A model generated the notes under the pieces. It was not told where the DNA came from and did not search any database. It was given only the letters and a program-made list of their open reading frames with translations. A program made the position numbers and the translations under genes. DNA of 64,000 nt from Leucobacter massiliensis (GTDB lineage Bacteria; Actinomycetota; Actinomycetes; Actinomycetales; Microbacteriaceae): positions 56,107 to 120,106 of the forward strand of contig NZ_MWZD01000023.1 of assembly GCF_002982315.1 (NCBI RefSeq). Reading direction: 5' to 3'. This document shows positions 1 to 64,000 of the stretch, in pieces (the stretch's first letter is position 1; every line of letters begins with the position of its first letter).

Positions 1-1
1 G

Positions 2-786
<785 letters not shown>

Positions 787-819
787 TCATCTTCCTCACA
801 CCTCGAAAGGGAGGCACTG

Positions 820-1374
820 ATGCTCAACGCAGTGATCTTTGCCGCTGCTGAGGAAGGAGCGGCCAAGAATCCGCTTATTCCGGCGTGGTACGACATCCTC
901 TGGTCGTCCGTCGCATTCGTCATCATCCTCGTCGCCTTCTGGAAGGTCTTCCTTCCCAAGATGCAGGCGATGCTCGATGCGCGTGCGGAGGCCATCGAGG
1001 GCAACATCGCGAAGGCCGACGAGGCCCAGGCGAAGGCCGAGGCGGCGCTGCAGGAGTACACCGCGCAGCTCGCCAGCGCCCGTCAGGAGGCCGGAGAGAT
1101 CCGTGAGGCGGCTCGCGCAGACGCCGCCAAGATCGTCGCCAAGGCCAAGGAGGACGCGGTGGTCGAGGCCGGCCGCGTCACCCACGCCGCCCAGCAGCAG
1201 ATCGAGGCCGAGCGCCAGAGCGCCGTCGTCTCGCTCCGCAAGGACGTCGGATCGCTCGCCATCGACCTCGCCTCGAGCGTGGTCGGCGAGAGCCTCAGCG
1301 AGGACCAGAAGGCGTCGGCACTCGTCGACCGCTTCCTCGCCGAGCTCGAAGCATCTGAGAAGGCGGCCAAGTAA
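820..1374 (+). CDS. atpF: ATP synthase F0 subunit b
   Basis: Peripheral stalk subunit b, 184 residues. One transmembrane helix lies at about residues 23-45. It is followed by a long charged, alanine-rich stretch expected to form the dimeric coiled coil that reaches subunit delta. The ATG at 820 follows GGGAGG (809-814). The stop TAA shares its last base with the atpH start (TAATG), so translation is coupled to the delta subunit. In mycobacteria one ATP synthase locus fuses b and delta; here they remain separate but overlap. Confidence 0.97.
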   Translation: MLNAVIFAAAEEGAAKNPLIPAWYDILWSSVAFVIILVAFWKVFLPKMQAMLDARAEAIEGNIAKADEAQAKAEAALQEYTAQLASARQEAGEIREAARADAAKIVAKAKEDAVVEAGRVTHAAQQQIEAERQSAVVSLRKDVGSLAIDLASSVVGESLSEDQKASALVDRFLAELEASEKAAK

Positions 1375-2150
1375 TGGGAAGCGCGTCACGCGAAGCCCTC
1401 ATCCAGGCGCGCTCCGCGCTGCGGGAGGGGCTCGACCGGGCCGTCGGCGGCGAACTGCTGCGGGCGGCGGGCCAGCTGGCGGCGAGCCCCGCGCTCGCCG
1501 CTGCCCTCGGCGACGCCTCCGCGCCGGCCGAGTCGAAGACCCAGGTGGTCGAGCGGCTGTTCGGCGGGTTCTCCGCTGACGCGCGCTCCGTGCTCGCCGT
1601 CGCCGTGCAGGCGCGGTGGTCGAACACGTCCGAGTTCGTCGCGGGCGTCGAGGAGCTCGGGCTGCGCGCCGAGGGCCTCGTCAATCCCGCGCTCGCGGAC
1701 GAGCTGCTCGCCGTCGCCGATCTCGTCGATCGCAGCCACGAGCTGCAGCTCAGCCTCGGCAGCAAGCTCGCCGAGCCCGCCGGCAAGGTGGCGCTCGTGG
1801 AGCGACTGCTGAGCGGCAAGACCTCCGCGTCGGCGGTATCGGTGGTGAGCCACCTCGCGGCGAACCCCCGCGGCCGCCGCATCGACGCCGCGCTGCGCGC
1901 AGCGGCCCGCACCGTCGCCGACCAGGCGGGCAACGAGCTCGCGACCGTCACGGTCGCGGCGCCGCTCAGCGCTGCGCAGCAGGATCGTCTGGCCCGCGCG
2001 CTCGAGCAGTCCGCCGGTCGTCCCGTCAAGATCACGACCGTCGTCGATCCCGAGGTCATCGGGGGAGTGCACATCCAGCTCGCCGACGACGTGATCGACG
2101 GCAGCGTGCGCGCACGCCTCGAGGATCTCCGACAGCAGCTCGCCGCTTAA
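1374..2150 (+). CDS. atpH: ATP synthase F1 subunit delta
   Basis: OSCP-type delta subunit that links the b stalk to the alpha3beta3 head. At 258 residues it is clearly longer than the roughly 177 of E. coli, as in other actinobacteria. The C-terminal half contains the conserved block with GGVHIQ and DGSVRARL near the end. The start overlaps the atpF stop by one base. Its function in rotary catalysis follows from family and operon position. Confidence 0.96.
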
Positions 2151-2205
2151 GGCTCAACTTTTCACCACCGGGGGCGGCGCTTCCGGACCAGACAGAGGAA
2201 ACGAA

Positions 2206-3831
2206 ATGGCAGAACTCTCAATCAGCCCGGACGAGATCCGCGACGCGCTGAAAGACTTCGCAGCGTCGTACGAGCCGACCCAGGCGGAGAAGACCGAGGT
2301 CGGATCGGTGATCGACGCCGCCGACGGCATCGCCCACGTCGCGGGCCTCCCCGGCGTGATGGCGAACGAGCTCGTGCGCTTCGAGGACGGCACGCTCGGC
2401 CTCGCGCAGAACCTCGAGGAAGACGAGATCGGCGTCGTCGTCCTCGGCGAGTTCACCCACATCGCAGAGGGCCAGCCGGTTACCCGCACCGGCGAGGTGC
2501 TGTCGGTGCCCGTGGGCGAGGGCTACCTCGGCCGCGTCATCGACCCGCTCGGCAACCCGATCGACGGCCTCGGCGAGATCACCGGCATCGAGGGCCGTCG
2601 CGCCCTCGAGCTCCAGGCGCCCGGCGTGATGCAGCGCAAGTCGGTGCACGAGCCGCTGCAGACCGGCATCAAGGCGATCGACGCGATGATCCCCGTCGGC
2701 CGCGGCCAGCGTCAGCTCATCATCGGCGACCGTCAGACCGGCAAGACCGCGATCGCGATCGACACGATCATCAACCAGAAGGCCAACTGGGAGTCGGGCG
2801 ACAAGACCAAGCAGGTCCGCTGCATCTACGTGGCGATCGGCCAGAAGGGCTCGACCATCGCCTCGGTGAAGGGCGCGCTCGAGGACGCCGGCGCGATGGA
2901 GTACACCACCATCGTCGCCTCGCCGGCCTCCGACCCGGCGGGCTTCAAGTACCTGGCGCCCTACACGGGCTCGGCCATCGGCCAGCACTGGATGTACGAC
3001 GGCAAGCACGTCCTCATCATCTTCGACGACCTGTCGAAGCAGGCCGAGGCCTACCGCGCCGTGTCGCTGCTCCTCCGCCGCCCGCCGGGGCGCGAGGCCT
3101 ACCCCGGCGACGTGTTCTACCTGCACTCCCGCCTGCTGGAGCGCTGCGCGAAGCTCTCCGACGATCTCGGCGCGGGCTCGATGACGGGCCTCCCGATCAT
3201 CGAGACCAAGGCGAACGACGTGTCGGCGTACATCCCGACCAACGTGATCTCGATCACCGACGGCCAGATCTTCCTGCAGTCCGACCTCTTCAACGCGAAC
3301 CAGCGTCCCGCCGTGGACGTCGGCATCTCGGTGTCGCGAGTCGGCGGCGACGCGCAGGTGAAGTCCATCAAGAAGGTGTCGGGCACGCTGAAGCTCGAGC
3401 TCGCCCAGTACCGCGCGCTCGAGGCCTTCGCGATGTTCGCCTCGGACCTCGACGCGGCCAGCCGCAAGCAGCTGGAGCGCGGCGCGCGTCTCACCGAGCT
3501 CCTCAAGCAGCCGCAGTACACGCCGTACCCGGTCGAGGAGCAGACCGTCTCCATCTGGGCGGGCACCAACGGCTTCCTCGACGAGGTGCCCGTTGAGGAC
3601 ATCCTGCGCTTCGAGCGCGAGTTCCTCGACTACCTCGGCCGCAACTCGGAGGCGCTGAACACGCTCCGCTCGACCAACGTGCTCGACGACGACACCGTCG
3701 CCGAGATCACCGCGCAGATCGAGAAGTTCAAGAGCGAGTTCCGCACCTCCGCCGGCAAGGCGCTGAACGAGCAGTTCGAGGCGCTCGACGAGGCAGAGAT
3801 CAAGCAGGAGCAGCTGGTCGTCAAGAAGTAG
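2206..3831 (+). CDS. atpA: ATP synthase F1 subunit alpha
   Basis: Non-catalytic nucleotide-binding subunit of F1, 541 residues, with a usual-length core and a somewhat extended acidic C-terminus. The P-loop GDRQTGKT is at about residues 174-181, and the family stretch [10 protein letters not shown] is present further on. The N-terminal beta-barrel contains VGDGI-like sequence ([11 protein letters not shown]) typical of alpha. GAGGAAACGAA just before the ATG provides the ribosome site. A strong hairpin separates it from atpG. Confidence 0.98.
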
Positions 3832-3840
3832 CGACGGATC

Positions 3841-3864
3841 CGGCGGGGGCGCGAGCCCCCGCCG
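3841..3864 (+). terminator. Hairpin between atpA and atpG
   Basis: A perfect 10-bp GC stem (3841-3850 with 3855-3864) is closed by the loop GCGA, a GNRA tetraloop. No T-run follows and the operon continues, so full termination is unlikely. An mRNA processing or stability element, or partial attenuation, is a better reading. Confidence 0.5.
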
Positions 3865-3909
3865 ATCCCGCACCTCAGACCAGCCAGCCCCGACCAGTAC
3901 AGGAGAGAC

Positions 3910-4800
3910 ATGGGAGCGCAACTTCGGGTCTACCGGCAGAAGATTCGTTCTGCCCAGACGACCAAGAAGATCACCCGTGCGATGGAGCTGATCGCAGCCT
4001 CTCGCATTCAGAAGGCGAAGGCCCGCGTCGAGGCGTCGACGCCCTACGCCACCGCGATCACCCGCGCGGTCTCGGCCGTCGCGACGCACTCGAACACCGA
4101 CCACCCGCTGCTCACCGAGGCCGAGAAGGTCGAGCGGGCGGCAGTGGTGATCTTCACCTCCGACCGCGGACTCGCGGGCGCCTTCAACTCGCAGGTGCTG
4201 CGGGAAGCCGAGGAGCTCACCGAGCTGCTGGAGGAGGAGGGCAAGGAGGTCGTCTACTACCTGATCGGCCGCAAGGCGCAGGGGTACTTCTCCTTCCGTC
4301 GTCGTGCCTCCGAGCGCGTCTGGACGGGTGACACGGAGAACCCCGGCTTCGAGACGGCGAAGGAGATCGCCGACGCGGTGCTGGAGATCTTCGCCCGCCC
4401 GGCCGCAGAGGGCGGCGCGCAGGAGATCCACCTCGTCTACAACCGCCTCATCAGCATGGTGAGCCAGGTCCCCGAGGTGCACCGGCTGCTCCCGCTGCAG
4501 GTGGTCGAGGGCGTCGCCGAGGCCGAGGACGGCCCGGAGGCGCTGTACGAGTTCGAGCCCGACGCCGACACCGTGCTCGACGAGCTGCTGCCGGCGTACA
4601 TCGAGTCGCGCATCTTCAACGCGATGCTCGAGTCGGCGGCCGCGAAGCACGCGGCGACGCAGAAGGCGATGAAGTCGGCCAGCGACAACGCCGACGCGCT
4701 GATCCGCGACTACACGCGCCTCGCGAACAACGCTCGCCAGGCCGAGATTACCCAGCAGATTTCCGAGATCGTAGGCGGCGCCGACGCGCTGTCGAGCTAG
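3910..4800 (+). CDS. atpG: ATP synthase F1 subunit gamma
   Basis: Central rotor shaft, 296 residues. The N-terminal helix begins [20 protein letters not shown] and is followed by [14 protein letters not shown], the classic gamma signature. The C-terminal helix contains [10 protein letters not shown] and the conserved arginine/glutamine-rich [21 protein letters not shown] directly before the ATG is a good ribosome site. It lies in the expected order between alpha and beta. Confidence 0.98.
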
Positions 4801-6285
<1,485 letters not shown>

Positions 6286-6287
6286 GC

Positions 6288-6545
6288 ATGGCGCTCAACG
6301 TCAGCGTCGTCTCGGCCGACCGCGAGGTCTGGAGCGGCACCGCCGCCCAGGTCGTCGCGAGGACGGTCGAGGGTGAGATCGGCATCCTCAGCGGCCACCA
6401 GCCGCTGCTCGCCACGCTCGCCCACGGCGAGGTCCGCGTGACCACCGCCGGTGGCGAGAAGGTCGCGGTCGACGCCGAGGGGGGTTTCCTCTCGGTCGAC
6501 CACGACACGGTGACCATCGTCGCGGGGCGCGCGTCGATCGCGTAG
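6288..6545 (+). CDS. atpC: ATP synthase F1 subunit epsilon, short form
   Basis: Epsilon subunit of the central stalk. At 85 residues it comprises only the N-terminal beta-sandwich (seen in GEIGILSGHQPLLATL and GGFLSVDHDTV). It lacks the C-terminal two-helix domain present in the approximately 138-residue E. coli protein. That domain mediates epsilon autoinhibition in many bacteria, so this enzyme should lack that brake (inference from family knowledge). The stop lies 15 bases before the operon hairpin, so the short form is not caused by a frameshift near the end of the gene that I can see. Confidence 0.95.
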   Translation: MALNVSVVSADREVWSGTAAQVVARTVEGEIGILSGHQPLLATLAHGEVRVTTAGGEKVAVDAEGGFLSVDHDTVTIVAGRASIA

Positions 6546-6559
6546 CCCCCGTGCTCGGC

Positions 6560-6600
6560 GAGGCCGGCCGGGTGCCCGTCACGGGTTCCCGGCCGGCCTC
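6560..6600 (+). terminator. Terminator of the atp operon
   Basis: A perfect 13-bp stem pairs 6560-6572 with 6588-6600 (GAGGCCGGCCGGG and its complement). Its loop can itself form a small CCCG/CGGG stem. There is no T-run, which is common for GC-rich actinobacterial terminators. It sits 15 bases past the atpC stop. Confidence 0.75.
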
Positions 6601-6726
6601 TGCCGTATCCGGGTCCGGGGCCTGCGGGCGGGCCCCCCGGTCCCAGCCCGCTTCCATCCCGGCACCTGGCCGGAGCCCCTGTTCCCGATCGTCGTCCGCC
6701 CGCGCCACCCGGAAGGAAGCCCGCCC

Positions 6727-7506
6727 ATGCTCGTGCTGCTGCCGCCCTCGGAGACGAAACGCGCCGGAGGGGACGGCGCGCTCGACCCCACCGTGCTCCA
6801 CGCCGACGCGGAGCTCGGCGAGACGCGTGCCCGGGTGCGCGAGGCGCTCGTGCAGCTGAGCAGCGATGCGGACACGGCGGCGAAGGCCCTCAAGCTGGGC
6901 ACCAAGAACCGCGGGGAGCTCGAGCACAATCTGCGGCTCGGCACGAGCGGGGTGCTCCCCGCGATCGATCGCTACACGGGCGTGCTGTACGACGCGCTCG
7001 ACGCGGAATCGCTGCGCGGGGCGGAGCGCGACTGGATCGAGGCGCGGGTTCTCGTGCAGTCTGCGCTCTTCGGCCTCGTTCGCGCGGGCGACAGGATCCC
7101 CGCGTACCGGCTGTCGGCCTCATCCCGGCTCCCCGCGCTCGGCTCCCCGCTGAAGCGCGTCTGGGGAGCGGCGCACGCCGGCCTCGAGTGGCCAGCGGGC
7201 GAGCTGATCCTCGATCTGCGCTCGCAGGACTACCGGGCGCTCGCCCCGGTGCCGGAGGCGCTGTTCCTCCACGTGGTGCAGCGCGGCGCGGATGGTCAGG
7301 TGCGCGCCCTGAACCACTTCAACAAGGCCGCCAAAGGCGAGCTGGTGCGGCGCCTCGCGCGATCCGGTGCGCTGCTCCGGAGTCCTGAGCAACTGGTGAG
7401 CTGGGCACGTGACGAGGGCCTGGAGCTGCACGCCGACGGTGCCGCGGGGGAGGCCACGCTCGTCACCGAGCTCGGCGCACCCGCCGCGTCTTCGCGGGCA
7501 GCGTGA
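6727..7506 (+). CDS. yaaA: YaaA family (DUF328) protein
   Basis: Member of the YaaA/DUF328 family, 259 residues. The N-terminus MLVLLPPSETKR and the internal LRSQDYRAL, HVVQ and FNKAAKGELVRRL motifs are diagnostic. The E. coli protein limits intracellular iron and DNA damage during peroxide stress, and structures show a DNA-binding-like fold. Whether this homologue does the same is inference. GGAAGGAAG about 10 bases before ATG 6727 supports this start. It stands alone between the atp terminator and a phosphatase promoter. Confidence 0.88.
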   Translation: MLVLLPPSETKRAGGDGALDPTVLHADAELGETRARVREALVQLSSDADTAAKALKLGTKNRGELEHNLRLGTSGVLPAIDRYTGVLYDALDAESLRGAERDWIEARVLVQSALFGLVRAGDRIPAYRLSASSRLPALGSPLKRVWGAAHAGLEWPAGELILDLRSQDYRALAPVPEALFLHVVQRGADGQVRALNHFNKAAKGELVRRLARSGALLRSPEQLVSWARDEGLELHADGAAGEATLVTELGAPAASSRAA

Positions 7507-7512
7507 GACCGA

Positions 7513-7518
7513 TAGGAT
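7513..7518 (+). promoter_or_regulatory. -10 hexamer before the PP2C gene
   Basis: TAGGAT fits the TANNNT actinobacterial -10. The possible -35 (TTCGCG at 7491-7496) is weak. It would give a leader of about 25 bases containing AGGAG at 7533-7537, which fixes the GTG start at 7546. Confidence 0.45.
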
Positions 7519-7545
7519 GATGAGGATGTCTCAGGAGCGAAAGCA

Positions 7546-8355
7546 GTGACGGTGCGCGGCGAGAACGCGTCACACCGCCGACTGCGCCTCCGCTCGCGCG
7601 GGGATCTCGAGATCGAGCTCTCCTGGTTCGCGATCAGCGAGACCGGGAATCGCCGCGAGACCAATCAGGACAGCTACGTCGTCATGCCGCCGATCTTCGC
7701 CGTCGCCGACGGCATGGGCGGGCACTCCGCCGGTGAGATCGCGTCCGCCGCGGTGGTGCGCCGTCTCGCCGAGCTCGGCGGCAACGCCGGGGTGGGGGAG
7801 GCGGACATCGACGAGGTGCTCGGTGACGCCGTCGACGACATCGAGCTCGACGCGGGCGAGACCGAGCTGGGGGCCGGCACCACCGTGACGGGCGTCTGCC
7901 TGAGCGACGAGGACCAGCCCACCTGGAAGGTCTTCAACATCGGCGACTCCCGGGTCTACCAGTACTTCAAGGGTGCACTGAGCCAGATCACCGTCGATCA
8001 CTCCGTCGTCCAGCACCTCATCGACACCGGCGCCATCACCGAGGAGGAAGCGGAGATCCACCCCCACGCCAACGTCATCACCCGCGCGGTGGGCTTCAAC
8101 GAGGCGCCGATCCCCGACTACACCGCGCTCGCCCTCATCCCGGGCCAGCGGCTGCTGATCTGCTCCGACGGGCTCACCAAGGAGCTCACCGACATCGGGA
8201 TCCAGCACTTCCTCGCCACCCAGGCCACCGCGGAGGGCGCCGCACGCACCCTGGTGCAGCAGGCACTCGACAACGCGGGGCGCGACAACGTCACCGTGAT
8301 CGTCATCGACGTCCACGCGGTCGGCGACGACCGCACCGAAGAGATCACCATGTGA
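7546..8355 (+). CDS. PP2C-family serine/threonine phosphatase
   Basis: Metal-dependent protein phosphatase of the PP2C family, 269 residues. Motifs appear in order: NQD (40-42), ADGMGGHSAG (54-63), NIGDSR (131-136), CSDGL (206-210) and RDNVTV near the C-terminus; these aspartates bind the two catalytic metals. No transmembrane segment is seen, unlike PstP of mycobacteria, so the protein should be cytosolic. The family opposes Ser/Thr kinases, but no kinase gene lies in this window. The GTG start has AGGAG eight bases upstream. It is a stand-alone transcription unit converging on gabT. Confidence 0.9.
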   Translation: MTVRGENASHRRLRLRSRGDLEIELSWFAISETGNRRETNQDSYVVMPPIFAVADGMGGHSAGEIASAAVVRRLAELGGNAGVGEADIDEVLGDAVDDIELDAGETELGAGTTVTGVCLSDEDQPTWKVFNIGDSRVYQYFKGALSQITVDHSVVQHLIDTGAITEEEAEIHPHANVITRAVGFNEAPIPDYTALALIPGQRLLICSDGLTKELTDIGIQHFLATQATAEGAARTLVQQALDNAGRDNVTVIVIDVHAVGDDRTEEITM

Positions 8356-8358
8356 CGA

Positions 8359-8400
8359 CGCCCTCCCCGTCGCTCCCGGCTGCGCGGGAGGGGGAGGGCG
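8359..8400. terminator. Bidirectional hairpin between PP2C gene and gabT
   Basis: The arms CGCCCTCCCC (8359-8368) and its complement (8391-8400) enclose a second stem, CTCCCG/CGGGAG (8373-8378 with 8385-8390). It begins three bases after the phosphatase stop between convergent genes. Confidence 0.65.
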
Positions 8401-8415
8401 ACGGCCGATCCGGCA

Positions 8416-8445
8416 TCCGGCGGCGGACGCTAGGCCGCCGCCGGA
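8416..8445 (-). terminator. Hairpin after gabT
   Basis: A perfect 11-bp stem (8416-8426 with 8435-8445) has an 8-base loop. It lies five bases past the gabT stop on the minus strand and is the likely gabT terminator. Confidence 0.65.
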
Positions 8446-8450
8446 CCCGC

Positions 8451-9803
8451 TCAGGCGTGCGCGGTGAGCGCCTCGTCCAGCACCGAGAGCACGTCCGCGA
8501 TCAGCTCGTCGGTCATCTTCAGCGAGGGCAGGAAGCGGATCGCCTGGTTCGAGACACCGCTGCTGAGCAGGATCACCCCGCGCTCGGCGGCATAGGCGAT
8601 GACCTGAGACACCAGCTCCGCGTTCGGCTCGACGGTGCCGGGCTGCACCAGCTCGATCGCGAGCATCGCGCCCTTGCCGCGCACCTCGCCGATGGCCGGG
8701 TGCTTGCCCTGCAGCTCGCGCAGGCCACCGCCGAACACCGTCTCGATGCGCTTCGCCTCTGCCAGCAGGCCTTCGCTGTCGATCCGCTCGAACACCGCGA
8801 CGGCGGCGGCGCAGGACACGGGGTTGCCGCCGAAGGTGCCGCCCAGGCCGCCGGGCTGCGACTTGTCCATGATCTCGGCGCGGCCGGTGATGCCCGCGAG
8901 GGGGAGGCCGCCCGCGATGCCCTTCGCCGAGAGCACGATGTCGGGCTCGACGCCGAACTGCTCGATGGAGAACACGGTCCCGGTGCGGGCCATGCCGGCC
9001 TGCACCTCGTCGGCGATGAACACGATGCCGTTCTCGCGGCACCAGTCCGCGAGCGCGGGCAGGTAGCCGTCGGCCGGCACGATGAAGCCGCCCTCGCCCT
9101 GGATCGGCTCGACCACCAGGCAGGCGAGATCCTCGGCGCCCGCGACCTTCTCAAGGTAGGCGATGGTGCGTGCGGCCGCCTCTGCGCCGCTGAGGCCGTC
9201 GTGCAGGGGGTAGGAGTTGGGAGCCTTGTAGATGTTGCCCGCCCGGGGGCCGTAGCCGAGCGCGTAGGGCGCCGCCTTGTGGTTCATGCTGCTGGTGAGC
9301 ATGGTGCGGCCGTGGTAGGCGTGCTCGAGGACGGCCACGCCGGGCCGTCCGGTGTGCTTGCGGGCGATCTTGACGCCGTTCTCGACGGCCTCGGCACCCG
9401 AGTTCATGAGCAGGGTCTTGTAGGGCTGCTCCGGGGTGGAGCCGGGCACGTGCTGCGCGAGGTACTCGGCCACGCGCACATAGGGCTCGTAGGGGGTCAT
9501 CGTGAAGAGCGTGTGGGTCACCTTGCCGAGCTGCTCGGCCGCGGCGGCGACCACCGCCTCGTCGGTGTGGCCGATGGTGGTCACGCCGATGCCGCCGCAG
9601 ACGTCGATGAGGTGGTTGCCGTCGACGTCGACGACGATGGAGTCGTGGGCGCGCTCGACGTAGACGGGGAGCACGCTGTGCACCCCCGGCGGAACGACCG
9701 CGCGTCGCCGCTCGTGGATCTCGCGGGAGCGGGGACCGGGGATCTCGGTCACGACGAGGCGCTGCTGCGGGATGCTGGTTTCGGTGAGGGTCGCTTCACT
9801 CAT
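8451..9803 (-). CDS. gabT: 4-aminobutyrate--2-oxoglutarate transaminase
   Basis: PLP-dependent class III aminotransferase, 450 residues, that moves the amino group of GABA to 2-oxoglutarate to give succinate semialdehyde. Visible are NSGAEAVENG (134-143), GRTMLT for phosphate contact, Asp265 in ADEVQ for the pyridine nitrogen and the Schiff-base Lys294 in SAKGIAGG. The N-terminal IPGPRS and the central HYP-like segment fit GabT better than ornithine aminotransferase. No gabD or gabP is adjacent, so the exact amine substrate is not proven by context. Confidence 0.88.
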   Translation of the reverse strand: MSEATLTETSIPQQRLVVTEIPGPRSREIHERRRAVVPPGVHSVLPVYVERAHDSIVVDVDGNHLIDVCGGIGVTTIGHTDEAVVAAAAEQLGKVTHTLFTMTPYEPYVRVAEYLAQHVPGSTPEQPYKTLLMNSGAEAVENGVKIARKHTGRPGVAVLEHAYHGRTMLTSSMNHKAAPYALGYGPRAGNIYKAPNSYPLHDGLSGAEAAARTIAYLEKVAGAEDLACLVVEPIQGEGGFIVPADGYLPALADWCRENGIVFIADEVQAGMARTGTVFSIEQFGVEPDIVLSAKGIAGGLPLAGITGRAEIMDKSQPGGLGGTFGGNPVSCAAAVAVFERIDSEGLLAEAKRIETVFGGGLRELQGKHPAIGEVRGKGAMLAIELVQPGTVEPNAELVSQVIAYAAERGVILLSSGVSNQAIRFLPSLKMTDELIADVLSVLDEALTAHA

Positions 9804-9919
9804 GCACTCGATCCTACTCCCGCCTCGCCGGGCCCCGAGTGGGAGCGCCCCGGCGCGGCTCCGGCCGCGGCCGCCGTCGTCCGGCGGGGAAAGCGATGCG
9901 CGGGGGCGTACCGCACCAC

Positions 9920-9925
9920 TAGGCT
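9920..9925 (+). promoter_or_regulatory. -10 element, leaderless start of the OsmC gene
   Basis: TAGGCT ends six bases before ATG 9932 and no ribosome site is present. The transcript probably begins at the start codon. Confidence 0.55.
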
Positions 9926-9931
9926 GACCGC

Positions 9932-10402
9932 ATGAGCGGCGTGCACGAGTACCGGGTCGGGATCGAGTGGGCGGGGAACCGGGGCACCGGGACCAGCGGC
10001 TACCGCGAGTACGGGCGGCAGCTCGTGGTGCGCGCTCCCGGCAAGCTCCACGAGCTCGCGGCCTCCGCCGATCGCACCTTCCACGGCGACGCGGAGCGGT
10101 GGAACCCCGAGGAACTGCTCGTGGCCGCGCTCGCGCAGTGCCACATGCTGTCCTACCTGCACATGGCGGTGCGCGCCGGGGTGGTGGTGACCGCCTACAC
10201 CGATGAGGCGAGCGGCACGATGCGGCAGGACGGGCTCGGCGGTGCCTTCACCGAGGTGGTGCTGCGGCCGAGGGTGACGGTCGCGGAGGCCTCGATGGCG
10301 GAGGCCGCGCGCGCCGCGCACGCGGAGGCCCGCGAGGCCTGCTTCATCGCCAACTCCGTCAACTTCCCCGTGCGCCACGAACCCGAGATCCTGCTCGCCT
10401 GA
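9932..10402 (+). CDS. OsmC-family protein
   Basis: Small OsmC/Ohr-fold protein, 156 residues. The two family cysteines are visible: Cys70 in AQCHMLS and Cys137 in EACFIANSV. Together they form the thiol pair used by OsmC/Ohr enzymes to reduce organic hydroperoxides. The stretch WNPEELLVAALAQCHM is the usual helix around the first cysteine. Peroxidase activity is inferred from the family. It is divergent from gabT and apparently leaderless. Confidence 0.86.
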   Translation: MSGVHEYRVGIEWAGNRGTGTSGYREYGRQLVVRAPGKLHELAASADRTFHGDAERWNPEELLVAALAQCHMLSYLHMAVRAGVVVTAYTDEASGTMRQDGLGGAFTEVVLRPRVTVAEASMAEAARAAHAEAREACFIANSVNFPVRHEPEILLA

Positions 10403-10515
10403 TCCCGGCGCCTCGGGGGACCGCCCGCCTCCGCAGGCCGTGCCGCTTCCCCTGTGCCGTGGCCGGGGCCGGGCCCAGCCATGGCGGGCGCGGATTCCGG
10501 GGCGGCGGGAGCGAA

Positions 10516-10521
10516 TAGAAT
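10516..10521 (+). promoter_or_regulatory. -10 element, leaderless start of metG
   Basis: TAGAAT lies seven bases before ATG 10529 and no Shine-Dalgarno sequence is seen. This spacing argues for a leaderless metG message and against the longer in-frame start at 10454. Confidence 0.55.
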
Positions 10522-10528
10522 GGCAGCC

Positions 10529-12118
10529 ATGCCCGAACCCCAGTCGTTCTTCCTCACCACGCCCATCTTCTACGTGAACGATGCGCCCCACATCGGGCAC
10601 GCCTACACCGAGGTCGCGGCGGACGTGCTGGCCCGCTGGCACCGGCAGGCGGGCGACGATACGTGGTTCCTGACGGGAACGGACGAGCACGGCCAGAAGA
10701 TCCTGCGCACCGCGACCGCGAACGGCGTCGCGCCGAAGGAGTGGGCCGACCGCCTCGTCGAGAGCGCCTGGAAGCCGCTGCTCGACACGATCGACATCTC
10801 GAACGACGACTTCATCCGCACGACCGACGCGCGCCACGAGGAGGGCGTCGCGAAGTTCCTGCAGAAGCTCTACGACGACGGGCACGTCTACGCCGGTGAG
10901 TTCGAGGCGCTCTACTGCGTGGGCTGCGAGGAGTTCAAGCCGAAGAGCGAGATCGTCGACGGCGAGGGCGCCTTCGAGGGGCAGAAGGTCTGCGCGATCC
11001 ACTCCAAGCCGCTGGAGCTGCTGCAGGAGAAGAACTACTTCTTCAAGATGAGCGCCTTCCAGGATCGCCTCCTCGCCCTCTACGAGGAGCGTCCCGACTT
11101 CGTGCAGCCCGCGAGCGCCCGCAACGAGGTGATCGCCTTCGTGCAGCAGGGGCTCGAAGACCTCTCGATCTCGCGCACCTCCTTCGACTGGGGCATCCCG
11201 ATCCCGTGGGACGACACCCACGTCACCTATGTCTGGTTCGACGCGCTGCTCAACTACGTCACCGCGACCGGCTACGGCCGCGACGAGGCGGAGTTCTCGC
11301 GGCGCTGGCCCGCGAACCACCTCGTCGGCAAGGACATCCTGCGCTTCCACGCCGTCATCTGGCCGGCGATGCTCATGGCGGCCGGGATCGAGGTGCCGCG
11401 GCACGTCTTCGCCCACGGCTGGCTGCTGGTCGGCGGCGAGAAGATGTCGAAGTCGAAGCTCACGGGCATCGCCCCGAACGAGATCACCGACACCTTCGGC
11501 TCGGACGCGTTCCGCTACTACTTCATGCGCGCCATCAGCTTCGGGCACGACGGCTCCTTCAGCTGGGAGGACCTGCACGCGCGGTATCACGCCGAGCTGG
11601 CGAACGGCTTCGGCAACCTCGCCAGCCGGGTGCTCGCGATGAATGCGAAGTACTTCGACGGGACGGTGCCCGCTGCCGCGGAGGGCGAGCTGGCCGAGGC
11701 GGATCGCGCGATCCGCGAGCTCGCGGCCACCGCGACCGCTGCCGCCGACGCGCACATCGAGCGCTTCGCGATCCACGAGGCGATCGCGGCGATCTGGGAG
11801 CTGGTCGACGCGCTGAACGGCTACGTGCAGGAGCAGCAGCCGTGGGCGCTCGCGAAGGACGAGGCGCAGCGCGACCGCCTCGCCACCGTGCTCAACACCG
11901 CCACCGAGGGCCTGCGGGTCCTCGCCGAGCTGCTGCACCCCGTGATTCCGCGCGCCGCGCGCAAGCTGTGGGCGGCACTCGGCGCCGAGGAGACGCTGGG
12001 CGCGCTCGAAGCGCAGCCGATCCGCGCGGCCGGACAGTGGGGGCGGCTCCCCGCGGGCACGGCGCAGCACGCGCTCGACGTCCTCTTCCCCCGCATCGAG
12101 AGCGACGGGGGCAAGTGA
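10529..12118 (+). CDS. metG: Methionyl-tRNA synthetase
   Basis: Charges tRNA-Met with methionine. The protein has 529 residues from ATG 10529, chosen over an upstream in-frame start because MPEPQSFFLTTPIFYVND is the usual N-terminus. The class I motif HIGH is at residues 21-24 and KMSKS at 305-309. A zinc-knuckle-like Cys pair is seen at 130/133, with a further Cys at 155. The C-terminal tRNA-binding EMAP-like domain of long forms is absent. The stop TGA overlaps the tatD ATG by one base, so metG-tatD-rsmA-ispE read as one transcription unit. Confidence 0.96.
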   Translation: MPEPQSFFLTTPIFYVNDAPHIGHAYTEVAADVLARWHRQAGDDTWFLTGTDEHGQKILRTATANGVAPKEWADRLVESAWKPLLDTIDISNDDFIRTTDARHEEGVAKFLQKLYDDGHVYAGEFEALYCVGCEEFKPKSEIVDGEGAFEGQKVCAIHSKPLELLQEKNYFFKMSAFQDRLLALYEERPDFVQPASARNEVIAFVQQGLEDLSISRTSFDWGIPIPWDDTHVTYVWFDALLNYVTATGYGRDEAEFSRRWPANHLVGKDILRFHAVIWPAMLMAAGIEVPRHVFAHGWLLVGGEKMSKSKLTGIAPNEITDTFGSDAFRYYFMRAISFGHDGSFSWEDLHARYHAELANGFGNLASRVLAMNAKYFDGTVPAAAEGELAEADRAIRELAATATAAADAHIERFAIHEAIAAIWELVDALNGYVQEQQPWALAKDEAQRDRLATVLNTATEGLRVLAELLHPVIPRAARKLWAALGAEETLGALEAQPIRAAGQWGRLPAGTAQHALDVLFPRIESDGGK

Positions 12119-13137
12119 TGGCCACCCCCGAGGCGGGGCCGGAGGGAGCCGCTCCGCGGGGGCCGCTCGCCGCAGCGGGCCCGGGCACGCCCGCGCCGCC
12201 CGCGCCGCCCGCGGGCGGACTGCGCAAGCGGTCCAGCAGCGGACGCGAGCGCGACCTCGCCCGGCCCCCGCTGCCGGAGCCGCTGCCGGTCCCGCTCTAC
12301 GACAATCACGCGCACCTCGAGTTCGAGGACGGCATCGAACAGCTCGATCCGCTCGACTCGCTCGACCGCGCGCAGGCCGCGGGCGTGCGCGGTATCGTGC
12401 AGGTCGGCACCGACCTGGAGACGAGCCGCTGGAGCGCGCAGCTCGCCGAGAGCGATCCGCGCGTGCTGGCCGCGGTCGCCCTCCACCCGAACGAAGCGCC
12501 CAAGCTCTTCGCGCAGGGCTGCCTCAGCGCGCAGCTCTCCGAGATCTCGCGGCTCGCCGCGCTGCCGCGCGTGCGGGCCGTCGGCGAGACCGGACTCGAC
12601 TTCTTCCGCACGGGGGAGGACGGCCGGGAGGCGCAGATCGAGTCCTTCGAGACGCACATCGAGATCGCGAAGGCGAACGGGATCGCGCTGCAGATCCACG
12701 ACCGCGACGCCCACGACGAGGTCGTCGCGACGCTGCTGCGCGTCGGCGCCCCCGAGCGGACCGTCTTCCACTGCTTCTCGGGCGATGTGCGCCTCGCCCG
12801 CATCTGCAACGAGCACGGCTGGTACATGTCGTTCGCGGGCACCACGACCTTCAAGAACGCCCCGCGCCTGCGCGAGGCCCTCGTGGTCGCGAAACCGGAG
12901 CTGGTCCTCGCGGAGACCGACGCCCCGTTCCTCACACCCGAGCCATACCGGGGCCGCCCCAACGCCCCCTACCTCCTCCCGCACACCGTGCGCCGCATGG
13001 CGGAGACGCTGGAGGAGCCGCTCGAAGAGGTCTGCGCCCGGATCGCCGCGAACACCGAGCGCGTCTACGGGACGTGGGAAGCCGATCCGGGTGCCGCCGG
13101 CGATGCCGCCGCTCACGCGTCCGCGGAGGCCGCGTGA
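12118..13137 (+). CDS. tatD: TatD-family metal-dependent DNase
   Basis: TIM-barrel hydrolase of the TatD family, 339 residues. The metal site is visible as HAH (64-66), GETGLD with its glutamate, IHDRDAH, HCFSG and ETDAPFL. The first 55 residues are a proline/alanine/glycine-rich extension without a fold I recognise. ATG 12118 overlaps the metG stop, and this order (metG-tatD-rsmA-ispE) is common in actinobacteria. Family members are 3'-5' DNases linked to DNA repair and turnover; the physiological substrate is not shown here. Confidence 0.92.
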   Translation: MATPEAGPEGAAPRGPLAAAGPGTPAPPAPPAGGLRKRSSSGRERDLARPPLPEPLPVPLYDNHAHLEFEDGIEQLDPLDSLDRAQAAGVRGIVQVGTDLETSRWSAQLAESDPRVLAAVALHPNEAPKLFAQGCLSAQLSEISRLAALPRVRAVGETGLDFFRTGEDGREAQIESFETHIEIAKANGIALQIHDRDAHDEVVATLLRVGAPERTVFHCFSGDVRLARICNEHGWYMSFAGTTTFKNAPRLREALVVAKPELVLAETDAPFLTPEPYRGRPNAPYLLPHTVRRMAETLEEPLEEVCARIAANTERVYGTWEADPGAAGDAAAHASAEAA

Positions 13138-14135
13138 GCGAGCGCCCGGAGGGACCGGGAGCGGAGGCGGTCCCCGGCGGGGCCGACGCCCGGCCGTCCG
13201 TTCCGGCGCCCGCCCGCGCCGCGCTCCTGGGCCCCGCCGAGGTGCGGGAGCTCGCGGAGCGGCTCGGCGTCTCGCCGACGAAGAAGCTCGGGCAGAACTT
13301 CGTCATCGATCCGAACACGGTCCGCAAGATCGTGCGGCTCGCGCGCGTGGAGAGCGGGGACCGCGTGATCGAGGTGGGCCCCGGCCTGGGCTCCCTCACC
13401 CTCGGCATCACGGAGGCCGGCGCCCAGGTGACGGCCGTGGAGATCGACCACCGACTCGCCGCCGAGCTGCCGCACACCGTCCGCGCCCTGCAGCCCGAGG
13501 TGTTCGCGGAGGAGGGGAGCCCCCGCCTGCGGGTGATCCGCTGCGACGCCCTCGAACTGGGCCGGGAGGAGCTGGACGGCCTGCCCGCACCGCCCGAGGT
13601 GCTCGTCGCGAACCTCCCCTACAACGTGTCGGTGCCGATCCTCATGCACCTCCTGGAACTCATCCCGCAGCTGCGACGCGGTCTCGTCATGGTCCAGGCC
13701 GAGGTGGGGCACCGCATCGCCGCCGCACCGGGCAGCCGAGAGTACGGCGCGCCCAGCGCGAAGGCGGCGTGGTACGGGGAGTGGGGGATCGCCGGCACCG
13801 TGAGCCGCCGGATCTTCTGGCCCGTGCCCGGCGTGGACTCCGTGCTCGTGGGCTATGAGCGTCGCGCCGAGCCCCGCGGCGACGAGGCCGAGCGACGACG
13901 CACCTTCGCGCTCGTGAGCGCCGCCTTCGCCCAGCGCCGCAAGATGCTGCGGCAGGCGCTGCAGCCGGTGCTGGGGCCACTGGGTGAGACGACGGCCGCG
14001 ATCGAGGCCGCGGGCATCGATCCGACGGCCCGGGCCGAGCAGCTCGCCATCGACGACTACCTGGCGATCGCGCGCAGTTCGCCGGATGGCCGCACGTCCC
14101 TGTCCGAGAGCGACGCGCCGGTGCGCTACCGTTGA
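13134..14135 (+). CDS. rsmA: 16S rRNA dimethyladenosine transferase
   Basis: KsgA/RsmA enzyme that dimethylates two adjacent adenosines in the 3' hairpin of 16S rRNA. It has 333 residues from GTG 13134, whose codon overlaps the tatD stop (GTGA); an ATG at 13074 is possible but would overlap tatD by 64 bases. [10 protein letters not shown] (50-59) and VGPGLGSLT (81-89) form the SAM site, and NLPY (160-163) is the catalytic motif IV. The first 30 residues are a low-complexity extension. Confidence 0.95.
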
Positions 14136-14139
14136 GACC

Positions 14140-15072
14140 ATGAGCGTGCGGGGGATGCGATCGGTCACGGTGAGGGCGCCGGGAAAGATCAACGTGTTCT
14201 TCCGCGTGGGTGCGATCCAGGATGACGGATACCACGATGTCGCCTCCCTCTACCAGGCCGTCTCGCTCTTCGAGGAGGTGACCGCGGAGCCCGCGGACGA
14301 CTTCTCGATCCGCTTCAGCGGCCCCATCGACGCGAGCGGCCTGCCCACCGACGACCGCAATCTGGCGCTCGCCGCCGCGCGCCTGCTCGCGCGGCGCACC
14401 GGCTACCGCGGCGGCGTCGCCCTCACCGTGTTCAAGCGCGTGCCCATCGCCGGGGGCATGGGCGGGGGCTCGGCCGACGCCGCCGCGACGCTCGTCGCCT
14501 GCGACGAACTGTGGGGAACCGGCGTGGGGCGCGCGGCCCTGCACCGGCTCGCCGCGGAGCTCGGCGCCGATGTGCCCTTCGCCCTGGAGGGCGGCACGGC
14601 CGTGGGGACGGGGCGCGGCGACGAGCTGAGCCCGGCGCTCGCGAAGGGCGGCTTCCACTGGGTGCTCGCGCTCTCGGAGGCCGGCCTCAGCACGCCGGTG
14701 GTGTATCGCACCCTCGACCAGCATCGCGACGAGCACATCGTGGACCTGGGCCCGCAGCCCGAGCTCGTGAAGGTCGACACCGCGGTGCTGCAGGCGGTGC
14801 GGGTGGGTGACCCGAGCTCCCTCGCGGAATCGATGCACAACGACCTGCAGGTGGCCGCCCTGCGGCTCGCCCCGGAGCTCTCCGAGCTGCTGGAGCTGGG
14901 GGAGTCGCGGGGCGCGCTCGCCGGCATCGTCTCCGGATCGGGCCCCACCGTGGCGTTCCTCGCCGACAGCGCCCAGTCGGCGGCCGAGCTGCGGGGCGTC
15001 CTCACCCGTGCTGGCGTGCGCGCCCTGACGGCGACCGGCCCGGTGCCCGGCGCGCGCGTGATCGACGGCTGA
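14140..15072 (+). CDS. ispE: 4-diphosphocytidyl-2-C-methyl-D-erythritol kinase
   Basis: GHMP kinase of the MEP isoprenoid pathway, 310 residues. APGKINVFF (13-21) and the phosphate-binding glycine loop [11 protein letters not shown] (102-112) are seen, and SGSGPTVAF forms the third GHMP motif. The usual RPDGYH is IQDDGYH here. ATG 14140 lies four bases after the rsmA stop. TACCGT (14127-14132) sits seven bases before it, so an internal leaderless promoter is possible in addition to read-through. Confidence 0.94.
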
Positions 15073-15107
15073 GGAATAGTCGCGGCCGCCGCGGCGCTGT
15101 ACCCGGC

Positions 15108-15869
15108 ATGAGCGAGAAGATCCGCGTCGACATCTGGTCCGACATCGCCTGCCCGTGGTGCTACATCGGCAAGCACCGTTTCGAGGCGGGCGTCGCGGCC
15201 CTCCGCGAACGGCACCCCGATGTGGAGGTGGAGGTGGAGAGCCACAGCTTCGAGCTCGCCCCCGACACCCCGCTCGACTTCACCGGCAGCGAGGTCGACT
15301 TCCTCGTCGCCCACAAGGGCATGCCCGCGGCGCAGGTCGAGCAGATGCTCGGCCAGATGACCGAGCTCGGGGCGGCGGAGGGGCTCGGCTTCGCCTTCGA
15401 CCGGGTGCGGCACACGAACACGCACCGTGCGCACCGCATTCTCCATCTCGCGAAGGACGAGGGCGTGCAGGCGGCCGTGCAGGAGCGGCTGTTCCGTGCC
15501 TATTTCGCGGAGGGCGAGAATCTTGCGGACCCCACGGTGCTGGCGCGCGTCGGCGCGGAGGCTGGGCTCGACCCGGAGGCGGTGCTCGCCGCCCTCGACA
15601 GCGAGGAGTACGGCGCGGCGGTCGAGCGCGACATCACCCGTGCGCGGATGATGGGGGTCTCCGGCGTGCCGTTCTTCCTGATCGATCAGAAGTACGGCGT
15701 GTCCGGCGCCCAGTCGGCCGAGGCCTTCGCCGGGGCGTTCGAGCAGGTGCTCGGCCTGCGCGCCGAGGCCGGATCCGCGCCTTCCGGATCCGCGCCTGCG
15801 GAGAACGCGGATTCGAGCGAGGCCGGCGAGGCCACTGAAACCATCGAGACCGAGGAGGCGCGCGCATGA
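15108..15869 (+). CDS. FrnE-like DsbA-family oxidoreductase
   Basis: Thioredoxin-fold protein of the FrnE/2-hydroxychromene isomerase-like DsbA group, 253 residues. The redox motif CPWC is at 15-18, and the cis-proline region reads GVSGVPFFLID. The inserted helical domain contains NTHRAHRILHLA. There is no signal peptide, so it acts in the cytosol. The last ~35 residues are serine/alanine/glutamate rich. Its stop overlaps the start of a 66-residue Cys-tailed protein by four bases, suggesting a functional pair. FrnE of Deinococcus is a disulfide isomerase linked to oxidative stress. Confidence 0.88.
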   Translation: MSEKIRVDIWSDIACPWCYIGKHRFEAGVAALRERHPDVEVEVESHSFELAPDTPLDFTGSEVDFLVAHKGMPAAQVEQMLGQMTELGAAEGLGFAFDRVRHTNTHRAHRILHLAKDEGVQAAVQERLFRAYFAEGENLADPTVLARVGAEAGLDPEAVLAALDSEEYGAAVERDITRARMMGVSGVPFFLIDQKYGVSGAQSAEAFAGAFEQVLGLRAEAGSAPSGSAPAENADSSEAGEATETIETEEARA

Positions 15870-16066
15870 GCGAGCAGACGAAGACCACCACCGCGAGCGC
15901 GGAGGGCGCCGCGCCTGCCGCGCCGAGTGCGCCCGAGGCCGCCGGCTTCGACCTCGACGCGGGCATCGCCGCGGCCGCCTCGGCCGAGAGCGCCGAGATC
16001 CTGAACCTCCTCGGCGACGGCGGCGGCGCCGGGTCGTGCTGCGGCGGCTCCTGCTGCAGCGCCTGA
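15866..16066 (+). CDS. Small protein with a double-cysteine C-terminal tail
   Basis: A 66-residue protein I cannot assign to a family with certainty. It has an Ala/Pro/Thr-rich disordered N-terminus, a short helix-like middle (FDLDAGIAAAASAESAEILNL) and a tail GAGSCCGGSCCSA holding four cysteines as two CC pairs. ATG 15866 overlaps the DsbA-like gene stop (ATGA), so the two are translationally coupled. The pairing suggests it is a redox substrate, a metal-binding tail or a carrier for the CPWC enzyme. This is inference; the cysteine arrangement is what the sequence shows. Confidence 0.7.
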   Translation: MSEQTKTTTASAEGAAPAAPSAPEAAGFDLDAGIAAAASAESAEILNLLGDGGGAGSCCGGSCCSA

Positions 16067-16140
16067 GCGTCCGAGGCCGCTCGCAGTCCCGGGCACCGGG
16101 GCGAGCTGCGCTGCCGGGGCGCGCGCCGGAGCCCGCCCCG

Positions 16141-16146
16141 TAGACT
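16141..16146 (+). promoter_or_regulatory. -10 element before the ABC-F gene
   Basis: TAGACT lies nine bases before ATG 16156 without a ribosome site, so the message is near-leaderless. Confidence 0.45.
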
Positions 16147-16155
16147 GAGAGGGTT

Positions 16156-18006
16156 ATGGCGCATCTTCTGGGGGCCGAGGCCCTGCACCTCGAGGTTCCG
16201 ACCAAGACCGTCTTCGACTCGGTGACCCTCGGGGTCGCGGAGGGGGACCGGATCGGCATCGTCGGACGCAATGGCGACGGCAAGTCCTCGCTGCTGATGA
16301 TGCTGGCGGGCCGACGCGAGCCCGACGGCGGTCAGGTGACGGTGCGCGGCGGCACCACCGTCGGGGTGCTCGACCAGGCCGACGTCTTCGCGGACGGCGA
16401 GACGGTGGGAAGCGCGATCGTGGGCGACCTCCCCGAGCACGAGTGGGCGGGGGACCCGCGCATCCGCGAGGTCATCGCCGGCCTCGTGGGCGACCTCGAC
16501 TGGGATGCCCCGCTCGACGGCCTCTCGGGGGGTCAGCGGCGGCGGGTCGCGCTCGCGCGCCTGCTCGTCGGCGACTACGACGTGCTCTTCCTCGACGAGC
16601 CGACCAACCACCTCGATGTCGAGGGCATCTCCTGGCTGGCCGCTCACCTGAAGCGTCGCTGGCCGAAGGGACAGGGCGCGCTGCTCGTCGTCACCCACGA
16701 CCGGTGGTTCCTCGACGAGGTCTGCGAGACCACGTGGGAGGTGCACGACCGGATCGTCGAGCCCTTCGAGGGCGGCTACGCCGCCTACATCCTGCAGCGC
16801 GTGGAGCGCGACCGGCAGGCCGCCGCGATCGAGCAGAAGCGCCAGAACCTCGCCCGCAAGGAGCTCGCCTGGCTGCGGCGCGGGGCGCCCGCGCGCACCT
16901 CGAAGCCGAAGTTCCGCATCGACGCCGCCAACGAGCTGATCGCCGATGTGCCCGAGATCCGCGACCGGGTGTCCTTGCAGTCGATGGCGGTGCAGCGCCT
17001 CGGCAAGGAGGTCGTCAATCTGCTCGACGCGGGCGTCGCCTACGACGGCCGCACGATCCTCGAAGACGTGGAGTGGCGGCTCGCCCCCGGGGAGCGCACC
17101 GGCATCCTCGGCGTCAACGGGGCGGGCAAGTCGACCCTGCTGGGGCTCATCTCGGGCGAGGTGCAGCCGACGAGCGGCAGCGTGAAGCGTGGCAAGACCG
17201 TGCAGGTGGCCACCCTGACGCAGCGCCTCGACGAGCTGGAAGAACATCTGAACGAGCCGGTGCGGGTGGTCATCGGGCGCCTGCGCACGAGCTTCACCGT
17301 CGGCTCGGGATCGAAGGCGCAGGAGCTGACCCCCGGGCAGATGCTGGAGCGCATGGGATTCACGAGCGCGCAGCTCTCCACCCCGGTGAAGGACCTCTCC
17401 GGCGGGCAGAAGCGCCGTCTGCAGCTGCTGCTGATCCTGCTGGAGCAGCCGAACGTGCTCATCCTCGACGAGCCGACGAACGACCTCGACACCGACATGC
17501 TCGCGGCCATGGAGGACCTGCTCGACTCGTGGCCGGGCACGCTCATCGTCGTGTCGCACGACCGGTACTTCCTGGAGCGCGTCACCGACCAGCAGTATGC
17601 GATCCTGGATCGCCGCCTGCGGCACCTGCCCGGCGGGGTCGACGAGTATCTGAGGCTGCGGGCGGCGGAGGATCGCGCCCGCGAGCAGGCCGGTGCGGCC
17701 GGGGGCGCGGCGGGGGCCGGCGGCTCCGCCGCGCGGGAAGCCGGGTCTGCCGGTGCCGCCGGGCCCGCCGCGGCGCCGGGCCTCTCGGGTGCGGAGCGCC
17801 GTGCCGCGGAGAAGGAGCTGTCGGCGGTGGAGCGCAAGATGGAGCGCCTGCAGTCGGACGCCGCGAAGGCCCGCGACGGTCTCGCCGCCCTCGACCAGAG
17901 CGACTACGCCCTGCTCAACGCCGAGATGGTGAAGATCACGGCCCTCGAAGACGAGGTCGCCGCCCTCGAAGACCGCTGGCTGGAGCTCTCCGAGCAGCTC
18001 GGCTGA
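16156..18006 (+). CDS. ABC-F family ATPase (Uup-like)
   Basis: Cytosolic protein with two ABC ATPase domains and no membrane part, 616 residues. First P-loop GRNGDGKS is at 37-44, signature LSGGQRRRVALARLL and Walker B VLFLDEPTNHLD; second P-loop GVNGAGKST, signature LSGGQKRRLQLLLIL and LILDEPTNDLD. The linker between them has RRGAPARTSKPKFRI, close to the Uup/EttA RGAKAR arm that contacts the ribosome. The C-terminus is a Gly/Ala-rich hinge followed by a coiled coil (ELSAVERKMERLQ), as in Uup. The likely role is resolving stalled ribosomes or ribosome maturation; antibiotic resistance is not indicated. Confidence 0.9.
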   Translation: MAHLLGAEALHLEVPTKTVFDSVTLGVAEGDRIGIVGRNGDGKSSLLMMLAGRREPDGGQVTVRGGTTVGVLDQADVFADGETVGSAIVGDLPEHEWAGDPRIREVIAGLVGDLDWDAPLDGLSGGQRRRVALARLLVGDYDVLFLDEPTNHLDVEGISWLAAHLKRRWPKGQGALLVVTHDRWFLDEVCETTWEVHDRIVEPFEGGYAAYILQRVERDRQAAAIEQKRQNLARKELAWLRRGAPARTSKPKFRIDAANELIADVPEIRDRVSLQSMAVQRLGKEVVNLLDAGVAYDGRTILEDVEWRLAPGERTGILGVNGAGKSTLLGLISGEVQPTSGSVKRGKTVQVATLTQRLDELEEHLNEPVRVVIGRLRTSFTVGSGSKAQELTPGQMLERMGFTSAQLSTPVKDLSGGQKRRLQLLLILLEQPNVLILDEPTNDLDTDMLAAMEDLLDSWPGTLIVVSHDRYFLERVTDQQYAILDRRLRHLPGGVDEYLRLRAAEDRAREQAGAAGGAAGAGGSAAREAGSAGAAGPAAAPGLSGAERRAAEKELSAVERKMERLQSDAAKARDGLAALDQSDYALLNAEMVKITALEDEVAALEDRWLELSEQLG

Positions 18007-18022
18007 GGGATCCGCGAGGCGG

Positions 18023-19621
18023 TCAGCGGACGATCAGCGACTCAGTGGCGTGCTGCCAGCCGTGACGCTGATAGTCGCGCGGGGACATGCCGTGGGCCCG
18101 GGTGAAGACCGTCGTGAACGCTGAGGGGTGCGCGTAGCCGAGCCTCCTGGCCGTCTGCGCGACGCCCATCCCCGATTCGAGGCAGTGGCGCGCCTCGGTC
18201 ATGCGGACTCCCGATCTCCAGGCCGGAAAGCGCTGTCCGGTGACCGAGAGGAAGTCGCGGCTCAGGGCGTTCGTCTCCAGGTCGAGCTCCCGAGCCCAGT
18301 GCGCGAGCGTCCGCCCCTCGGCCGGGTTGCTGCGCACGGCGCGGATGAGCTGGTGCACCGGGGCGGCCTCCTCCGAGACGGTGCCCGTCTCGGCGTGGCG
18401 TTGCGAGATCCGGTCGAGGAACAGGCGGGTGATGCGGTTCGGGTCGTGGACCTCCGGGCGCAGGAGGCTGTAGTTCGCGAGCAGCGTGTGCAGCAGGTAG
18501 TCTTCGGCCTCCTCGGGAAAGGCATGGACGAGGTCGTCGGGGAGCCGGATCGGCGGGGTGCCGCGGCGCGATCCGAGCGGGAGCAGCAGCGAACCGGGCG
18601 AGAGCGCGATCCGGTTGCGGAGACCGGCGGGGAGCCAGATGACGTCGCCGCGCCGTAACCGCCGTGTGCGCCCGCCCGCGGTCACCCGCGCGGAACCGCG
18701 GTACACCCAGACCAGGACGTGAAAATCGTTGATCCGCGACCAGCTCTGCGTCGCCGGGATCGGCGGTGGCGGCGCGTGTCGTTCGCCGGCCTGCCGCAGC
18801 TGCGGTTCGATCCGCTCCCCGAAGTCCGCCGCGCGGGCGTCCCCCGGGTGGCTTTGGGCGGACCGCCTCCGCTGGTACTCGCTCGGCGTCATCCCGGTTC
18901 TCGCCCGGAACGCCCTGGTGAAGCCGGCCGGGGTCGAGAAACCGAGCTGCCGGCCCGCCCAGCCGATGTCGTGGCCCGCATCCATGAGCTCGGCCGCGGC
19001 GGCGACGCGGACGGCGGTGCGCCACCGGATGAGAGGAAGCCCCGTCTCGTCGACGAAGCGCTGCTGCACGGTGCGCGGGCTGAGACCGACGGACCGGGCG
19101 TGCTCCGCGGTGTCTGCCGGATTGCACGGGTTCTGGAGCAGTGCGCGTGCAATCGCGGCAGCCTCGGGCGAGCTCGGCATCGGGGGGAGTCCCACCGGGT
19201 GGCCCAGGGTGAGGGAGCGTGGGAGGGCGGGATGCGGGCCGGCGATGAGGTCGAGCAGGCTCGTGTCCGAGCTCGCCCCGCGCAGGTAGCCGACGCTGCG
19301 CGCGAACTGATAGATCAGCCAGTCCGACCACTCGGCGGGGAGGTCGAGGCGCTGGGGGCGGGTGAGACTCGGGGTGCGGCTCCCCAGCGCCGGGAAGATC
19401 GGGAAGACGAGTGATGCGGCGTCGCTGTGCACGGCGAAGGAAACGCCCGCAGGCATCCAGATGCTCTGCCCCGCACTGAGCGGGTAGTCCTGCGCCGCGA
19501 CCCGGACGCGGGCGCTGCCCGTGCGTACCCAGAGGAGCGCGGGCTCTGTGGCGTTGCGTGCCGAGACCAGGCGCGATGGGGGGATCGGCGGGATCGCGTC
19601 CGCGCTGAACAGCTCTGACAT
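18023..19621 (-). CDS. Doubled AraC-family regulator (cupin-HTH-cupin-HTH)
   Basis: A 532-residue transcription regulator built as two AraC-type halves in one chain. The first cupin-like sensor is at about residues 25-80 (SARVRVAAQDYPLSAGQSIWMPAG) with HTH domain 155-255 ending GMTPSEYQRRR. The second sensor is at 298-350 (SARVTAGGRTRRLRRGDVIWLPAG) with HTH domain 423-522 ending GMSPRDYQRHG. The matching SARV, IW.PAG and GM.P.(E/D)YQR segments show an internal duplication. It is divergent from the siderophore reductase with a DtxR-like box between them, so it probably controls siderophore uptake as an AraC activator. A single frame runs through with no sign of two joined genes. Confidence 0.88.
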   Translation of the reverse strand: MSELFSADAIPPIPPSRLVSARNATEPALLWVRTGSARVRVAAQDYPLSAGQSIWMPAGVSFAVHSDAASLVFPIFPALGSRTPSLTRPQRLDLPAEWSDWLIYQFARSVGYLRGASSDTSLLDLIAGPHPALPRSLTLGHPVGLPPMPSSPEAAAIARALLQNPCNPADTAEHARSVGLSPRTVQQRFVDETGLPLIRWRTAVRVAAAAELMDAGHDIGWAGRQLGFSTPAGFTRAFRARTGMTPSEYQRRRSAQSHPGDARAADFGERIEPQLRQAGERHAPPPPIPATQSWSRINDFHVLVWVYRGSARVTAGGRTRRLRRGDVIWLPAGLRNRIALSPGSLLLPLGSRRGTPPIRLPDDLVHAFPEEAEDYLLHTLLANYSLLRPEVHDPNRITRLFLDRISQRHAETGTVSEEAAPVHQLIRAVRSNPAEGRTLAHWARELDLETNALSRDFLSVTGQRFPAWRSGVRMTEARHCLESGMGVAQTARRLGYAHPSAFTTVFTRAHGMSPRDYQRHGWQHATESLIVR

Positions 19622-19692
19622 CGTCGTCCCCTCGTGCGGGCACCGCGACAGTGTGTGAAGTCTGCGCGTGCGGATAAATCATCGGATGGTGA

Positions 19693-19711
19693 TAAGGATA
19701 GCCTTACTTGG
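19693..19711. promoter_or_regulatory. DtxR/IdeR-type iron box
   Basis: TAAGGATAGCCTTACTTGG matches about 14 of 19 positions of the DtxR/IdeR consensus and contains the core inverted repeat AAGG..CCTT. It lies between the divergent AraC-type gene and the siderophore reductase, so an iron-loaded repressor could silence both. Confidence 0.7.
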
Positions 19712-19788
19712 TGTCCCCGCGCCGTGTGCGCCGGGGGCCGTGTCCCGCCGCCGGCGGGTCGCTTGCCGATTTGTGAGGAGAGTGCCTG

Positions 19789-20607
19789 TTGAGTGCCCTG
19801 CGCGAGCTCCGCCTGATCCCGGTGGTCCTGCGGAAGCTCACCGTCGATCGCGTCGTGGACGTCACCCCGGGCATGAAGCGGATCACCCTGGCCGGAAGCC
19901 AGCTGGCCGCGTTCGTCTCTGAGGACGGCGCAGCGCACCCCGCCTTCGCCTCGCCCGGCTTCGACGACGACATCCGGCTGCTGTTCCCGTATCCGGGTGA
20001 GTCCGAAGCCGTGCTCCCGCTGATCGAGAACGGGCGCGTGTCCTTCGCGGCGGGCCGGCGTCCGCTCGCGCGCGCCTACTCCGTGCGTCGCTACGACCCC
20101 GAGGCCCGCGAGCTGGACATCGACTTCGTGCTGCACGGGCACGGCGTGGCGAGCGACTGGGCCAGGCGCGCCGCGCCGGGAGATCCGATGCACATCGCCG
20201 GCCCCGGCAAGACATCGAGCCGGCCTCCCGGCAAGCGCTGGCTCCTCGCCGCCGGGGACGACACCGCGATCCCGGCCATCGCCCGGCTCCTCGAGGAGCT
20301 GCCCTGGCACGCTCGCGGCCGGGTGCTCATCGCCGTCGCGCGGGACGAGCATCGCCAGGAGCTGCCGGCGCCGCCCGGAGTGCAGCTGAGCTGGCTTCCG
20401 CGCGAGCCCGAGGCGGAGCAGCCGCTCCTCGACGCCGTTCGCAGCCTGAGCTGGCCGGACGAGACACCCTTCGTCTGGCTCGCGGGGGAGCAGTCGGAGG
20501 TGCAGCGGATCCGCCGCCACCTGACAAGCGAACGCGGGGTTCCGGCGTCCGCGATCGACTTCACCGGGTACTGGAAACGGGGCTCGGAGGGGCTTTCAGG
20601 CGACTAG
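19789..20607 (+). CDS. Siderophore-interacting FAD reductase
   Basis: SIP-family flavoprotein, 272 residues, that reduces ferric-siderophore in the cytosol to release iron. RAYSVRRYD (95-103) is the FAD-binding motif. [13 protein letters not shown] (113-125) and [10 protein letters not shown] are the isoalloxazine and diphosphate contacts. The C-terminal half is the NAD(P)H/SIP domain ending GYWKRG. The start is TTG 19789 with GAGGAG (19775-19780) eight bases upstream. Directly behind the iron box, it begins a run of iron-uptake genes on the same strand. Confidence 0.92.
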
Positions 20608-20723
20608 CCCCGGGCGCCCCGGCTCGCGCGCCCGGCCACGGGTCCTCCCGTCGCCGGGTCGCGTCCCCCTGCCCGGTTCGCATCATCACATCGACCCATC
20701 TCAGACGACAGAGAAGGACACAC

Positions 20724-21803
20724 ATGAACATCACCAGAGGCTCCCGTGCCGTCCCCGGTATCGGAGCGGTTCTCGCAGCGCTCCTGCTCCTCGCCGGGTG
20801 CTCCGGGCCGGGCGGCTCCGGCGCGGGATCCGGCGAAGGATCCGGCGATGCCGGCGCGAGCCGCCAGAGCCTGCTGCCCGCTGCCGAGGGCAAGACGCAG
20901 TACCCGCTCACGCTGGAATCCGAGTACGGCGAGACGGTGCTGGAGAAGCGACCCGAGCGCATCGCCGCCATCGTCCCGAACGGGATCGACACCGAGCTGC
21001 TCCTCTCCCTCGGCGTCACCCCTGTGCTGAGTTCGAGCATGATCGACGAGGGCGGCTACCTCGCAGCGCACGGCGCGGCCGAGCTCGACACCTACGAGTT
21101 CGTTCGCGGCGAGGACGTTCCGATGGAGGCGGTCGCCGCCGCCGATCCCGATCTCATCGTCACCGTCGGCTGGACCCCCGGTTTCGGTGAGGTGAAGGAC
21201 ATCTACGACCGGCTCGCCAGGATCGCGCCCGTGGTCACGAGCCCCGCCTCCGATCAGCGGATGATCCCGTGGCAGGACTCGATCCGCATCCTGGGCGAGA
21301 CCCTCGACCTCGGCGACGCAGCCGAAGCCGTGATCGCCGAACACGATGAACTGTTTGCCGGCATCCGATCCGAGCATCCGGAGTTCGGCGGGCAGACCGC
21401 CACCTGGGCGATCTACTACGGGCCGTCGAACGGTCTCCAGTACTTCTCGCAGCACGATTCGGCACCGGAGCTCTTCCTCTCCGACCTGGGCTTCGCCCCC
21501 AATCCGAACGCCGCCGAGTTCGCGCGCGACACCACGGTCAGCGATGAGCTCCTCTCGAAGATCGACGCCGACGTCCTGCTCCTGGGCCGGAGCGAGGCGA
21601 CGAGCGCGGAGGAGATGGAACGGCAGGTCACCGGCACCGAGCTCTTCCGGAACCTCGAAGCCGTGCGCGCGGGGAAGTACATCCAGCTCCCGCCGAAGAC
21701 GGACGACGGCGGAGACCTGCTGTGGGCGATCACGAGCGGCGGTCCCATCGGGAATGCGTGGGCGGCAGAGCGGCTCGTCCCGGTCATCGCCGAAGCGCTC
21801 TGA
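20724..21803 (+). CDS. Iron-siderophore ABC transporter binding lipoprotein
   Basis: FecB/FepB-type periplasmic-binding protein, 359 residues. The signal peptide ends in a lipobox, LLAGC with Cys26, so it is a membrane-anchored lipoprotein. A Gly/Ser-rich linker is followed by the TroA-like fold (RPERIAAIVPNGIDTELLLSLG, DLIVTVGWTP, GGPIGNAWAAERLV). AGAAGGACAC before ATG 20724 is the ribosome site. It provides the capture step for the two permeases and ATPase downstream. Confidence 0.93.
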   Translation: MNITRGSRAVPGIGAVLAALLLLAGCSGPGGSGAGSGEGSGDAGASRQSLLPAAEGKTQYPLTLESEYGETVLEKRPERIAAIVPNGIDTELLLSLGVTPVLSSSMIDEGGYLAAHGAAELDTYEFVRGEDVPMEAVAAADPDLIVTVGWTPGFGEVKDIYDRLARIAPVVTSPASDQRMIPWQDSIRILGETLDLGDAAEAVIAEHDELFAGIRSEHPEFGGQTATWAIYYGPSNGLQYFSQHDSAPELFLSDLGFAPNPNAAEFARDTTVSDELLSKIDADVLLLGRSEATSAEEMERQVTGTELFRNLEAVRAGKYIQLPPKTDDGGDLLWAITSGGPIGNAWAAERLVPVIAEAL

Positions 21804-21817
21804 CGCACACCCTCCAA

Positions 21818-21847
21818 GGGGGCGCGGCCGGCACCTGCGGCGCCCCC
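21818..21847 (+). terminator. Hairpin after the iron binding-protein gene
   Basis: An 8-bp GC stem (21818-21825 with 21840-21847) sits 15 bases after the stop and before the permease genes. It is probably a partial attenuator rather than the operon end. Confidence 0.45.
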
Positions 21848-21872
21848 TCCTCACCGCGAGATCAGGAGCGAG

Positions 21873-22925
21873 ATGGCCTCTCTCACCGCACCGCTGCAGC
21901 GCAGCGACTCCGCCGTGGCGGGGGCGCTCACAGCTCGTCGCAGACTGTTCGGGCTGCTCGTGCTCGTCTCCGCGCTCGCCGTCGTCCTCGTCCTCAGCAT
22001 CGTCTCCGGTGCGAACCCGCTGCCGCTCGGCGAGGTGTGGCGAGTGCTCGCGGCGCCCGACGGCAGCGAGGCGTCCTCCATCGTGTGGTCCCTGCGCCTG
22101 CCGCGGACCCTGGCCGGCGTCGTCTCCGGGGCCGCGTTCGGGGTGGCCGGGGCGCTCATCCAGGCGATCACCCGCAACCCGCTGGCCGATCCCGGCATCC
22201 TCGGCGTCAACGCCGGCGCGGGCTTCGCGATCACGGTGGGCGTTGCGCTCTTCGGCGTCACGGGGATCGCGGGGTACGTCTGGTTCTCGTTCACCGGGGC
22301 GGTCGCCGCTACGGTGCTCGTCTACCTCATCGGCGCCGCCGGACGAGGTGCGGTCTCTCCGGTCACGCTCGTGCTCGCTGGCATCGCGCTCGCCGCGGTG
22401 CTCACCGCGTGCTCGACGTTCCTGCAGCTCATCGACGAGGAGACCTTCCGCTCCTTCAGGAACTGGAGCCTCGGATCGCTGGCCCGGGTGTCCGTGCCTG
22501 ACACGCTGACCGTGCTGCCGCTGATCGCCGCGGGCCTCCTGCTGGCGCTGCTCAGCGCAGGCGCCCTCAACGCGGTCTCCCTGGGTGACGAGCAGGCGGC
22601 GTCGCTCGGCGCGAACGTGATCCGCACGCGGACGATCGGCTTGATCGCGGTCACGCTGCTCGCCGGAGGAGCCACCGCACTGACCGGCGGAATCGCCTTC
22701 GTCGGGCTGGCGGTGCCGCATCTGGTGCGCTGGTTCACCGGCCCCGAGCAGCGATGGATCATCGCGTGCACCGCGCTCGCATCGCCCGTGCTCGTGATCG
22801 GGGCGGACGTCCTGGGGCGGGTGATCGCGCGGCCCGGCGAGATCGAAGCCGGAGTCGTGGCCGCCGTGATCGGCGCACCCGTGCTCATCGCGCTCGTTCG
22901 GCGCAGGAAGGCGTCCGGTCTATGA
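21873..22925 (+). CDS. FecCD-family iron-siderophore permease (first)
   Basis: BtuC/FecCD-type membrane subunit, 350 residues with about nine to ten hydrophobic helices. Family signatures are RLPRTLAGVVSGAAFGVAGA, followed by TRNPLADPGILGVNAGAG, and GGIAFVGLAVPHLVRWFTG near the C-terminus (coupling helix). CAGGAGCGAG precedes ATG 21873. Its stop overlaps the next permease start by four bases. It forms a heterodimer with that permease to pass ferric-siderophore. Confidence 0.94.
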   Translation: MASLTAPLQRSDSAVAGALTARRRLFGLLVLVSALAVVLVLSIVSGANPLPLGEVWRVLAAPDGSEASSIVWSLRLPRTLAGVVSGAAFGVAGALIQAITRNPLADPGILGVNAGAGFAITVGVALFGVTGIAGYVWFSFTGAVAATVLVYLIGAAGRGAVSPVTLVLAGIALAAVLTACSTFLQLIDEETFRSFRNWSLGSLARVSVPDTLTVLPLIAAGLLLALLSAGALNAVSLGDEQAASLGANVIRTRTIGLIAVTLLAGGATALTGGIAFVGLAVPHLVRWFTGPEQRWIIACTALASPVLVIGADVLGRVIARPGEIEAGVVAAVIGAPVLIALVRRRKASGL

Positions 22926-24001
22926 ATACCCGGCTGACACAGGAAACAGGGATCGACTTCGGCTACCGCTCGCACCGGCTCCGGATCGCTGCGCTCGCGG
23001 CGCTGCGCTGGAGCGCGCGGAGCGCGACCGTCAATGCGCTGCTCGTCCTCATCGCCGTGGTCCTCGCCGTGCTCGCGCTCGGGATCGGCGACTTCCCCCT
23101 CAGCCCGGCTCAGGTGGTCGCGGCGCTGTTCGGACAGGGCGAGGAGTTCGAGCGCATGATCGTCACCGAGTGGCGGCTTCCGGTCGCCATCGCCGCGGTG
23201 ATGCTCGGGGCGCTGCTCGGCATCGGCGGCGCGATCTTCCAGTCGCTGACCCGCAACCCCATCGGATCGCCCGACGTCATCGGATTCGACGCCGGGGCCT
23301 ATACGGCCGTCGTGGTCACGGTGCTCGTCCTCGGCACGAAGCACTACTGGGGGGTCGCGACCGCCGCGCTCATCGGCGGCCTCGCCACCGCGCTTGTCGT
23401 CTATCTCCTGGCGTACCGCAGAGGGGTCCAGGGGTTCCGGCTCATCATCGTCGGCATTGCGGTCTCGGCGATGCTCGGATCCGTCAATGTGTACCTCGTC
23501 ACCCGGGCCGAGATCACCGATGCGATGAGCGTCGGCTTCTGGGCGGCCGGCTCGCTGAGCCGGGTCAGCTGGGAGGGCCTCGTGCCCGTCTCCGTCGGCG
23601 GGGCCGTCATCGTCGCCGCGGTGGTCCTGCTCGCGCCCGCCCTGCGCCAGCTGGAGCTGGGCGACGACGCGGCCCTCGCGCAGGGGGTCGGCGCGCAGCG
23701 AAGCCGCCCGCTGCTGCTCGTCGCCGGTGTCGCGGCCACCGCCCTGGTGACGGCGGCCGCGGGGCCGATCGGATTCGTGGCGCTTTCCGCCCCTCAGCTC
23801 GCGCGGCGCCTGAGCCGCGCGCCGGGTGTCTCCGTGGTCTCGGCAGCCTGCATGGGTGCGGCGCTGCTCAGCTGCGCCCACGCGCTCTCGCTGCTCATCT
23901 CCGAAGCGTTCCGCCCGGTGCCCGTCGGAGTGATCACCGTCTGCCTCGGTGGTCTCTACCTGATCTGGCTCCTCATCAGAGAAACGAGACGAAGCATATG
24001 A
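22922..24001 (+). CDS. FecCD-family iron-siderophore permease (second)
   Basis: Second membrane subunit of the importer, 359 residues. ATG 22922 overlaps the previous stop (ATGA), which fixes the start against longer frames. It carries WRLPVAIAAVMLGALLGIGGA, SLTRNPIGSPDVIGFDAGAY and GPIGFVALSAPQLARRLS, the same three FecCD landmarks as its partner. About 40 charged residues precede the first helix. Its own stop overlaps the ATPase gene ATG by three bases. Confidence 0.94.
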   Translation: MNTRLTQETGIDFGYRSHRLRIAALAALRWSARSATVNALLVLIAVVLAVLALGIGDFPLSPAQVVAALFGQGEEFERMIVTEWRLPVAIAAVMLGALLGIGGAIFQSLTRNPIGSPDVIGFDAGAYTAVVVTVLVLGTKHYWGVATAALIGGLATALVVYLLAYRRGVQGFRLIIVGIAVSAMLGSVNVYLVTRAEITDAMSVGFWAAGSLSRVSWEGLVPVSVGGAVIVAAVVLLAPALRQLELGDDAALAQGVGAQRSRPLLLVAGVAATALVTAAAGPIGFVALSAPQLARRLSRAPGVSVVSAACMGAALLSCAHALSLLISEAFRPVPVGVITVCLGGLYLIWLLIRETRRSI

Positions 24002-25320
24002 CGCTGACCGAAACGCTCTCCGCCCGGGGCAGTGGCGCCGAGGAGGGCAGGCCGCCGCGGTTCCGTGCCGAAGCGCTGAGCCTGAGCTACGACAAGCGGA
24101 CGATCGTCGGGGAGTTCTCCGCGGCGATTCCGGATGAGTCCTTCACCGCCATCATCGGCCCGAACGCCTGCGGAAAATCGACCCTGCTCCGCGGCTTGTC
24201 GCGGCTGCTGAAACCCGAGTCGGGGCGCGTCGTCCTCGACGGGCGGAGCATCCAGGAGTATCCGGTCAAGGAGCTCGCGAGGCAGCTGGGGCTGCTCCCG
24301 CAGTCGTCGATCGCCCCCGACGGCATCCGCGTCGCCGACCTCGTCGCGCGAGGCCGGTATCCCCACCAGAGCCTGATCCGGCAGTGGACGGACGCGGATG
24401 AGGTCGCCGTCGCCGAAGCCATGCGCGCGACGGGCGTGCGGGAGCTCTCCGGAAGGCTGGTCGACGAGCTCTCGGGCGGGCAGCGCCAGCGGGTGTGGGT
24501 GGCGATGGCGCTCGCGCAGCAGACCCGGATCCTGCTGCTCGACGAGCCCACCACCTTTCTCGACCTCACCCACCAGATCGAGCTGCTCGAGCTGTTCACC
24601 GATCTCCACCGCGCCGGGCGCACGCTCGTCGCGGTGCTGCACGACCTCAACCAGGCGGCGCGCTACGCGACGCACCTCATCGCGATGCGGGACGGCGTCG
24701 TCGTCGCAGCGGGACCCCCGGCGGAGATCGTGAGCGAAGGGCTGATCGAGCAGGTGTTCGACCTGCCCTGCCGCGTCGTTCCCGACCCTGTCGCCGGCAC
24801 ACCCCAGGTCGTGCCCCTCGGGCGCGCCCGCTCGGCCACCCGGAAAGGAAACCCCTCGCGAAGCTCGACCATGCAAGCTCGCGCATTCCCGCCTCGGCTT
24901 CGCCGCTCGCGGCCGCCCTCGCACCCGCCCTCCCCGCCCTCGCGGCATCGGTGTTCACCGCCGCGCTCGGCGGGCTGGCAGGGCTCGGGGCCCTGTGGGC
25001 CACCGTTCGGATCGTCGCCGGGGCGACGCCGGCGCACGCCGCCTGGGCGTGCGCCGGCTGGATCTCCGGCGCGCTGCTGCTCGCGCTCTCGTCGTGGCTC
25101 GCCCACTCCGGTGAGGCGAGGTTCTCCGCGCGACTGCGACGGGACACCGCCCGCAGGCTCGCTCGCATGCCGGTGGGAACGGTCGCCAGCTACGGCGGAG
25201 ACGCGCTGCGGCGGCTCGTGTCCGACGACATCGCCGCCCTGCACCACACCGTCGCGCATCTGCCCGCGGAGATCGCCACCCTCGTCGTCGTCCCGCTCGC
25301 CACGACGGTGCTGTTGGTGA
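23998..25320 (+). CDS. FecE-type ATPase, abnormal C-terminal run-on
   Basis: ATP-binding subunit of the siderophore importer. P-loop GPNACGKS is at 54-61, signature LSGGQRQRVWVAMALA, Walker B ILLLDEPTTFLD and the H-loop LHDLNQ. Family homology ends near residue 277 (PQVVPLG), where FecE proteins normally finish. The frame then stays open for about 160 more codons, giving an Arg/Pro/Ser-rich sequence typical of a wrong frame, lying over the next gene. No stop exists in any forward frame between about 24780 and 24950. A one-base sequence error, a true frameshift or a natural fusion would each explain this. The ATPase itself is certain; its end is not. Confidence 0.8.
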   Translation: MTLTETLSARGSGAEEGRPPRFRAEALSLSYDKRTIVGEFSAAIPDESFTAIIGPNACGKSTLLRGLSRLLKPESGRVVLDGRSIQEYPVKELARQLGLLPQSSIAPDGIRVADLVARGRYPHQSLIRQWTDADEVAVAEAMRATGVRELSGRLVDELSGGQRQRVWVAMALAQQTRILLLDEPTTFLDLTHQIELLELFTDLHRAGRTLVAVLHDLNQAARYATHLIAMRDGVVVAAGPPAEIVSEGLIEQVFDLPCRVVPDPVAGTPQVVPLGRARSATRKGNPSRSSTMQARAFPPRLRRSRPPSHPPSPPSRHRCSPPRSAGWQGSGPCGPPFGSSPGRRRRTPPGRAPAGSPARCCSRSRRGSPTPVRRGSPRDCDGTPPAGSLACRWERSPATAETRCGGSCPTTSPPCTTPSRICPRRSPPSSSSRSPRRCCW

Positions 25321-26468
25321 CGACAGCCGGACCGACCGCACTGCTCGCGCTCATTCCGGGTGCGCTCGCCGCCGCCTACTTCCTGCTCCTCGTGCCGCGG
25401 AGCACGGCGAAGCACGGCACCGAGACCGTTCGTGTCATGAGCGAGATCGCGACCGCCGTGGACGACTACGCCCACGGCATTCGGGTATGCCGCATCTTCG
25501 GCGCGGAGGCCGGGGCGGCGGCCGACTACGCTGCCGCGACCCGGCGCTTCACCGAGAACATGGTCGCCTGGGTGCGCAGGGTGGCCACTCCCGCCGCCTG
25601 CGCAACGGCGCTGCTGCAAGCGGCCGCCAGCTACGCGATCGCGTACGCCGTCGGCTACGGCCAGCGTCCCGAGGTGCTCGCCGCCATGCTGCTGTTCGGG
25701 CTCGCCGTGGTCACGCCCGCGCTGCGTCTCGGGCACGGTCTCGACTATGTCCGGGCGGGCCGTGCGGCTGCCGAGCGCCTCACGGCCGTCCTGCGCGAGC
25801 CGGTCATCGCCGATCCGGCGGGCGACGCGGACACCGCGGCGCTCGAACTCGCGAGCTTGACCATCGAGCGGGACGGCCGCCCGCTGATCCGCGACTTCTC
25901 GCACGTCTTCTCCGCGTCCTCCATCACCGCGATCACCGGTCCGAGCGGCAGCGGCAAGACGAGCCTCCTGCGCGCCATCGCCGGACTGGAGATCCCTGCA
26001 GGCGGCGTCGTCCGCTATCCGGGCGGGATGAGCGCCGGCCGCGGCCGGCCGCCGAGGCCCGTGCTGCTCGTCCCGCAGGGGGGTGATGTGCTCGCCGGCA
26101 CGGTTCGCGAGAACCTCGTCCTCTCGGCTCCGGACGCCACCGACGAGGAGCTGATCGCCGCCCTCCGGCGCGCGCAGCTCGTCCTGCCCCTCGGCACACT
26201 GGCGAGCAGGCTCTCCGGCGGAGAGCGGCAGCGTCTCGGGCTCGCGCGGGTCTTCCTCACCGACGCCCCCGTGGTGCTCCTCGACGAGCCCACCAGTGCG
26301 CTCGACCAGCAGACCGGCGCGCGGGTCTTCACGGAGCTGTGCGCGCTCGCCGCAGACCGCTCGAAGACGCTCGTGGTCGTCACCCATGACGAAGAACTCG
26401 CCGAGCGGGCGAGGACGCGGCTGGTGCTCGCCGGCGCGGCGCTGGCGGTCGCGGGGGAGGGACGATGA
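24951..26468 (+). CDS. ABC half-transporter (permease plus ATPase), start uncertain
   Basis: Half-transporter with an N-terminal six-helix exporter-type membrane domain fused to an ATPase domain, about 505 residues from the first in-frame start, GTG 24951. Homology visibly begins earlier, around 24890 (SPLAAALAPALPALAASV), where no in-frame start codon exists. An ATG at 24871 is in the frame of the upstream gene. One added base in the CCC run at 24887-24889 would join that ATG to this frame. P-loop GPSGSGKTS, signature LSGGERQRLGLARVF and Walker [13 protein letters not shown] are intact. Sitting with siderophore genes, it resembles IrtA/IrtB or YbtP/YbtQ partners that import siderophores despite an exporter fold (inference). 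Confidence 0.75.
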   Translation: MFTAALGGLAGLGALWATVRIVAGATPAHAAWACAGWISGALLLALSSWLAHSGEARFSARLRRDTARRLARMPVGTVASYGGDALRRLVSDDIAALHHTVAHLPAEIATLVVVPLATTVLLVTTAGPTALLALIPGALAAAYFLLLVPRSTAKHGTETVRVMSEIATAVDDYAHGIRVCRIFGAEAGAAADYAAATRRFTENMVAWVRRVATPAACATALLQAAASYAIAYAVGYGQRPEVLAAMLLFGLAVVTPALRLGHGLDYVRAGRAAAERLTAVLREPVIADPAGDADTAALELASLTIERDGRPLIRDFSHVFSASSITAITGPSGSGKTSLLRAIAGLEIPAGGVVRYPGGMSAGRGRPPRPVLLVPQGGDVLAGTVRENLVLSAPDATDEELIAALRRAQLVLPLGTLASRLSGGERQRLGLARVFLTDAPVVLLDEPTSALDQQTGARVFTELCALAADRSKTLVVVTHDEELAERARTRLVLAGAALAVAGEGR

Positions 26469-28066
26469 TGGCCGAGCGGACACGGACCTTCCCGACGGCG
26501 GCCCGCCGCCGACTCGTGCTCATCTCGCTGGGGTGGGCGCTCGTCGCCGTGACGGAGGCGGGCGCCTACACGGTGCTCGCGCTCGCCATCGCCGATCGCC
26601 GGCCACCCGGCGCGGTGCTGGCGAGCGCCGTCGTCGCCGTCATCGTCACCGTGCTCGTCTCGCGGAGCGGGTACCTCGCCGGAGCGCGCCTGACCGGCGA
26701 TCTCTTCCGGGGCGTCGGCGCGGCGTTCTCGCGTGCGAAGCTCGCCTGGTTCACCGAGCAGCATCGCGCACTGGTGGGAACCGTCGCAGGGAGGGCCATC
26801 CCCGCCCTGATGAGTCTTCCGGCGCACCAGTTGCAGACGTTCATCCTCTCACCGCTCCTCCCGCTGCTCCTCCTCGGCGGGGCCGGCGTCGTCGCGGGGC
26901 CGGCCGCGATGCTGCTGCTCGCCGGGCTCCTCGGAGTCGCGTTCCTCGCGCAGTTCGCCGCGCAGCGCGCCCTCCGCGCTGCGGACTCGGGGCGGGGCGC
27001 CGCCGAGCAGGACGCCGCGGAAGCCTCCCTGGAGTTCGTCGATCACCTCGAACTCCTGCGCACCGCCGCCGGCCCGGAGCGCGCCGTCGAGCGCCTCACC
27101 GCCCGGTGGGAAGCCCAGGAGGCGGCCCTCGCCCGCACCAACCGGGCCTCGGCGCTCGCCACGCTCGTCTCCGGCCTGGCCGGCGTCCTGCCACTCGCCG
27201 GCGTGCTGATCCTGATCGTGGCCACCGGCGACGGCGACCCCGCCGGGGCGCTGGCGCTCATCGTCCTCACCGTACGGGCCTCTGCGCCGCTGGACACGCT
27301 GGCGCTCGCGGGCGTCACGGTGAACGAGCTCCGCACCACGGTCGAGCGCTACCGCGCCGTCGTCACAGCCCCTACCTTGCCGGAGCCCCGGGTCTCGGCA
27401 CCGCGGAGCGGGCACCGGATCGTCGTGAGCGATGTGTCGTACGGCTCGGTGCTCGAAGGCGTCTCCGCGGAGCTCCCCGAGAACTCCACCGTTCTCGTCA
27501 CCGGACCCACGGGGAGCGGCAAGAGCACCCTGCTGTCGCTGCTCATGCGCTTCGACGACCCCGACGCCGGAGGGATCCGGATCGGCGGAGCCGGGCTCAC
27601 CGAGCTGCGCTCCGAGGATCTCGCCGCGATGATCGGCTACGTCCCCCAGGACCCCGTCGTGTTCGAGGGGACCCTTGCCGAGAACATCCGCCTCGGGAAC
27701 CCGGCCGCCACCGATGAGGAGGTGGCCGCCGCAGCGCGGGGGGCCGCCCTCGGCGCCGTCATCGACCGATCGCCGCTCGGGATCGGCCAGCCCGTCGGCC
27801 ACCGGGGGAGCACGCTCTCCGGAGGGGAGCGCCAGCGGGTCGCCATCGCCCGGGCGATCCTGAAGCGCGCGCCGATCCTGATCCTCGACGAGGCGAGCTC
27901 CGCCCTCGATGCGCGGACGGAGGAGCGGGTCGCGGCGACGATCCGCGATCTGCCGTGCACCACGATCCTCGTCACGCACCGGGACGCCGAGCGCAGCTGG
28001 CGCCCCTCGGTGCGGATCGAGCTCGGCGCCGCGCATTCCGCGCCCGCGCCCGCGGAGTTCCGCTGA
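26465..28066 (+). CDS. ABC half-transporter (permease plus ATPase), second partner
   Basis: Second half-transporter, 533 residues, with start ATG 26465 overlapping the previous stop by four bases. The membrane domain occupies roughly the first 300 residues. The ATPase domain has P-loop GPTGSGKST, Q-loop YVPQDPVVFEG, signature [15 protein letters not shown] and Walker B ILILDEASSALD. It most likely forms a heterodimer with the preceding half-transporter. The stop codon lies inside a repeat element with inverted copies (28058-28146) that may end transcription. Confidence 0.88.
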   Translation: MMAERTRTFPTAARRRLVLISLGWALVAVTEAGAYTVLALAIADRRPPGAVLASAVVAVIVTVLVSRSGYLAGARLTGDLFRGVGAAFSRAKLAWFTEQHRALVGTVAGRAIPALMSLPAHQLQTFILSPLLPLLLLGGAGVVAGPAAMLLLAGLLGVAFLAQFAAQRALRAADSGRGAAEQDAAEASLEFVDHLELLRTAAGPERAVERLTARWEAQEAALARTNRASALATLVSGLAGVLPLAGVLILIVATGDGDPAGALALIVLTVRASAPLDTLALAGVTVNELRTTVERYRAVVTAPTLPEPRVSAPRSGHRIVVSDVSYGSVLEGVSAELPENSTVLVTGPTGSGKSTLLSLLMRFDDPDAGGIRIGGAGLTELRSEDLAAMIGYVPQDPVVFEGTLAENIRLGNPAATDEEVAAAARGAALGAVIDRSPLGIGQPVGHRGSTLSGGERQRVAIARAILKRAPILILDEASSALDARTEERVAATIRDLPCTTILVTHRDAERSWRPSVRIELGAAHSAPAPAEFR

Positions 28067-28146
28067 GTCCGCGCTTCCCCGCTGAGTCCGCACGGTTCTG
28101 CGCGGCGGACATGCGCGGACTCAGCGGAAGCGTGCGGACTCGGCGG
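28058..28146. repeat. Intergenic repeat element, two direct and two inverted copies
   Basis: A 17-base segment at 28058-28074 (core CGCTGAGTCCGC) is repeated directly at about 28079-28092. It recurs as an exact inverted copy at 28113-28129 and again, with one change, at 28133-28146. The copies can form a large cruciform or stem-loop. The first copy overlaps the stop codon of the half-transporter gene. It could be a terminator or a REP-like element; a similarly built element is present at 60873-60942. Confidence 0.75.
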
Positions 28147-28194
28147 ATGCGGGCCGGGTGGGGAGGGCTGGGTCGGGCGGGGAGGTGGGGTCTA

Positions 28195-28222
28195 TTGGGC
28201 GTTTGGTTATGTTACGCATAAT
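28195..28222 (+). promoter_or_regulatory. Promoter of the monooxygenase operon
   Basis: TTGGGC (28195-28200) and CATAAT (28217-28222) are 16 bases apart in a locally AT-rich patch. A TTATG-5-CATAA inverted repeat (about 28207-28221) overlaps the -10 and may be an operator. Confidence 0.5.
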
Positions 28223-28281
28223 GTTTCGTTTTGTTTCGGGGGTGGTGGAGCGAGCCCGCGCTCTCTGCATAACCTGCTGGC

Positions 28282-29646
28282 ATGGCAGACATAAGCAGAA
28301 CTTCGGATGCGGTGTTCCCGGTCGGGATCGCGCTCGACGGCGCGGGGTGGCACCCCTCGGCGTGGCGGGATGGGGGCGCGCACCCCGAGCGGGTGTTCAC
28401 CGCGGCCTACTGGGGCGCGATCGCCGAGCTCGCCGAGCGCGCCGGGCTCGACTACCTCACGATCACCGACGCACTCGCTCTGCAGGAGGACCCGCGGGCG
28501 GGCTTCGGCGCCGAGCGGGCCGTGCCGCCGCACCCCGTGCCCGGCATTCCCAGCGGCCGCCTCGACGCCGAACTCATCGCGAGCTGGATCGCGCCGCGCA
28601 CCGAGCGGATCGGGCTCATTCCGGCCGTCACCACCACGCACACCGAGCCCTTCCACGTCGCCACCGCGCTGCAGACCCTTGACCACGTCTCGCTCGGCCG
28701 GGCGGGCTGGCAGCTCCGCATCTCCCCGGGGGCCGCCGAGGCCGCCGCGCTCGGCCGTCGCCCGGCGCCCGGCATCGATCCCGCCCGCGTCGCGGCCGGA
28801 GAGCCCGATCCCGCCCTCGACGCGCTGCTCGACGAGGCGGCCGATGCTGCGGAGGTCGCCCGCCGCCTCTGGGACAGCTGGGAGGACGACGCGATCATCC
28901 GCGACGCGGAGACCGGCCGCTTCCTCGACGCGGAGCGGCTGCACCACATCCGCTTCACGGGCGAACACTTCTCCGTGATCGGCCCCTCGATCGTGCCGCG
29001 CTCGCCCCAGGGGCAGCTCCCGGTCACCCTGCTCGCCCACTCGGCCCCCGTGTACCGGCTCGCGGCGCGCGCCGCCGACGTCGTCTTCGTCACCCCGCAT
29101 CCCGATCCCGCGACGAACGCCAGCCCCGGCGCGCGCACCGCGGCGCAGATCGTCGCCGAGATCCGCGAGATCGAGGGCGGCGCCGCCCGCGCGGGTCGGG
29201 GACTCGCCCCGCTGCGGATCTTCGCCGATCTGCTCGTGGCGCTCGACGGCGAAGCCGGGCCGGCGGGGGAGCGTCCCGCGGCTGCCGCCCCGGAGACGGG
29301 CCCCGAGCGCATCGCCCGGCTCGACGCGCTCGGGATCCCGCTCGCGAGCGACGCGCATCTCGCCGCGGGATCCGCGAGCGACATCACCGAGCTCATCGAA
29401 CACTGGCGCGAGCAGGGCATCGAGGGCGTGCGCCTGCGCCCCGCCTCGAACCATCTCGACCTGCCCGCCATCGCCCAGAGGCTGCTGCCCGAGCTGCGCC
29501 GCCGCGGCCTCGGCGGGGCGACACCCGGTGGCGGGCGGGGGGCCGGGACCACGCTGCGCGAGCGCTTCGGCCTCCCCGCCGCCCAGAACCGTTACGCAAG
29601 CGAGCGCCGAGACACCATCCCGAGCACGAAGGAGCGAGCCGCATGA
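28282..29646 (+). CDS. LLM-class flavin-dependent oxidoreductase
   Basis: Luciferase-like TIM-barrel monooxygenase, 454 residues, expected to use reduced FMN and oxygen. Visible elements are GLDYLTITDALALQ, RIGLIPAVTTTHTEPFHVA, TLDHVSLGRAGWQLRISP and VPRSPQGQLPV. The last matches the flavin-site segment of the second monooxygenase (VPRSPQGYPV). It is first in an operon whose next gene starts inside its stop codon. Context (acetyltransferase, amino-acid transporter, methionine salvage) suggests oxidation of an organosulfur compound; the substrate is unknown. Confidence 0.88.
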   Translation: MADISRTSDAVFPVGIALDGAGWHPSAWRDGGAHPERVFTAAYWGAIAELAERAGLDYLTITDALALQEDPRAGFGAERAVPPHPVPGIPSGRLDAELIASWIAPRTERIGLIPAVTTTHTEPFHVATALQTLDHVSLGRAGWQLRISPGAAEAAALGRRPAPGIDPARVAAGEPDPALDALLDEAADAAEVARRLWDSWEDDAIIRDAETGRFLDAERLHHIRFTGEHFSVIGPSIVPRSPQGQLPVTLLAHSAPVYRLAARAADVVFVTPHPDPATNASPGARTAAQIVAEIREIEGGAARAGRGLAPLRIFADLLVALDGEAGPAGERPAAAAPETGPERIARLDALGIPLASDAHLAAGSASDITELIEHWREQGIEGVRLRPASNHLDLPAIAQRLLPELRRRGLGGATPGGGRGAGTTLRERFGLPAAQNRYASERRDTIPSTKERAA

Positions 29647-31157
29647 GCACCACCCCCGAGCCGAAGCGCCAGGCGCGCCTCGTCGCGCACTTCCCCGGCG
29701 TCAACAGCACCACCGTGTGGCGCGACCCCGAAGCGGGAAGCCAGATCGACTTCGCGTCGTTCCGGCACTTCGCGCGGACCGCGGAGCGCGGGCTCTTCGA
29801 CTACATCTTCTTCGCGGAGGGGCTGCGGGTGCGTGAGCACGGCGGCCGGTTTCACGAGCTCGACGTCGCCGGCCGACCCGCCACCCTCACCATCCTCGCC
29901 GCCCTCGCCTCCGTCACCGAGCGCATCGGGCTCGTAGGCACCCTGTCGAGCACCTTCAACGAACCCGTGGAGCTTGCCCGCCGGCTCGCCACGATCGACC
30001 ACCTCTCCGGCGGCCGCGTCGGCTGGAACGTCGTCACCTCGCCCGACGCCTTCCACGGCGCGAACTTCCGCCGCGGCGGCTTCCTCGACTACGGCGATCG
30101 CTACCTGCGCGCCGAGGAGTTCGTGCGGATCGCCAAGGAGCTGTGGGACTCGTGGGAGCCCGGCGCGGTCGTGGCCGACGCGGAGCACGGCGTGTTCGCC
30201 GATCCGGATCGCGTACACCCGGTCGTCCATCACGGCCCGCAGTTCGACATCGCCGCCACCAGCACGGTGCCGCGCAGCCCCCAGGGGTACCCGGTGATCG
30301 TGCAGGCCGGCGACTCGCCCGCGGGCCGCGACTTCGCGGCGGCGAACGCGGAGGTCATCTTCTCACGGCACACCGGCTTCGAGGACGGGCGCCGCTTCTA
30401 CGCCGATGTGAAGGGGCGACTGGGAGCGGCGGGCCGCAGCGAGGAGTCGCTGCTGATCCTGCCGGGGGCGACCTTCGTGCTCGGCGATACGGCGGCCGAG
30501 GCGGCCGAACGATCCCGCGAGATCGCCCGGCAGCAGATCAGTCCGCAGACGGCGATCGCCTGGGTCGAGGCGATCTGGGGCCGCGCGATCCCGGGTCTGG
30601 ACCCCGACGGGCCGCTCCCCGCGGAGGATCCCGGCGACGGCGAGCAGCGTCAGGGCCAGGTGAGCACGCAGGTGGCGGATCGCATCGCCCGCGCCCGCGA
30701 GCTGCGGCAGCGCGCTGAGGCCGAGGGGCTCACGCTGCGCGAACTGGTCATCGCCGAGACCGCCCAGCACACCTTCGTCGGCACCCCTGCGCACGTGGCC
30801 GCCGAGATCGACCGCCACGTGCAGCAGCGCGCCTCCGACGGCTTCGTGCTCGTGCCGCACCTCACGCCGAGCGGACTCGACGAATTCGTGGACCGCGTCG
30901 TGCCGCTGCTCCAGGAGCGCGGCGTCTACCGCAGCGAGTACCCCGTCGACCCCGCCACGGGCACGACGACGCTGCGCACCACGCTCGGGCTGCCGGAGCC
31001 GTCGCGGCCCGCGGCGCCCCGGTCCCGCGGGGAGGAGACGCCCCGGAACGGGGGGCGAGCCGGGCGGCAGGATCCCGAACAGCAGTCCCGGCACGCTCAG
31101 TACCCCCAGCACGCCCAGCTCCCCCAGCACCAGCGACAGGAAGGAGCGGCCGCGTGA
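29643..31157 (+). CDS. NtaA/SnaA/DmoA-family FMN-dependent monooxygenase
   Basis: 504-residue luciferase-fold monooxygenase of the nitrilotriacetate / dimethyl-sulfide / pristinamycin type. Family marks are NSTTVWRDPEAGSQIDFASF, FFAEGLR, GLVGTLSSTFNEPVELAR, LDHLSGGRVGWNVVTS-like sequence (IDHLSGGRVGWNVVTS) and VQAGDSPAGRDFAAANAEV. The last 60 residues are a His/Gln/Pro-rich tail of no known role. The start overlaps the upstream stop (ATGA) and its stop overlaps the GNAT gene start (GTGA). In Bacillus subtilis the relatives YtnJ and YxeK act in S-modified cysteine breakdown beside a GNAT acetyltransferase, as here. Confidence 0.9.
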   Translation: MSTTPEPKRQARLVAHFPGVNSTTVWRDPEAGSQIDFASFRHFARTAERGLFDYIFFAEGLRVREHGGRFHELDVAGRPATLTILAALASVTERIGLVGTLSSTFNEPVELARRLATIDHLSGGRVGWNVVTSPDAFHGANFRRGGFLDYGDRYLRAEEFVRIAKELWDSWEPGAVVADAEHGVFADPDRVHPVVHHGPQFDIAATSTVPRSPQGYPVIVQAGDSPAGRDFAAANAEVIFSRHTGFEDGRRFYADVKGRLGAAGRSEESLLILPGATFVLGDTAAEAAERSREIARQQISPQTAIAWVEAIWGRAIPGLDPDGPLPAEDPGDGEQRQGQVSTQVADRIARARELRQRAEAEGLTLRELVIAETAQHTFVGTPAHVAAEIDRHVQQRASDGFVLVPHLTPSGLDEFVDRVVPLLQERGVYRSEYPVDPATGTTTLRTTLGLPEPSRPAAPRSRGEETPRNGGRAGRQDPEQQSRHAQYPQHAQLPQHQRQEGAAA

Positions 31158-31921
31158 CCATCACCGCCGAGCCCCGAGCCGGGCTCCCGCCCGCCCCCGT
31201 CTACGCCTTCGCCTATGTGCGCTACGACGATCCCCTCGGCGCGCCCCTGCTGCGCGATCTGGAGCGCGAGTACGACAGCCGCTACGGCGTCGAGGTCTTC
31301 GGCGAGCCCGCCGCGGCGGAGATCAACCGCTATCCCGCGGCGGCCTTCGCCGAACCGGACGGCGCGTTCCTGCTGCTGCTGGAGGACGGCGAGCCCGTGT
31401 CGGGAGGCGCGTTCTTCCGCCTCGACGAGCGCACCGCGGAGGTGAAGCGGGTGTGGACTCGCGCGGACCGCCGCGGCCGGGGTCTCGCGCGCCTCGTGCT
31501 CACCGAACTGGAGCACGAGGCGAAGCGCCTCGGCTACGAGCGGATCTATCTCACCACCGGCCCGCGCCAGCCGGAGGCGGTCGCGCTCTACCGCGGGCAC
31601 GGCTACACGCCGCTCTTCGACGTGGCCCTGCCCGCCGCTGAGATCGGCGTGCACCCCTTCGAGAAGTCGCTCGCGGAGATCCCCGTGCAGTCGCGCCGCC
31701 GCACCGTCGAAGTGGCGGCGAAGGCGGCGACCGTTCCCGCGACGGCTGAGACCGCGGCGCCTGAGACCGCGGCGCCTGAGACCGCTGAGACGGCTCCCGC
31801 GGCCACCGCGCCCGCGACGAGGCGAGTGGGTGACGCGCCTGCGGGGACTGGCTCCTATACACATCTGACGCCCGCCGACCATATGCAGGGGGGTAGGGTC
31901 CGGGGGTGGCGGGGCCACTAA
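31154..31921 (+). CDS. GNAT N-acetyltransferase, C-terminus corrupted by adapter
   Basis: GNAT acetyltransferase with domain at residues 1 to about 175. The acetyl-CoA loop is RADRRGRGLA (103-112), and LTTGPRQPEAVALYRGHGY is the C-terminal part of the fold. It is followed by an Ala/Pro/Thr/Glu linker encoded by a 15-base repeat (2.7 copies, 31746-31785). From codon 232 the protein reads SYTHLTP and onward, which is translated sequencing adapter rather than gene. The true end is therefore unknown. It resembles YtmI/SnaA enzymes that acetylate S-substituted cysteines before cleavage, in keeping with the coupled monooxygenase gene. Confidence 0.75.
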   Translation: MTITAEPRAGLPPAPVYAFAYVRYDDPLGAPLLRDLEREYDSRYGVEVFGEPAAAEINRYPAAAFAEPDGAFLLLLEDGEPVSGGAFFRLDERTAEVKRVWTRADRRGRGLARLVLTELEHEAKRLGYERIYLTTGPRQPEAVALYRGHGYTPLFDVALPAAEIGVHPFEKSLAEIPVQSRRRTVEVAAKAATVPATAETAAPETAAPETAETAPAATAPATRRVGDAPAGTGSYTHLTPADHMQGGRVRGWRGH

Positions 31922-31932
31922 AAAAAAAAAAA
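31848..31932 (+). other. Sequencing adapter remnant (Nextera read-through), not genomic
   Basis: Bases 31848-31866 match the Tn5/Nextera mosaic end at 17 of 19 positions. Next comes a near match to the fixed adapter part, eight bases in the index position (ATATGCAG region, about 31881-31888), a G-corrupted copy of the P5-side primer and 13 A at 31920-31932. Order and spacing equal those of a library adapter read past its end, and most mismatches are changes to G, typical of low-quality two-colour base calls. The genomic sequence on either side may not be contiguous. Confidence 0.93.
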
Positions 31933-31951
31933 CAGTCACAGCGACCGCCGG

Positions 31952-32908
31952 GTGGTGCCACTCAAGCACCGCCTCCGCTGGGTGCTCAGCGCGCTCGCGG
32001 CCTTCCTGCTCGCGCAGCTCGTGTGGACCTTCTTCACGAATCCGCAGTGGCGGTGGAACGTCTTCGCCGAGTACTTCTTCAATGACGCGGTGCTCCGCGG
32101 GGTGTGGCTCACCCTGTGGCTCACGGCGGTGTCGGCAGTGATCGGCTTCGCGCTCGGCGCGGTGCTCGCCCTGGCACGGCTCTCGGGCTCCGCGCTGCTG
32201 AACTCCTTCGCCTGGGGGTACATCTGGTTCTTCCGCTCGGTGCCGCTCGTCGTGCAACTGGTGCTCTGGTACAACCTCGGGTACCTCTTCCCGACGCTCG
32301 GGATCGGCTGGCCCTTCACTTACGACTTCTGGGTGGTCGAGTTCAACACCGTGCAGCTCATCTCGGCCTCGGCCGCGGCGATCCTGGGCCTGTCGCTGCA
32401 CCAGGCCGCCTACTCGGCGGAGATCATCCGCGGCGGCCTGCTGTCGGTGGATCAGGGCCAGATCGAGGCGGCGAAGGCGCTCGGGATCCCGCGCCGCAGG
32501 CGGTTCTTCCGCATCGTGCTGCCGCAGGCGGCCCGCGCGATCCTGCCCAGCGCCTTCAACGAGGTGATCGGACTGCTCAAGGGAACCTCGGTGGTGTTCA
32601 TCGTCGCCCTGCCCGAGCTGTTCTACACGGTGCAGGTGATCTACAACCGCAACCAGCAGGTGGTGCCGCTGCTGCTGGTCGCGACGGTCTGGTACACGAT
32701 CTTCACCTCGGTGCTGAGCGTGATCCAGTTCACCATCGAACGCCACTTCGCCCGCGGTTCCGCGCGGGAGCTGCCTCCCACGCCCCTGCAGCGCGCCCGA
32801 CGTGCGCTGCGGCGCCTGGCCGGAGGCGGGGGGCGAGCCCGCCGCGACCTCGCATCCGCGCCGCTTCCCGCATCGTCCGTCGCCGCCATCACCGCAAGCC
32901 AGCGCTAG
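31952..32908 (+). CDS. Polar amino-acid ABC transporter permease, start uncertain
   Basis: HisM/GlnP-type membrane subunit, about 318 residues from GTG 31952. It has five or more hydrophobic helices and the cytoplasmic EAA loop EAAKALGIPRRRRFFRIVLPQ that docks the ATPase. IWFFRSVPLVVQLVLWY is the family's second helix region. Coding-like sequence (SHSDRR) continues in frame upstream until the adapter at 31932, so the real start was probably lost and the N-terminus is incomplete. The C-terminus is a basic Ala/Arg-rich tail. It belongs with the ATPase and two binding proteins downstream. Confidence 0.82.
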   Translation: MVPLKHRLRWVLSALAAFLLAQLVWTFFTNPQWRWNVFAEYFFNDAVLRGVWLTLWLTAVSAVIGFALGAVLALARLSGSALLNSFAWGYIWFFRSVPLVVQLVLWYNLGYLFPTLGIGWPFTYDFWVVEFNTVQLISASAAAILGLSLHQAAYSAEIIRGGLLSVDQGQIEAAKALGIPRRRRFFRIVLPQAARAILPSAFNEVIGLLKGTSVVFIVALPELFYTVQVIYNRNQQVVPLLLVATVWYTIFTSVLSVIQFTIERHFARGSARELPPTPLQRARRALRRLAGGGGRARRDLASAPLPASSVAAITASQR

Positions 32909-32918
32909 GAGACGCCTC

Positions 32919-33773
32919 ATGAGCACTCGAACCGTCACCCGGCCCGCCGCGGATTCCGCCGCGAGTCCCGCTGCCGCGGATTCCGCTGCCGGAACGCCCG
33001 CCGCCCGCCCGCCCGCCGGGCTCGTGCAGATCACCGGGGTGCACAAGTCCTACGGCGAGCACGAGGTGCTGCACGGCATCACCCTCACCGTGCAGCCGGG
33101 GCAGGTGGTCGCCCTGCTCGGCCCCTCCGGCTCGGGCAAATCGACGCTGCTGCGCGCGATCAACCACCTGGAGACCATCGACCGCGGCGAGATCACCATC
33201 GACGGCGAGTTCATCGGCTACGAGCAGCGGGGCGATCGCCTCATCGAGCTGCCTGAGAAGCGGGTGCTGGAGCGCCGCACCCGCGTGGGCATGGTGTTCC
33301 AGAACTTCAACCTCTTCCCGCACCTGACGGCGCTGGAGAATATCGCCGAGGCCCCCATCGCTCTGAAGCGGGCGGGCAAGGCGCAGGCGACGGCCCGGGC
33401 GCGCGAGCTGCTCGCCCGCGTCGGGCTCGCGGATCGCGGCGGCCACTACCCCCGGCAGCTCTCCGGCGGTCAGCAGCAGCGGGTCGCCATCGCCCGGGCA
33501 CTCGCCCTCGACCCCGATGTGCTGCTCTTCGACGAGCCGACGAGCGCGCTCGACCCCGAACTGGTCGGCGAGGTGCTGCAGGTGATCCGCGATCTCGCGC
33601 GGGGCGGCACGACGCTGATCATCGTCACCCACGAGATCGGCTTCGCCGCCGAGGTCGCCGATCACGTCGTCTTCCTGGACGGGGGGCGGATCGTGGAGCA
33701 GGGCCCGCCCGAGCGGGTGCTGCGCGATCCCGAGCACGCCAGAACCCAGGAGTTCCTCGACTGGGTCATCTGA
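32919..33773 (+). CDS. Polar amino-acid ABC transporter ATPase
   Basis: GlnQ/HisP-type ATPase, 284 residues from ATG 32919, ten bases after the permease stop. P-loop GPSGSGKST, Q-loop MVFQNFNLFPHLTALEN, signature [15 protein letters not shown], Walker [15 protein letters not shown] and H-loop VTHEIGFA are all intact. The first 30 residues are an Ala/Pro-rich extension. A longer in-frame start inside the permease is unlikely. The closest relatives by motif serve cystine, glutamine or other polar amino acids; the substrate here is inferred to be sulfur-containing from the neighbours. Confidence 0.93.
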   Translation: MSTRTVTRPAADSAASPAAADSAAGTPAARPPAGLVQITGVHKSYGEHEVLHGITLTVQPGQVVALLGPSGSGKSTLLRAINHLETIDRGEITIDGEFIGYEQRGDRLIELPEKRVLERRTRVGMVFQNFNLFPHLTALENIAEAPIALKRAGKAQATARARELLARVGLADRGGHYPRQLSGGQQQRVAIARALALDPDVLLFDEPTSALDPELVGEVLQVIRDLARGGTTLIIVTHEIGFAAEVADHVVFLDGGRIVEQGPPERVLRDPEHARTQEFLDWVI

Positions 33774-33782
33774 GCCCGCCCG

Positions 33783-33817
33783 CCCGATCCGATCCGCACG
33801 CACCCGATCCGATCCGC
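33783..33817 (+). repeat. 15-base direct repeat
   Basis: CCCGATCCGATCCGC occurs at 33783-33797 and 33803-33817, each made of two GATCC-type halves. It sits in the 165-base gap before the first binding-protein gene. No role is evident. Confidence 0.6.
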
Positions 33818-33938
33818 GCACCGGCCAGGCGGCGCCGGGCGGACGCGCGCCGCGCGCGCCCGGATCCCGCCGCCATCCCCGATCCACCTCGCTCTTGCAC
33901 ACCCCCGCCATCCACCGACCGAACAGGACCACGCCCCG

Positions 33939-34973
33939 ATGACTCACTTCACCCCACTCCGGCACCGCGGCCGTGCGGGCCGCCTGGGACGGCTCGCCCT
34001 CACCGGCGCCGCCGCCCTCGCGCTGACGGGCCTCGTGGCCTGCAGCAGCCCCGCGGGCGCCGACACCGCGGGCACCGGCTCCAGCGGCTCGGGATCGGCC
34101 GCCACCGGCTCGCCCTTCGACCTCACCTCCGCCAACGTCGACGGCCGCCCTCATATCGACCCCGTGCCCGAGGCGGTCGCCGCGCTCAAGGCGAGCGGCT
34201 TCACCCCCGTCGAGGCGGGCAAGCTGACGGTCGCGCAGGGCGCCTTCACCCCGCCCATCAGCTTCCTCGCGGAGGACGACAACCAGACCCTGCTCGGTGC
34301 CGACCCCGACATCGGGCAGCTCGTCGCCGAGGGCCTGGGGCTCGAATTCACGCCGCAGAACGTGGCCTGGGCCGACTGGCCGCTCGGCGTGCAGTCGGGC
34401 AAGTACGACGCCGTGATCGCGAACGTCACCGTCACCGAGGAGCGCAAGGACCTCTTCGACTTCGCCACCTACCGCGACGATGTCCTCTCCTTCGCGGTGC
34501 AGGCGGACAGCGACATCGACTCGATCACCGAGGCGAACGACGTGTCCGGGCTGAAGGTCGTGGTCGGCAGCGGCACCAACCAGGAGAAGATCCTGCTGAG
34601 CTGGTTCGACGAGAACGAGAAGAACGGGCTGCCGCCCGGAGAAGCGGTCTACTACGACGACACCGCAGCCGCCGCACTCGCCCTCGCCTCAGGCCGGGTC
34701 GACGCGATCTTCCAGCCCAACTCCACGAACGCCTACAACGCGGCCGTGAACGGCGAGACCAAGATCGTCGGCACCCTCAACGGCGGCTACCCCGAGAACG
34801 CCCAGATCGGCGTCGCCACGGCGAAGGGCAACGGCCTCGCCGAAGCCGTGTCGATCGTCCTCGACTCCATCATCGAGAACGGCCAGTACCAGGACGTGCT
34901 CGACCGCTGGGCGCTGCAGGACGAGGCCGTCACCGAATCCCTCGTCAACCCGCCCGGCCTGCCGCGGCCGTAG
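33939..34973 (+). CDS. Amino-acid-type ABC binding lipoprotein, copy 1
   Basis: Family 3 extracellular solute-binding protein, 344 residues. The signal peptide ends with lipobox LVAC, so it is lipid-anchored outside the membrane. Bilobed fold markers include EDDNQTLLGADPDIGQLVAEG, AWADWPLGVQSGKYDAVIAN and VTEERKDLFDFATYRDD. It is a close paralogue of the next gene; both end NPPGLPRP. A 12-bp hairpin follows the stop. It shares one permease/ATPase pair with copy 2, so the two may widen the substrate range. Confidence 0.92.
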   Translation: MTHFTPLRHRGRAGRLGRLALTGAAALALTGLVACSSPAGADTAGTGSSGSGSAATGSPFDLTSANVDGRPHIDPVPEAVAALKASGFTPVEAGKLTVAQGAFTPPISFLAEDDNQTLLGADPDIGQLVAEGLGLEFTPQNVAWADWPLGVQSGKYDAVIANVTVTEERKDLFDFATYRDDVLSFAVQADSDIDSITEANDVSGLKVVVGSGTNQEKILLSWFDENEKNGLPPGEAVYYDDTAAAALALASGRVDAIFQPNSTNAYNAAVNGETKIVGTLNGGYPENAQIGVATAKGNGLAEAVSIVLDSIIENGQYQDVLDRWALQDEAVTESLVNPPGLPRP

Positions 34974-34980
34974 GGCGACG

Positions 34981-35011
34981 GCCCGGGTCCGCCGCCGCCG
35001 CGGACCCGGGC
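34981..35011 (+). terminator. Hairpin between the two binding-protein genes
   Basis: A perfect 12-bp GC stem (34981-34992 with 35000-35011) has a 7-base loop and starts eight bases after the copy 1 stop. There is no T-run. It is likely a partial terminator. Confidence 0.55.
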
Positions 35012-35105
35012 TGCGCCACCGCAGCGTCAGCGCTCCCGCAGCGCCGCGCACCCGGCCCTCGCGCCGATCCCGACATCCGACACCACCGAGCAGGAATCCG
35101 CACCC

Positions 35106-36137
35106 ATGACCCACCGCTTCGCAGCCCGCCGCACCACCGCCCGCCGCACCGCCCTCACCGCCGCACTCGCACTCGCCTCGGTAACGCTCCTCGCCTGCTC
35201 GGCCGTGGTCACCGAGCGCACAGGCGCTTCCGGCCCCGGCGCCGCAGGCTCCGGCCCGGCCGGAGGCGAGTCGCCCTACGACCTCACCACCGGCAGCCTG
35301 GACGGACGGCCCCACATCGACCCGATCCCGGAGGCCGTCGCCGCGCTGGAGGCGAGCGGTTTCGAGCCGGTCGAGTCCGGCACGCTCACGGTGGCCCTCG
35401 GCGGTGCGGGCACACCGCCCACCTCGTTCTTCGCGGAGGACGACTCGCAGACGATCATCGGCAGCGACCCCGACTTCGCCTCGCTCATCGCCGAGGGCCT
35501 GGGCCTCGAGTACGCACCCGAGAACGTCGCCTGGGCCGACTGGCCGCTCGGCATCGAGTCGGGCAAGTACGATCTCGCCCTCACGAACATCGGGGTCACG
35601 GAGGAGCGCAAGGATCTCTTCGACTTCGCCACCTACCGCGACGCCGTCATGGGCTTCATCGTGGCCGCCGACAGCGAGGTGGAGCGCATCGAGGAACCCG
35701 CCGATGTGTCGGGCCTCAAGGTCGTGGTCGGCAGCGGAACGAACCAGGAGCGCTTCCTGCTCGACTGGTTCGCGCAGAACGAGGCGGCGGGGTTGCCGCC
35801 GGGCGAGGCCGTCTACTACGACGACACCGCGGCCGGCCTGCTCGCACTGACCTCGGGCCGCGCCGACGCGAGCATCATCCCCTACTCGCTGGCGAAGTTC
35901 CAGGAGACGACGCTGGGCGAGACCCGCGTGGTCGGCTCCTTCAACAGCGCATACCCGGTCACCGGCCAGGTCGGCGCGGCGACGGCGCGCGGCAACGGGC
36001 TCGTGGAACCGGTCGCCATCGTCTTCCGCGAGCTCATCGACAGCGGCGTCTACGCGGAGGTGCTGGCCCGCTGGGGGCAGGAGGACGAGGCGGTGAGCGA
36101 ATCCCTCATCAACCCGCCCGGGCTGCCGCGGCCGTGA
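35106..36137 (+). CDS. Amino-acid-type ABC binding lipoprotein, copy 2
   Basis: Second family 3 binding protein, 343 residues, with lipobox LLAC. Long stretches are identical to copy 1 (NVAWADWPLG, TEERKDLFDFATYRD, VVVGSGTNQE, LPPGEAVYYDDTAA). The ligand-lobe region after residue 230 differs (IIPYSLAKFQ versus IFQPNSTNAY). This is what one expects of a tandem duplication with diverging specificity. Its stop overlaps the start of the FAD-binding gene by four bases (GTGA), tying transport to that enzyme. Confidence 0.92.
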   Translation: MTHRFAARRTTARRTALTAALALASVTLLACSAVVTERTGASGPGAAGSGPAGGESPYDLTTGSLDGRPHIDPIPEAVAALEASGFEPVESGTLTVALGGAGTPPTSFFAEDDSQTIIGSDPDFASLIAEGLGLEYAPENVAWADWPLGIESGKYDLALTNIGVTEERKDLFDFATYRDAVMGFIVAADSEVERIEEPADVSGLKVVVGSGTNQERFLLDWFAQNEAAGLPPGEAVYYDDTAAGLLALTSGRADASIIPYSLAKFQETTLGETRVVGSFNSAYPVTGQVGAATARGNGLVEPVAIVFRELIDSGVYAEVLARWGQEDEAVSESLINPPGLPRP

Positions 36138-38173
36138 GCGGCGCAGCGGGCACGGGACCGGGCGACCCTCCCGTGCGGATCGTCTTCGTCGGGGCGGGAC
36201 CGGCCGCGGTGATGGTGCTGGAGCGGCTGCTCGCCTCGCACCGCCGCGACCACCCGCAGCTGCGGCTCGACATCCGGCTGGTCGATCCCTACCCGCCGGG
36301 CGGCGGGCGCATCTGGCGCCGCGAGCAGTCGCCGCTGCTCAAACTCAACACCACGCTGGCCGATGCCGCGGTCTTCACCGATGCCTCCTGCACGATCGAG
36401 GGGCCCATCGAGCCGGGTCCGACCTTCGCCGAGTGGGTGCGGCTGGTGCGCGCGGGCGAGATCCCGCGCCCGGAATGGGGCGACGCGCGACTGGATCGCG
36501 AGCTCGCGACGATCCGGGATCGCGACTTTCCCACCCGCCGCCTCAACAACGCCTACCTGAGCTGGGCGTACGAGGAGGTCCTGCGCCGCGCCTCCGTCCG
36601 CGTGACGGTGAGCTGGCACGAGGACGTCGTCGTCGCGGTGAGCGGCGCGGACGCGGAGCCGCGCACGGTGCGGCTGCGCTCGGGGGCGGAACTGCCGGCC
36701 GATCTGGTGCTGCACGCGCTGGGACACAGCGGATCGGAACCCGCCCCCGAGGCGGAGCGGATCGCGCGATTCGCAGCTCGCCACGGCCTCGGGTACGTGG
36801 CACCCGCATTCACCGCGGACGTCGACCTCGACTGGGTGCCTGCCGGTGCGGACGTGATCGTGCGCGGCATGGGGCTCGCCGCCGTGGACCTGGCGGTGCT
36901 GCTCGGCGAGGGGCGCGGCGGACGGTTCGAGCGCGACGCCACGGGGGCGCTGCGGTATCTGCCGAGCGGCCGGGAGCCCGTGCTGCACTTCGGATCGCGC
37001 CGCGGCGTACCCTACCGCTCGAAGGTCACGAGCGAGACCGCGGGAGACCCGGTGCGGCTCGAATACCTCGGCGCCGAGTTCCGCGAGCGCGTCGCGGCCC
37101 GCGCCGAACCGCTCGACTTCGAACGCGACGTCTGGCCGCTCGTGTGTGCCGAACTGCTCACGGGCTACTACCGGGAGCTGTTCACGGGCCACCCCGAGCG
37201 GGTCGCCGGCGACTGGGCGGCGTTCGCCCCCCGGCTGCGCGCGGTGCTCGCCGAGCCGGGCGGGCACGCCTCCGAGGCGCTGAGCGCTCTGATCCGGGAG
37301 CGGGTGCCCGATCCCTTGGATCGCTTCGAGATCGCCGCCTTCGACCGCCCGCTCGATTTCGCGGACCCCGGCGCGGAGCCGGGCCCGGAGCTCGCCGCGC
37401 GCGGGGTGCCCGGAGCGGAGGCCGTGCAGCGGCGGGTGAGGACGCACCTCGCGACCGATCTGCGCCAGCGCACCCGCCAGGAGGGCAGCGCCGCGCAGGC
37501 GCTCTTCCTCACCATGCTCTTCGCCTACATCTCGGTCGCCGAGATCCCGGCCGAGCGGTGGAACGCGCGCAGCCGGGTCAGGGAGTTGCCGAAGCGCTGG
37601 CACACCTTCTTCAGTTACCTCGCGAGCGGGCCGCCCGGCGAGCGGCTGGAGGAACTGCTCGCACTGGCCGATGCCGGCGTGGTGCGTTTTCTCGGCGGTG
37701 ACGTCGAGTTGCGGCTCGACGGGGCACGCGGCCGCTTCGTCGCCGCCGGATCGGCGCGCACCCCGGAGGGCGTCGCGCGTGCCCGGGTCGCCGCGCGCAC
37801 CCTGATCGACGCCTGGCTGCCCGAGGCGCAGGCGGCCGCGAGCGACAACCCGCTGCTGCGGCAGCTCGTCGCAGACGGCCTGGCCGAGGAACTGCGGGTC
37901 GCGGACGAGGAGTATTCCGGCAGCACCGGCCGGCTCGTGGTCGGCCCCGACGGTTCGCTGCCGCGGGATCCCCGGCAGTTCGCGCTCGGCCCGTTCACCT
38001 CGCTGCCGACCGCCGGAGCCTTCACCCGTCCCGGCATCGACGCACTGCCCTTCCGGACCCACGACCGCTGCGCTCGCGCGATGCTCGCTGCTGCGGCGCG
38101 GATCGCCGCCGAGCGGGACGCCGCAATGCGACGTAACACGCCGGACGCGAGCCGCGTGCCGGTGGTAGCTTGA
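36134..38173 (+). CDS. FAD/NAD(P)-binding oxidoreductase of unknown substrate
   Basis: 679-residue flavoprotein of the FAD-NAD(P)-binding type (NAD_binding_9-like). The dinucleotide fold is IVFVGAGPAAVMVLERLL near residue 17. Further marks are DPYPPGGGRIWR, LLKLNTTLADAAVFTD and LHALGHSG. GTG 36134 overlaps the binding-protein stop. The middle (about 350-480) is Arg/Glu-rich and helical. I do not know the reaction. The coupling to the transporter suggests it works on the imported compound or reduces a product of the two monooxygenases. Confidence 0.8.
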   Translation: MSGAAGTGPGDPPVRIVFVGAGPAAVMVLERLLASHRRDHPQLRLDIRLVDPYPPGGGRIWRREQSPLLKLNTTLADAAVFTDASCTIEGPIEPGPTFAEWVRLVRAGEIPRPEWGDARLDRELATIRDRDFPTRRLNNAYLSWAYEEVLRRASVRVTVSWHEDVVVAVSGADAEPRTVRLRSGAELPADLVLHALGHSGSEPAPEAERIARFAARHGLGYVAPAFTADVDLDWVPAGADVIVRGMGLAAVDLAVLLGEGRGGRFERDATGALRYLPSGREPVLHFGSRRGVPYRSKVTSETAGDPVRLEYLGAEFRERVAARAEPLDFERDVWPLVCAELLTGYYRELFTGHPERVAGDWAAFAPRLRAVLAEPGGHASEALSALIRERVPDPLDRFEIAAFDRPLDFADPGAEPGPELAARGVPGAEAVQRRVRTHLATDLRQRTRQEGSAAQALFLTMLFAYISVAEIPAERWNARSRVRELPKRWHTFFSYLASGPPGERLEELLALADAGVVRFLGGDVELRLDGARGRFVAAGSARTPEGVARARVAARTLIDAWLPEAQAAASDNPLLRQLVADGLAEELRVADEEYSGSTGRLVVGPDGSLPRDPRQFALGPFTSLPTAGAFTRPGIDALPFRTHDRCARAMLAAAARIAAERDAAMRRNTPDASRVPVVA

Positions 38174-38293
38174 CGGATCGGGTGAGGTGGGGACCCGGCG
38201 GCGCGGATGATCGCGGATCGGGGGGCCGAGCCGGATCCGGCCGCCTGGCCGAGCCGATCCCGAACACCACATCCCGACAGTCCCGGAGGAACC

Positions 38294-39013
38294 ATGCCCG
38301 TCACCCAGTCCGTGACCGCCGACGCGGTGGTGGTCGACCTGGAGGGGACCACCAGCGCCGCGGGCTTCATCCTCGGCGACCTCTACGACTACGCCCGCCC
38401 GCGGCTCGAAGCGGTGCTGGGGCGTGACGACGCCACCGTGCGGGAGGCCCGGGCGCAGGCCATCGCGGAGACCGGCCTCGACGCCGGGGCGAGCGACGCC
38501 GAGGTGGCCGAGGCGCTGCGCCGGCTCATGGACGCCGACGTGAAATCGACCCCGCTGAAGACCCTGCAGGGCATCATCTGGGCCGAGGGCTTCGCCGCCG
38601 GGGAGATCACCTCGCACTTCTTCGACGAGGTCCCGCCCAGGCTGCGCGAGTGGCACGAGCGGGGCGTGCGCCTCGCCGTCTACTCCTCCGGCTCCGTCGC
38701 CTCCCAGCGGCCCTGGTTCGCCCACGCACCGCAGGGCGACCTCTCGCCGCTGATCGAGGCCTGGTTCGACACGGTCAACGCGGGGCCGAAGAAGCATCCC
38801 GCATCGTACGAGCGGATCGCAGCGGCCCTCGGCACCGATCCCGCCCGCACGCTCTTCCTCACCGACCACCCCGAGGAGGTCTCGGCCGCGCACGCCGCCG
38901 GCTGGCGGGTCCTCGCGCTCGACCGGGCCGGGGAGCCGTGGGCGGGAGCCGACTTCGCGGCGGCCGGTGCGCCCGCCGTCGCGAGCTTCGCGGAGATCGA
39001 GGTGAGCCGATGA
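38294..39013 (+). CDS. mtnC: 2,3-diketo-5-methylthiopentyl-1-phosphate enolase-phosphatase
   Basis: HAD-superfamily enzyme of methionine salvage, 239 residues from ATG 38294, which has GGAGGA (38285-38290) upstream. DLEGTT (15-20) is the MtnC version of HAD motif I. YSSGSVASQ is motif II, GPKKHPASY carries the motif III lysine and FLTDHPEEV motif IV. It converts diketomethylthiopentyl phosphate to the acireductone. It overlaps mtnB by four bases, but mtnA and the upstream nucleosidase/kinase are not in the window. Confidence 0.93.
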   Translation: MPVTQSVTADAVVVDLEGTTSAAGFILGDLYDYARPRLEAVLGRDDATVREARAQAIAETGLDAGASDAEVAEALRRLMDADVKSTPLKTLQGIIWAEGFAAGEITSHFFDEVPPRLREWHERGVRLAVYSSGSVASQRPWFAHAPQGDLSPLIEAWFDTVNAGPKKHPASYERIAAALGTDPARTLFLTDHPEEVSAAHAAGWRVLALDRAGEPWAGADFAAAGAPAVASFAEIEVSR

Positions 39014-39660
39014 CCGCGCTGCTGACCGCGCCCGTCTCGCCGGAGACGATGACCGAGGCCGGCCGCGCGCTCGCCGCCGAGTCTGCCCGCTTCGCCGGCT
39101 TCGGCTGGATGCGCGGCACCGGAGGCAATCTGTCGGTCGTGGTGCAGCGCGATCCGCTGCTGCTCGCCGTGACCGCCTCGGGACTCGACAAGTCGGAGCT
39201 GAGCGAGCGCGACGTGGTGCTCGTCGACGCCGCAGGACGCCCGGCCGACCCCTCGGATCCGCGCCCGCCCTCCGCGGAGGCCGGACTGCACGCCCACATC
39301 GCCGCCCGCACCGGGGCCCGGGCCGTCTTCCACGTGCACGCCATCGACTCGGTCATCGCCGGGCACCGCTGGCCGCAGGGCGTCGACATCCGCGACCTCG
39401 AGATGCTCAAGGGCATCGGGCACCCGGCGCACGACGTCACAGTGCGCGTACCCGTGATCCCGAACCACCAGGACATGGCCGTCGAGGCCGCCCGCTTCGA
39501 CGAGGTGTACCGCGATCCGGTCCCCGGCGTGCCCGAGGTGCCCGCGCTGATCGTCGCCGGGCACGGCATGTACGCCTGGGGCGACAGCGTCATGGCCGCC
39601 CGCCGCCACCTGGAGATCACCGAGTGGCTGCTGCGCTACCTCGTCGCCGTCGAGCGCTGA
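39010..39660 (+). CDS. mtnB: Methylthioribulose-1-phosphate dehydratase
   Basis: Class II aldolase-fold zinc enzyme, 216 residues. GTGGNLSV (37-44) binds phosphate, HVH (108-110) and the later GHGMYAWG give the zinc histidines, and Glu90 in PPSAEAGLHAH is the acid-base residue. ATG 39010 overlaps the mtnC stop. It supplies the MtnC substrate, so the two act in sequence even though their gene order is reversed. Confidence 0.94.
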   Translation: MTALLTAPVSPETMTEAGRALAAESARFAGFGWMRGTGGNLSVVVQRDPLLLAVTASGLDKSELSERDVVLVDAAGRPADPSDPRPPSAEAGLHAHIAARTGARAVFHVHAIDSVIAGHRWPQGVDIRDLEMLKGIGHPAHDVTVRVPVIPNHQDMAVEAARFDEVYRDPVPGVPEVPALIVAGHGMYAWGDSVMAARRHLEITEWLLRYLVAVER

Positions 39661-39706
39661 CGCTCCCTCCCATCCCGCACCTTCGACACCCCTCAAGGAG
39701 ACACCC

Positions 39707-40294
39707 GTGACGCTGCTCACCGTCTGGAACGAAACCGAGCCCGAGATCCCCGTCATCGAGACCACGGATCAGGCCGAGATCCTCGCCGAGCTGACGAAGC
39801 TCGGCGCCCGCTTCTCGCGCTGGGAGGTGAAGGAGTTCGGCGACGACGCCACGCTCGAGGAGATCTTCGCGCTCTACACCGAGGAGATCGAGGCGGTGAA
39901 GCAGCAGGAGGGCTACACCCTCGTCGACATCATGGGACTCACCCCCGGCCAGGACGGCTACGCGGAGGCGAAGGGCCCGGCGCGCGAGAAGTTCCTCTCG
40001 GAGCACCGGCACGACGACGACGAGGACCGCTTCTTCGCGAAGGGCGCCGGGGTCTTCTACCTGCACGTCGACGGGCGGGTGTACGCGCTCTACTGCGAGC
40101 CCGGCGACCTCGTGTCGGTGCCCGCCAACACCACGCACTGGTTCGACATGGGCACCGAACCCGAGTTCACCTCCATCCGCTTCTTCCACGAGGAGGACGG
40201 CTGGGTGGGGCACTTCACCGGGAACCCGATCGCCGAGCGCTTCGCCACCTTCGACCAGCTGCACGCGCGTCGCCGCGAGCTCGCCGGGGCCTGA
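39707..40294 (+). CDS. mtnD: Acireductone dioxygenase
   Basis: Cupin metal enzyme ending the salvage pathway, 195 residues. The metal ligands His100, His102, Glu106 and His144 are all present (EHRHDDDED and TTHWFD). With Fe(II) the family makes 2-keto-4-methylthiobutyrate for methionine; with Ni(II) it makes methylthiopropionate and CO, and the bound metal cannot be read from the sequence. GTG 39707 has AAGGAG (39695-39700). It is co-directional with mtnC-mtnB, 46 bases downstream. Confidence 0.94.
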   Translation: MTLLTVWNETEPEIPVIETTDQAEILAELTKLGARFSRWEVKEFGDDATLEEIFALYTEEIEAVKQQEGYTLVDIMGLTPGQDGYAEAKGPAREKFLSEHRHDDDEDRFFAKGAGVFYLHVDGRVYALYCEPGDLVSVPANTTHWFDMGTEPEFTSIRFFHEEDGWVGHFTGNPIAERFATFDQLHARRRELAGA

Positions 40295-40340
40295 GAGCGC
40301 ACGCTCGGAGCCGCTCGGCGCGGGGGCGAGCACCTCTGCG

Positions 40341-40369
40341 TGACCCGCGCGGCCGATCCCCGATAGCCT
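40341..40369 (+). promoter_or_regulatory. Promoter of mscR
   Basis: TGACCC (40341-40346) and TAGCCT (40364-40369) are separated by 17 bases. The leader would start near 40376 and be about 58 bases long. Confidence 0.5.
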
Positions 40370-40433
40370 GAAGAGGTGCGGGCGGGGCATCCGTTCGGAC
40401 TCGAAGACGAGACGCTGTCGAAAGGACTCCCAC

Positions 40434-41519
40434 ATGGTCTACCGAGTGCAGGGCGTGGTGGTGCGCGAGAAGAACGCGCCGGCCGAGATCGCAACGATCC
40501 TCGTGCCGGAGCCGGGACCGGGCGAGGTGGTGGTCGACGTGCTGACGTGCGGCGTGTGCCACACGGACTACCACTACCAGCAGGGCGGCATCGGCGACGA
40601 GTTCCCCTACCTGCTCGGCCACGAGTCCACCGCGCGCGTCGCGGTGGTGGGGGAGGGCGTCACCGAGGTCGCGGTGGGCGACCGGGTGATCCTCAACTGG
40701 CGCGCGGTCTGCGGACAGTGCCGCGCCTGCCGCAAGGGGCAGCCGCAGTACTGCTTCGCGACCCACAACGCGACGCAGAAGATGACCCTCGAGGACGGCA
40801 CGCCGCTGTCGGCCGCGCTCGGCATCGGATCCTTCGCCGAGAAGACGCTCGTGGCGGCCGGGCAGTGCACCAAGATCGATGAGGAGTCGGACGCGGCGGC
40901 CGTCGGCCTGCTCGGCTGCGGGATCATGGCCGGGATCGGCGCCGCGATCAACACGGGCGAGGTGCGGCGCGGCGAGTCCGTCGCCGTGATCGGCTGCGGC
41001 GGCGTCGGCACCGCCGCGATCGCGGGCGCGCAGCTCGCGGGCGCCACCACGATCGTCGCCGTCGACATCGACGACGCGAAGCTGGAGCAGGCGAAGCGCT
41101 TCGGCGCCACCCACACGGTGAATTCGCGCAGCGAGGACGCGGTGGAGGCGATCCGGGCGCTCACCGGCGGCTTCGGAGCCGATGTCGTCATCGATGCCGT
41201 GGGCCGTCCCGAGACCTACCGCCAGGCGTTCTACGCCCGGGACCTCGCCGGCCGCGTCGTGCTCGTGGGCGTGCCCACGCCCGAGATGCAGCTCGAACTG
41301 CCGCTGCTCGACGTCTTCGGCCGGGGCGGCTCCCTGAAGTCGTCGTGGTACGGCGACTGCCTGCCCAGCCGCGACTTCCAGATGCTCATCGACCAGTACC
41401 GGCTCGGCCGCCTCGACCTCGAGGGCTTCGTGACGGAGCGCATCGGGCTCGGGGACGTCGAGGAGGCCTTCGGCAAGATGGCGGGCGGCAACATCCTGCG
41501 CTCGGTGGTGGTGCTCTGA
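40434..41519 (+). CDS. mscR: S-(hydroxymethyl)mycothiol dehydrogenase
   Basis: Zinc-dependent medium-chain alcohol dehydrogenase, 361 residues, oxidising the formaldehyde-mycothiol adduct (and reducing nitrosomycothiol in relatives). Catalytic zinc ligands are Cys39, His63 and Cys162. Structural zinc cysteines are 93, 96, 99 and 107. The NAD fold is GCGGVG (187-192). The long identity to known MscR in [17 protein letters not shown] separates it from glutathione-dependent enzymes. The next gene starts inside its stop codon. Confidence 0.94.
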
Positions 41520-42145
41520 TGGCCGCCCGCATCGAACGCCTCGTCACGAGCGGCACCTTCTCGCTCGACGGCGGCACCTGGGACGTCGACAACAACGTCT
41601 GGATCGTCGGCAACGACGAAGAGGTGATCGTCATCGACCCCGCGCACGATGCCGCGGCGGTCGCCGAAGCCGTCGGCGGGCGGCGGGTCACGGCGATCCT
41701 GCTCACCCACGGTCACGACGACCACATCCGGGCCGCGCGCGAGACGGCCGAGCGGCTGCGCGCGCCGCTGCGGCTCCACCCGGCCGACCGGATGCTGTGG
41801 GACGCCGTCTACGACACCGCGCCCGACGGAGAGATCTCGGAGGGCGACGTCTTCGAGGTCGCCGGCGTCGCGCTCACCGCCCGGCACACGCCCGGCCACT
41901 CGCCCGGGTCGACGAGCTTCGTCGCCCCGGCCCTCGGGGCCGTGTTCACCGGGGACACGCTCTTCCAGGGCGGGCCGGGCGCGACCGGCCGCTCCTACAG
42001 CGACTTCCCGACCATCATCGACTCGATCCGGGAGCGGCTCCTCACGCTCCCCGAGGAGACCGTCGTGCACACCGGGCACGGTGACACCACCACCATCGGC
42101 GCGGAGAAGCCGCACCTGGAGGAGTGGATCGCCCGCGGGCACTGA
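41519..42145 (+). CDS. MBL-fold hydrolase paired with mscR
   Basis: Glyoxalase II-like metallo-beta-lactamase-fold protein, 208 residues. The zinc motif THGHDDH carries His64, His66, Asp68 and His69. HTPGHSPGS, FTGDTLFQGG and the C-terminal HTGHGDTTTIG complete the site. ATG 41519 shares a base with the mscR stop. The pair is common in actinobacteria, where the hydrolase is thought to release formate from S-formylmycothiol. That role is inferred from pairing. Confidence 0.9.
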   Translation: MAARIERLVTSGTFSLDGGTWDVDNNVWIVGNDEEVIVIDPAHDAAAVAEAVGGRRVTAILLTHGHDDHIRAARETAERLRAPLRLHPADRMLWDAVYDTAPDGEISEGDVFEVAGVALTARHTPGHSPGSTSFVAPALGAVFTGDTLFQGGPGATGRSYSDFPTIIDSIRERLLTLPEETVVHTGHGDTTTIGAEKPHLEEWIARGH

Positions 42146-42150
42146 TGCGG

Positions 42151-42174
42151 CGGGGCCGGCTGCTTCCGGCCCCG
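42151..42174 (+). terminator. Terminator of mscR-MBL operon
   Basis: A perfect 9-bp stem (42151-42159 with 42166-42174) has loop CTGCTT and starts five bases after the stop. Confidence 0.6.
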
Positions 42175-42269
42175 GCCCGCTCGGCTCCCCGTCCGGCTCG
42201 GCTCCGAGTCCCGTCCGGAACCGCGTCCCGCTCGGGCCCGCGGCTTCCTGCGCTGTTACCCAGTGTGAC

Positions 42270-42289
42270 ACCCCGCTTCACCGCGGGGT
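42270..42289. promoter_or_regulatory. Inverted repeat before the VOC gene
   Basis: ACCCCGC and GCGGGGT (42270-42276 with 42283-42289) flank a 6-base spacer, 24 bases before ATG 42313. It could be an operator or a leader hairpin. Confidence 0.4.
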
Positions 42290-42312
42290 TCCGACTGTGA
42301 TGGACTCGCCCC

Positions 42313-42960
42313 ATGAGCATTCCTGCGCTTCTCGATCACGTCGTCATCGCCGGCCCGGACCTGGCGGAGCTCGTCGACTGGTTCGCCGAACGCACCGGCG
42401 TGGTCGCCGCCCCTGGCGGAGCGCACCCCACGGGCACCGCGAATGCGCTCGTCGCGCTCACCGTGAACGATCGGCGCGGGCCGCAGTACCTCGAGCTGAT
42501 CGGGCCGGACCCCGGCCGCGTGCAGGCGGAGCTGCCCTCGACCTTCGGCATCGACCGCCTCGACGCGCCCCGGGTGCAGGCATACGCCGTCCATCCGGCT
42601 GATATCGACGAGACGGTCGCCGGCGCTCGCGCCCGCGGTTTCGATCCCGGCGAGGTGTGGGAGCTCTCGCGGCGCACCCCCTCCGGTGAGCTGCTGGAGT
42701 GGCGTCTCACGGGCACGAGCGCCGAGCGCCTCGACGTGCCCTTCCTGATCGACTGGGGCGCGACCCCGCAGCCCGGCCTCGGCTCACTGCCCGCGATCGA
42801 GCTCCTGGCCTTCGTACGAGAGGAGGCCGATCCGGGGCGGGTCGCCGCGGCGCTGGCGGCCCTGGACCTGGGCGACGGCGCAGCCGAGACCGTGCCGGCC
42901 TCCCGTTCGGGGTACCGCCTCGAACTGCTCCGGGCCGATGGCAAGCGGGTTGTGCTCTAG
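42313..42960 (+). CDS. VOC-family protein (glyoxalase-like domain)
   Basis: Vicinal-oxygen-chelate-fold protein, 215 residues, opening LLDHVVIAGPDLAELVDWF and containing PQYLELIGPDP, typical of the Glyoxalase_3-like group. The second module is present but without obvious metal ligands in the fourth strand. Such proteins are usually uncharacterised. It stands alone between the mycothiol operon terminator and a convergent TetR gene, giving no pathway clue. Confidence 0.82.
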   Translation: MSIPALLDHVVIAGPDLAELVDWFAERTGVVAAPGGAHPTGTANALVALTVNDRRGPQYLELIGPDPGRVQAELPSTFGIDRLDAPRVQAYAVHPADIDETVAGARARGFDPGEVWELSRRTPSGELLEWRLTGTSAERLDVPFLIDWGATPQPGLGSLPAIELLAFVREEADPGRVAAALAALDLGDGAAETVPASRSGYRLELLRADGKRVVL

Positions 42961-42975
42961 GACACGCGACCCGTC

Positions 42976-43656
42976 CTAGCTCTCCAGCTGGGCGGCGACG
43001 GCGCCGAGGACCGCCTCGGGCGATCCCTCGGCGTCGTACACGGCCACGAGCACGCGTCGCCGACCCTCCGCCGCGGAAGGCGAGAGCCACCGCTCGTAGA
43101 GCGCGACGAGCTGCCGCAGCCGGCGCGTGACGGCGCGCGGCGCGTCGGCTTCGCGCCCGCGCAGCCAGTCGCGGAGCGTCGCGTTGTGCACCGAGACGAG
43201 GGAGGCCGCGAGCGCGGGGGCCACCCACTCCGGCGTACCCGGCAGCTGTGCCTCGCGCAGGTACCGATCGAACACGCGCTCGTAGCGGTGCGTGATGACC
43301 AGCTCGCGATCCCGCAGCGCGGGCGTGTGCCGCATGAGCTCGAAGCGCTGGCGTGCGGCGGCGGGGTCGCGCACCAGGAGCCGGAGCACGTCGGCGGTGC
43401 CCTCGACGAGCGCCTCCGGAGCGGCGAGGCTCGTCGAGCCGAGGAAGCCGTCGAGCTGGGCGAGCGCGTGGTCGTGATCCGCGAAGACGACGTCGTCCTT
43501 GCTCCCGAAGCGCCGGAAGAAGGTGCTGCGGCTCAGTCCGAGGGCCTCGGCGAGGTCCTCGGCGGTCGTCGCATCGTAACCGCGCTCCGCGAGGTGGCGG
43601 ATGGCGGCGGATGAGCTGTCGGGGGCGCTCGGGCGACGGGCGGCAGCGGAAACCAT
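42976..43656 (-). CDS. TetR-family repressor, divergent from acyl-CoA dehydrogenase
   Basis: 226-residue TetR regulator. The N-terminal helix-turn-helix reads TAEDLAEALGLSRSTFFRRFGSKDDVV in two parts (TTAEDLAEALGL and SRSTFFRRFGSK). The rest is the helical ligand domain. The intergenic space to the acyl-CoA dehydrogenase holds two palindromes of the same design, so it most likely represses both genes until an acyl-CoA or related ligand binds. Confidence 0.88.
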   Translation of the reverse strand: MVSAAARRPSAPDSSSAAIRHLAERGYDATTAEDLAEALGLSRSTFFRRFGSKDDVVFADHDHALAQLDGFLGSTSLAAPEALVEGTADVLRLLVRDPAAARQRFELMRHTPALRDRELVITHRYERVFDRYLREAQLPGTPEWVAPALAASLVSVHNATLRDWLRGREADAPRAVTRRLRQLVALYERWLSPSAAEGRRRVLVAVYDAEGSPEAVLGAVAAQLES

Positions 43657-43684
43657 ACGGAGACGCTAGCACAGGGCCCAGCAC

Positions 43685-43699
43685 TGACACGAGGTGTCA
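43685..43699. promoter_or_regulatory. TetR operator candidate 1
   Basis: TGACAC-GAG-GTGTCA is a perfect 6-3-6 palindrome, 29 bases before the tetR start. It shares the form TGASAC-N3-GTSTCA with operator 2. Confidence 0.65.
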
Positions 43700-43756
43700 A
43701 CCGCCCCAGGGTATGCGCTGTCAGGGTCCGTTGCTGCGCACGCCGAGGCACGAGCC

Positions 43757-43785
43757 TTGACCTGAGACCCCGTCTCAGGCATGCT
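43757..43785 (+). promoter_or_regulatory. Promoter with embedded TetR operator 2
   Basis: TTGACC (43757-43762) and CATGCT (43780-43785) are 17 bases apart. The perfect 8-3-8 palindrome CCTGAGAC-CCC-GTCTCAGG (43761-43779) fills the spacer. Binding here would block polymerase directly. Confidence 0.65.
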
Positions 43786-43857
43786 CGAAGCGGGGGACGT
43801 CGCCGCATGCGGTCCCCGCACCGAGGCGTCGCCGGCGGCGGCGCGGAGAGGAATGCC

Positions 43858-45084
43858 ATGACGAACCGCAGGCCAGCACCCGTCTCCGTGGGCACCGAGG
43901 AGCCCGGCTACGAGCTCTGGGAGCCGCTCGACCCCGATGTCGCCGGGGTGTTCCGGGGCGTCCCGGCCGAAGACCTCGCCTACCGCGACCGCGCGCGGGC
44001 CTTCGTGCAGGAGGAGGTACGCCCGGTCATCGCGGGCGTCTGGGACCGCGCGGAGTATCCGCTGGAACTCGCCCGCCGCCTCGGCGAACTCGACCTGCTC
44101 CGCGACGGCGTGGATGTGCCCGGCTTCCCCCGGCAGAGCCTGCTCGCCGCGAGTCTCACGGCGATGGAGCTCGCCCGCGGCGACGGCTCGGTCGCGACCA
44201 TCGTTGGCGTGCAGGGCGGGCTCGCACTGCGCTCCGTCGCGCTCTGCGGCTCCGAGGAGCAGCGCGAACGCTGGCTCGCCCCGCTGGCCCGTGGCTCCGA
44301 GCTCGGCGCCTTCGCGCTCACCGAGCCGACGCACGGCTCCGACTCCGTGAGCCTTGAGACGCGCGCGCGGGCCGAGGGGGACGGCTTCGTGATCTCCGGC
44401 CACAAGAAGTGGATCGGCTCCGGCAGCGTCGGCCAGCTGGCGGTGGTGTGGGCCCGCGGCGACGACGGTCAGGTGCAGGGCTTCCTCGTGCCGCAGGACG
44501 CGCCGGGCTACCGCGCCACCACGATCACCGGGAAGGTCTCGCTGCGCGGCATCTGGCAGGCCGAGATCGAGCTCGACGAGGTCCGGGTGCCCGCCTCGGC
44601 GCGGATGCCGGGCGCGCGCAGCTTCGCGGACACCTCGCGCGTGCTGCAGGCGACCCGCCTCGGCGTCGGCTGGTCCGCGCTCGGTCACGCGCTCGCCGTC
44701 TACGAGACGGCGGTGCACTACGCGAAGCAGCGCGTGCAGTTCGGCCGCCCGCTCGCCGCCTCGCAGATCGTGCAGGCGCGCCTCGCCGAGATGCTGAGCC
44801 AGCTGACCGGCCTGCAGACGCTGCTCATGCAGCTCACCCGTGCGGAGGAGGCCGGCGAGCTGACGGGCCCGGGCGCCTCACTCGGCAAGTACACCGCGAC
44901 GCGCACCGCGCGGGCGATGGCGGCGAACGCGCGCGACCTGCTCGGCGGCAACGGCATCCTGCTCGACAACCGCGTCGCTCGGCACTTCGCGGACATCGAG
45001 GCGCTGCACACCTACGAGGGCACCGAGACCGTGCAGGCCCTCATCATCGGCCGCGAGATCACGGGCGTCTCGGCCTTCGCCTGA
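43858..45084 (+). CDS. Acyl-CoA dehydrogenase (glutaryl-CoA dehydrogenase-like)
   Basis: FAD-dependent acyl-CoA dehydrogenase, 408 residues from ATG 43858, preceded by GAGAGGAA. FALTEPTHGSDSVSLET is the FAD/substrate segment, HKKWIGSGSVGQLAVVWAR follows, and the catalytic glutamate is in HTYEGTETVQ near the C-terminus. The YEGT arrangement and overall layout fit the glutaryl-CoA / short acyl branch. The substrate is not certain. It is controlled by the divergent TetR gene. Confidence 0.88.
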   Translation: MTNRRPAPVSVGTEEPGYELWEPLDPDVAGVFRGVPAEDLAYRDRARAFVQEEVRPVIAGVWDRAEYPLELARRLGELDLLRDGVDVPGFPRQSLLAASLTAMELARGDGSVATIVGVQGGLALRSVALCGSEEQRERWLAPLARGSELGAFALTEPTHGSDSVSLETRARAEGDGFVISGHKKWIGSGSVGQLAVVWARGDDGQVQGFLVPQDAPGYRATTITGKVSLRGIWQAEIELDEVRVPASARMPGARSFADTSRVLQATRLGVGWSALGHALAVYETAVHYAKQRVQFGRPLAASQIVQARLAEMLSQLTGLQTLLMQLTRAEEAGELTGPGASLGKYTATRTARAMAANARDLLGGNGILLDNRVARHFADIEALHTYEGTETVQALIIGREITGVSAFA

Positions 45085-45085
45085 C

Positions 45086-45111
45086 CCGGCCCGGCGCGGG
45101 CGCCGGGCCGG
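45086..45111. terminator. Terminator between convergent genes
   Basis: A perfect 11-bp stem (45086-45096 with 45101-45111) has loop CGGG. It separates the acyl-CoA dehydrogenase from the minus-strand permease and may serve both. Confidence 0.65.
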
Positions 45112-45131
45112 CGGCGGGTGCGGACGCTGCC

Positions 45132-46583
45132 CTACTCGCCGAGCCGGGCGCCCTCGCCGCGATCCGGCAGCTCGACCGCAGCGGTGAGCGGCCTGCCCTC
45201 GCGTGCGAGGCGCCGCTTCGTGAGCTGCCACATGCCCGCGAGGATGACGAACCAGACGGGCGTGCACAGCAGCGGCAGCCGGGTGTCGTCGGCGAGGAGC
45301 AGCGTCACGAGGATGAAGGCGAAGAAGGCGAGCACGAGCCACGGCACGATCCGGGGGAACGGCGTCTTGAACGACGAATCTCGGTGCCGCTCCGGGTGCT
45401 TGCGCAGATAGGCGATGAAGCTGATCGCGATCATGCTCCACACGAAGACGATGAACGTCGACGCGACCGAGGTGACGAAGGTGAAGGCCTCGATGACGCT
45501 GTCGCCGAGCAGCAGGATGGGCACCGCGGAGAAGACGAACACCGCCGAGAAGAAGACGGCGCGGCGCGGCACGCCGCGCGCGTCGACGAGGGCGAAGCGG
45601 GCGGGGGCGTGGCCGTCGTGCGCGAGCGCGTGCATCATGCGGGTGCCCGAGTAGAAGCCGGAGTTCGCGCTCGAGGCCGCCGAGGTGAGGACCACCAGAT
45701 TGATCGCGAAGGCCGCTGCCGAGAACCCGGCGTAGGCGAAGGTCGTGACGAAGGGGCTCTCGTCCGGGTCCAGCTTGTCCCAGGGGGTGATCGACATGAT
45801 GACGGTGAGCGCGCCGATGTAGAAGATCAGCACACGGAGCACGATCGAGTTGATCGCCCGGGGCAGATTGTGCCGCGGGTCCTTCGTCTCGGCCGCGGCG
45901 GTGCCCACGAGCTCCACGCCGATGAAGGAGAAGATGCCGAGCTGGAAGCCGAGCAGGAAGCCGCTCGCGCCGTAGGGGAACATGCCGCCGTGGTCCCACA
46001 GGTGCGCGATCGAGGAGCGCGTGCCCGTGTCGGGGTTCTCGAAGCCGGAGAGCAGCAGCACCAGCCCGGTGGCGATGAGGGCGAGGATCGCGACGATCTT
46101 GATGATCGAGAACCAGAACTCGAACTCGCCGAAGAAGCGCACGGGCTGGAGGTTGAGGATCGCGAGCACGGCCGCGGTGATCGCCGCGGGCACCCAGTTC
46201 GGGATCGAGGCGTTGATATAGGAGACGTAGCTGGTGATAGCGATGATGTCGGCGACGCAGATCACGATCCAGGTGATCCAGTACGTCCAGGACACGAAGT
46301 AGCCCGCCCAGGGGCCGATGAGATCCTTCGCGATGTCCCCGAAGGTCTTGTAGTTGAGGTTCGACAGCAGCAGCTCGCCGAGTGAGCGCATGAGCAGGAA
46401 CATCATGCAGCCGATGACGGCGTAGATGAACAGCACCGAGGGCCCGGTGAGGCTGATGACCTTCCCGGAGCCCAGGAACAGCCCCGTTCCGATCGCGCCC
46501 CCGATCGCGATCAGCTGCAGGTGGCGATTGGACAGCCCGCGCTGGAGATCCTCCCGCGCAGGCGACAGTGATGCGTCACTCAT
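45132..46583 (-). CDS. Amino-acid permease (AAT family, APC superfamily)
   Basis: Secondary transporter with about twelve membrane helices, 483 residues. The N-terminal RGLSNRHLQLIAIGGAIG followed by TGLFLGSG is the AAT-family signature. FIGVELVGTAAAETKDP and the loop SGTRMMHALAHDGHAP are also typical. Relatives carry D-serine/D-alanine/glycine, proline or aromatic amino acids; the substrate here is open. A TetR gene on the same strand ends 65 bases upstream and may be co-transcribed. Confidence 0.87.
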   Translation of the reverse strand: MSDASLSPAREDLQRGLSNRHLQLIAIGGAIGTGLFLGSGKVISLTGPSVLFIYAVIGCMMFLLMRSLGELLLSNLNYKTFGDIAKDLIGPWAGYFVSWTYWITWIVICVADIIAITSYVSYINASIPNWVPAAITAAVLAILNLQPVRFFGEFEFWFSIIKIVAILALIATGLVLLLSGFENPDTGTRSSIAHLWDHGGMFPYGASGFLLGFQLGIFSFIGVELVGTAAAETKDPRHNLPRAINSIVLRVLIFYIGALTVIMSITPWDKLDPDESPFVTTFAYAGFSAAAFAINLVVLTSAASSANSGFYSGTRMMHALAHDGHAPARFALVDARGVPRRAVFFSAVFVFSAVPILLLGDSVIEAFTFVTSVASTFIVFVWSMIAISFIAYLRKHPERHRDSSFKTPFPRIVPWLVLAFFAFILVTLLLADDTRLPLLCTPVWFVILAGMWQLTKRRLAREGRPLTAAVELPDRGEGARLGE

Positions 46584-46648
46584 GGTGTGTGTATGTTCCT
46601 CTCAGGATTCCCCCGCCCGAGTCTAGTGCGCCGCGTCAGCGCCCCGGC

Positions 46649-47206
46649 TCAGGCCGGTCCGAGCAGCTCGTCGACCAGGCGCGCGAGCAGTGCCTGCGCC
46701 TCGGCGGCGGTGAGCTGCCCGGTCAGCCAGCGTCCCGAGAGTCCCTCGACGAGCGCGGTGAGTGCGAGGGCGATCGGCGCGGCGTCGGCGCCGGGTGAGG
46801 CCGCCTGCACGAGGGCGCGGACCTCGCCCTGCCAGGCGCTCGTGGAGCGGGCGAGCGCGGTGGCCTGCGCGCGGTCGAAGACGGCGGCCGCGCGCAGTTC
46901 GTTCCAGGTGATGGAGCCCGCCCGCAGCTGCGCCTCGTCGCCGAACTCCGAGCAGAGCAGCGCGGTGAGGCGTGCCCGGGCGTCCGCGACGGGCCGATCC
47001 TGCACGGCGCGGCGGGCCGCGCTCTCGTTGACGTGGTCGAGCGCGGCCTGGAGCAGCCCGTCGCGGTCGCCGAAGTGGTAGGGCAGCAGCCCGATCGAGA
47101 CGCCGGCCTCGCGTGCGACCTCGCTCAGGCGGAAGCCGCGCAGTCCCGAGCGGGCGATGACCCGTTCGCAGGCCTCGAGGATCCGCTCCTTCGTTTCCGC
47201 GGCCAT
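46649..47206 (-). CDS. TetR-family regulator, divergent from amidase
   Basis: 185-residue TetR protein from ATG at 47206, chosen because GGAAGGAGG lies directly upstream and MAAETKERILEACERVIA is a normal N-terminus. A longer open frame upstream has no family match. The helix-turn-helix reads FRLSEVAREAGVSIGLLPYHF. A palindrome in the gap to the amidase gene is its likely operator. It may also affect the permease gene downstream on its strand. Confidence 0.87.
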   Translation of the reverse strand: MAAETKERILEACERVIARSGLRGFRLSEVAREAGVSIGLLPYHFGDRDGLLQAALDHVNESAARRAVQDRPVADARARLTALLCSEFGDEAQLRAGSITWNELRAAAVFDRAQATALARSTSAWQGEVRALVQAASPGADAAPIALALTALVEGLSGRWLTGQLTAAEAQALLARLVDELLGPA

Positions 47207-47333
47207 CGGCCCTCCTTCCGCGGCGGGGTGATCCCGCCGCCCGCTGCGCAGCCGCCGGGAGCGGGACGGGCGGGATCCTGCCGGATCCGGATCCCCGTCC
47301 GCGCGTCCCGCTTGACACGGGACCCCGGGAGAA

Positions 47334-47349
47334 CTGAAACTATTTTCAG
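47334..47349. promoter_or_regulatory. Palindrome in tetR/amidase promoter
   Basis: CTGAAA-CTAT-TTTCAG is a perfect 6-4-6 inverted repeat. A TTGACA box lies just upstream at 47312-47317, so the palindrome falls in the -10 region of the amidase promoter. A TetR operator is the likely reading. Confidence 0.55.
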
Positions 47350-47432
47350 GATACGTCGCTCCCGGCACACCGGCAACCCGCCTGCCGAGCATCGCCGCTC
47401 GGGCCCGCGACGCACGCAGAGACGAGGAGCAC

Positions 47433-49145
47433 ATGGGCGAGCCCCGCGGAACATTCGAGCTGATCGACGCAAGCATCGAGGAGGTGCTCGACGCGTTCCG
47501 CAGAGGCGAGATCACGAGCAGCTGGCTCACCGGCCGCTACCTCGCGCGCATCGAGGCCTACGACCGCGGGCCGGACGGGCTCAACGCCGTGGTGGTGCCG
47601 AACCCCGCCGCGCTCGAGGAGGCGGCCGAGTCCGATCGCCGATGGCGGGCGGGCACGCCGCGTCCCCTGGAGGGCGTGCCCTTCACCGTCAAGGACTCCT
47701 ACATGGTCGAGGGACTCACCGTCGCCTCGGGATCCCCCGCCTTCGAGCACCTCGTCGCGCAGTGGGACGCCTTCTCCGTGGCGAAGCTGCGCGAGGCCGG
47801 CGCGGTGCTCCTCGGCAAGACCAATATGCCGCCGATGGCGGACGGGGGCATGCAACGCGGCATCTACGGCCGCGCCGAGAGCCCCTACAACCGCGACTAC
47901 CTGGCAGCCGCCTACGCGTCCGGTTCGTCGAACGGCTCAGGCGTCTCCACCGCGGCGAACCTCGCCGTGTTCGGCATGGGGGAGGAGACCGTCTCCTCGG
48001 GTCGCAGCCCCGCCTCCAACAACGCGCTCTGCGCCTACACGCCCAGCTGGGGGATCCTCTCGATCCGCGGCAACTGGCCGCTGTTCCCCGCCCGCGACGT
48101 GGTCGTGCCGCACACGCGCTCCATTCCCGACATGCTGCGCCTGCTCGATGTGCTCGTCCAGGACGACCCGATCACCCGCGGAGACTTCTGGCGGAACCAG
48201 CAGGCGGTCGAGCTGCCGAAGCCCAGCGAGCACCGTCCCGCCTCCTACCTCGAGCTGGCGGACCCCGACGCGCTGCGCGGCACCCGCCTCGCGGTTCCGC
48301 GCATGTACCTCGGCGAGGATCCCGCCTTCCCGATCGCCGTGCGCCCCTCCGTCCGCGCGCTCTGGGAGCGTGCGCGATCGCGGCTCGAAGCGCTGGGCGC
48401 CGAGCTCGTGGTCACCGACTTCCCGCTCATCGAGCGCTACGAAGGGGACCGTCCCGGGCAGGAGAACGTCGCCGCGCTCGGCGTGCTGCCCGCGGGGTGG
48501 ATGGACACGGAGTTCACCGACTTCCTCGCCTTCGGCTGGGACGACTTCCTGAGAGCGAACGGCGACCCCGCGATCCCCGAGCTCGCCGCCGTCGACCCCG
48601 ACCGCATCTTCCCGCAACCGCCCGGTACCCTGCCCGACCGCTACGAGGAGATCGAGGACTACGCCAACCGCTACCGCGCGACGGTGGCCTACGCGAAGCG
48701 CGGGATCCCGGATCCGCGCGAGCGCCCCGACTTCGCCGCGGGCCTGCGGGCGCTCGTGCAGCTGCGCGAGGAGCTGTTCGAGCGCTGGCTCGCCGCGGAG
48801 GGTTTCGACGGCGTCGTGTTCCCCGCGAACGCCGATGTGGGGCGCGAGGACGCGGAGCGGGATCCCGCGGCCGCCGACCACGCCTGGTCGAACGGGGTGT
48901 TCTTCTCGAACGGCAACTACGCGCTGCGGCATCTCGGGATCCCGACCACGACCGTGGCGATGGGGATCATGGAGGACATCGGCATGCCGGTGGGCCTGAC
49001 CTTCGCCGGCCCGGCCTACTCGGACCCGCGGCTGCTCGGCTACGCCGCCGCCTTCGAGGCGGGCGAGGAGGGCAGCCTGCGCCGCCCCCCGGCCTCCGCG
49101 CCCGCGCTCCCCGGGGACGTGCCGCCGTCGCAGCCCGCGCGCTGA
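47433..49145 (+). CDS. Amidase-signature hydrolase
   Basis: Amidase-signature enzyme, 570 residues, with GAGGAG before ATG 47433. The catalytic lysine is in FTVKDSY (about residue 87). The cis-serine loop is GSSNGSG. The nucleophile loop reads ETVSSGRSPAS instead of the usual DTGGSIR.PA, so glycines near the nucleophile are replaced although the serine can be aligned. C-terminal HLGIPTTTVAMG and GLTFAGPAYSD fit the family. The substrate is unknown. The divergent TetR gene suggests induction by it. Confidence 0.85.
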   Translation: MGEPRGTFELIDASIEEVLDAFRRGEITSSWLTGRYLARIEAYDRGPDGLNAVVVPNPAALEEAAESDRRWRAGTPRPLEGVPFTVKDSYMVEGLTVASGSPAFEHLVAQWDAFSVAKLREAGAVLLGKTNMPPMADGGMQRGIYGRAESPYNRDYLAAAYASGSSNGSGVSTAANLAVFGMGEETVSSGRSPASNNALCAYTPSWGILSIRGNWPLFPARDVVVPHTRSIPDMLRLLDVLVQDDPITRGDFWRNQQAVELPKPSEHRPASYLELADPDALRGTRLAVPRMYLGEDPAFPIAVRPSVRALWERARSRLEALGAELVVTDFPLIERYEGDRPGQENVAALGVLPAGWMDTEFTDFLAFGWDDFLRANGDPAIPELAAVDPDRIFPQPPGTLPDRYEEIEDYANRYRATVAYAKRGIPDPRERPDFAAGLRALVQLREELFERWLAAEGFDGVVFPANADVGREDAERDPAAADHAWSNGVFFSNGNYALRHLGIPTTTVAMGIMEDIGMPVGLTFAGPAYSDPRLLGYAAAFEAGEEGSLRRPPASAPALPGDVPPSQPAR

Positions 49146-49160
49146 GCCGGGTCGCCCCGG

Positions 49161-49697
49161 CTACTCGGCGGGCGGGAGATCGATCGGCTCGGTGACCGGC
49201 TCGAAGCGGTCCACGCTGATGGCGAGGCGGCGCAGCAGCACGGCGAGGCGCTCCCGCTCCGAGCGGGGCAGGCCGCCGAGCAGGCGCTCCTCGGCGTCGC
49301 TGAGTCGCGTCATCGCGGCGTCCACGAGCGTGAGGCCGAGGGGGGTCATCTCGACGAGCACCCCGCGGCCGTCGTTCGGATCGGTGAGCCGGCGCACCAG
49401 GCCCCGCGCCACCATCCGGTCGATGCGGTTCGTCATCGTGCCGCTGGACACCATCGTCTGCTGCACGAGCACCTTCGGGCTCTGCGTGAACGGCTCGCCG
49501 GCCCGGCGCAGCACGGCGAGCACGTCGAACTCCCAGGAGGCGAGCCCGGAGCGCTCGAAGGCGTGCGAGCGGGCGCGGTCGAGGTGCTTCGTGATGCGCC
49601 ACAGGCGGGAGAAGATCGACAGCGGTGCCAGGTCGAGGTCCGGGCGGGCGCGACCCCAGTCGGCGATGATCCGGTCCACCTCGTCCTCGTGCTTCAT
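49161..49697 (-). CDS. MarR-family transcription regulator
   Basis: 178-residue winged-helix regulator. HAFERSGLASWEFDVLAVLRR leads into the DNA-binding part QQTMVSSGTMTNRIDRMVARGL with the wing RRLTDPNDGRGVLVEMT, all standard MarR. It is convergent with the amidase gene and divergent from tRNA-Gln. No clear target operator was recognised nearby. Confidence 0.88.
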   Translation of the reverse strand: MKHEDEVDRIIADWGRARPDLDLAPLSIFSRLWRITKHLDRARSHAFERSGLASWEFDVLAVLRRAGEPFTQSPKVLVQQTMVSSGTMTNRIDRMVARGLVRRLTDPNDGRGVLVEMTPLGLTLVDAAMTRLSDAEERLLGGLPRSERERLAVLLRRLAISVDRFEPVTEPIDLPPAE

Positions 49698-49800
49698 CCC
49701 TCCATTATCGAGTGTTGTGCGGTGCGGGGGCGACCCGGTCCAGCGTGGCGTGCGCGCGGGCGCGCATCTGGCAGACTTGTACGGTGCCGGAACGGCACGG

Positions 49801-49872
49801 TCCGCCTTGGTGTAATGGCAGCACGACAGCCTTTGGAGCTGTGAGGTCTAGGTTCGAGTCCTAGGGGCGGAG
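49801..49872 (+). tRNA. tRNA-Gln (anticodon UUG)
   Basis: Folds as a full cloverleaf: acceptor 49801-49807 with 49865-49871, 3-bp D stem, anticodon stem ACAGC/GCTGT with loop CTTTGGA giving anticodon UUG, T stem CTAGG/CCTAG with loop TTCGAGT, discriminator G at 49872. CCA is not encoded. It decodes CAA (and CAG by wobble). A strong hairpin starts inside the acceptor end. Confidence 0.95.
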
Positions 49873-49907
49873 CGGCTTTTCGAAGCAACGCTGTGAAAAG
49901 CCGCTCC
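49869..49907 (+). terminator. Hairpin overlapping the tRNA-Gln 3' end
   Basis: A perfect 12-bp stem (49869-49880 with 49896-49907) has a 15-base loop. It ends in TTTT within the ascending arm and uses the last four tRNA bases. It is likely the tRNA terminator, and its pairing competes with the acceptor stem until the 3' trailer is removed. Confidence 0.7.
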
Positions 49908-49922
49908 GCACACGTCGCTCAG

Positions 49923-49966
49923 GAGGAAACGCATCGCGTTTCCTCGCGGCGGGTGGCGAGGCCACC
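49923..49966 (+). repeat. Two further hairpins between tRNA-Gln and glmU
   Basis: GAGGAAACGC pairs perfectly with 49936-49945 over a 3-base loop, and GGTGGC (49952-49957) pairs with GCCACC (49961-49966). With the terminator upstream these make three stems in a row. Confidence 0.6.
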
Positions 49967-50109
49967 GCCTCGCGCGCCTCCAGGCGCCGGACACGGGGGA
50001 GGCGTAGCCTCTCCTGGTGTCGGGAACGTCCGCCCAGCCGAGCGCTGCGGTGCGTCGCCCCGAGAACGGCGCCCGCGGACCGGGCGGCGAGCCGAACGGA
50101 AGGATCCAC

Positions 50110-51555
50110 ATGTCACATCGCTCACTCGCGGTCGTCATCCTCGCGGCGGGTCAGGGGACCCGCATGCGCTCGGCGCTGCCGAAGGTGCTGCACCGCATCG
50201 GGGGGCGCACGCTCATCGCGCACGTGCTCGACGCGGCGGCGGCGCTGGGGCCGGAGCAGGTGCTCGCGGTCGTGCGGCACGAACGCGATCGCGTCTCGGC
50301 GGCGATCCTGGAGCACGCCCCCGACACGGTGATCGTGGATCAGGACGCGGTGCCCGGGACGGGACGCGCCGTCGAGCAGGCGCTCGCCGCGCTGCCGGAC
50401 GGCTTCGAGGGCTCGGTGGTGGTGCTGTCGGGCGACGTGCCGCTCATCGACTCCGCCACGCTCGAGCGGCTGGTGCGCGGCCACCTCGAGGGCGGGCGGG
50501 CGATGACGATGCTCTCCGCGATCTCCGACAACCCGACCGGCCTCGGCCGCATCCTGCGCGACCCCTCCGGTGCCGTGGTGGGGATCGTCGAGGAGAAGGA
50601 CGCGGACGAGGCCCAGCGGCGCATCACCGAGATCAACGGGGGCGTGTACGTCTTCGCGCGCCGGGCCGTCGAGGCGGCGCTCGCCGGGATCGACACGGAC
50701 AACGCGCAGGGTGAGAAGTACCTGACGGACGCGGCGGCCCGGATCCTCGCGGAGGGCGGCGCGGTGGAGGCCGTCGCGACCGACGACCCGTGGATCATCG
50801 CGGGCGTCAACGACCGGGTGCAGCTTGCCGAAGCCGGACGTGAGATGAATGCGCGCATCGTGCGCGCGCACCAGCGGGCGGGCGTCACCGTCCAGGACCC
50901 GGCGACGACGTGGATCGACGCCGATGTCTCGATCGAGCCCGACGCCGAGATCCTCCCCGGCACGTACCTGCAGGGGGCGACGTCGATCGCGGCCGGCGCC
51001 GTGATCGGCCCGGACACGACGCTCGTGGACTGCGAGGTGGGCGAGGGCGCGCGGATCCGCCGCAGCGAGGCGACCCTGGCGGTGTTCGCCGCGGGCGCCG
51101 AGGTGGGGCCCTTCGCGTATGTGCGCCCGGGCACGGAGCTGGGCGAGGCGGGCAAGATCGGCGCCTTCGTCGAGGTGAAGAACTCGCGCATCGGCGAGGG
51201 CAGCAAGATCCCGCACCTCAGCTACGTCGGGGACACGGAGATCGGGCGCGGCACCAATGTGGGCGCCGGCACGATCGTCGCCAACTACGACGGCGTGCAG
51301 AAGCACCGGACCGTGGTCGGAGACGCGGTGCGCATCGGCTCGAAGAATGTGCTCATCGCGCCGGTTACCATTGAAGACGGCACCTACACGGCCGCCGGAA
51401 CGGTGGTGCGGAAGGATGTCCCCTCGGGTTCGCTGGCGCTCAACGTAGCGCCGCAGCGCACCATCGAGGGGTGGGTGGCGGAGCATCGGCCCGGCACCAG
51501 CACCGCGGAAGCGGCGGAACGATCGAAGAGCGCGAAGGACGGCGGGAAGCAGTAG
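50110..51555 (+). CDS. glmU: Bifunctional GlmU (GlcNAc-1-P acetyl-/uridyltransferase)
   Basis: Makes UDP-GlcNAc for peptidoglycan and mycothiol: the C-terminal domain acetylates glucosamine-1-P and the N-terminal domain adds UMP. It has 481 residues from ATG 50110 with GGAAGGA upstream; a GTG at 50017 would add an unlikely 31 residues. The uridyltransferase motif LAAGQGTRM (11-19) with its lysine in LPKVLH is seen. The left-handed beta-helix repeats contain VEVKNSRIGEGSKIPHLSY and NVGAGTIVANYDG. prs begins right after its stop codon. Confidence 0.96.
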   Translation: MSHRSLAVVILAAGQGTRMRSALPKVLHRIGGRTLIAHVLDAAAALGPEQVLAVVRHERDRVSAAILEHAPDTVIVDQDAVPGTGRAVEQALAALPDGFEGSVVVLSGDVPLIDSATLERLVRGHLEGGRAMTMLSAISDNPTGLGRILRDPSGAVVGIVEEKDADEAQRRITEINGGVYVFARRAVEAALAGIDTDNAQGEKYLTDAAARILAEGGAVEAVATDDPWIIAGVNDRVQLAEAGREMNARIVRAHQRAGVTVQDPATTWIDADVSIEPDAEILPGTYLQGATSIAAGAVIGPDTTLVDCEVGEGARIRRSEATLAVFAAGAEVGPFAYVRPGTELGEAGKIGAFVEVKNSRIGEGSKIPHLSYVGDTEIGRGTNVGAGTIVANYDGVQKHRTVVGDAVRIGSKNVLIAPVTIEDGTYTAAGTVVRKDVPSGSLALNVAPQRTIEGWVAEHRPGTSTAEAAERSKSAKDGGKQ

Positions 51556-52533
51556 ATGAGCAAGATCGAGATGGCCGGGCAGAAGAAGCTCGTCCTCATC
51601 ACCGGCCGGGCCTACCCCGAGCTGGCCGAGCAGGTGGCCGCGGAACTCGGTGCCGAACTCGTCCCCACCGATGCGCGCACCTTCGCCAACGGGGAGCTGT
51701 ATGCCCGCTTCGATGAGAGCGTGCGCGGCTCGGACGCCTTCGTGATCCAGTCGCACACGAACCCCATCAACGAGTGGCTCATGGAGCAGCTCATCATGGT
51801 GGACGCCCTGAAGCGCGCCTCCGCGAAGCGGATCACCGTGGTCGCCCCCTTCTACCCCTACTCGCGCCAGGACAAGAAGGGCCGCGGGCGCGAGCCGATC
51901 TCGGCCCGCCTCGTCGCGGACCTCTTCAAGGCCGCCGGCGCAGACCGGATCATGTCGGTCGACCTGCACGCCCCGCAGATCCAGGGCTTCTTCGACGGCC
52001 CGGTTGATCACCTCTTCGCGATGCCGGTGCTGCTCGACCACTTCAAGAAGACCATCGACCGCGACGACCTCACGGTGGTGTCGCCCGACATGGGCCGCGT
52101 GCGCGTGGCGGATGTGTGGAGCGACCGCCTCGACGCACCGCTCGCGATCATCCACAAGCGCCGCGACCCGCTCGTGCCGAACCAGGTCTCGGTGCACGAG
52201 ATCGTGGGCGAGGTGAAGGACCGCTGGTGCGTGGTCGTCGACGACATGATCGACACGGGCGGCACGATCGCGAAGGCGGCCGCCGCGCTGAAGGCGAACG
52301 GAGCGAAGGGCGTGACGATCGCGTGCACGCACGCGATCTTCTCGGGGCAGGCCACGGAGCACCTGTCGCAGGACTTCATCGATCAGGTCGTGGTCACCGA
52401 CACCCTCCCGGTGGGGCCGGAGAAGCGCTTCGACAAGCTGACCGTGCTGCCGATCGCGCCGCTGCTCGCCAAGGCCATCCACGAGGTCTTCGAGGACGGC
52501 TCCGTCACGAGCATGTTCGAGGGCGCCGCGTAG
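51556..52533 (+). CDS. prs: Ribose-phosphate pyrophosphokinase
   Basis: Forms PRPP from ribose-5-phosphate and ATP, 325 residues. SHTNPINEWLMEQL, APFYPYSRQDKK with the flexible-loop region, DLHAPQIQGFF and the PRPP loop VVVDDMIDTGGT are all present. ATG 51556 immediately follows the glmU TAG, so the two are one unit, as is usual in actinobacteria. No terminator is obvious in the following 150 bases. Confidence 0.97.
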   Translation: MSKIEMAGQKKLVLITGRAYPELAEQVAAELGAELVPTDARTFANGELYARFDESVRGSDAFVIQSHTNPINEWLMEQLIMVDALKRASAKRITVVAPFYPYSRQDKKGRGREPISARLVADLFKAAGADRIMSVDLHAPQIQGFFDGPVDHLFAMPVLLDHFKKTIDRDDLTVVSPDMGRVRVADVWSDRLDAPLAIIHKRRDPLVPNQVSVHEIVGEVKDRWCVVVDDMIDTGGTIAKAAAALKANGAKGVTIACTHAIFSGQATEHLSQDFIDQVVVTDTLPVGPEKRFDKLTVLPIAPLLAKAIHEVFEDGSVTSMFEGAA

Positions 52534-52839
52534 CGGCTCCGCACGTACTGCGCTCGGCGGGGCTTCGGAGAGCGGTGAGTCCGCCGCATCGCGCTCGGGA
52601 GGGCGCCACCTCCGCCTTCGGGTTCGACGCCCATGTGGCGGACGCCTGTGTGAGAATCGCTCCGCCCGAGCGGGTCTGGCTGGCGCGGCATCTCCCAAAG
52701 GTGATGGAGCTATAGCTCATATCTATCGACTTAATAGAAGACTGCCTTATTGTGCTTTGCAATTGGCCCGCCGAGACTTGTTCGAGATGAGTGTGACGCC
52801 CCCGTCCCATCTTGAGAACCAAGGAAGATTCACGAGCCC
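52534..52839. other. 306-base intergenic region before the amino-acid transporter
   Basis: The first 160 bases are GC-rich without a gene I can support; a tRNA-like stretch at about 52580-52642 lacks an anticodon arm. From 52700 the sequence turns AT-rich, with the palindrome GAGCTATAGCTC (52707-52718) and a LysR-type site. AAGGAAG at 52820-52826 is the ribosome site for the next gene. Confidence 0.6.
52712..52726. promoter_or_regulatory. LysR-type site A (transporter operon)
   Basis: ATAGCTCATATCTAT, an ATAG-7-CTAT inverted repeat. It shares the core ATNGCTCA-N3-CTA with sites at 56146 and 56195 near lysR and hisD. Confidence 0.6.
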
Positions 52840-53646
52840 ATGTTGACGAAGAAGACTACAGCCCTCCTCACCGCGATTGCCGCAGGTGCGCTCGCCCTTA
52901 CCGCTTGCTCTTCCGGAGGAGGCGCCCCCGCAGACGCGAACGAGGGCTCGCGCACGGTCACCGTCGTGACCTCGAACGATGCCCCGTTCTCCTACATCGA
53001 CGAAGACACCGGCGAGCTGACCGGGATTGATGGCGACATGTTGAACGTCATGGCCGATCAGCTGGGCTGGAACATCGAGGTCGTGGTGACCGATTTCGCC
53101 ACGATGCCCCAGACCGTCCTCTCGAAGAAGGCAGACCTGATTGCCGACGGGCTCTACGTGACGGACGAGCGGAAGAAGACCCTCGCCTTCTCGGACACGT
53201 GGTACTACCAAGGCGAGGGCATGCTGGTGCCTTCTGATTCGACGCTGACCTCTCGCGAGGACGCCAAGGGCAAGGTCATCGGTGTGATGACCGGGACAAC
53301 CCACCTCGAGATCGCGCAGGAGCTCACCTCGGAATCGAACATCAAGCAGTTCGACTCGCAAGCCAATCTGATCCAGGCCGTCGCGAACGGCCAGGTCGAT
53401 GCCGCGTTCACCGATCAGGCTGTCGTCGCGTGGAGCCTCGTGCAGAACCCGAACGACAAGGTGAAGCTCGTCTCCCCGTACGATCCGTACTTTCCCGGTA
53501 CCATCGCGGCCGCGTTCCGCCAGGACGAGGAGAGCGATGAACTGCGTGAGGCGCTCAACGGCGCCCTCGCTGACCTTAAGGCCTCCCCGCAATACCTGGA
53601 GATCCTGAAGAAGTACGGCCTCGGCGAGGACAACGTCGCCGAGTAA
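52840..53646 (+). CDS. Amino-acid ABC transporter binding lipoprotein
   Basis: Family 3 solute-binding protein, 268 residues. The signal peptide ends in lipobox LTAC (Cys23). The ligand domain shows APFSYIDEDTGELTGIDGDML, IADGLYVTDERKKTLAFS and VANGQVDAAFTDQAV. It is more like histidine/ornithine or glutamine-type binders than the pair at 34-36 kb. A long hairpin separates it from the permease gene. Confidence 0.92.
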   Translation: MLTKKTTALLTAIAAGALALTACSSGGGAPADANEGSRTVTVVTSNDAPFSYIDEDTGELTGIDGDMLNVMADQLGWNIEVVVTDFATMPQTVLSKKADLIADGLYVTDERKKTLAFSDTWYYQGEGMLVPSDSTLTSREDAKGKVIGVMTGTTHLEIAQELTSESNIKQFDSQANLIQAVANGQVDAAFTDQAVVAWSLVQNPNDKVKLVSPYDPYFPGTIAAAFRQDEESDELREALNGALADLKASPQYLEILKKYGLGEDNVAE

Positions 53647-53655
53647 GCCGCAGAC

Positions 53656-53689
53656 GAGGGTCGGGGCACCCGGCGGTGCCCCGACCCTC
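53656..53689 (+). terminator. Long hairpin between binding-protein and permease genes
   Basis: A perfect 15-bp stem (53656-53670 with 53675-53689) has loop CGGC and starts ten bases after the stop. It probably limits read-through so the binding protein is made in excess. Confidence 0.7.
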
Positions 53690-53715
53690 ATCTCCCCGGG
53701 AGGAAAAGGAGAGCC

Positions 53716-54369
53716 GTGGAGTTCATCGAAAACGTGTTCGGCGTGATGCCGAGCCTGATCAGGGCGGTGCCGGTCGTCGCTCAGCTGGCGGTCGGAGCGA
53801 TGGTCATCGCGCTCACGCTCGGCCTGCTCTTGGCCCTTGCCCGCCTCTCCCGTAGCCGAATCGTGCGTGGCATCGCGATCACCTACGTCGAGATCTTCCG
53901 CGGAACGCCGCTGCTCGTGCAACTGGTCTATGTCTACTTCGTGCTCCCGGTCGTGGGAATCCAGCTCGAGCCGGTGAGCGCGGGCATCCTCGCGCTCGGT
54001 CTCAACTACGCCGCGTACCTCTCGGAGGTATACCGGACGTCCATCCTCGCTATCGACTCCGGTCAGACCGAGGCGGCGCTCTCGCTCGGATACACCCCTG
54101 CCAAGGCGCTCTGGCTCGTGGTGATCCCGCAGTCCTTCAAAGTGGCGCTCGGCCCCATCGGCAATTACTTCATCGCCATGGTCAAAGACACGGCGCTGAC
54201 CTCGGTGATCGCCGTATCCGAGATCCTCAAGACCGCCAATACGCTCAACTCGCAGACCTTCCAGACCGTGGAGATCTACACCGCCGCGGCGTTGCTCTAC
54301 CTGGCGCTTTCCCTGCCGCTGTCTCGTCTGGTCATCGTCCTCGAAAGGAAGGTGCGTGCTCGTGCCTAG
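53716..54369 (+). CDS. Amino-acid ABC transporter permease
   Basis: HisM/GlnP-type permease, 217 residues, a compact form with about five helices. [17 protein letters not shown] and the EAA loop [22 protein letters not shown] are diagnostic. GTG 53716 has GGAGGAAAAGGAG upstream. Only one permease gene is present, so the transporter should contain a homodimer. Confidence 0.93.
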
Positions 54370-55240
54370 TCCCATCATCAGCATCCAGGACGTGTACAAG
54401 AGCTTCCGCGTCGGCGAGAAGCGCACTGTGTGGCAGCGGCTGGCGGGCAAGCCGGATCAGCGCCGCACCCTCGAGGTGCTCAAGGGCGTGGACCTGGATG
54501 TTGCGCCCGGGGAGGTGGTCGTCCTCATCGGTTCCAGCGGCTCGGGTAAGTCGACGCTGCTCCGCTGCATCAACAAGCTCGAGGTCATCGATTCCGGGCG
54601 CATACTGGTTGACGGTCACCTCGTCGGCTACCGCGAGCGGGGGGATACCCTCGTCGCGGAGTCCCCGAGGGAGACCGCGCGCAAGCGCACCGAGATCGGC
54701 ATGGTGTTCCAGCACTTCAACCTGTTCATGAACAAGACCGCCCTCGGCAATGTGATGGCACCGCTCAGGGATGTCCGGAGGCTTTCGAAGGTCGCGGCTC
54801 GCGCGAAGGCGGAGCCGGCGCTGAGACTCGTAGGTCTCGCGGATCGCATGGACAATTACCCGTCACGCCTGTCCGGCGGTCAGAAGCAGCGGGTCGCGAT
54901 TGCACGGGCGCTTGCAATGGAGCCCGGGGTGATGCTGTTCGATGAGCCAACCTCCGCCCTGGACCCGGAACTCGTCGGCGAGGTGCTCGCGGTGATCAAG
55001 CAGATCGCGGCGAGCGGGACGACGATGATGATCGTGACGCACGAGATGCAGTTCGCCCGCGAGATCGCTGATCGAGTCGTGGTGATGGACGGCGGCAGGA
55101 TCGTGGAGCAGGGTGCCCCCGCAGAAGTATTCGGGGCGCCCAAGCACAGCAAGACCCGTGCCTTGCTGCGCAGATCCGGAGTTCTCGACACTCCGCAGAC
55201 CGAGGCGATCCAGGTCAAGCCGGGGGAGATCGGGGACTGA
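54356..55240 (+). CDS. Amino-acid ABC transporter ATPase
   Basis: GlnQ/HisP-type ATPase, 294 residues. The GTG at 54356 follows AAAGGAAGG and overlaps the permease end by 14 bases; GTG 54362 is an alternative. P-loop [55 protein letters not shown] and VTHEMQFA are intact. An insertion before the P-loop ([15 protein letters not shown]) is unusual for the family. It ends two bases from the convergent lysR gene. Confidence 0.93.
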
Positions 55241-55241
55241 G

Positions 55242-56147
55242 CTACGCCGGCTGCGCGGCCCGCTTGAGGATCGTGCTCACGAGGTCGATCAGCTCGATGA
55301 TCGCCGGCGAGTAGACGCTATTGCGTCGCCGGATCACCGCGATCGTGTCGTAGAGCGGCGTCTCGAACGGTGCGCAGTGCAGGTTCTTCGGGAAACCGGC
55401 GCTTCGCGTCGCCGCCTGAGAAATCATGGTGTCGGCGATCCCACGCGAGGCCAGCTCTAGCGCAGCCTCCATGTACTCCACCTCGACGAGAGGCTCGATC
55501 TGGAGACCGCGTCTCTGGGCCCGCTCGTTCAGCTGCCGGCGCGTGGGGTCGTTCCAGCTGTAGCTCGCGTCGTAGAGCACGATGGGATTCTGGACGATCT
55601 GCTCCATCGTTACCGGCTGCGCGACCCGTTCGGGATGACTCGATGTCCACAGCACCTCGTCCTGCAGCAGGGGGAAGACCTCGAGCTGTTCGTCCGGCAC
55701 TGGGAGCACGACGATCCCCGCCTCCAGCACGCCATCCCTCACCCCCTCGACGACCTCGAAAGAGTTCTGCCCGTAGAGTTTGAGCCGTACATTGGGCCGG
55801 GCGCGATGGAACTGTTCAACCAGTTCGGCCAGGAAGTAGAAGCTCGCATTGCGGAGTACCCCGAGCGAGACGGAACCGCGCTGGATACCGCGCAGTTCGA
55901 AGAGCGCCTCGTCTGCGCGATCCGAGGTCTCGACGATCTGCCGGGCCCACCCGAGCAGCTCCTGCCCGGCAGCGGTGAGGCTCAGGCGTCGACCGGTGCG
56001 AATGAACAGGACGAGATTGTGGTGTTCCTCGAGTTTGCGGATCAGTGCCGAGATTGTCGGCTGTGACACCCCGAGCCGGTTCGCAGCTGAGGTGAAGGAG
56101 CCGCTGTCCGCCGCGTAGACGAAGGCTCGAAGCTGCGTGATGGTCAT
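55242..56147 (-). CDS. LysR-type regulator of the transporter/hisD module
   Basis: 301-residue LTTR. The N-terminal helix-turn-helix (FVYAADSGSFTSAANRLGVS, QPTISALIRKLEE) is followed by the two-lobe effector domain (SVSLGVLRNASFYFL, ASYSWNDPTRRQ). It lies between the transporter operon and hisD, divergent from hisD. A copy of the shared ATNGCTCA-N3-CTA motif covers its own start codon, so autoregulation is likely. The inducer is unknown and could be the transported amino compound. Confidence 0.88.
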   Translation of the reverse strand: MTITQLRAFVYAADSGSFTSAANRLGVSQPTISALIRKLEEHHNLVLFIRTGRRLSLTAAGQELLGWARQIVETSDRADEALFELRGIQRGSVSLGVLRNASFYFLAELVEQFHRARPNVRLKLYGQNSFEVVEGVRDGVLEAGIVVLPVPDEQLEVFPLLQDEVLWTSSHPERVAQPVTMEQIVQNPIVLYDASYSWNDPTRRQLNERAQRRGLQIEPLVEVEYMEAALELASRGIADTMISQAATRSAGFPKNLHCAPFETPLYDTIAVIRRRNSVYSPAIIELIDLVSTILKRAAQPA

Positions 56148-56160
56148 AGCTCAACACTAT
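56146..56160. promoter_or_regulatory. LysR-type site B (lysR start)
   Basis: ATAGCTCAACACTAT overlaps the lysR start codon on the other strand and extends to CATAG-7-CTATG, a classic T-N11-A arrangement. Confidence 0.6.
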
Positions 56161-56183
56161 GGCATATAGAGGTGACCGCCCAG

Positions 56184-56212
56184 TTGTGGGCAGTATCGCT
56201 CATTTCTAGCAT
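56184..56212 (+). promoter_or_regulatory. hisD promoter with LysR-type site C
   Basis: TTGTGG (56184-56189) and TAGCAT (56207-56212) are 17 bases apart, with ATG 56220 seven bases downstream. Site C, ATCGCTCATTTCTAG (56195-56209), overlaps the -10. Confidence 0.6.
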
Positions 56213-56219
56213 CGACAAC

Positions 56220-57536
56220 ATGAAGTTCACCACCCCAGTCCTCAACAAGTACGCAGGCCGTTACACGCGCCTGAAGAGTCCTCTCGATGCCCCCGCGGCG
56301 CAGCGAGACCCGCAGGTCATCGAAACGGTTTCCGCGATGTTGCTCGACATCGAGAAGCGAGGTCTCGACGCGGTCCGCGATTACGCCAAACAACTGGACC
56401 ACTGGGACGGCGATGACTTCGAGATCCCCGCTGCCACGATCGCCTCCAGCGGAGATCGAATCGATCCTGAGCTGCGGTCCGCCATCGACCTCGGCGCGGA
56501 GCGCACCCAGGCGTTCGCGCACCGGCAGCGCGAGGGGCACGTCGACTTCGAGGTCGAGCTCGCACCGGGGCTGCACACCGGTGTCCGCTACATCCCGCTC
56601 GGACGCGTCGGAGCATATCTGCCGGCGGGGCGCTTCCCGCTCACGGCGAGCGCGTTTATGACGGTCGGCGTGGCGAAGGCCGCGGGCGTGCCGCACGTGG
56701 TCGCATGTACCCCTCCGCAGCCCAACGGTGGCCCAAACGACGCCGTGCTGTATACCGCACATGTCTCCGGCGTCGATCGCGTCTTCTTGCTCGGCGGGGT
56801 CCAGGCGCTCGCGGCCATGACATTCGGTCTCGTGGACGAGCTGCCGGCCGATATGCTCGTCGGTGCGGGCAACGCCTTCGTCGCCGAAGCGAAGCGTCAG
56901 CTCTTCGGACGCGTCGCGATCGATCTTCCGGCCGGTCCCTCGGAAGTCGCGGTGATCTCCGACGACTCGGCGGACCCGGAGCTCGTCGCCGCAGATTTGC
57001 TTGGCCAGGCAGAGCACGGCCCCAACTCTCCCGCCGCCCTGGTGACCACCAGCGAGGAGCACGGGCGTGCGGTGATCGCGGCTGTCGAGCGCCAGCTCGA
57101 AACGCTCGCAACATCGGCGATCTGCGGCCCCGCATGGCGGGACCACGGCTCGGTGACGGTTGCCGAGGATCGCGAGGTCGCGGTCGCGCTGATGGACGAC
57201 CTTGCGCCCGAGCATCTCGAGGTGATCACCGGCGATGATACGTGGTATCACGAGCGTCTGAGCAACTACGGCTCGATCTTCCTCGGCGAGTGGAGCACGG
57301 TGGCCTACTCCGACAAGGGCATGGCGGGCACCAACCACACCCTCCCGACCGCGGGCGGAGCCAAGCATAGTGCCGGGCTGTCGGTATCGCGTTTTCTGAA
57401 GCCGCTCACCTTCCAGCGCATCGAGCGGGAGGCCACTCCGCTTCTCGCACCTGCCACGGCGACGATCTCGGAGTCGGAGGGCATGGCCGCGCACCAGGCG
57501 ACCGCCCAGCTGCGCTTGGATCGGTACAGGGGCTGA
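56220..57536 (+). CDS. HisD-family dehydrogenase, catabolic-type context
   Basis: Histidinol-dehydrogenase-fold zinc/NAD enzyme, 438 residues from ATG 56220. An in-frame GTG at 56172 lies upstream of the predicted promoter and is less likely. Residues aligning to the metal and catalytic set are present: Gln263, His266, Glu331, His332, Asp365, His373 and His426. Subfamily segments GQAEHGPNSPAALVT, LSNYGSIFLGEWSTVAYSD and LKPLTFQRIEREAT look closer to my memory of catabolic HisD-like and sulfopropanediol dehydrogenase (HpsN) proteins than to biosynthetic HisD. No his biosynthesis gene is near. Histidinol oxidation and dihydroxypropanesulfonate oxidation are both possible. Confidence 0.85.
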   Translation: MKFTTPVLNKYAGRYTRLKSPLDAPAAQRDPQVIETVSAMLLDIEKRGLDAVRDYAKQLDHWDGDDFEIPAATIASSGDRIDPELRSAIDLGAERTQAFAHRQREGHVDFEVELAPGLHTGVRYIPLGRVGAYLPAGRFPLTASAFMTVGVAKAAGVPHVVACTPPQPNGGPNDAVLYTAHVSGVDRVFLLGGVQALAAMTFGLVDELPADMLVGAGNAFVAEAKRQLFGRVAIDLPAGPSEVAVISDDSADPELVAADLLGQAEHGPNSPAALVTTSEEHGRAVIAAVERQLETLATSAICGPAWRDHGSVTVAEDREVAVALMDDLAPEHLEVITGDDTWYHERLSNYGSIFLGEWSTVAYSDKGMAGTNHTLPTAGGAKHSAGLSVSRFLKPLTFQRIEREATPLLAPATATISESEGMAAHQATAQLRLDRYRG

Positions 57537-57560
57537 GAACGGGCTGCCCAGAGGCGGGGC

Positions 57561-58796
57561 TCACGCGACGCGCTCGCCGGCGCGCCAGACGGACGCGGTG
57601 AGGGGCATGCCGGGGCGGTAGGCGAGGTGCGTGGCCGAGGGCGCGTCGAGCAGCTGCAGATCGGCGCGGGCGCCCGGCCGGATCGCGCCGACGGCCGGCT
57701 GGGTCTCCCCGCGGGGATCCCGCCAGCCGTCCTCGTGCATGCCGAGCGCGATCGCGCCGCCGAGCGTCGCCGCCCGCACCGCCTCCTGGACGCTCAGTCC
57801 CATCTGCAGCACCGCGGTCGCGACGCAGAAGCCCATCGAGCTCGTGTACGAGGTGCCGGGGTTGCAGTTGGAGGCGATGGCGACGACGGCCCCGGCGTCG
57901 AGCAGCCGCCTCGCCGGCGCGAGCGGCATGCGGGTCGAGAGGTCGCAGGCGGGCAGCACGGTGGCGACGGTGCCGCGCGATCCCGCGCCTTCCTGCCAGC
58001 GCGCCCACGAGCCCGCGAGCGCCTCGACGTCGCCGTCGTCGAGGAAGCCGAGGTGGTCGACGCTCAGCGCTCCGTGTGCGACGGCGAGCCGGGCGCCCGG
58101 CCCGTGCCCGAGCTGATTGCCGTGCACGTGGCTCGCGAGCCCGCGTTCGGCGGCGGCGGCCAGCACCCGGGCGGAGGCCTCGCCGTCGAAGGCGCCGCTC
58201 TCGCAGAACACGTCGACGGCGCTGACGTGCGGGGCGACCGCGTCGAGCATGGGGCCGGTGACGAGCTCGAGATAGTCTGCGGGATCGGCCCCCGCCGGCA
58301 CGAGGTGCGCGCCGAGGAAGGTGACCGCGTCGACCACGCGCCCCGCGATGACCGCCGAGCGCAGCTCGTCCGCGACGGTGAGCCCGTAGCCGGTCTTGGT
58401 CTCCAGCGTCGTGGTGCCGCCCCTCCGGGCCTCGGCGACGAGACGCGCGAGCGTCGCCTGCAACTGCGCGTCGCTGGCGGCCCGAGTGGCCTCCACGGTG
58501 ACGTTGATCCCGCCCGCCGCGTAGGCCTCGCCCGCCATGCGCGCCTCAAACTCCGCGGTGCGATCGCCCGCGAACACGAGGTGCGTGTGCGAGTCGACCC
58601 AGCCCGGCAGCACGGCGCGGCCCTCGGCATCGCAGCGCTCGTCGGCCTGCGGGGCGCGGGCCGCGGCCCCCACCCACGCGATCCTGCCGTCCTCCACCAC
58701 CACGGCGGCGTCGCGCAGCCGCCCGCCGACGCCCTCGCCGATCTCGGGCGCGTTCGTCGTGAGCTCTCCGATGCGGTCGATGAGGAGTGCGGTCAT
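57561..58796 (-). CDS. hutI: Imidazolonepropionase
   Basis: Third enzyme of histidine degradation, opening the imidazolone ring to formiminoglutamate; 411 residues. The amidohydrolase metal motif SHTHLVFAGDR (His70, His72) is seen. GGTTTLETKTGYGL, VHGNQLGHG and the late NCNPGTSYTSSMGF are HutI signatures. It is downstream of hutU on the same strand, 102 bases apart, and meets hisD tail to tail across 24 bases. Confidence 0.95.
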   Translation of the reverse strand: MTALLIDRIGELTTNAPEIGEGVGGRLRDAAVVVEDGRIAWVGAAARAPQADERCDAEGRAVLPGWVDSHTHLVFAGDRTAEFEARMAGEAYAAGGINVTVEATRAASDAQLQATLARLVAEARRGGTTTLETKTGYGLTVADELRSAVIAGRVVDAVTFLGAHLVPAGADPADYLELVTGPMLDAVAPHVSAVDVFCESGAFDGEASARVLAAAAERGLASHVHGNQLGHGPGARLAVAHGALSVDHLGFLDDGDVEALAGSWARWQEGAGSRGTVATVLPACDLSTRMPLAPARRLLDAGAVVAIASNCNPGTSYTSSMGFCVATAVLQMGLSVQEAVRAATLGGAIALGMHEDGWRDPRGETQPAVGAIRPGARADLQLLDAPSATHLAYRPGMPLTASVWRAGERVA

Positions 58797-58898
58797 GGCT
58801 CTGCTTTCGCGTGCGGGGGCTGAGGGGGCGGAGACGCCGCGTGGCGGCGGGGCTGCGAGGCTCTCTGCACCGGACTCGTGCGGGCCCCGCGGGGCGGG

Positions 58899-60626
58899 CT
58901 ACCAGGCCCGGTCGGTGTTCCGGATCGTCGGAGGGATCGGCACCCGCACCCCGCGCTCAGCCGCCACCTCGGCGGCGCGCTCGTAGCCGGCGTCGACGTG
59001 ACGGATGACGCCCATCCCCGGATCGTTGGTGAGCAGCCGGGTGAGCTTCTCGGCGGCGAGCTCGGTGCCGTCGGCGACCGAGACCTGCCCGGTGTGGATG
59101 GACCGGCCGATGCCGACGCCGCCGCCGTGGTGGATCGACACCCACGTCGCGCCCGAGGACGCGGCGGTGAGTGCGTTGAGCAGCGGCCAGTCGGCGATCG
59201 CGTCGGAGCCGTCGGCCATCGCCTCGGTCTCGCGGTAGGGGGAGGCCACGGATCCCGCGTCGAGGTGGTCGCGTCCGATGACGATCGGGGCCGAGACCCT
59301 GCCCTCGGCGACGAGACGGTTGAAGAGGAGGCCCGCCTGGTGGCGCTCGCCGTAGCCGAGCCAGCAGATGCGGGCCGGCAGCCCCTCGTATTCGACGCGA
59401 TCCCGGGCGGCGTCGAGCCAGGTGCGCAGATGCGCGTTCTCGGGGAAGAGCTCCTTGAGCGCCTCGTCGGTGACGCGGATGTCCTCGGGATCGCCGGAGA
59501 GCGCCGCCCATCGGAAGGGGCCGAGCCCCTCGCAGAACAGCGGGCGGATGTATGCGGGCACGAAGCCGGGGAACGCGAAGGCGCGGTCGTAGCCGCCCGT
59601 GCGCGCCTCGTCGCGGATGGAGTTGCCGTAGTCGAAGACCTCGGCGCCCGCGTCCTGGAACTCGACCATGGCCCGGACCTGCCGGGCCATCGAGGTCTGC
59701 GCGTCCCGGGTGAACTGCTCGGGGTCCGCCTCGGCGCGCTGCAGTCGTTCCTCGACGGCGTAGCCGATGGGGAGGTAGGAGAGGGGGTCGTGCGCCGAGG
59801 TCTGGTCGGTGACGAGGTCGATGGTCACCTCGCCCGCGCGGTGGCGGCGCAGCACCTCGGGGAAGACCTCGGCGGCGTTGCCCACGAGCCCGACGGACCA
59901 GCCGCGTCCCTCCTGCTTGGCCTGCTGGACCTTCGCGAGCGCGAGCTCGAGGTCGTCCACGACCTCGTCGAGATAGCGCTTCCCGGCGCGCCGCTCCAGG
60001 CGGCTGCGGTCGACGTCGACGATGAGGCAGGCGCCGTCGTTGAGGGTGACGGCGAGCGGCTGCGCGCCGCCCATGCCGCCGCAGCCGCCGGTGAGGGTGA
60101 TGGTGCCCGCGAGCGGGCCCTTTCCCGCGATGGCGGCGATGCGCCCCTGGCCCTGCAGCTTGCGTCCGGCGGCGGCGAAGGTCTCGTAGGTGCCCTGCAG
60201 GATGCCCTGCGTGCCGATGTAGATCCAGGATCCGGCGGTCATCTGCCCGTACATCATCAGGCCTGCGGCCTCCAGGCGGCGGAACTCGGGCCAGGTGGCC
60301 CAGTCGCCGACGAGGTTGGAATTGGCGAGGAGCACGCGCGGCGCCCAGGTGCTCGTGCGGAAGACGCCGACGGGCTTGCCGGACTGCACGAGCAGGGTCT
60401 CGTCGTCTTCGAGATCCCGCAGCGTGGCGACGATCGCGTCGTAGGCCTCCCAGCTGCGTGCGGCCCGGCCGGTGCCGCCGTAGACGACGAGGTCGTCGGG
60501 GCGCTCGGCGACCTCGGGGTCGAGGTTGTTCATGAGCATGCGCAGCGGTGCCTCGGTCTGCCAGCTCTTCGCGGTGATCTCGGTGCCGCGCGGGGCGCGG
60601 ACGGGGCGTGCGCCGGGAAGCGTCAT
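58899..60626 (-). CDS. hutU: Urocanate hydratase
   Basis: Second enzyme of histidine degradation (urocanate to imidazolonepropionate), using tightly bound NAD; 575 residues. ATG at 60626 is chosen for GAAAGGAC upstream and the normal N-terminal start; a longer frame adds 18 residues. [14 protein letters not shown] sequence ([14 protein letters not shown]), [14 protein letters not shown] and the catalytic-region [17 protein letters not shown] are present. hutH and the formiminoglutamate hydrolase are not in the window. Confidence 0.95.
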
Positions 60627-60713
60627 GGTGGGGTCCTTTCGCCAGGAACGGCCCGCGAGGCCGTGCTGCCTCCATCCCACCGTTTCGGCCTTCCCGCGGC
60701 AATGCGCCGCTCG

Positions 60714-60745
60714 CCCGGCCTGTCCGGGATCCCGGACAGGCCGGG
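60714..60745. repeat. 32-bp perfect palindrome upstream of hutU
   Basis: Symmetric about 60729/60730 with no spacer; the core is CTGTCCGGGATCCCGGACAG. It is located about 90-120 bases before the hutU start. A dimeric-regulator operator or a terminator-like cruciform are the two readings. Confidence 0.75.
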
Positions 60746-60761
60746 GGCTTCACCCTGCGCT

Positions 60762-60810
60762 CCGGCGCCCGGCGCCCGGCGCCCGGCGCCCGGCGACCGG
60801 CGACCGGCGC
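60762..60810. repeat. Seven tandem copies of a 7-base unit
   Basis: CCGGCGC repeated seven times with two copies reading CCGGCGA. It is a likely slippage-prone tract. Confidence 0.8.
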
Positions 60811-60872
60811 CCCGGTGCCCCGTGCTCCGGCGTTCGGCCTCACGCGCCCGCGCCCTGCCTCCGGGGCCTCAC

Positions 60873-60942
60873 CTTTCCGCGAGCGGCGGTGCTTTCCGCG
60901 AGCGGCGGTGTCCTGCGCGGTGAAATCTGCCGCCGCTCGCGG
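60873..60942. repeat. Direct plus inverted repeat element beside the permease stop
   Basis: A 19-base unit (core CCGCGAGCGGCGG) occurs twice head to tail at 60873-60891 and 60892-60910, with an inverted 13-base copy at 60930-60942. The layout resembles 28058-28146 and lies 14 bases beyond the end of the minus-strand permease gene. Confidence 0.75.
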
Positions 60943-60955
60943 GAGGCGCCGCCGC

Positions 60956-62494
60956 TCAGCGCGGTTCCGGCACGGAGATGAGTTCGGTGCCGTAGGCTCC
61001 CGGCTCCGTGCCGTGGCCGATCTGGCGGTAGATGTCCTGCTTCGCCGCGCGCAGGATCAGGGCCCAGACGATGCCGACGATCGCGGCGAGGAAGATCAGG
61101 CCGGGGAGGATGAAGGTGGTCGCATCGGGCTCCGCCTGGCTCAGCATGAGCTGGAAGTTCGCGAGGATCATCACGAACACCCAGAGCAGGGCGAGGCCGG
61201 AGGCCGCCGGGGCGATCACCGTGGTCCAGACGCCGAGCCCGCGCCGGTCGCGGCGGAAGAAGCCGATCACCGCGGCGGCGATCACCGCCATGAGCAGCAC
61301 GAGCGCCGCGGCGCCGGTGTTGGTCAGCCAGGTGAACATGGTGAGCACCGGGTAGAGGAAGGCCGTCTCGCCGAGCATGCGCTCGGCCGCGCCGAGACCG
61401 TCGCCCACGATCGCGAAGCCCGACACGACCACGAGCGCGATGACCGTCTGCGCCACCGAGCCCGCCCACGGCGCGCCCGAGGCACTGGTGCGGCTGAACC
61501 ACGCCGGCAGCACGCCCTCGCGTCCGAGGGAGTAGAAGTAGCGGGCGACGGCGTTGTGGAAGGCCTGCAGGGCCGCGAAGAGGCTCGTGATGAACAGCAG
61601 CGTCATGACGTCCGCGAAGATCACGCCCACGCGATCCGTCATGAAGATGAACATGAGGTCGGGACCGCTGGCCTGCGACTGCTCGACGATCTGCGAGGGG
61701 CCGATGCCGACGGAGAACGCCCAGGCGCTGAAGGCGTAGAAGACGCCGATGATCGCGACCGCGGCGTAGGTCGCCCGGGGCACCGTGCGCTTGGGATCCT
61801 TCGCCTCCTCGCCGTAGATCGCGGCTCCCTCGAAGCCCATGAAGGCGGCGACGCCGAAGACCAGGATGATCCCGAGCGAGGGTCCGAAGAGCGCTGCCGG
61901 GTTGACGGCCGCGGTGCTCACGCCCTCGGGGGCGGTGCCGATCGCGACGATGTCGAAGACGATCACCACGACGAACTCGAGGGCGACGAGCACGCCGAGC
62001 ACCTTCGCGGAGAGGTCGACGCGGTTGACGCCCAGCACGCCGACGACGACGATGCACAGCAGGATCCACACCCACCAGGGCGAGGCGAAGCCGAACTTCG
62101 CCTCGAGGAAGACGGAGAGCTGGAATCCGAACAGGCCGTAGATGCCGACCTGCATCGCGTTGTAGGCGACCAGCGCGACGAGGGAGGCGCCGACGCCGAG
62201 CGGGCGCCCGAGGCCCTGCGCGATGTAGGCGTAGAAGGCCCCGGCATTGGTGATGTGCCGGCTCATGGCGGTGTAGCCGACGGCGAAGACGGTGAGGATC
62301 ACGGCGATCAGCAGGAAGCCGAGCGGCACGCCCTGGGACTCGGTGACCGCGAAGGAGGTGGTGACGCCGCCGGCCACCACGGTGAGCGGGGCCGATGCCG
62401 CGATGATCATGAAGGTGATGGCGGGCACGCCGAGGGTGCGGCGGCTCAGCCCGGGATCGTGGTGCGCCGTGTCCGGCGTCGCTGGTGCACTCAT
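60956..62494 (-). CDS. APC-family amino-acid permease
   Basis: Twelve-helix secondary transporter, 512 residues from ATG at 62494, preceded by GAGGAACCTCC; longer frames upstream are not protein-like. SRRTLGVPAITFMIIAASAPLT and GFEGAAIYGEEAKDPKRTVPRATY are APC signatures. It sits between hutU and hpaD on the same strand. It could import histidine/urocanate, or an aromatic acid or amine that feeds HpaD. Sequence alone does not decide. Confidence 0.87.
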   Translation of the reverse strand: MSAPATPDTAHHDPGLSRRTLGVPAITFMIIAASAPLTVVAGGVTTSFAVTESQGVPLGFLLIAVILTVFAVGYTAMSRHITNAGAFYAYIAQGLGRPLGVGASLVALVAYNAMQVGIYGLFGFQLSVFLEAKFGFASPWWVWILLCIVVVGVLGVNRVDLSAKVLGVLVALEFVVVIVFDIVAIGTAPEGVSTAAVNPAALFGPSLGIILVFGVAAFMGFEGAAIYGEEAKDPKRTVPRATYAAVAIIGVFYAFSAWAFSVGIGPSQIVEQSQASGPDLMFIFMTDRVGVIFADVMTLLFITSLFAALQAFHNAVARYFYSLGREGVLPAWFSRTSASGAPWAGSVAQTVIALVVVSGFAIVGDGLGAAERMLGETAFLYPVLTMFTWLTNTGAAALVLLMAVIAAAVIGFFRRDRRGLGVWTTVIAPAASGLALLWVFVMILANFQLMLSQAEPDATTFILPGLIFLAAIVGIVWALILRAAKQDIYRQIGHGTEPGAYGTELISVPEPR

Positions 62495-62675
62495 GGTGGA
62501 GGTTCCTCTCGTGGCTGCGCTGCGCACGTGCTTCCGCGCTGAAGTGATGTGTCCCCGGTGCGGATCCGAGTGGTCCGCGGTGTGATCCGAGTCTAGGAAG
62601 CGGCGCCGTTTCCGGCTGTTCCGAGCGCGCACGGGACATGAGGATCCGCGCAAAACTATCCAAGTGGACAGCGCC

Positions 62676-62735
62676 GTGCCGGGCCGCTGTGCCGGGTCGC
62701 TGCGCCGGGCCGCTGTGCCGGGCCGCTGCGCCGGG
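62676..62735. repeat. 13-base tandem repeat, about 4.6 copies
   Basis: Unit GTGCCGGGCCGCT from 62676, with copies differing at one or two positions (T/C at the second base, C/T at the ninth). Confidence 0.8.
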
Positions 62736-62743
62736 ACACGAAG

Positions 62744-62775
62744 CGGGGCCGGGGTGCGTGTGCACCCCGGCCCCG
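62744..62775 (-). terminator. Terminator of hpaD
   Basis: A perfect 14-bp stem (62744-62757 with 62762-62775) has a 4-base loop, 31 bases past the hpaD stop on the minus strand. Confidence 0.7.
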
Positions 62776-62805
62776 ATCCCGCGCCGGCACCCCGGCCCGC
62801 GGCGG

Positions 62806-63948
62806 CTACAGCGTCTCGCCGAGCTTGAAGCCCTTCGTCTCGTCGCCCTCGCGGGTGTACGAGAAGCCGTCGGCGCCGATGGTCACCGCCATCTCGCTGC
62901 TGTCGGTGCGCGCCACGACCGGCTGCGGCTTCCCGTCGAGATCGAGCACGAGCGAGGCGTCCGTGTACCAGGAGGGCACGACCGGGTTGCCCCACCAGTC
63001 ACGACGCTGGTTGTCGTGCACGTCCCAGGTCACGACCGGGTTGTCGGGGTCGCCCGTGTAGTAGTCCTGGGTGTAGATCTCGACGCGGTGGCCGTCGGGG
63101 TCGCGCAGGTAGAGGTAGAAGGCGTTCGAGACGCCGTGGCGGCCGGGGCCGCGCTCGATGTGGTCGGAGAGGCGCAGCGCTCCCAGCTTGTCGCAGATCG
63201 CGAGGATGTTGTGCTTCTCGTGGGTGGCGAAGGCGACGTGGTGCATGCGGGGGCCGTCGCCGCCCGTCGCCGCCGTGTCGTGCACCGTCGGCTTGCGGCG
63301 CAGCCAGGCCGCGTAGACGGTGCCCTCGTTGTCCTGGATGTCCTCGGTCACGCGGAAGCCGAGATCCTGGTAGTGGCGCACCGCGCGCGGGACGTCGGGG
63401 GTGACCTGGTTGAAGTGGTCGAGGCGAACCAGCTCGCCCGGCTTCTGCAGATCGTAGCGCCACGCCAGGCGCTCCACGTGATCGGTCTGGTAGAAGAACT
63501 CGTAGGGGAAGCCCAGCGGGTCGACCACGCGCACGGAGTCGCCGATGCCCTTCACGAAGCCCTGCTCGCTGCGGCGCACCTCGCAGCCGAGCTCGGTGTA
63601 GAAGGCGACCGCCCTGTCGAGATCCTCGGGCGTGCGCACGCGGTACGAGAACGCCGCGACCGCCGCCACGGGGCCCTTGCGCAGCACGAGGTTGTGGTGG
63701 ATGAACTCCTCGGTGGAGCGCAGGTAGATCGCCTCCTCGTCCTCCTCGGTGACGTAGAGGCCGAGCACGTCGACGTAGAACTCGCGCGAGGCGGCGAGGT
63801 CGGTGACGACGAGCTCCATGTAGGCGCAGCGGAGGATGTCGGGGGCTTCCGCCTGCGGGGTCGCGACGGGGTTGGCGGCCTCGATGGGGGCCTCCTGGGT
63901 GACCCAGAAGCCGGAGGAGGTCTTGTCGCTGTCGTTGAGTTTTGCCAT
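62806..63948 (-). CDS. hpaD: 3,4-dihydroxyphenylacetate 2,3-dioxygenase
   Basis: Extradiol ring-cleavage dioxygenase of the VOC fold, 380 residues, closely matching the Brevibacterium fuscum homoprotocatechuate enzyme. Iron ligands are His178 (RLDHFNQVT), His237 (MHHVAFATHE) and Glu290 (GHRVEIYTQDYY). The active-site lid residues in NQRRDWWGNPVVPSWY are conserved. The N-terminus is about 23 residues longer than that protein. AAGGAAG before the ATG supports the start. It opens the aromatic ring in 4-hydroxyphenylacetate catabolism; the other pathway genes should lie beyond the window end. Confidence 0.95.
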   Translation of the reverse strand: MAKLNDSDKTSSGFWVTQEAPIEAANPVATPQAEAPDILRCAYMELVVTDLAASREFYVDVLGLYVTEEDEEAIYLRSTEEFIHHNLVLRKGPVAAVAAFSYRVRTPEDLDRAVAFYTELGCEVRRSEQGFVKGIGDSVRVVDPLGFPYEFFYQTDHVERLAWRYDLQKPGELVRLDHFNQVTPDVPRAVRHYQDLGFRVTEDIQDNEGTVYAAWLRRKPTVHDTAATGGDGPRMHHVAFATHEKHNILAICDKLGALRLSDHIERGPGRHGVSNAFYLYLRDPDGHRVEIYTQDYYTGDPDNPVVTWDVHDNQRRDWWGNPVVPSWYTDASLVLDLDGKPQPVVARTDSSEMAVTIGADGFSYTREGDETKGFKLGETL

Positions 63949-64000
63949 GATCGTGCTTCCTTGCAGTGTGTGGGGGCGGGGAGTGCGGGGAGGGCGCTTA

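Follow-up and report, generated by a model that had tools for sequence, protein, structure and literature searches.

The window analysed here, a stretch of 64,000 nucleotides of the Leucobacter massiliensis genome (C16:56107-120106 of a 24-contig draft of 3.14 Mb), carries at 28282-36137 a likely operon that includes two luciferase-like flavin monooxygenases (PF00296), a GNAT-permease gene, an ABC ATPase and two family-3 solute-binding proteins. In the likely GNAT-permease gene two coding parts are separated by 85 bases, and profile matches above the cut-off were obtained on both sides of them, with PF00583 for the GNAT acetyltransferase and with PF00528 and TIGR01726 for the permease. The order of the features is as follows.

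31154..31847, + strand: genomic DNA, GNAT acetyltransferase part and left half of a linker (assigned by PF00583 and by fused relatives).
31848..31866, + strand: Nextera/Tn5 mosaic end in read-through orientation, 17/19 bases, by reading and by template alignment.
31867..31881, + strand: fixed part of the read-2 read-through adapter, GACGCTGCCGACGA with errors (two substitutions and one inserted base).
31882..31889, + strand: i5 barcode TATGCAGG, which is TATGCAGT in other copies of the same genome.
31890..31919, + strand: P5-side primer copy, largely miscalled to G, corrupted but alignable to the template.
31919..31921, + strand: in-frame TAA that ends the GNAT frame, formed where the P5-side copy gives way to the A run (its last base plus the first A).
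31920..31932, + strand: run of 13 A, poly-A run-off past the end of the library molecule; such tails also stand behind other copies.
31933..32908, + strand: genomic DNA from somewhere in its first bases on, with the linker's right end and then the polar amino-acid ABC permease part (BPD_transp_1; PF00528, TIGR01726).

Our results show that positions 31848-31932 are almost certainly an Illumina Nextera read-2 adapter, untrimmed and miscalled, with run-off poly-A behind it, and not bacterial DNA. In a global alignment with a template composed of the read-2 adapter, TATGCAGT, P5 and poly-A the insert scored 99.0, while 200 shuffles of the part behind the mosaic end reached a mean of 53.0 and a maximum of 70.5 (z of 7.1 for the insert). 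When the read-2 template was scanned over the whole window it scored 68 at the insert and 36 at the next separate place, and three shuffled read-2 templates gave best scores of 32, 32 and 33 in the same scan; the read-1 composite, with a best score in the window of 36 against 32-35 for its shuffled versions, found nothing beyond the shuffles. The run of 13 A is unique in this 64 kb window of 71% GC, where the next longest run of A or T is 4, and from the poly-A tails we assume that a four-colour instrument was used. The barcode at the insert reads TATGCAG(T), which we take to be index S506, its partner on the read-1 side being presumably N710. Of the template sequences, the two transposase read-through sequences were checked in print, in PMC3906532.

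The original prediction had named this segment as an adapter with a 17/19 mosaic end, a fixed part, eight index bases, a G-rich P5 copy and 13 A. All of these could be read at the place it gave, and the identity is borne out by the template alignment, by the barcode that the copies share and by the 35 matches found elsewhere in the genome. Its boundaries of 31848 and 31932 are correct by direct reading, save that the right edge may extend some bases beyond 31932, because run-off noise behind the poly-A is indistinguishable from genomic sequence. The peptide SYTHL, which it had considered the usual protein trace of this adapter, occurs in the ORF 31154-31921; a literature search for SYTHL as such a trace gave nothing related.

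The insert is one of 36 places in the draft that match the mosaic end with at most 3 mismatches, the 35 others lying elsewhere, whereas the reversed pattern had 0 matches. Of these places, twelve are no more than 200 bases away from a contig end, where 0.11 would be expected, and four stop exactly there. With the read-2 composite including the barcode, 28 places were found at E <= 1e-3, among them the insert (3.6e-7), and with the read-1 composite 7; the reversed read-2 composite had no match at E <= 10, an empty answer that is weak evidence in that search. Past the mosaic end, 24 of the 32 scorable sites (at least 30 bases) beat all of 200 shuffles and 8 did not, eight more sites of less than 30 bases being too short to be scored. 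The word GCCGACGATATGCAGTG, which spans barcode and adapter, occurs at 5 exact and 3 one-mismatch places, and at 37 places with at most 3 mismatches; since the reversed word also gives 6 places, the weaker of these matches are partly chance. Because of this ratio of 6 to 37 and of the 8 sites that failed against the shuffles, some single sites may be chance matches or may be too corrupted. In contig C7 two adapter copies face one another. The same adapter-bearing stretch is present twice in contig 10 (G000:C10:140056-141274 and 149601-150819; L117, L118), with 878 shared 25-mers when both strands are counted, and another is present twice in contig 9 (G000:C9, near 49.5 kb and 825 kb; L114/L153 and L150), with 316 shared 25-mers. 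These duplicated stretches are a sign of chimaeric assembly on C10 and C9. Taken together, the 35 further adapter matches indicate that the assembly, and not the organism, is at fault.

Can the insert nevertheless be a natural element? The 19-base mosaic end is the site recognised by the Tn5 transposase, as would be expected if the strain truly carried a Tn5-type or engineered insertion, but it is followed by barcode, P5 and poly-A and by no transposon, and it recurs at 36 sites, many of them at contig ends. A 9-base target duplication is absent, the longest word common to the 40-base flanks being of 5 bases. With neither target duplication nor transposon cargo at the insert, such an insertion was rejected and we regard it as extremely improbable.

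The presence of many copies in one genome could also be attributed to a dispersed repeat native to the organism, and here the barcode offers a simple test that tells contamination from a native repeat. An eight-base index is common within a library and differs between libraries, and this is what was found for the insert when its own genome was compared with another Leucobacter genome, G046. Many mosaic-end copies in the L. massiliensis draft continue into the same barcode. Read from the eight bases that separate the fixed part from the primer, the i5 barcode was TATGCAGT in 2/5, TATGCCGG in 2/5 and TAAGCAGT in 1/5 of the matches in the draft, while it was TCTTACGC in 30/30 matches of G046, TACTCCTT in one match of G044 and ACTACCTT in one of G010. 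On the read-1 side we found CGAGGGTG and CGGGGCTG in two matches of the draft and CGAGGCTG in its locus L151, and GCTCATGA in 12/12 matches of G046; the barcodes of the draft are thus variants of TATGCAGT and CGAGGCTG. From one contaminated genome to another the barcode pair thus changes in the manner of a library index, and therefore a native or otherwise biological repeat is as good as impossible.

By protein and by locus the draft has its relatives in Leucobacter, and a control over this genus gave a concordant result: among 54 genomes, including that of L. massiliensis, 8 had any match to the mosaic end and 46 had none. The copies were 72 in G046, 36 in L. massiliensis, 7 in G032, 5 in G010 and 3 in G044, and G004, G012 and G051 had one each, at 2 or 3 mismatches. 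The lone matches of these last three genomes, as well as the lone 3-mismatch matches of G006, G014, G031 and G047, may be chance, the reversed controls giving 3 matches over the 54 genomes in each of two genus scans. The differing barcode, the crowding of the copies at contig ends and their absence from 46/54 genomes led us to reject the native repeat. In G046 the 72 matches are listed as exact save one and are sited at contig ends, with the barcodes TCTTACGC and GCTCATGA; this genome is an untrimmed assembly rather than an imperfectly trimmed one.

The errors in the copies suggest why they survived. Over the 36 mosaic-end sites (a version with 40 rows, containing four composite matches of which at least 2 have a gap inside the mosaic end, was superseded), no site was exact, one site had a single mismatch, 25 sites had two and 10 had three. 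An extrapolation fitted to the classes of 2 and 3 mismatches, which assumes independent and equal error rates, would lead one to expect ~29 exact and ~39 one-mismatch sites, against the 0 and 1 found. Since under this simple model the 0- and 1-mismatch classes are missing, we suggest that near-exact adapters were removed by the read trimmer or by a submission screen and that the miscalled ones were left. The errors are biased towards C, which replaces T in 35 of 44 errors at T and replaces A in 12 of 22 errors at A. For MiSeq second reads, PMC4381044 reports T to C at 40% and A to C at 85%, with which our bias agrees in direction only, and gives a higher error rate than for first reads, with which the excess of read-2-type over read-1-type copies (28 versus 7) is in line. 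In practice, screening for near-exact matches can leave just the miscalled adapters behind.

We then ask what the adapter interrupts. The original prediction had called the site a probable misjoin, that is, a junction of flanks whose true positions in the genome lie apart. Chimaeras are indeed present in this assembly, as the doubled stretches on contigs 10 and 9 and the facing copies on C7 indicate, but the relatives speak against one at this site. In L. weissii (L011) and L. soli (L013), 2 of the 17 Leucobacter loci, the GNAT frame continues into the permease with no stop; in the other 15 the GNAT and then the permease are adjoining genes on the same strand. Two genomes of the genus (G027 and G015) match the whole protein read through the join without a stop, among the matches listed, and in G052 both parts fall, again among the matches listed, in open frames of equal reported length (756 residues). 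When the insert is left out, the linker would be of ~66 residues, inside the range of 30-103 found in 13 distinct relatives. Since L. weissii and L. soli carry the sequences of both sides in a single open frame, the flanks seem to be correctly ordered and oriented here, and a misjoin is highly improbable. A junction of distant loci was rejected, the counterparts of the flanks sharing one frame in 2 and being adjacent genes in 15 of the 17 Leucobacter loci examined.

The original prediction also held that two genes are disrupted, which is likely wrong, since the homologues most similar over both parts are single GNAT-permease proteins. From the sequence comparison we propose that the locus likely contains one gene for a fusion of a GNAT acetyltransferase with an amino-acid ABC permease, and that a stop codon brought in by the adapter interrupts it in the variable linker. 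The GNAT frame to the left of the adapter and the permease frame are in the same phase in the assembly and are interrupted by the TAA of the adapter, and the left part runs without a stop to the adapter through a long Ala/Pro/Glu-Thr linker, as in fused relatives. The best 18 database matches combine both domains in one protein, covering 49-100% of the query, and of the 120 best database proteins listed, 58 combine GNAT and permease domains, for example in L. weissii (P0014, 545 residues) and L. exalbidus (P0018, 589 residues). The taxa with fusions among these best 120 are Leucobacter, Agreia, Gulosibacter, Streptomyces, Curtobacterium and Cellulomonas. Two separate genes, with the adapter clipping the end of the one for the GNAT and the start of the one for the permease, would be in line with the 15/17 Leucobacter loci in which the GNAT stop precedes the permease anchor by 62-137 bases, and with the permeases annotated on their own in L. 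weissii (P0044, 325 residues) and L. soli (P0041, 336 residues). These two entries start inside the linker, and since they are listed in the sources, relatives with an open frame are not always called as fusions. Against the shared phase, the stop-free linker and the two-domain proteins among the best 18 matches, we consider two separate genes to be unlikely. The listed GTG start of the permease at 31952 is likely not the true start.

The distance between the anchor motifs FEK and RVVPL is of 282 nt in the window, from which subtraction of the 85 bases leaves 197 nt, or 65.7 residues; the comparison of linkers took only sequences matching both motifs (P0003 and P0010 are among those dropped). 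As 197 is not a multiple of three, the flanks would be out of frame after removal of the insert, and therefore the join is more than a simple insertion of just these 85 bases. Either an edge is blurred, through errors in the reads or noise from the run-off, or the assembly lacks a few bases of the genome, as the original prediction had thought possible, and the true bases at the join are not readable from it. The protein read through the join found its best matches at 72-76% identity over 97-100% of the query, or at up to 90% over half of it; no protein of the same species was thus recovered, nor the true linker.

How did the adapter enter the contig? The alignment shows a library fragment shorter than the read, so that the read ran on through mosaic end and fixed adapter into the i5 barcode, then through the P5 primer and past the end of the molecule into poly-A. 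At the error-rich end of the read, the adapter was likely missed by a trimmer tolerating about one mismatch, as the missing 0- and 1-mismatch classes suggest, and the assembler or a gap filler likely brought it into contig 16 together with the ends of short-insert reads. There it likely bridged a poorly covered, GC-rich linker between two contig ends, whose order, supported by the relatives, would be the correct one. The copies exactly at contig ends, the facing pair on C7 and the doubled stretches on C10 and C9 lead us to favour an extension of a contig end by error-laden read ends, which were then joined to the next contig. The outcome is a false stop that splits a likely single GNAT-ABC permease fusion into two annotated genes, the first of which gains an adapter-coded tail.

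Of what lies at the join, only the likely fusion gene has some biological interest. Its permease is that of a polar amino-acid ABC importer, with the best model matches to cystine, and the second flavin monooxygenase lies above, and the first below, the cut-off of TIGR03860 (NtaA/DmoA). The likely operon resembles an operon of Bacillus subtilis that acetylates and oxidises modified cysteines; a literature search for this Bacillus acetylation-oxidation operon gave nothing related. We tentatively put forward that the adapter hides one putative protein in which a GNAT tethered to the importer permease might acetylate an amino acid at its entry, to be processed then by the two upstream flavin monooxygenases. 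If true, amino acids that contain sulfur or are modified would here be imported, acetylated and oxidised in one line. More generally, with 36 matches in the draft, proteins that end or start at such sites have adapter-coded tails or false ends, and the likely fusion gene stands recorded as two.

The insert is an artefact of a known kind, almost certainly absent from the organism. A literature search for adapter pieces in public genomes returned mostly genome reports. Turner (2014; PMC3906532) describes read-through in Nextera and Nextera XT libraries from inserts shorter than the read, with a possible effect on de novo assembly, and the sequence here shows the same succession of mosaic end, fixed read-2 part, index, primer and sequence past the molecule; by way of difference, the insert sits inside a finished contig, and only error-laden copies are seen here. 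According to the FCS-GX preprint (PMC10246020), roughly a tenth of the prokaryote submissions of 2022 contained contaminants, and pipelines miss a part of them. The insert belongs to the same common contaminant class as the adapters screened at NCBI that are treated there, with the difference that the copies surviving in this draft carry mismatches. The nearest parallel within the genus, G046, shares with L. massiliensis the Nextera mosaic ends, the fixed part and the presence of a barcode, although its copies are nearly all exact, lie at contig ends and carry another barcode pair, whereas those of L. massiliensis are mismatched.
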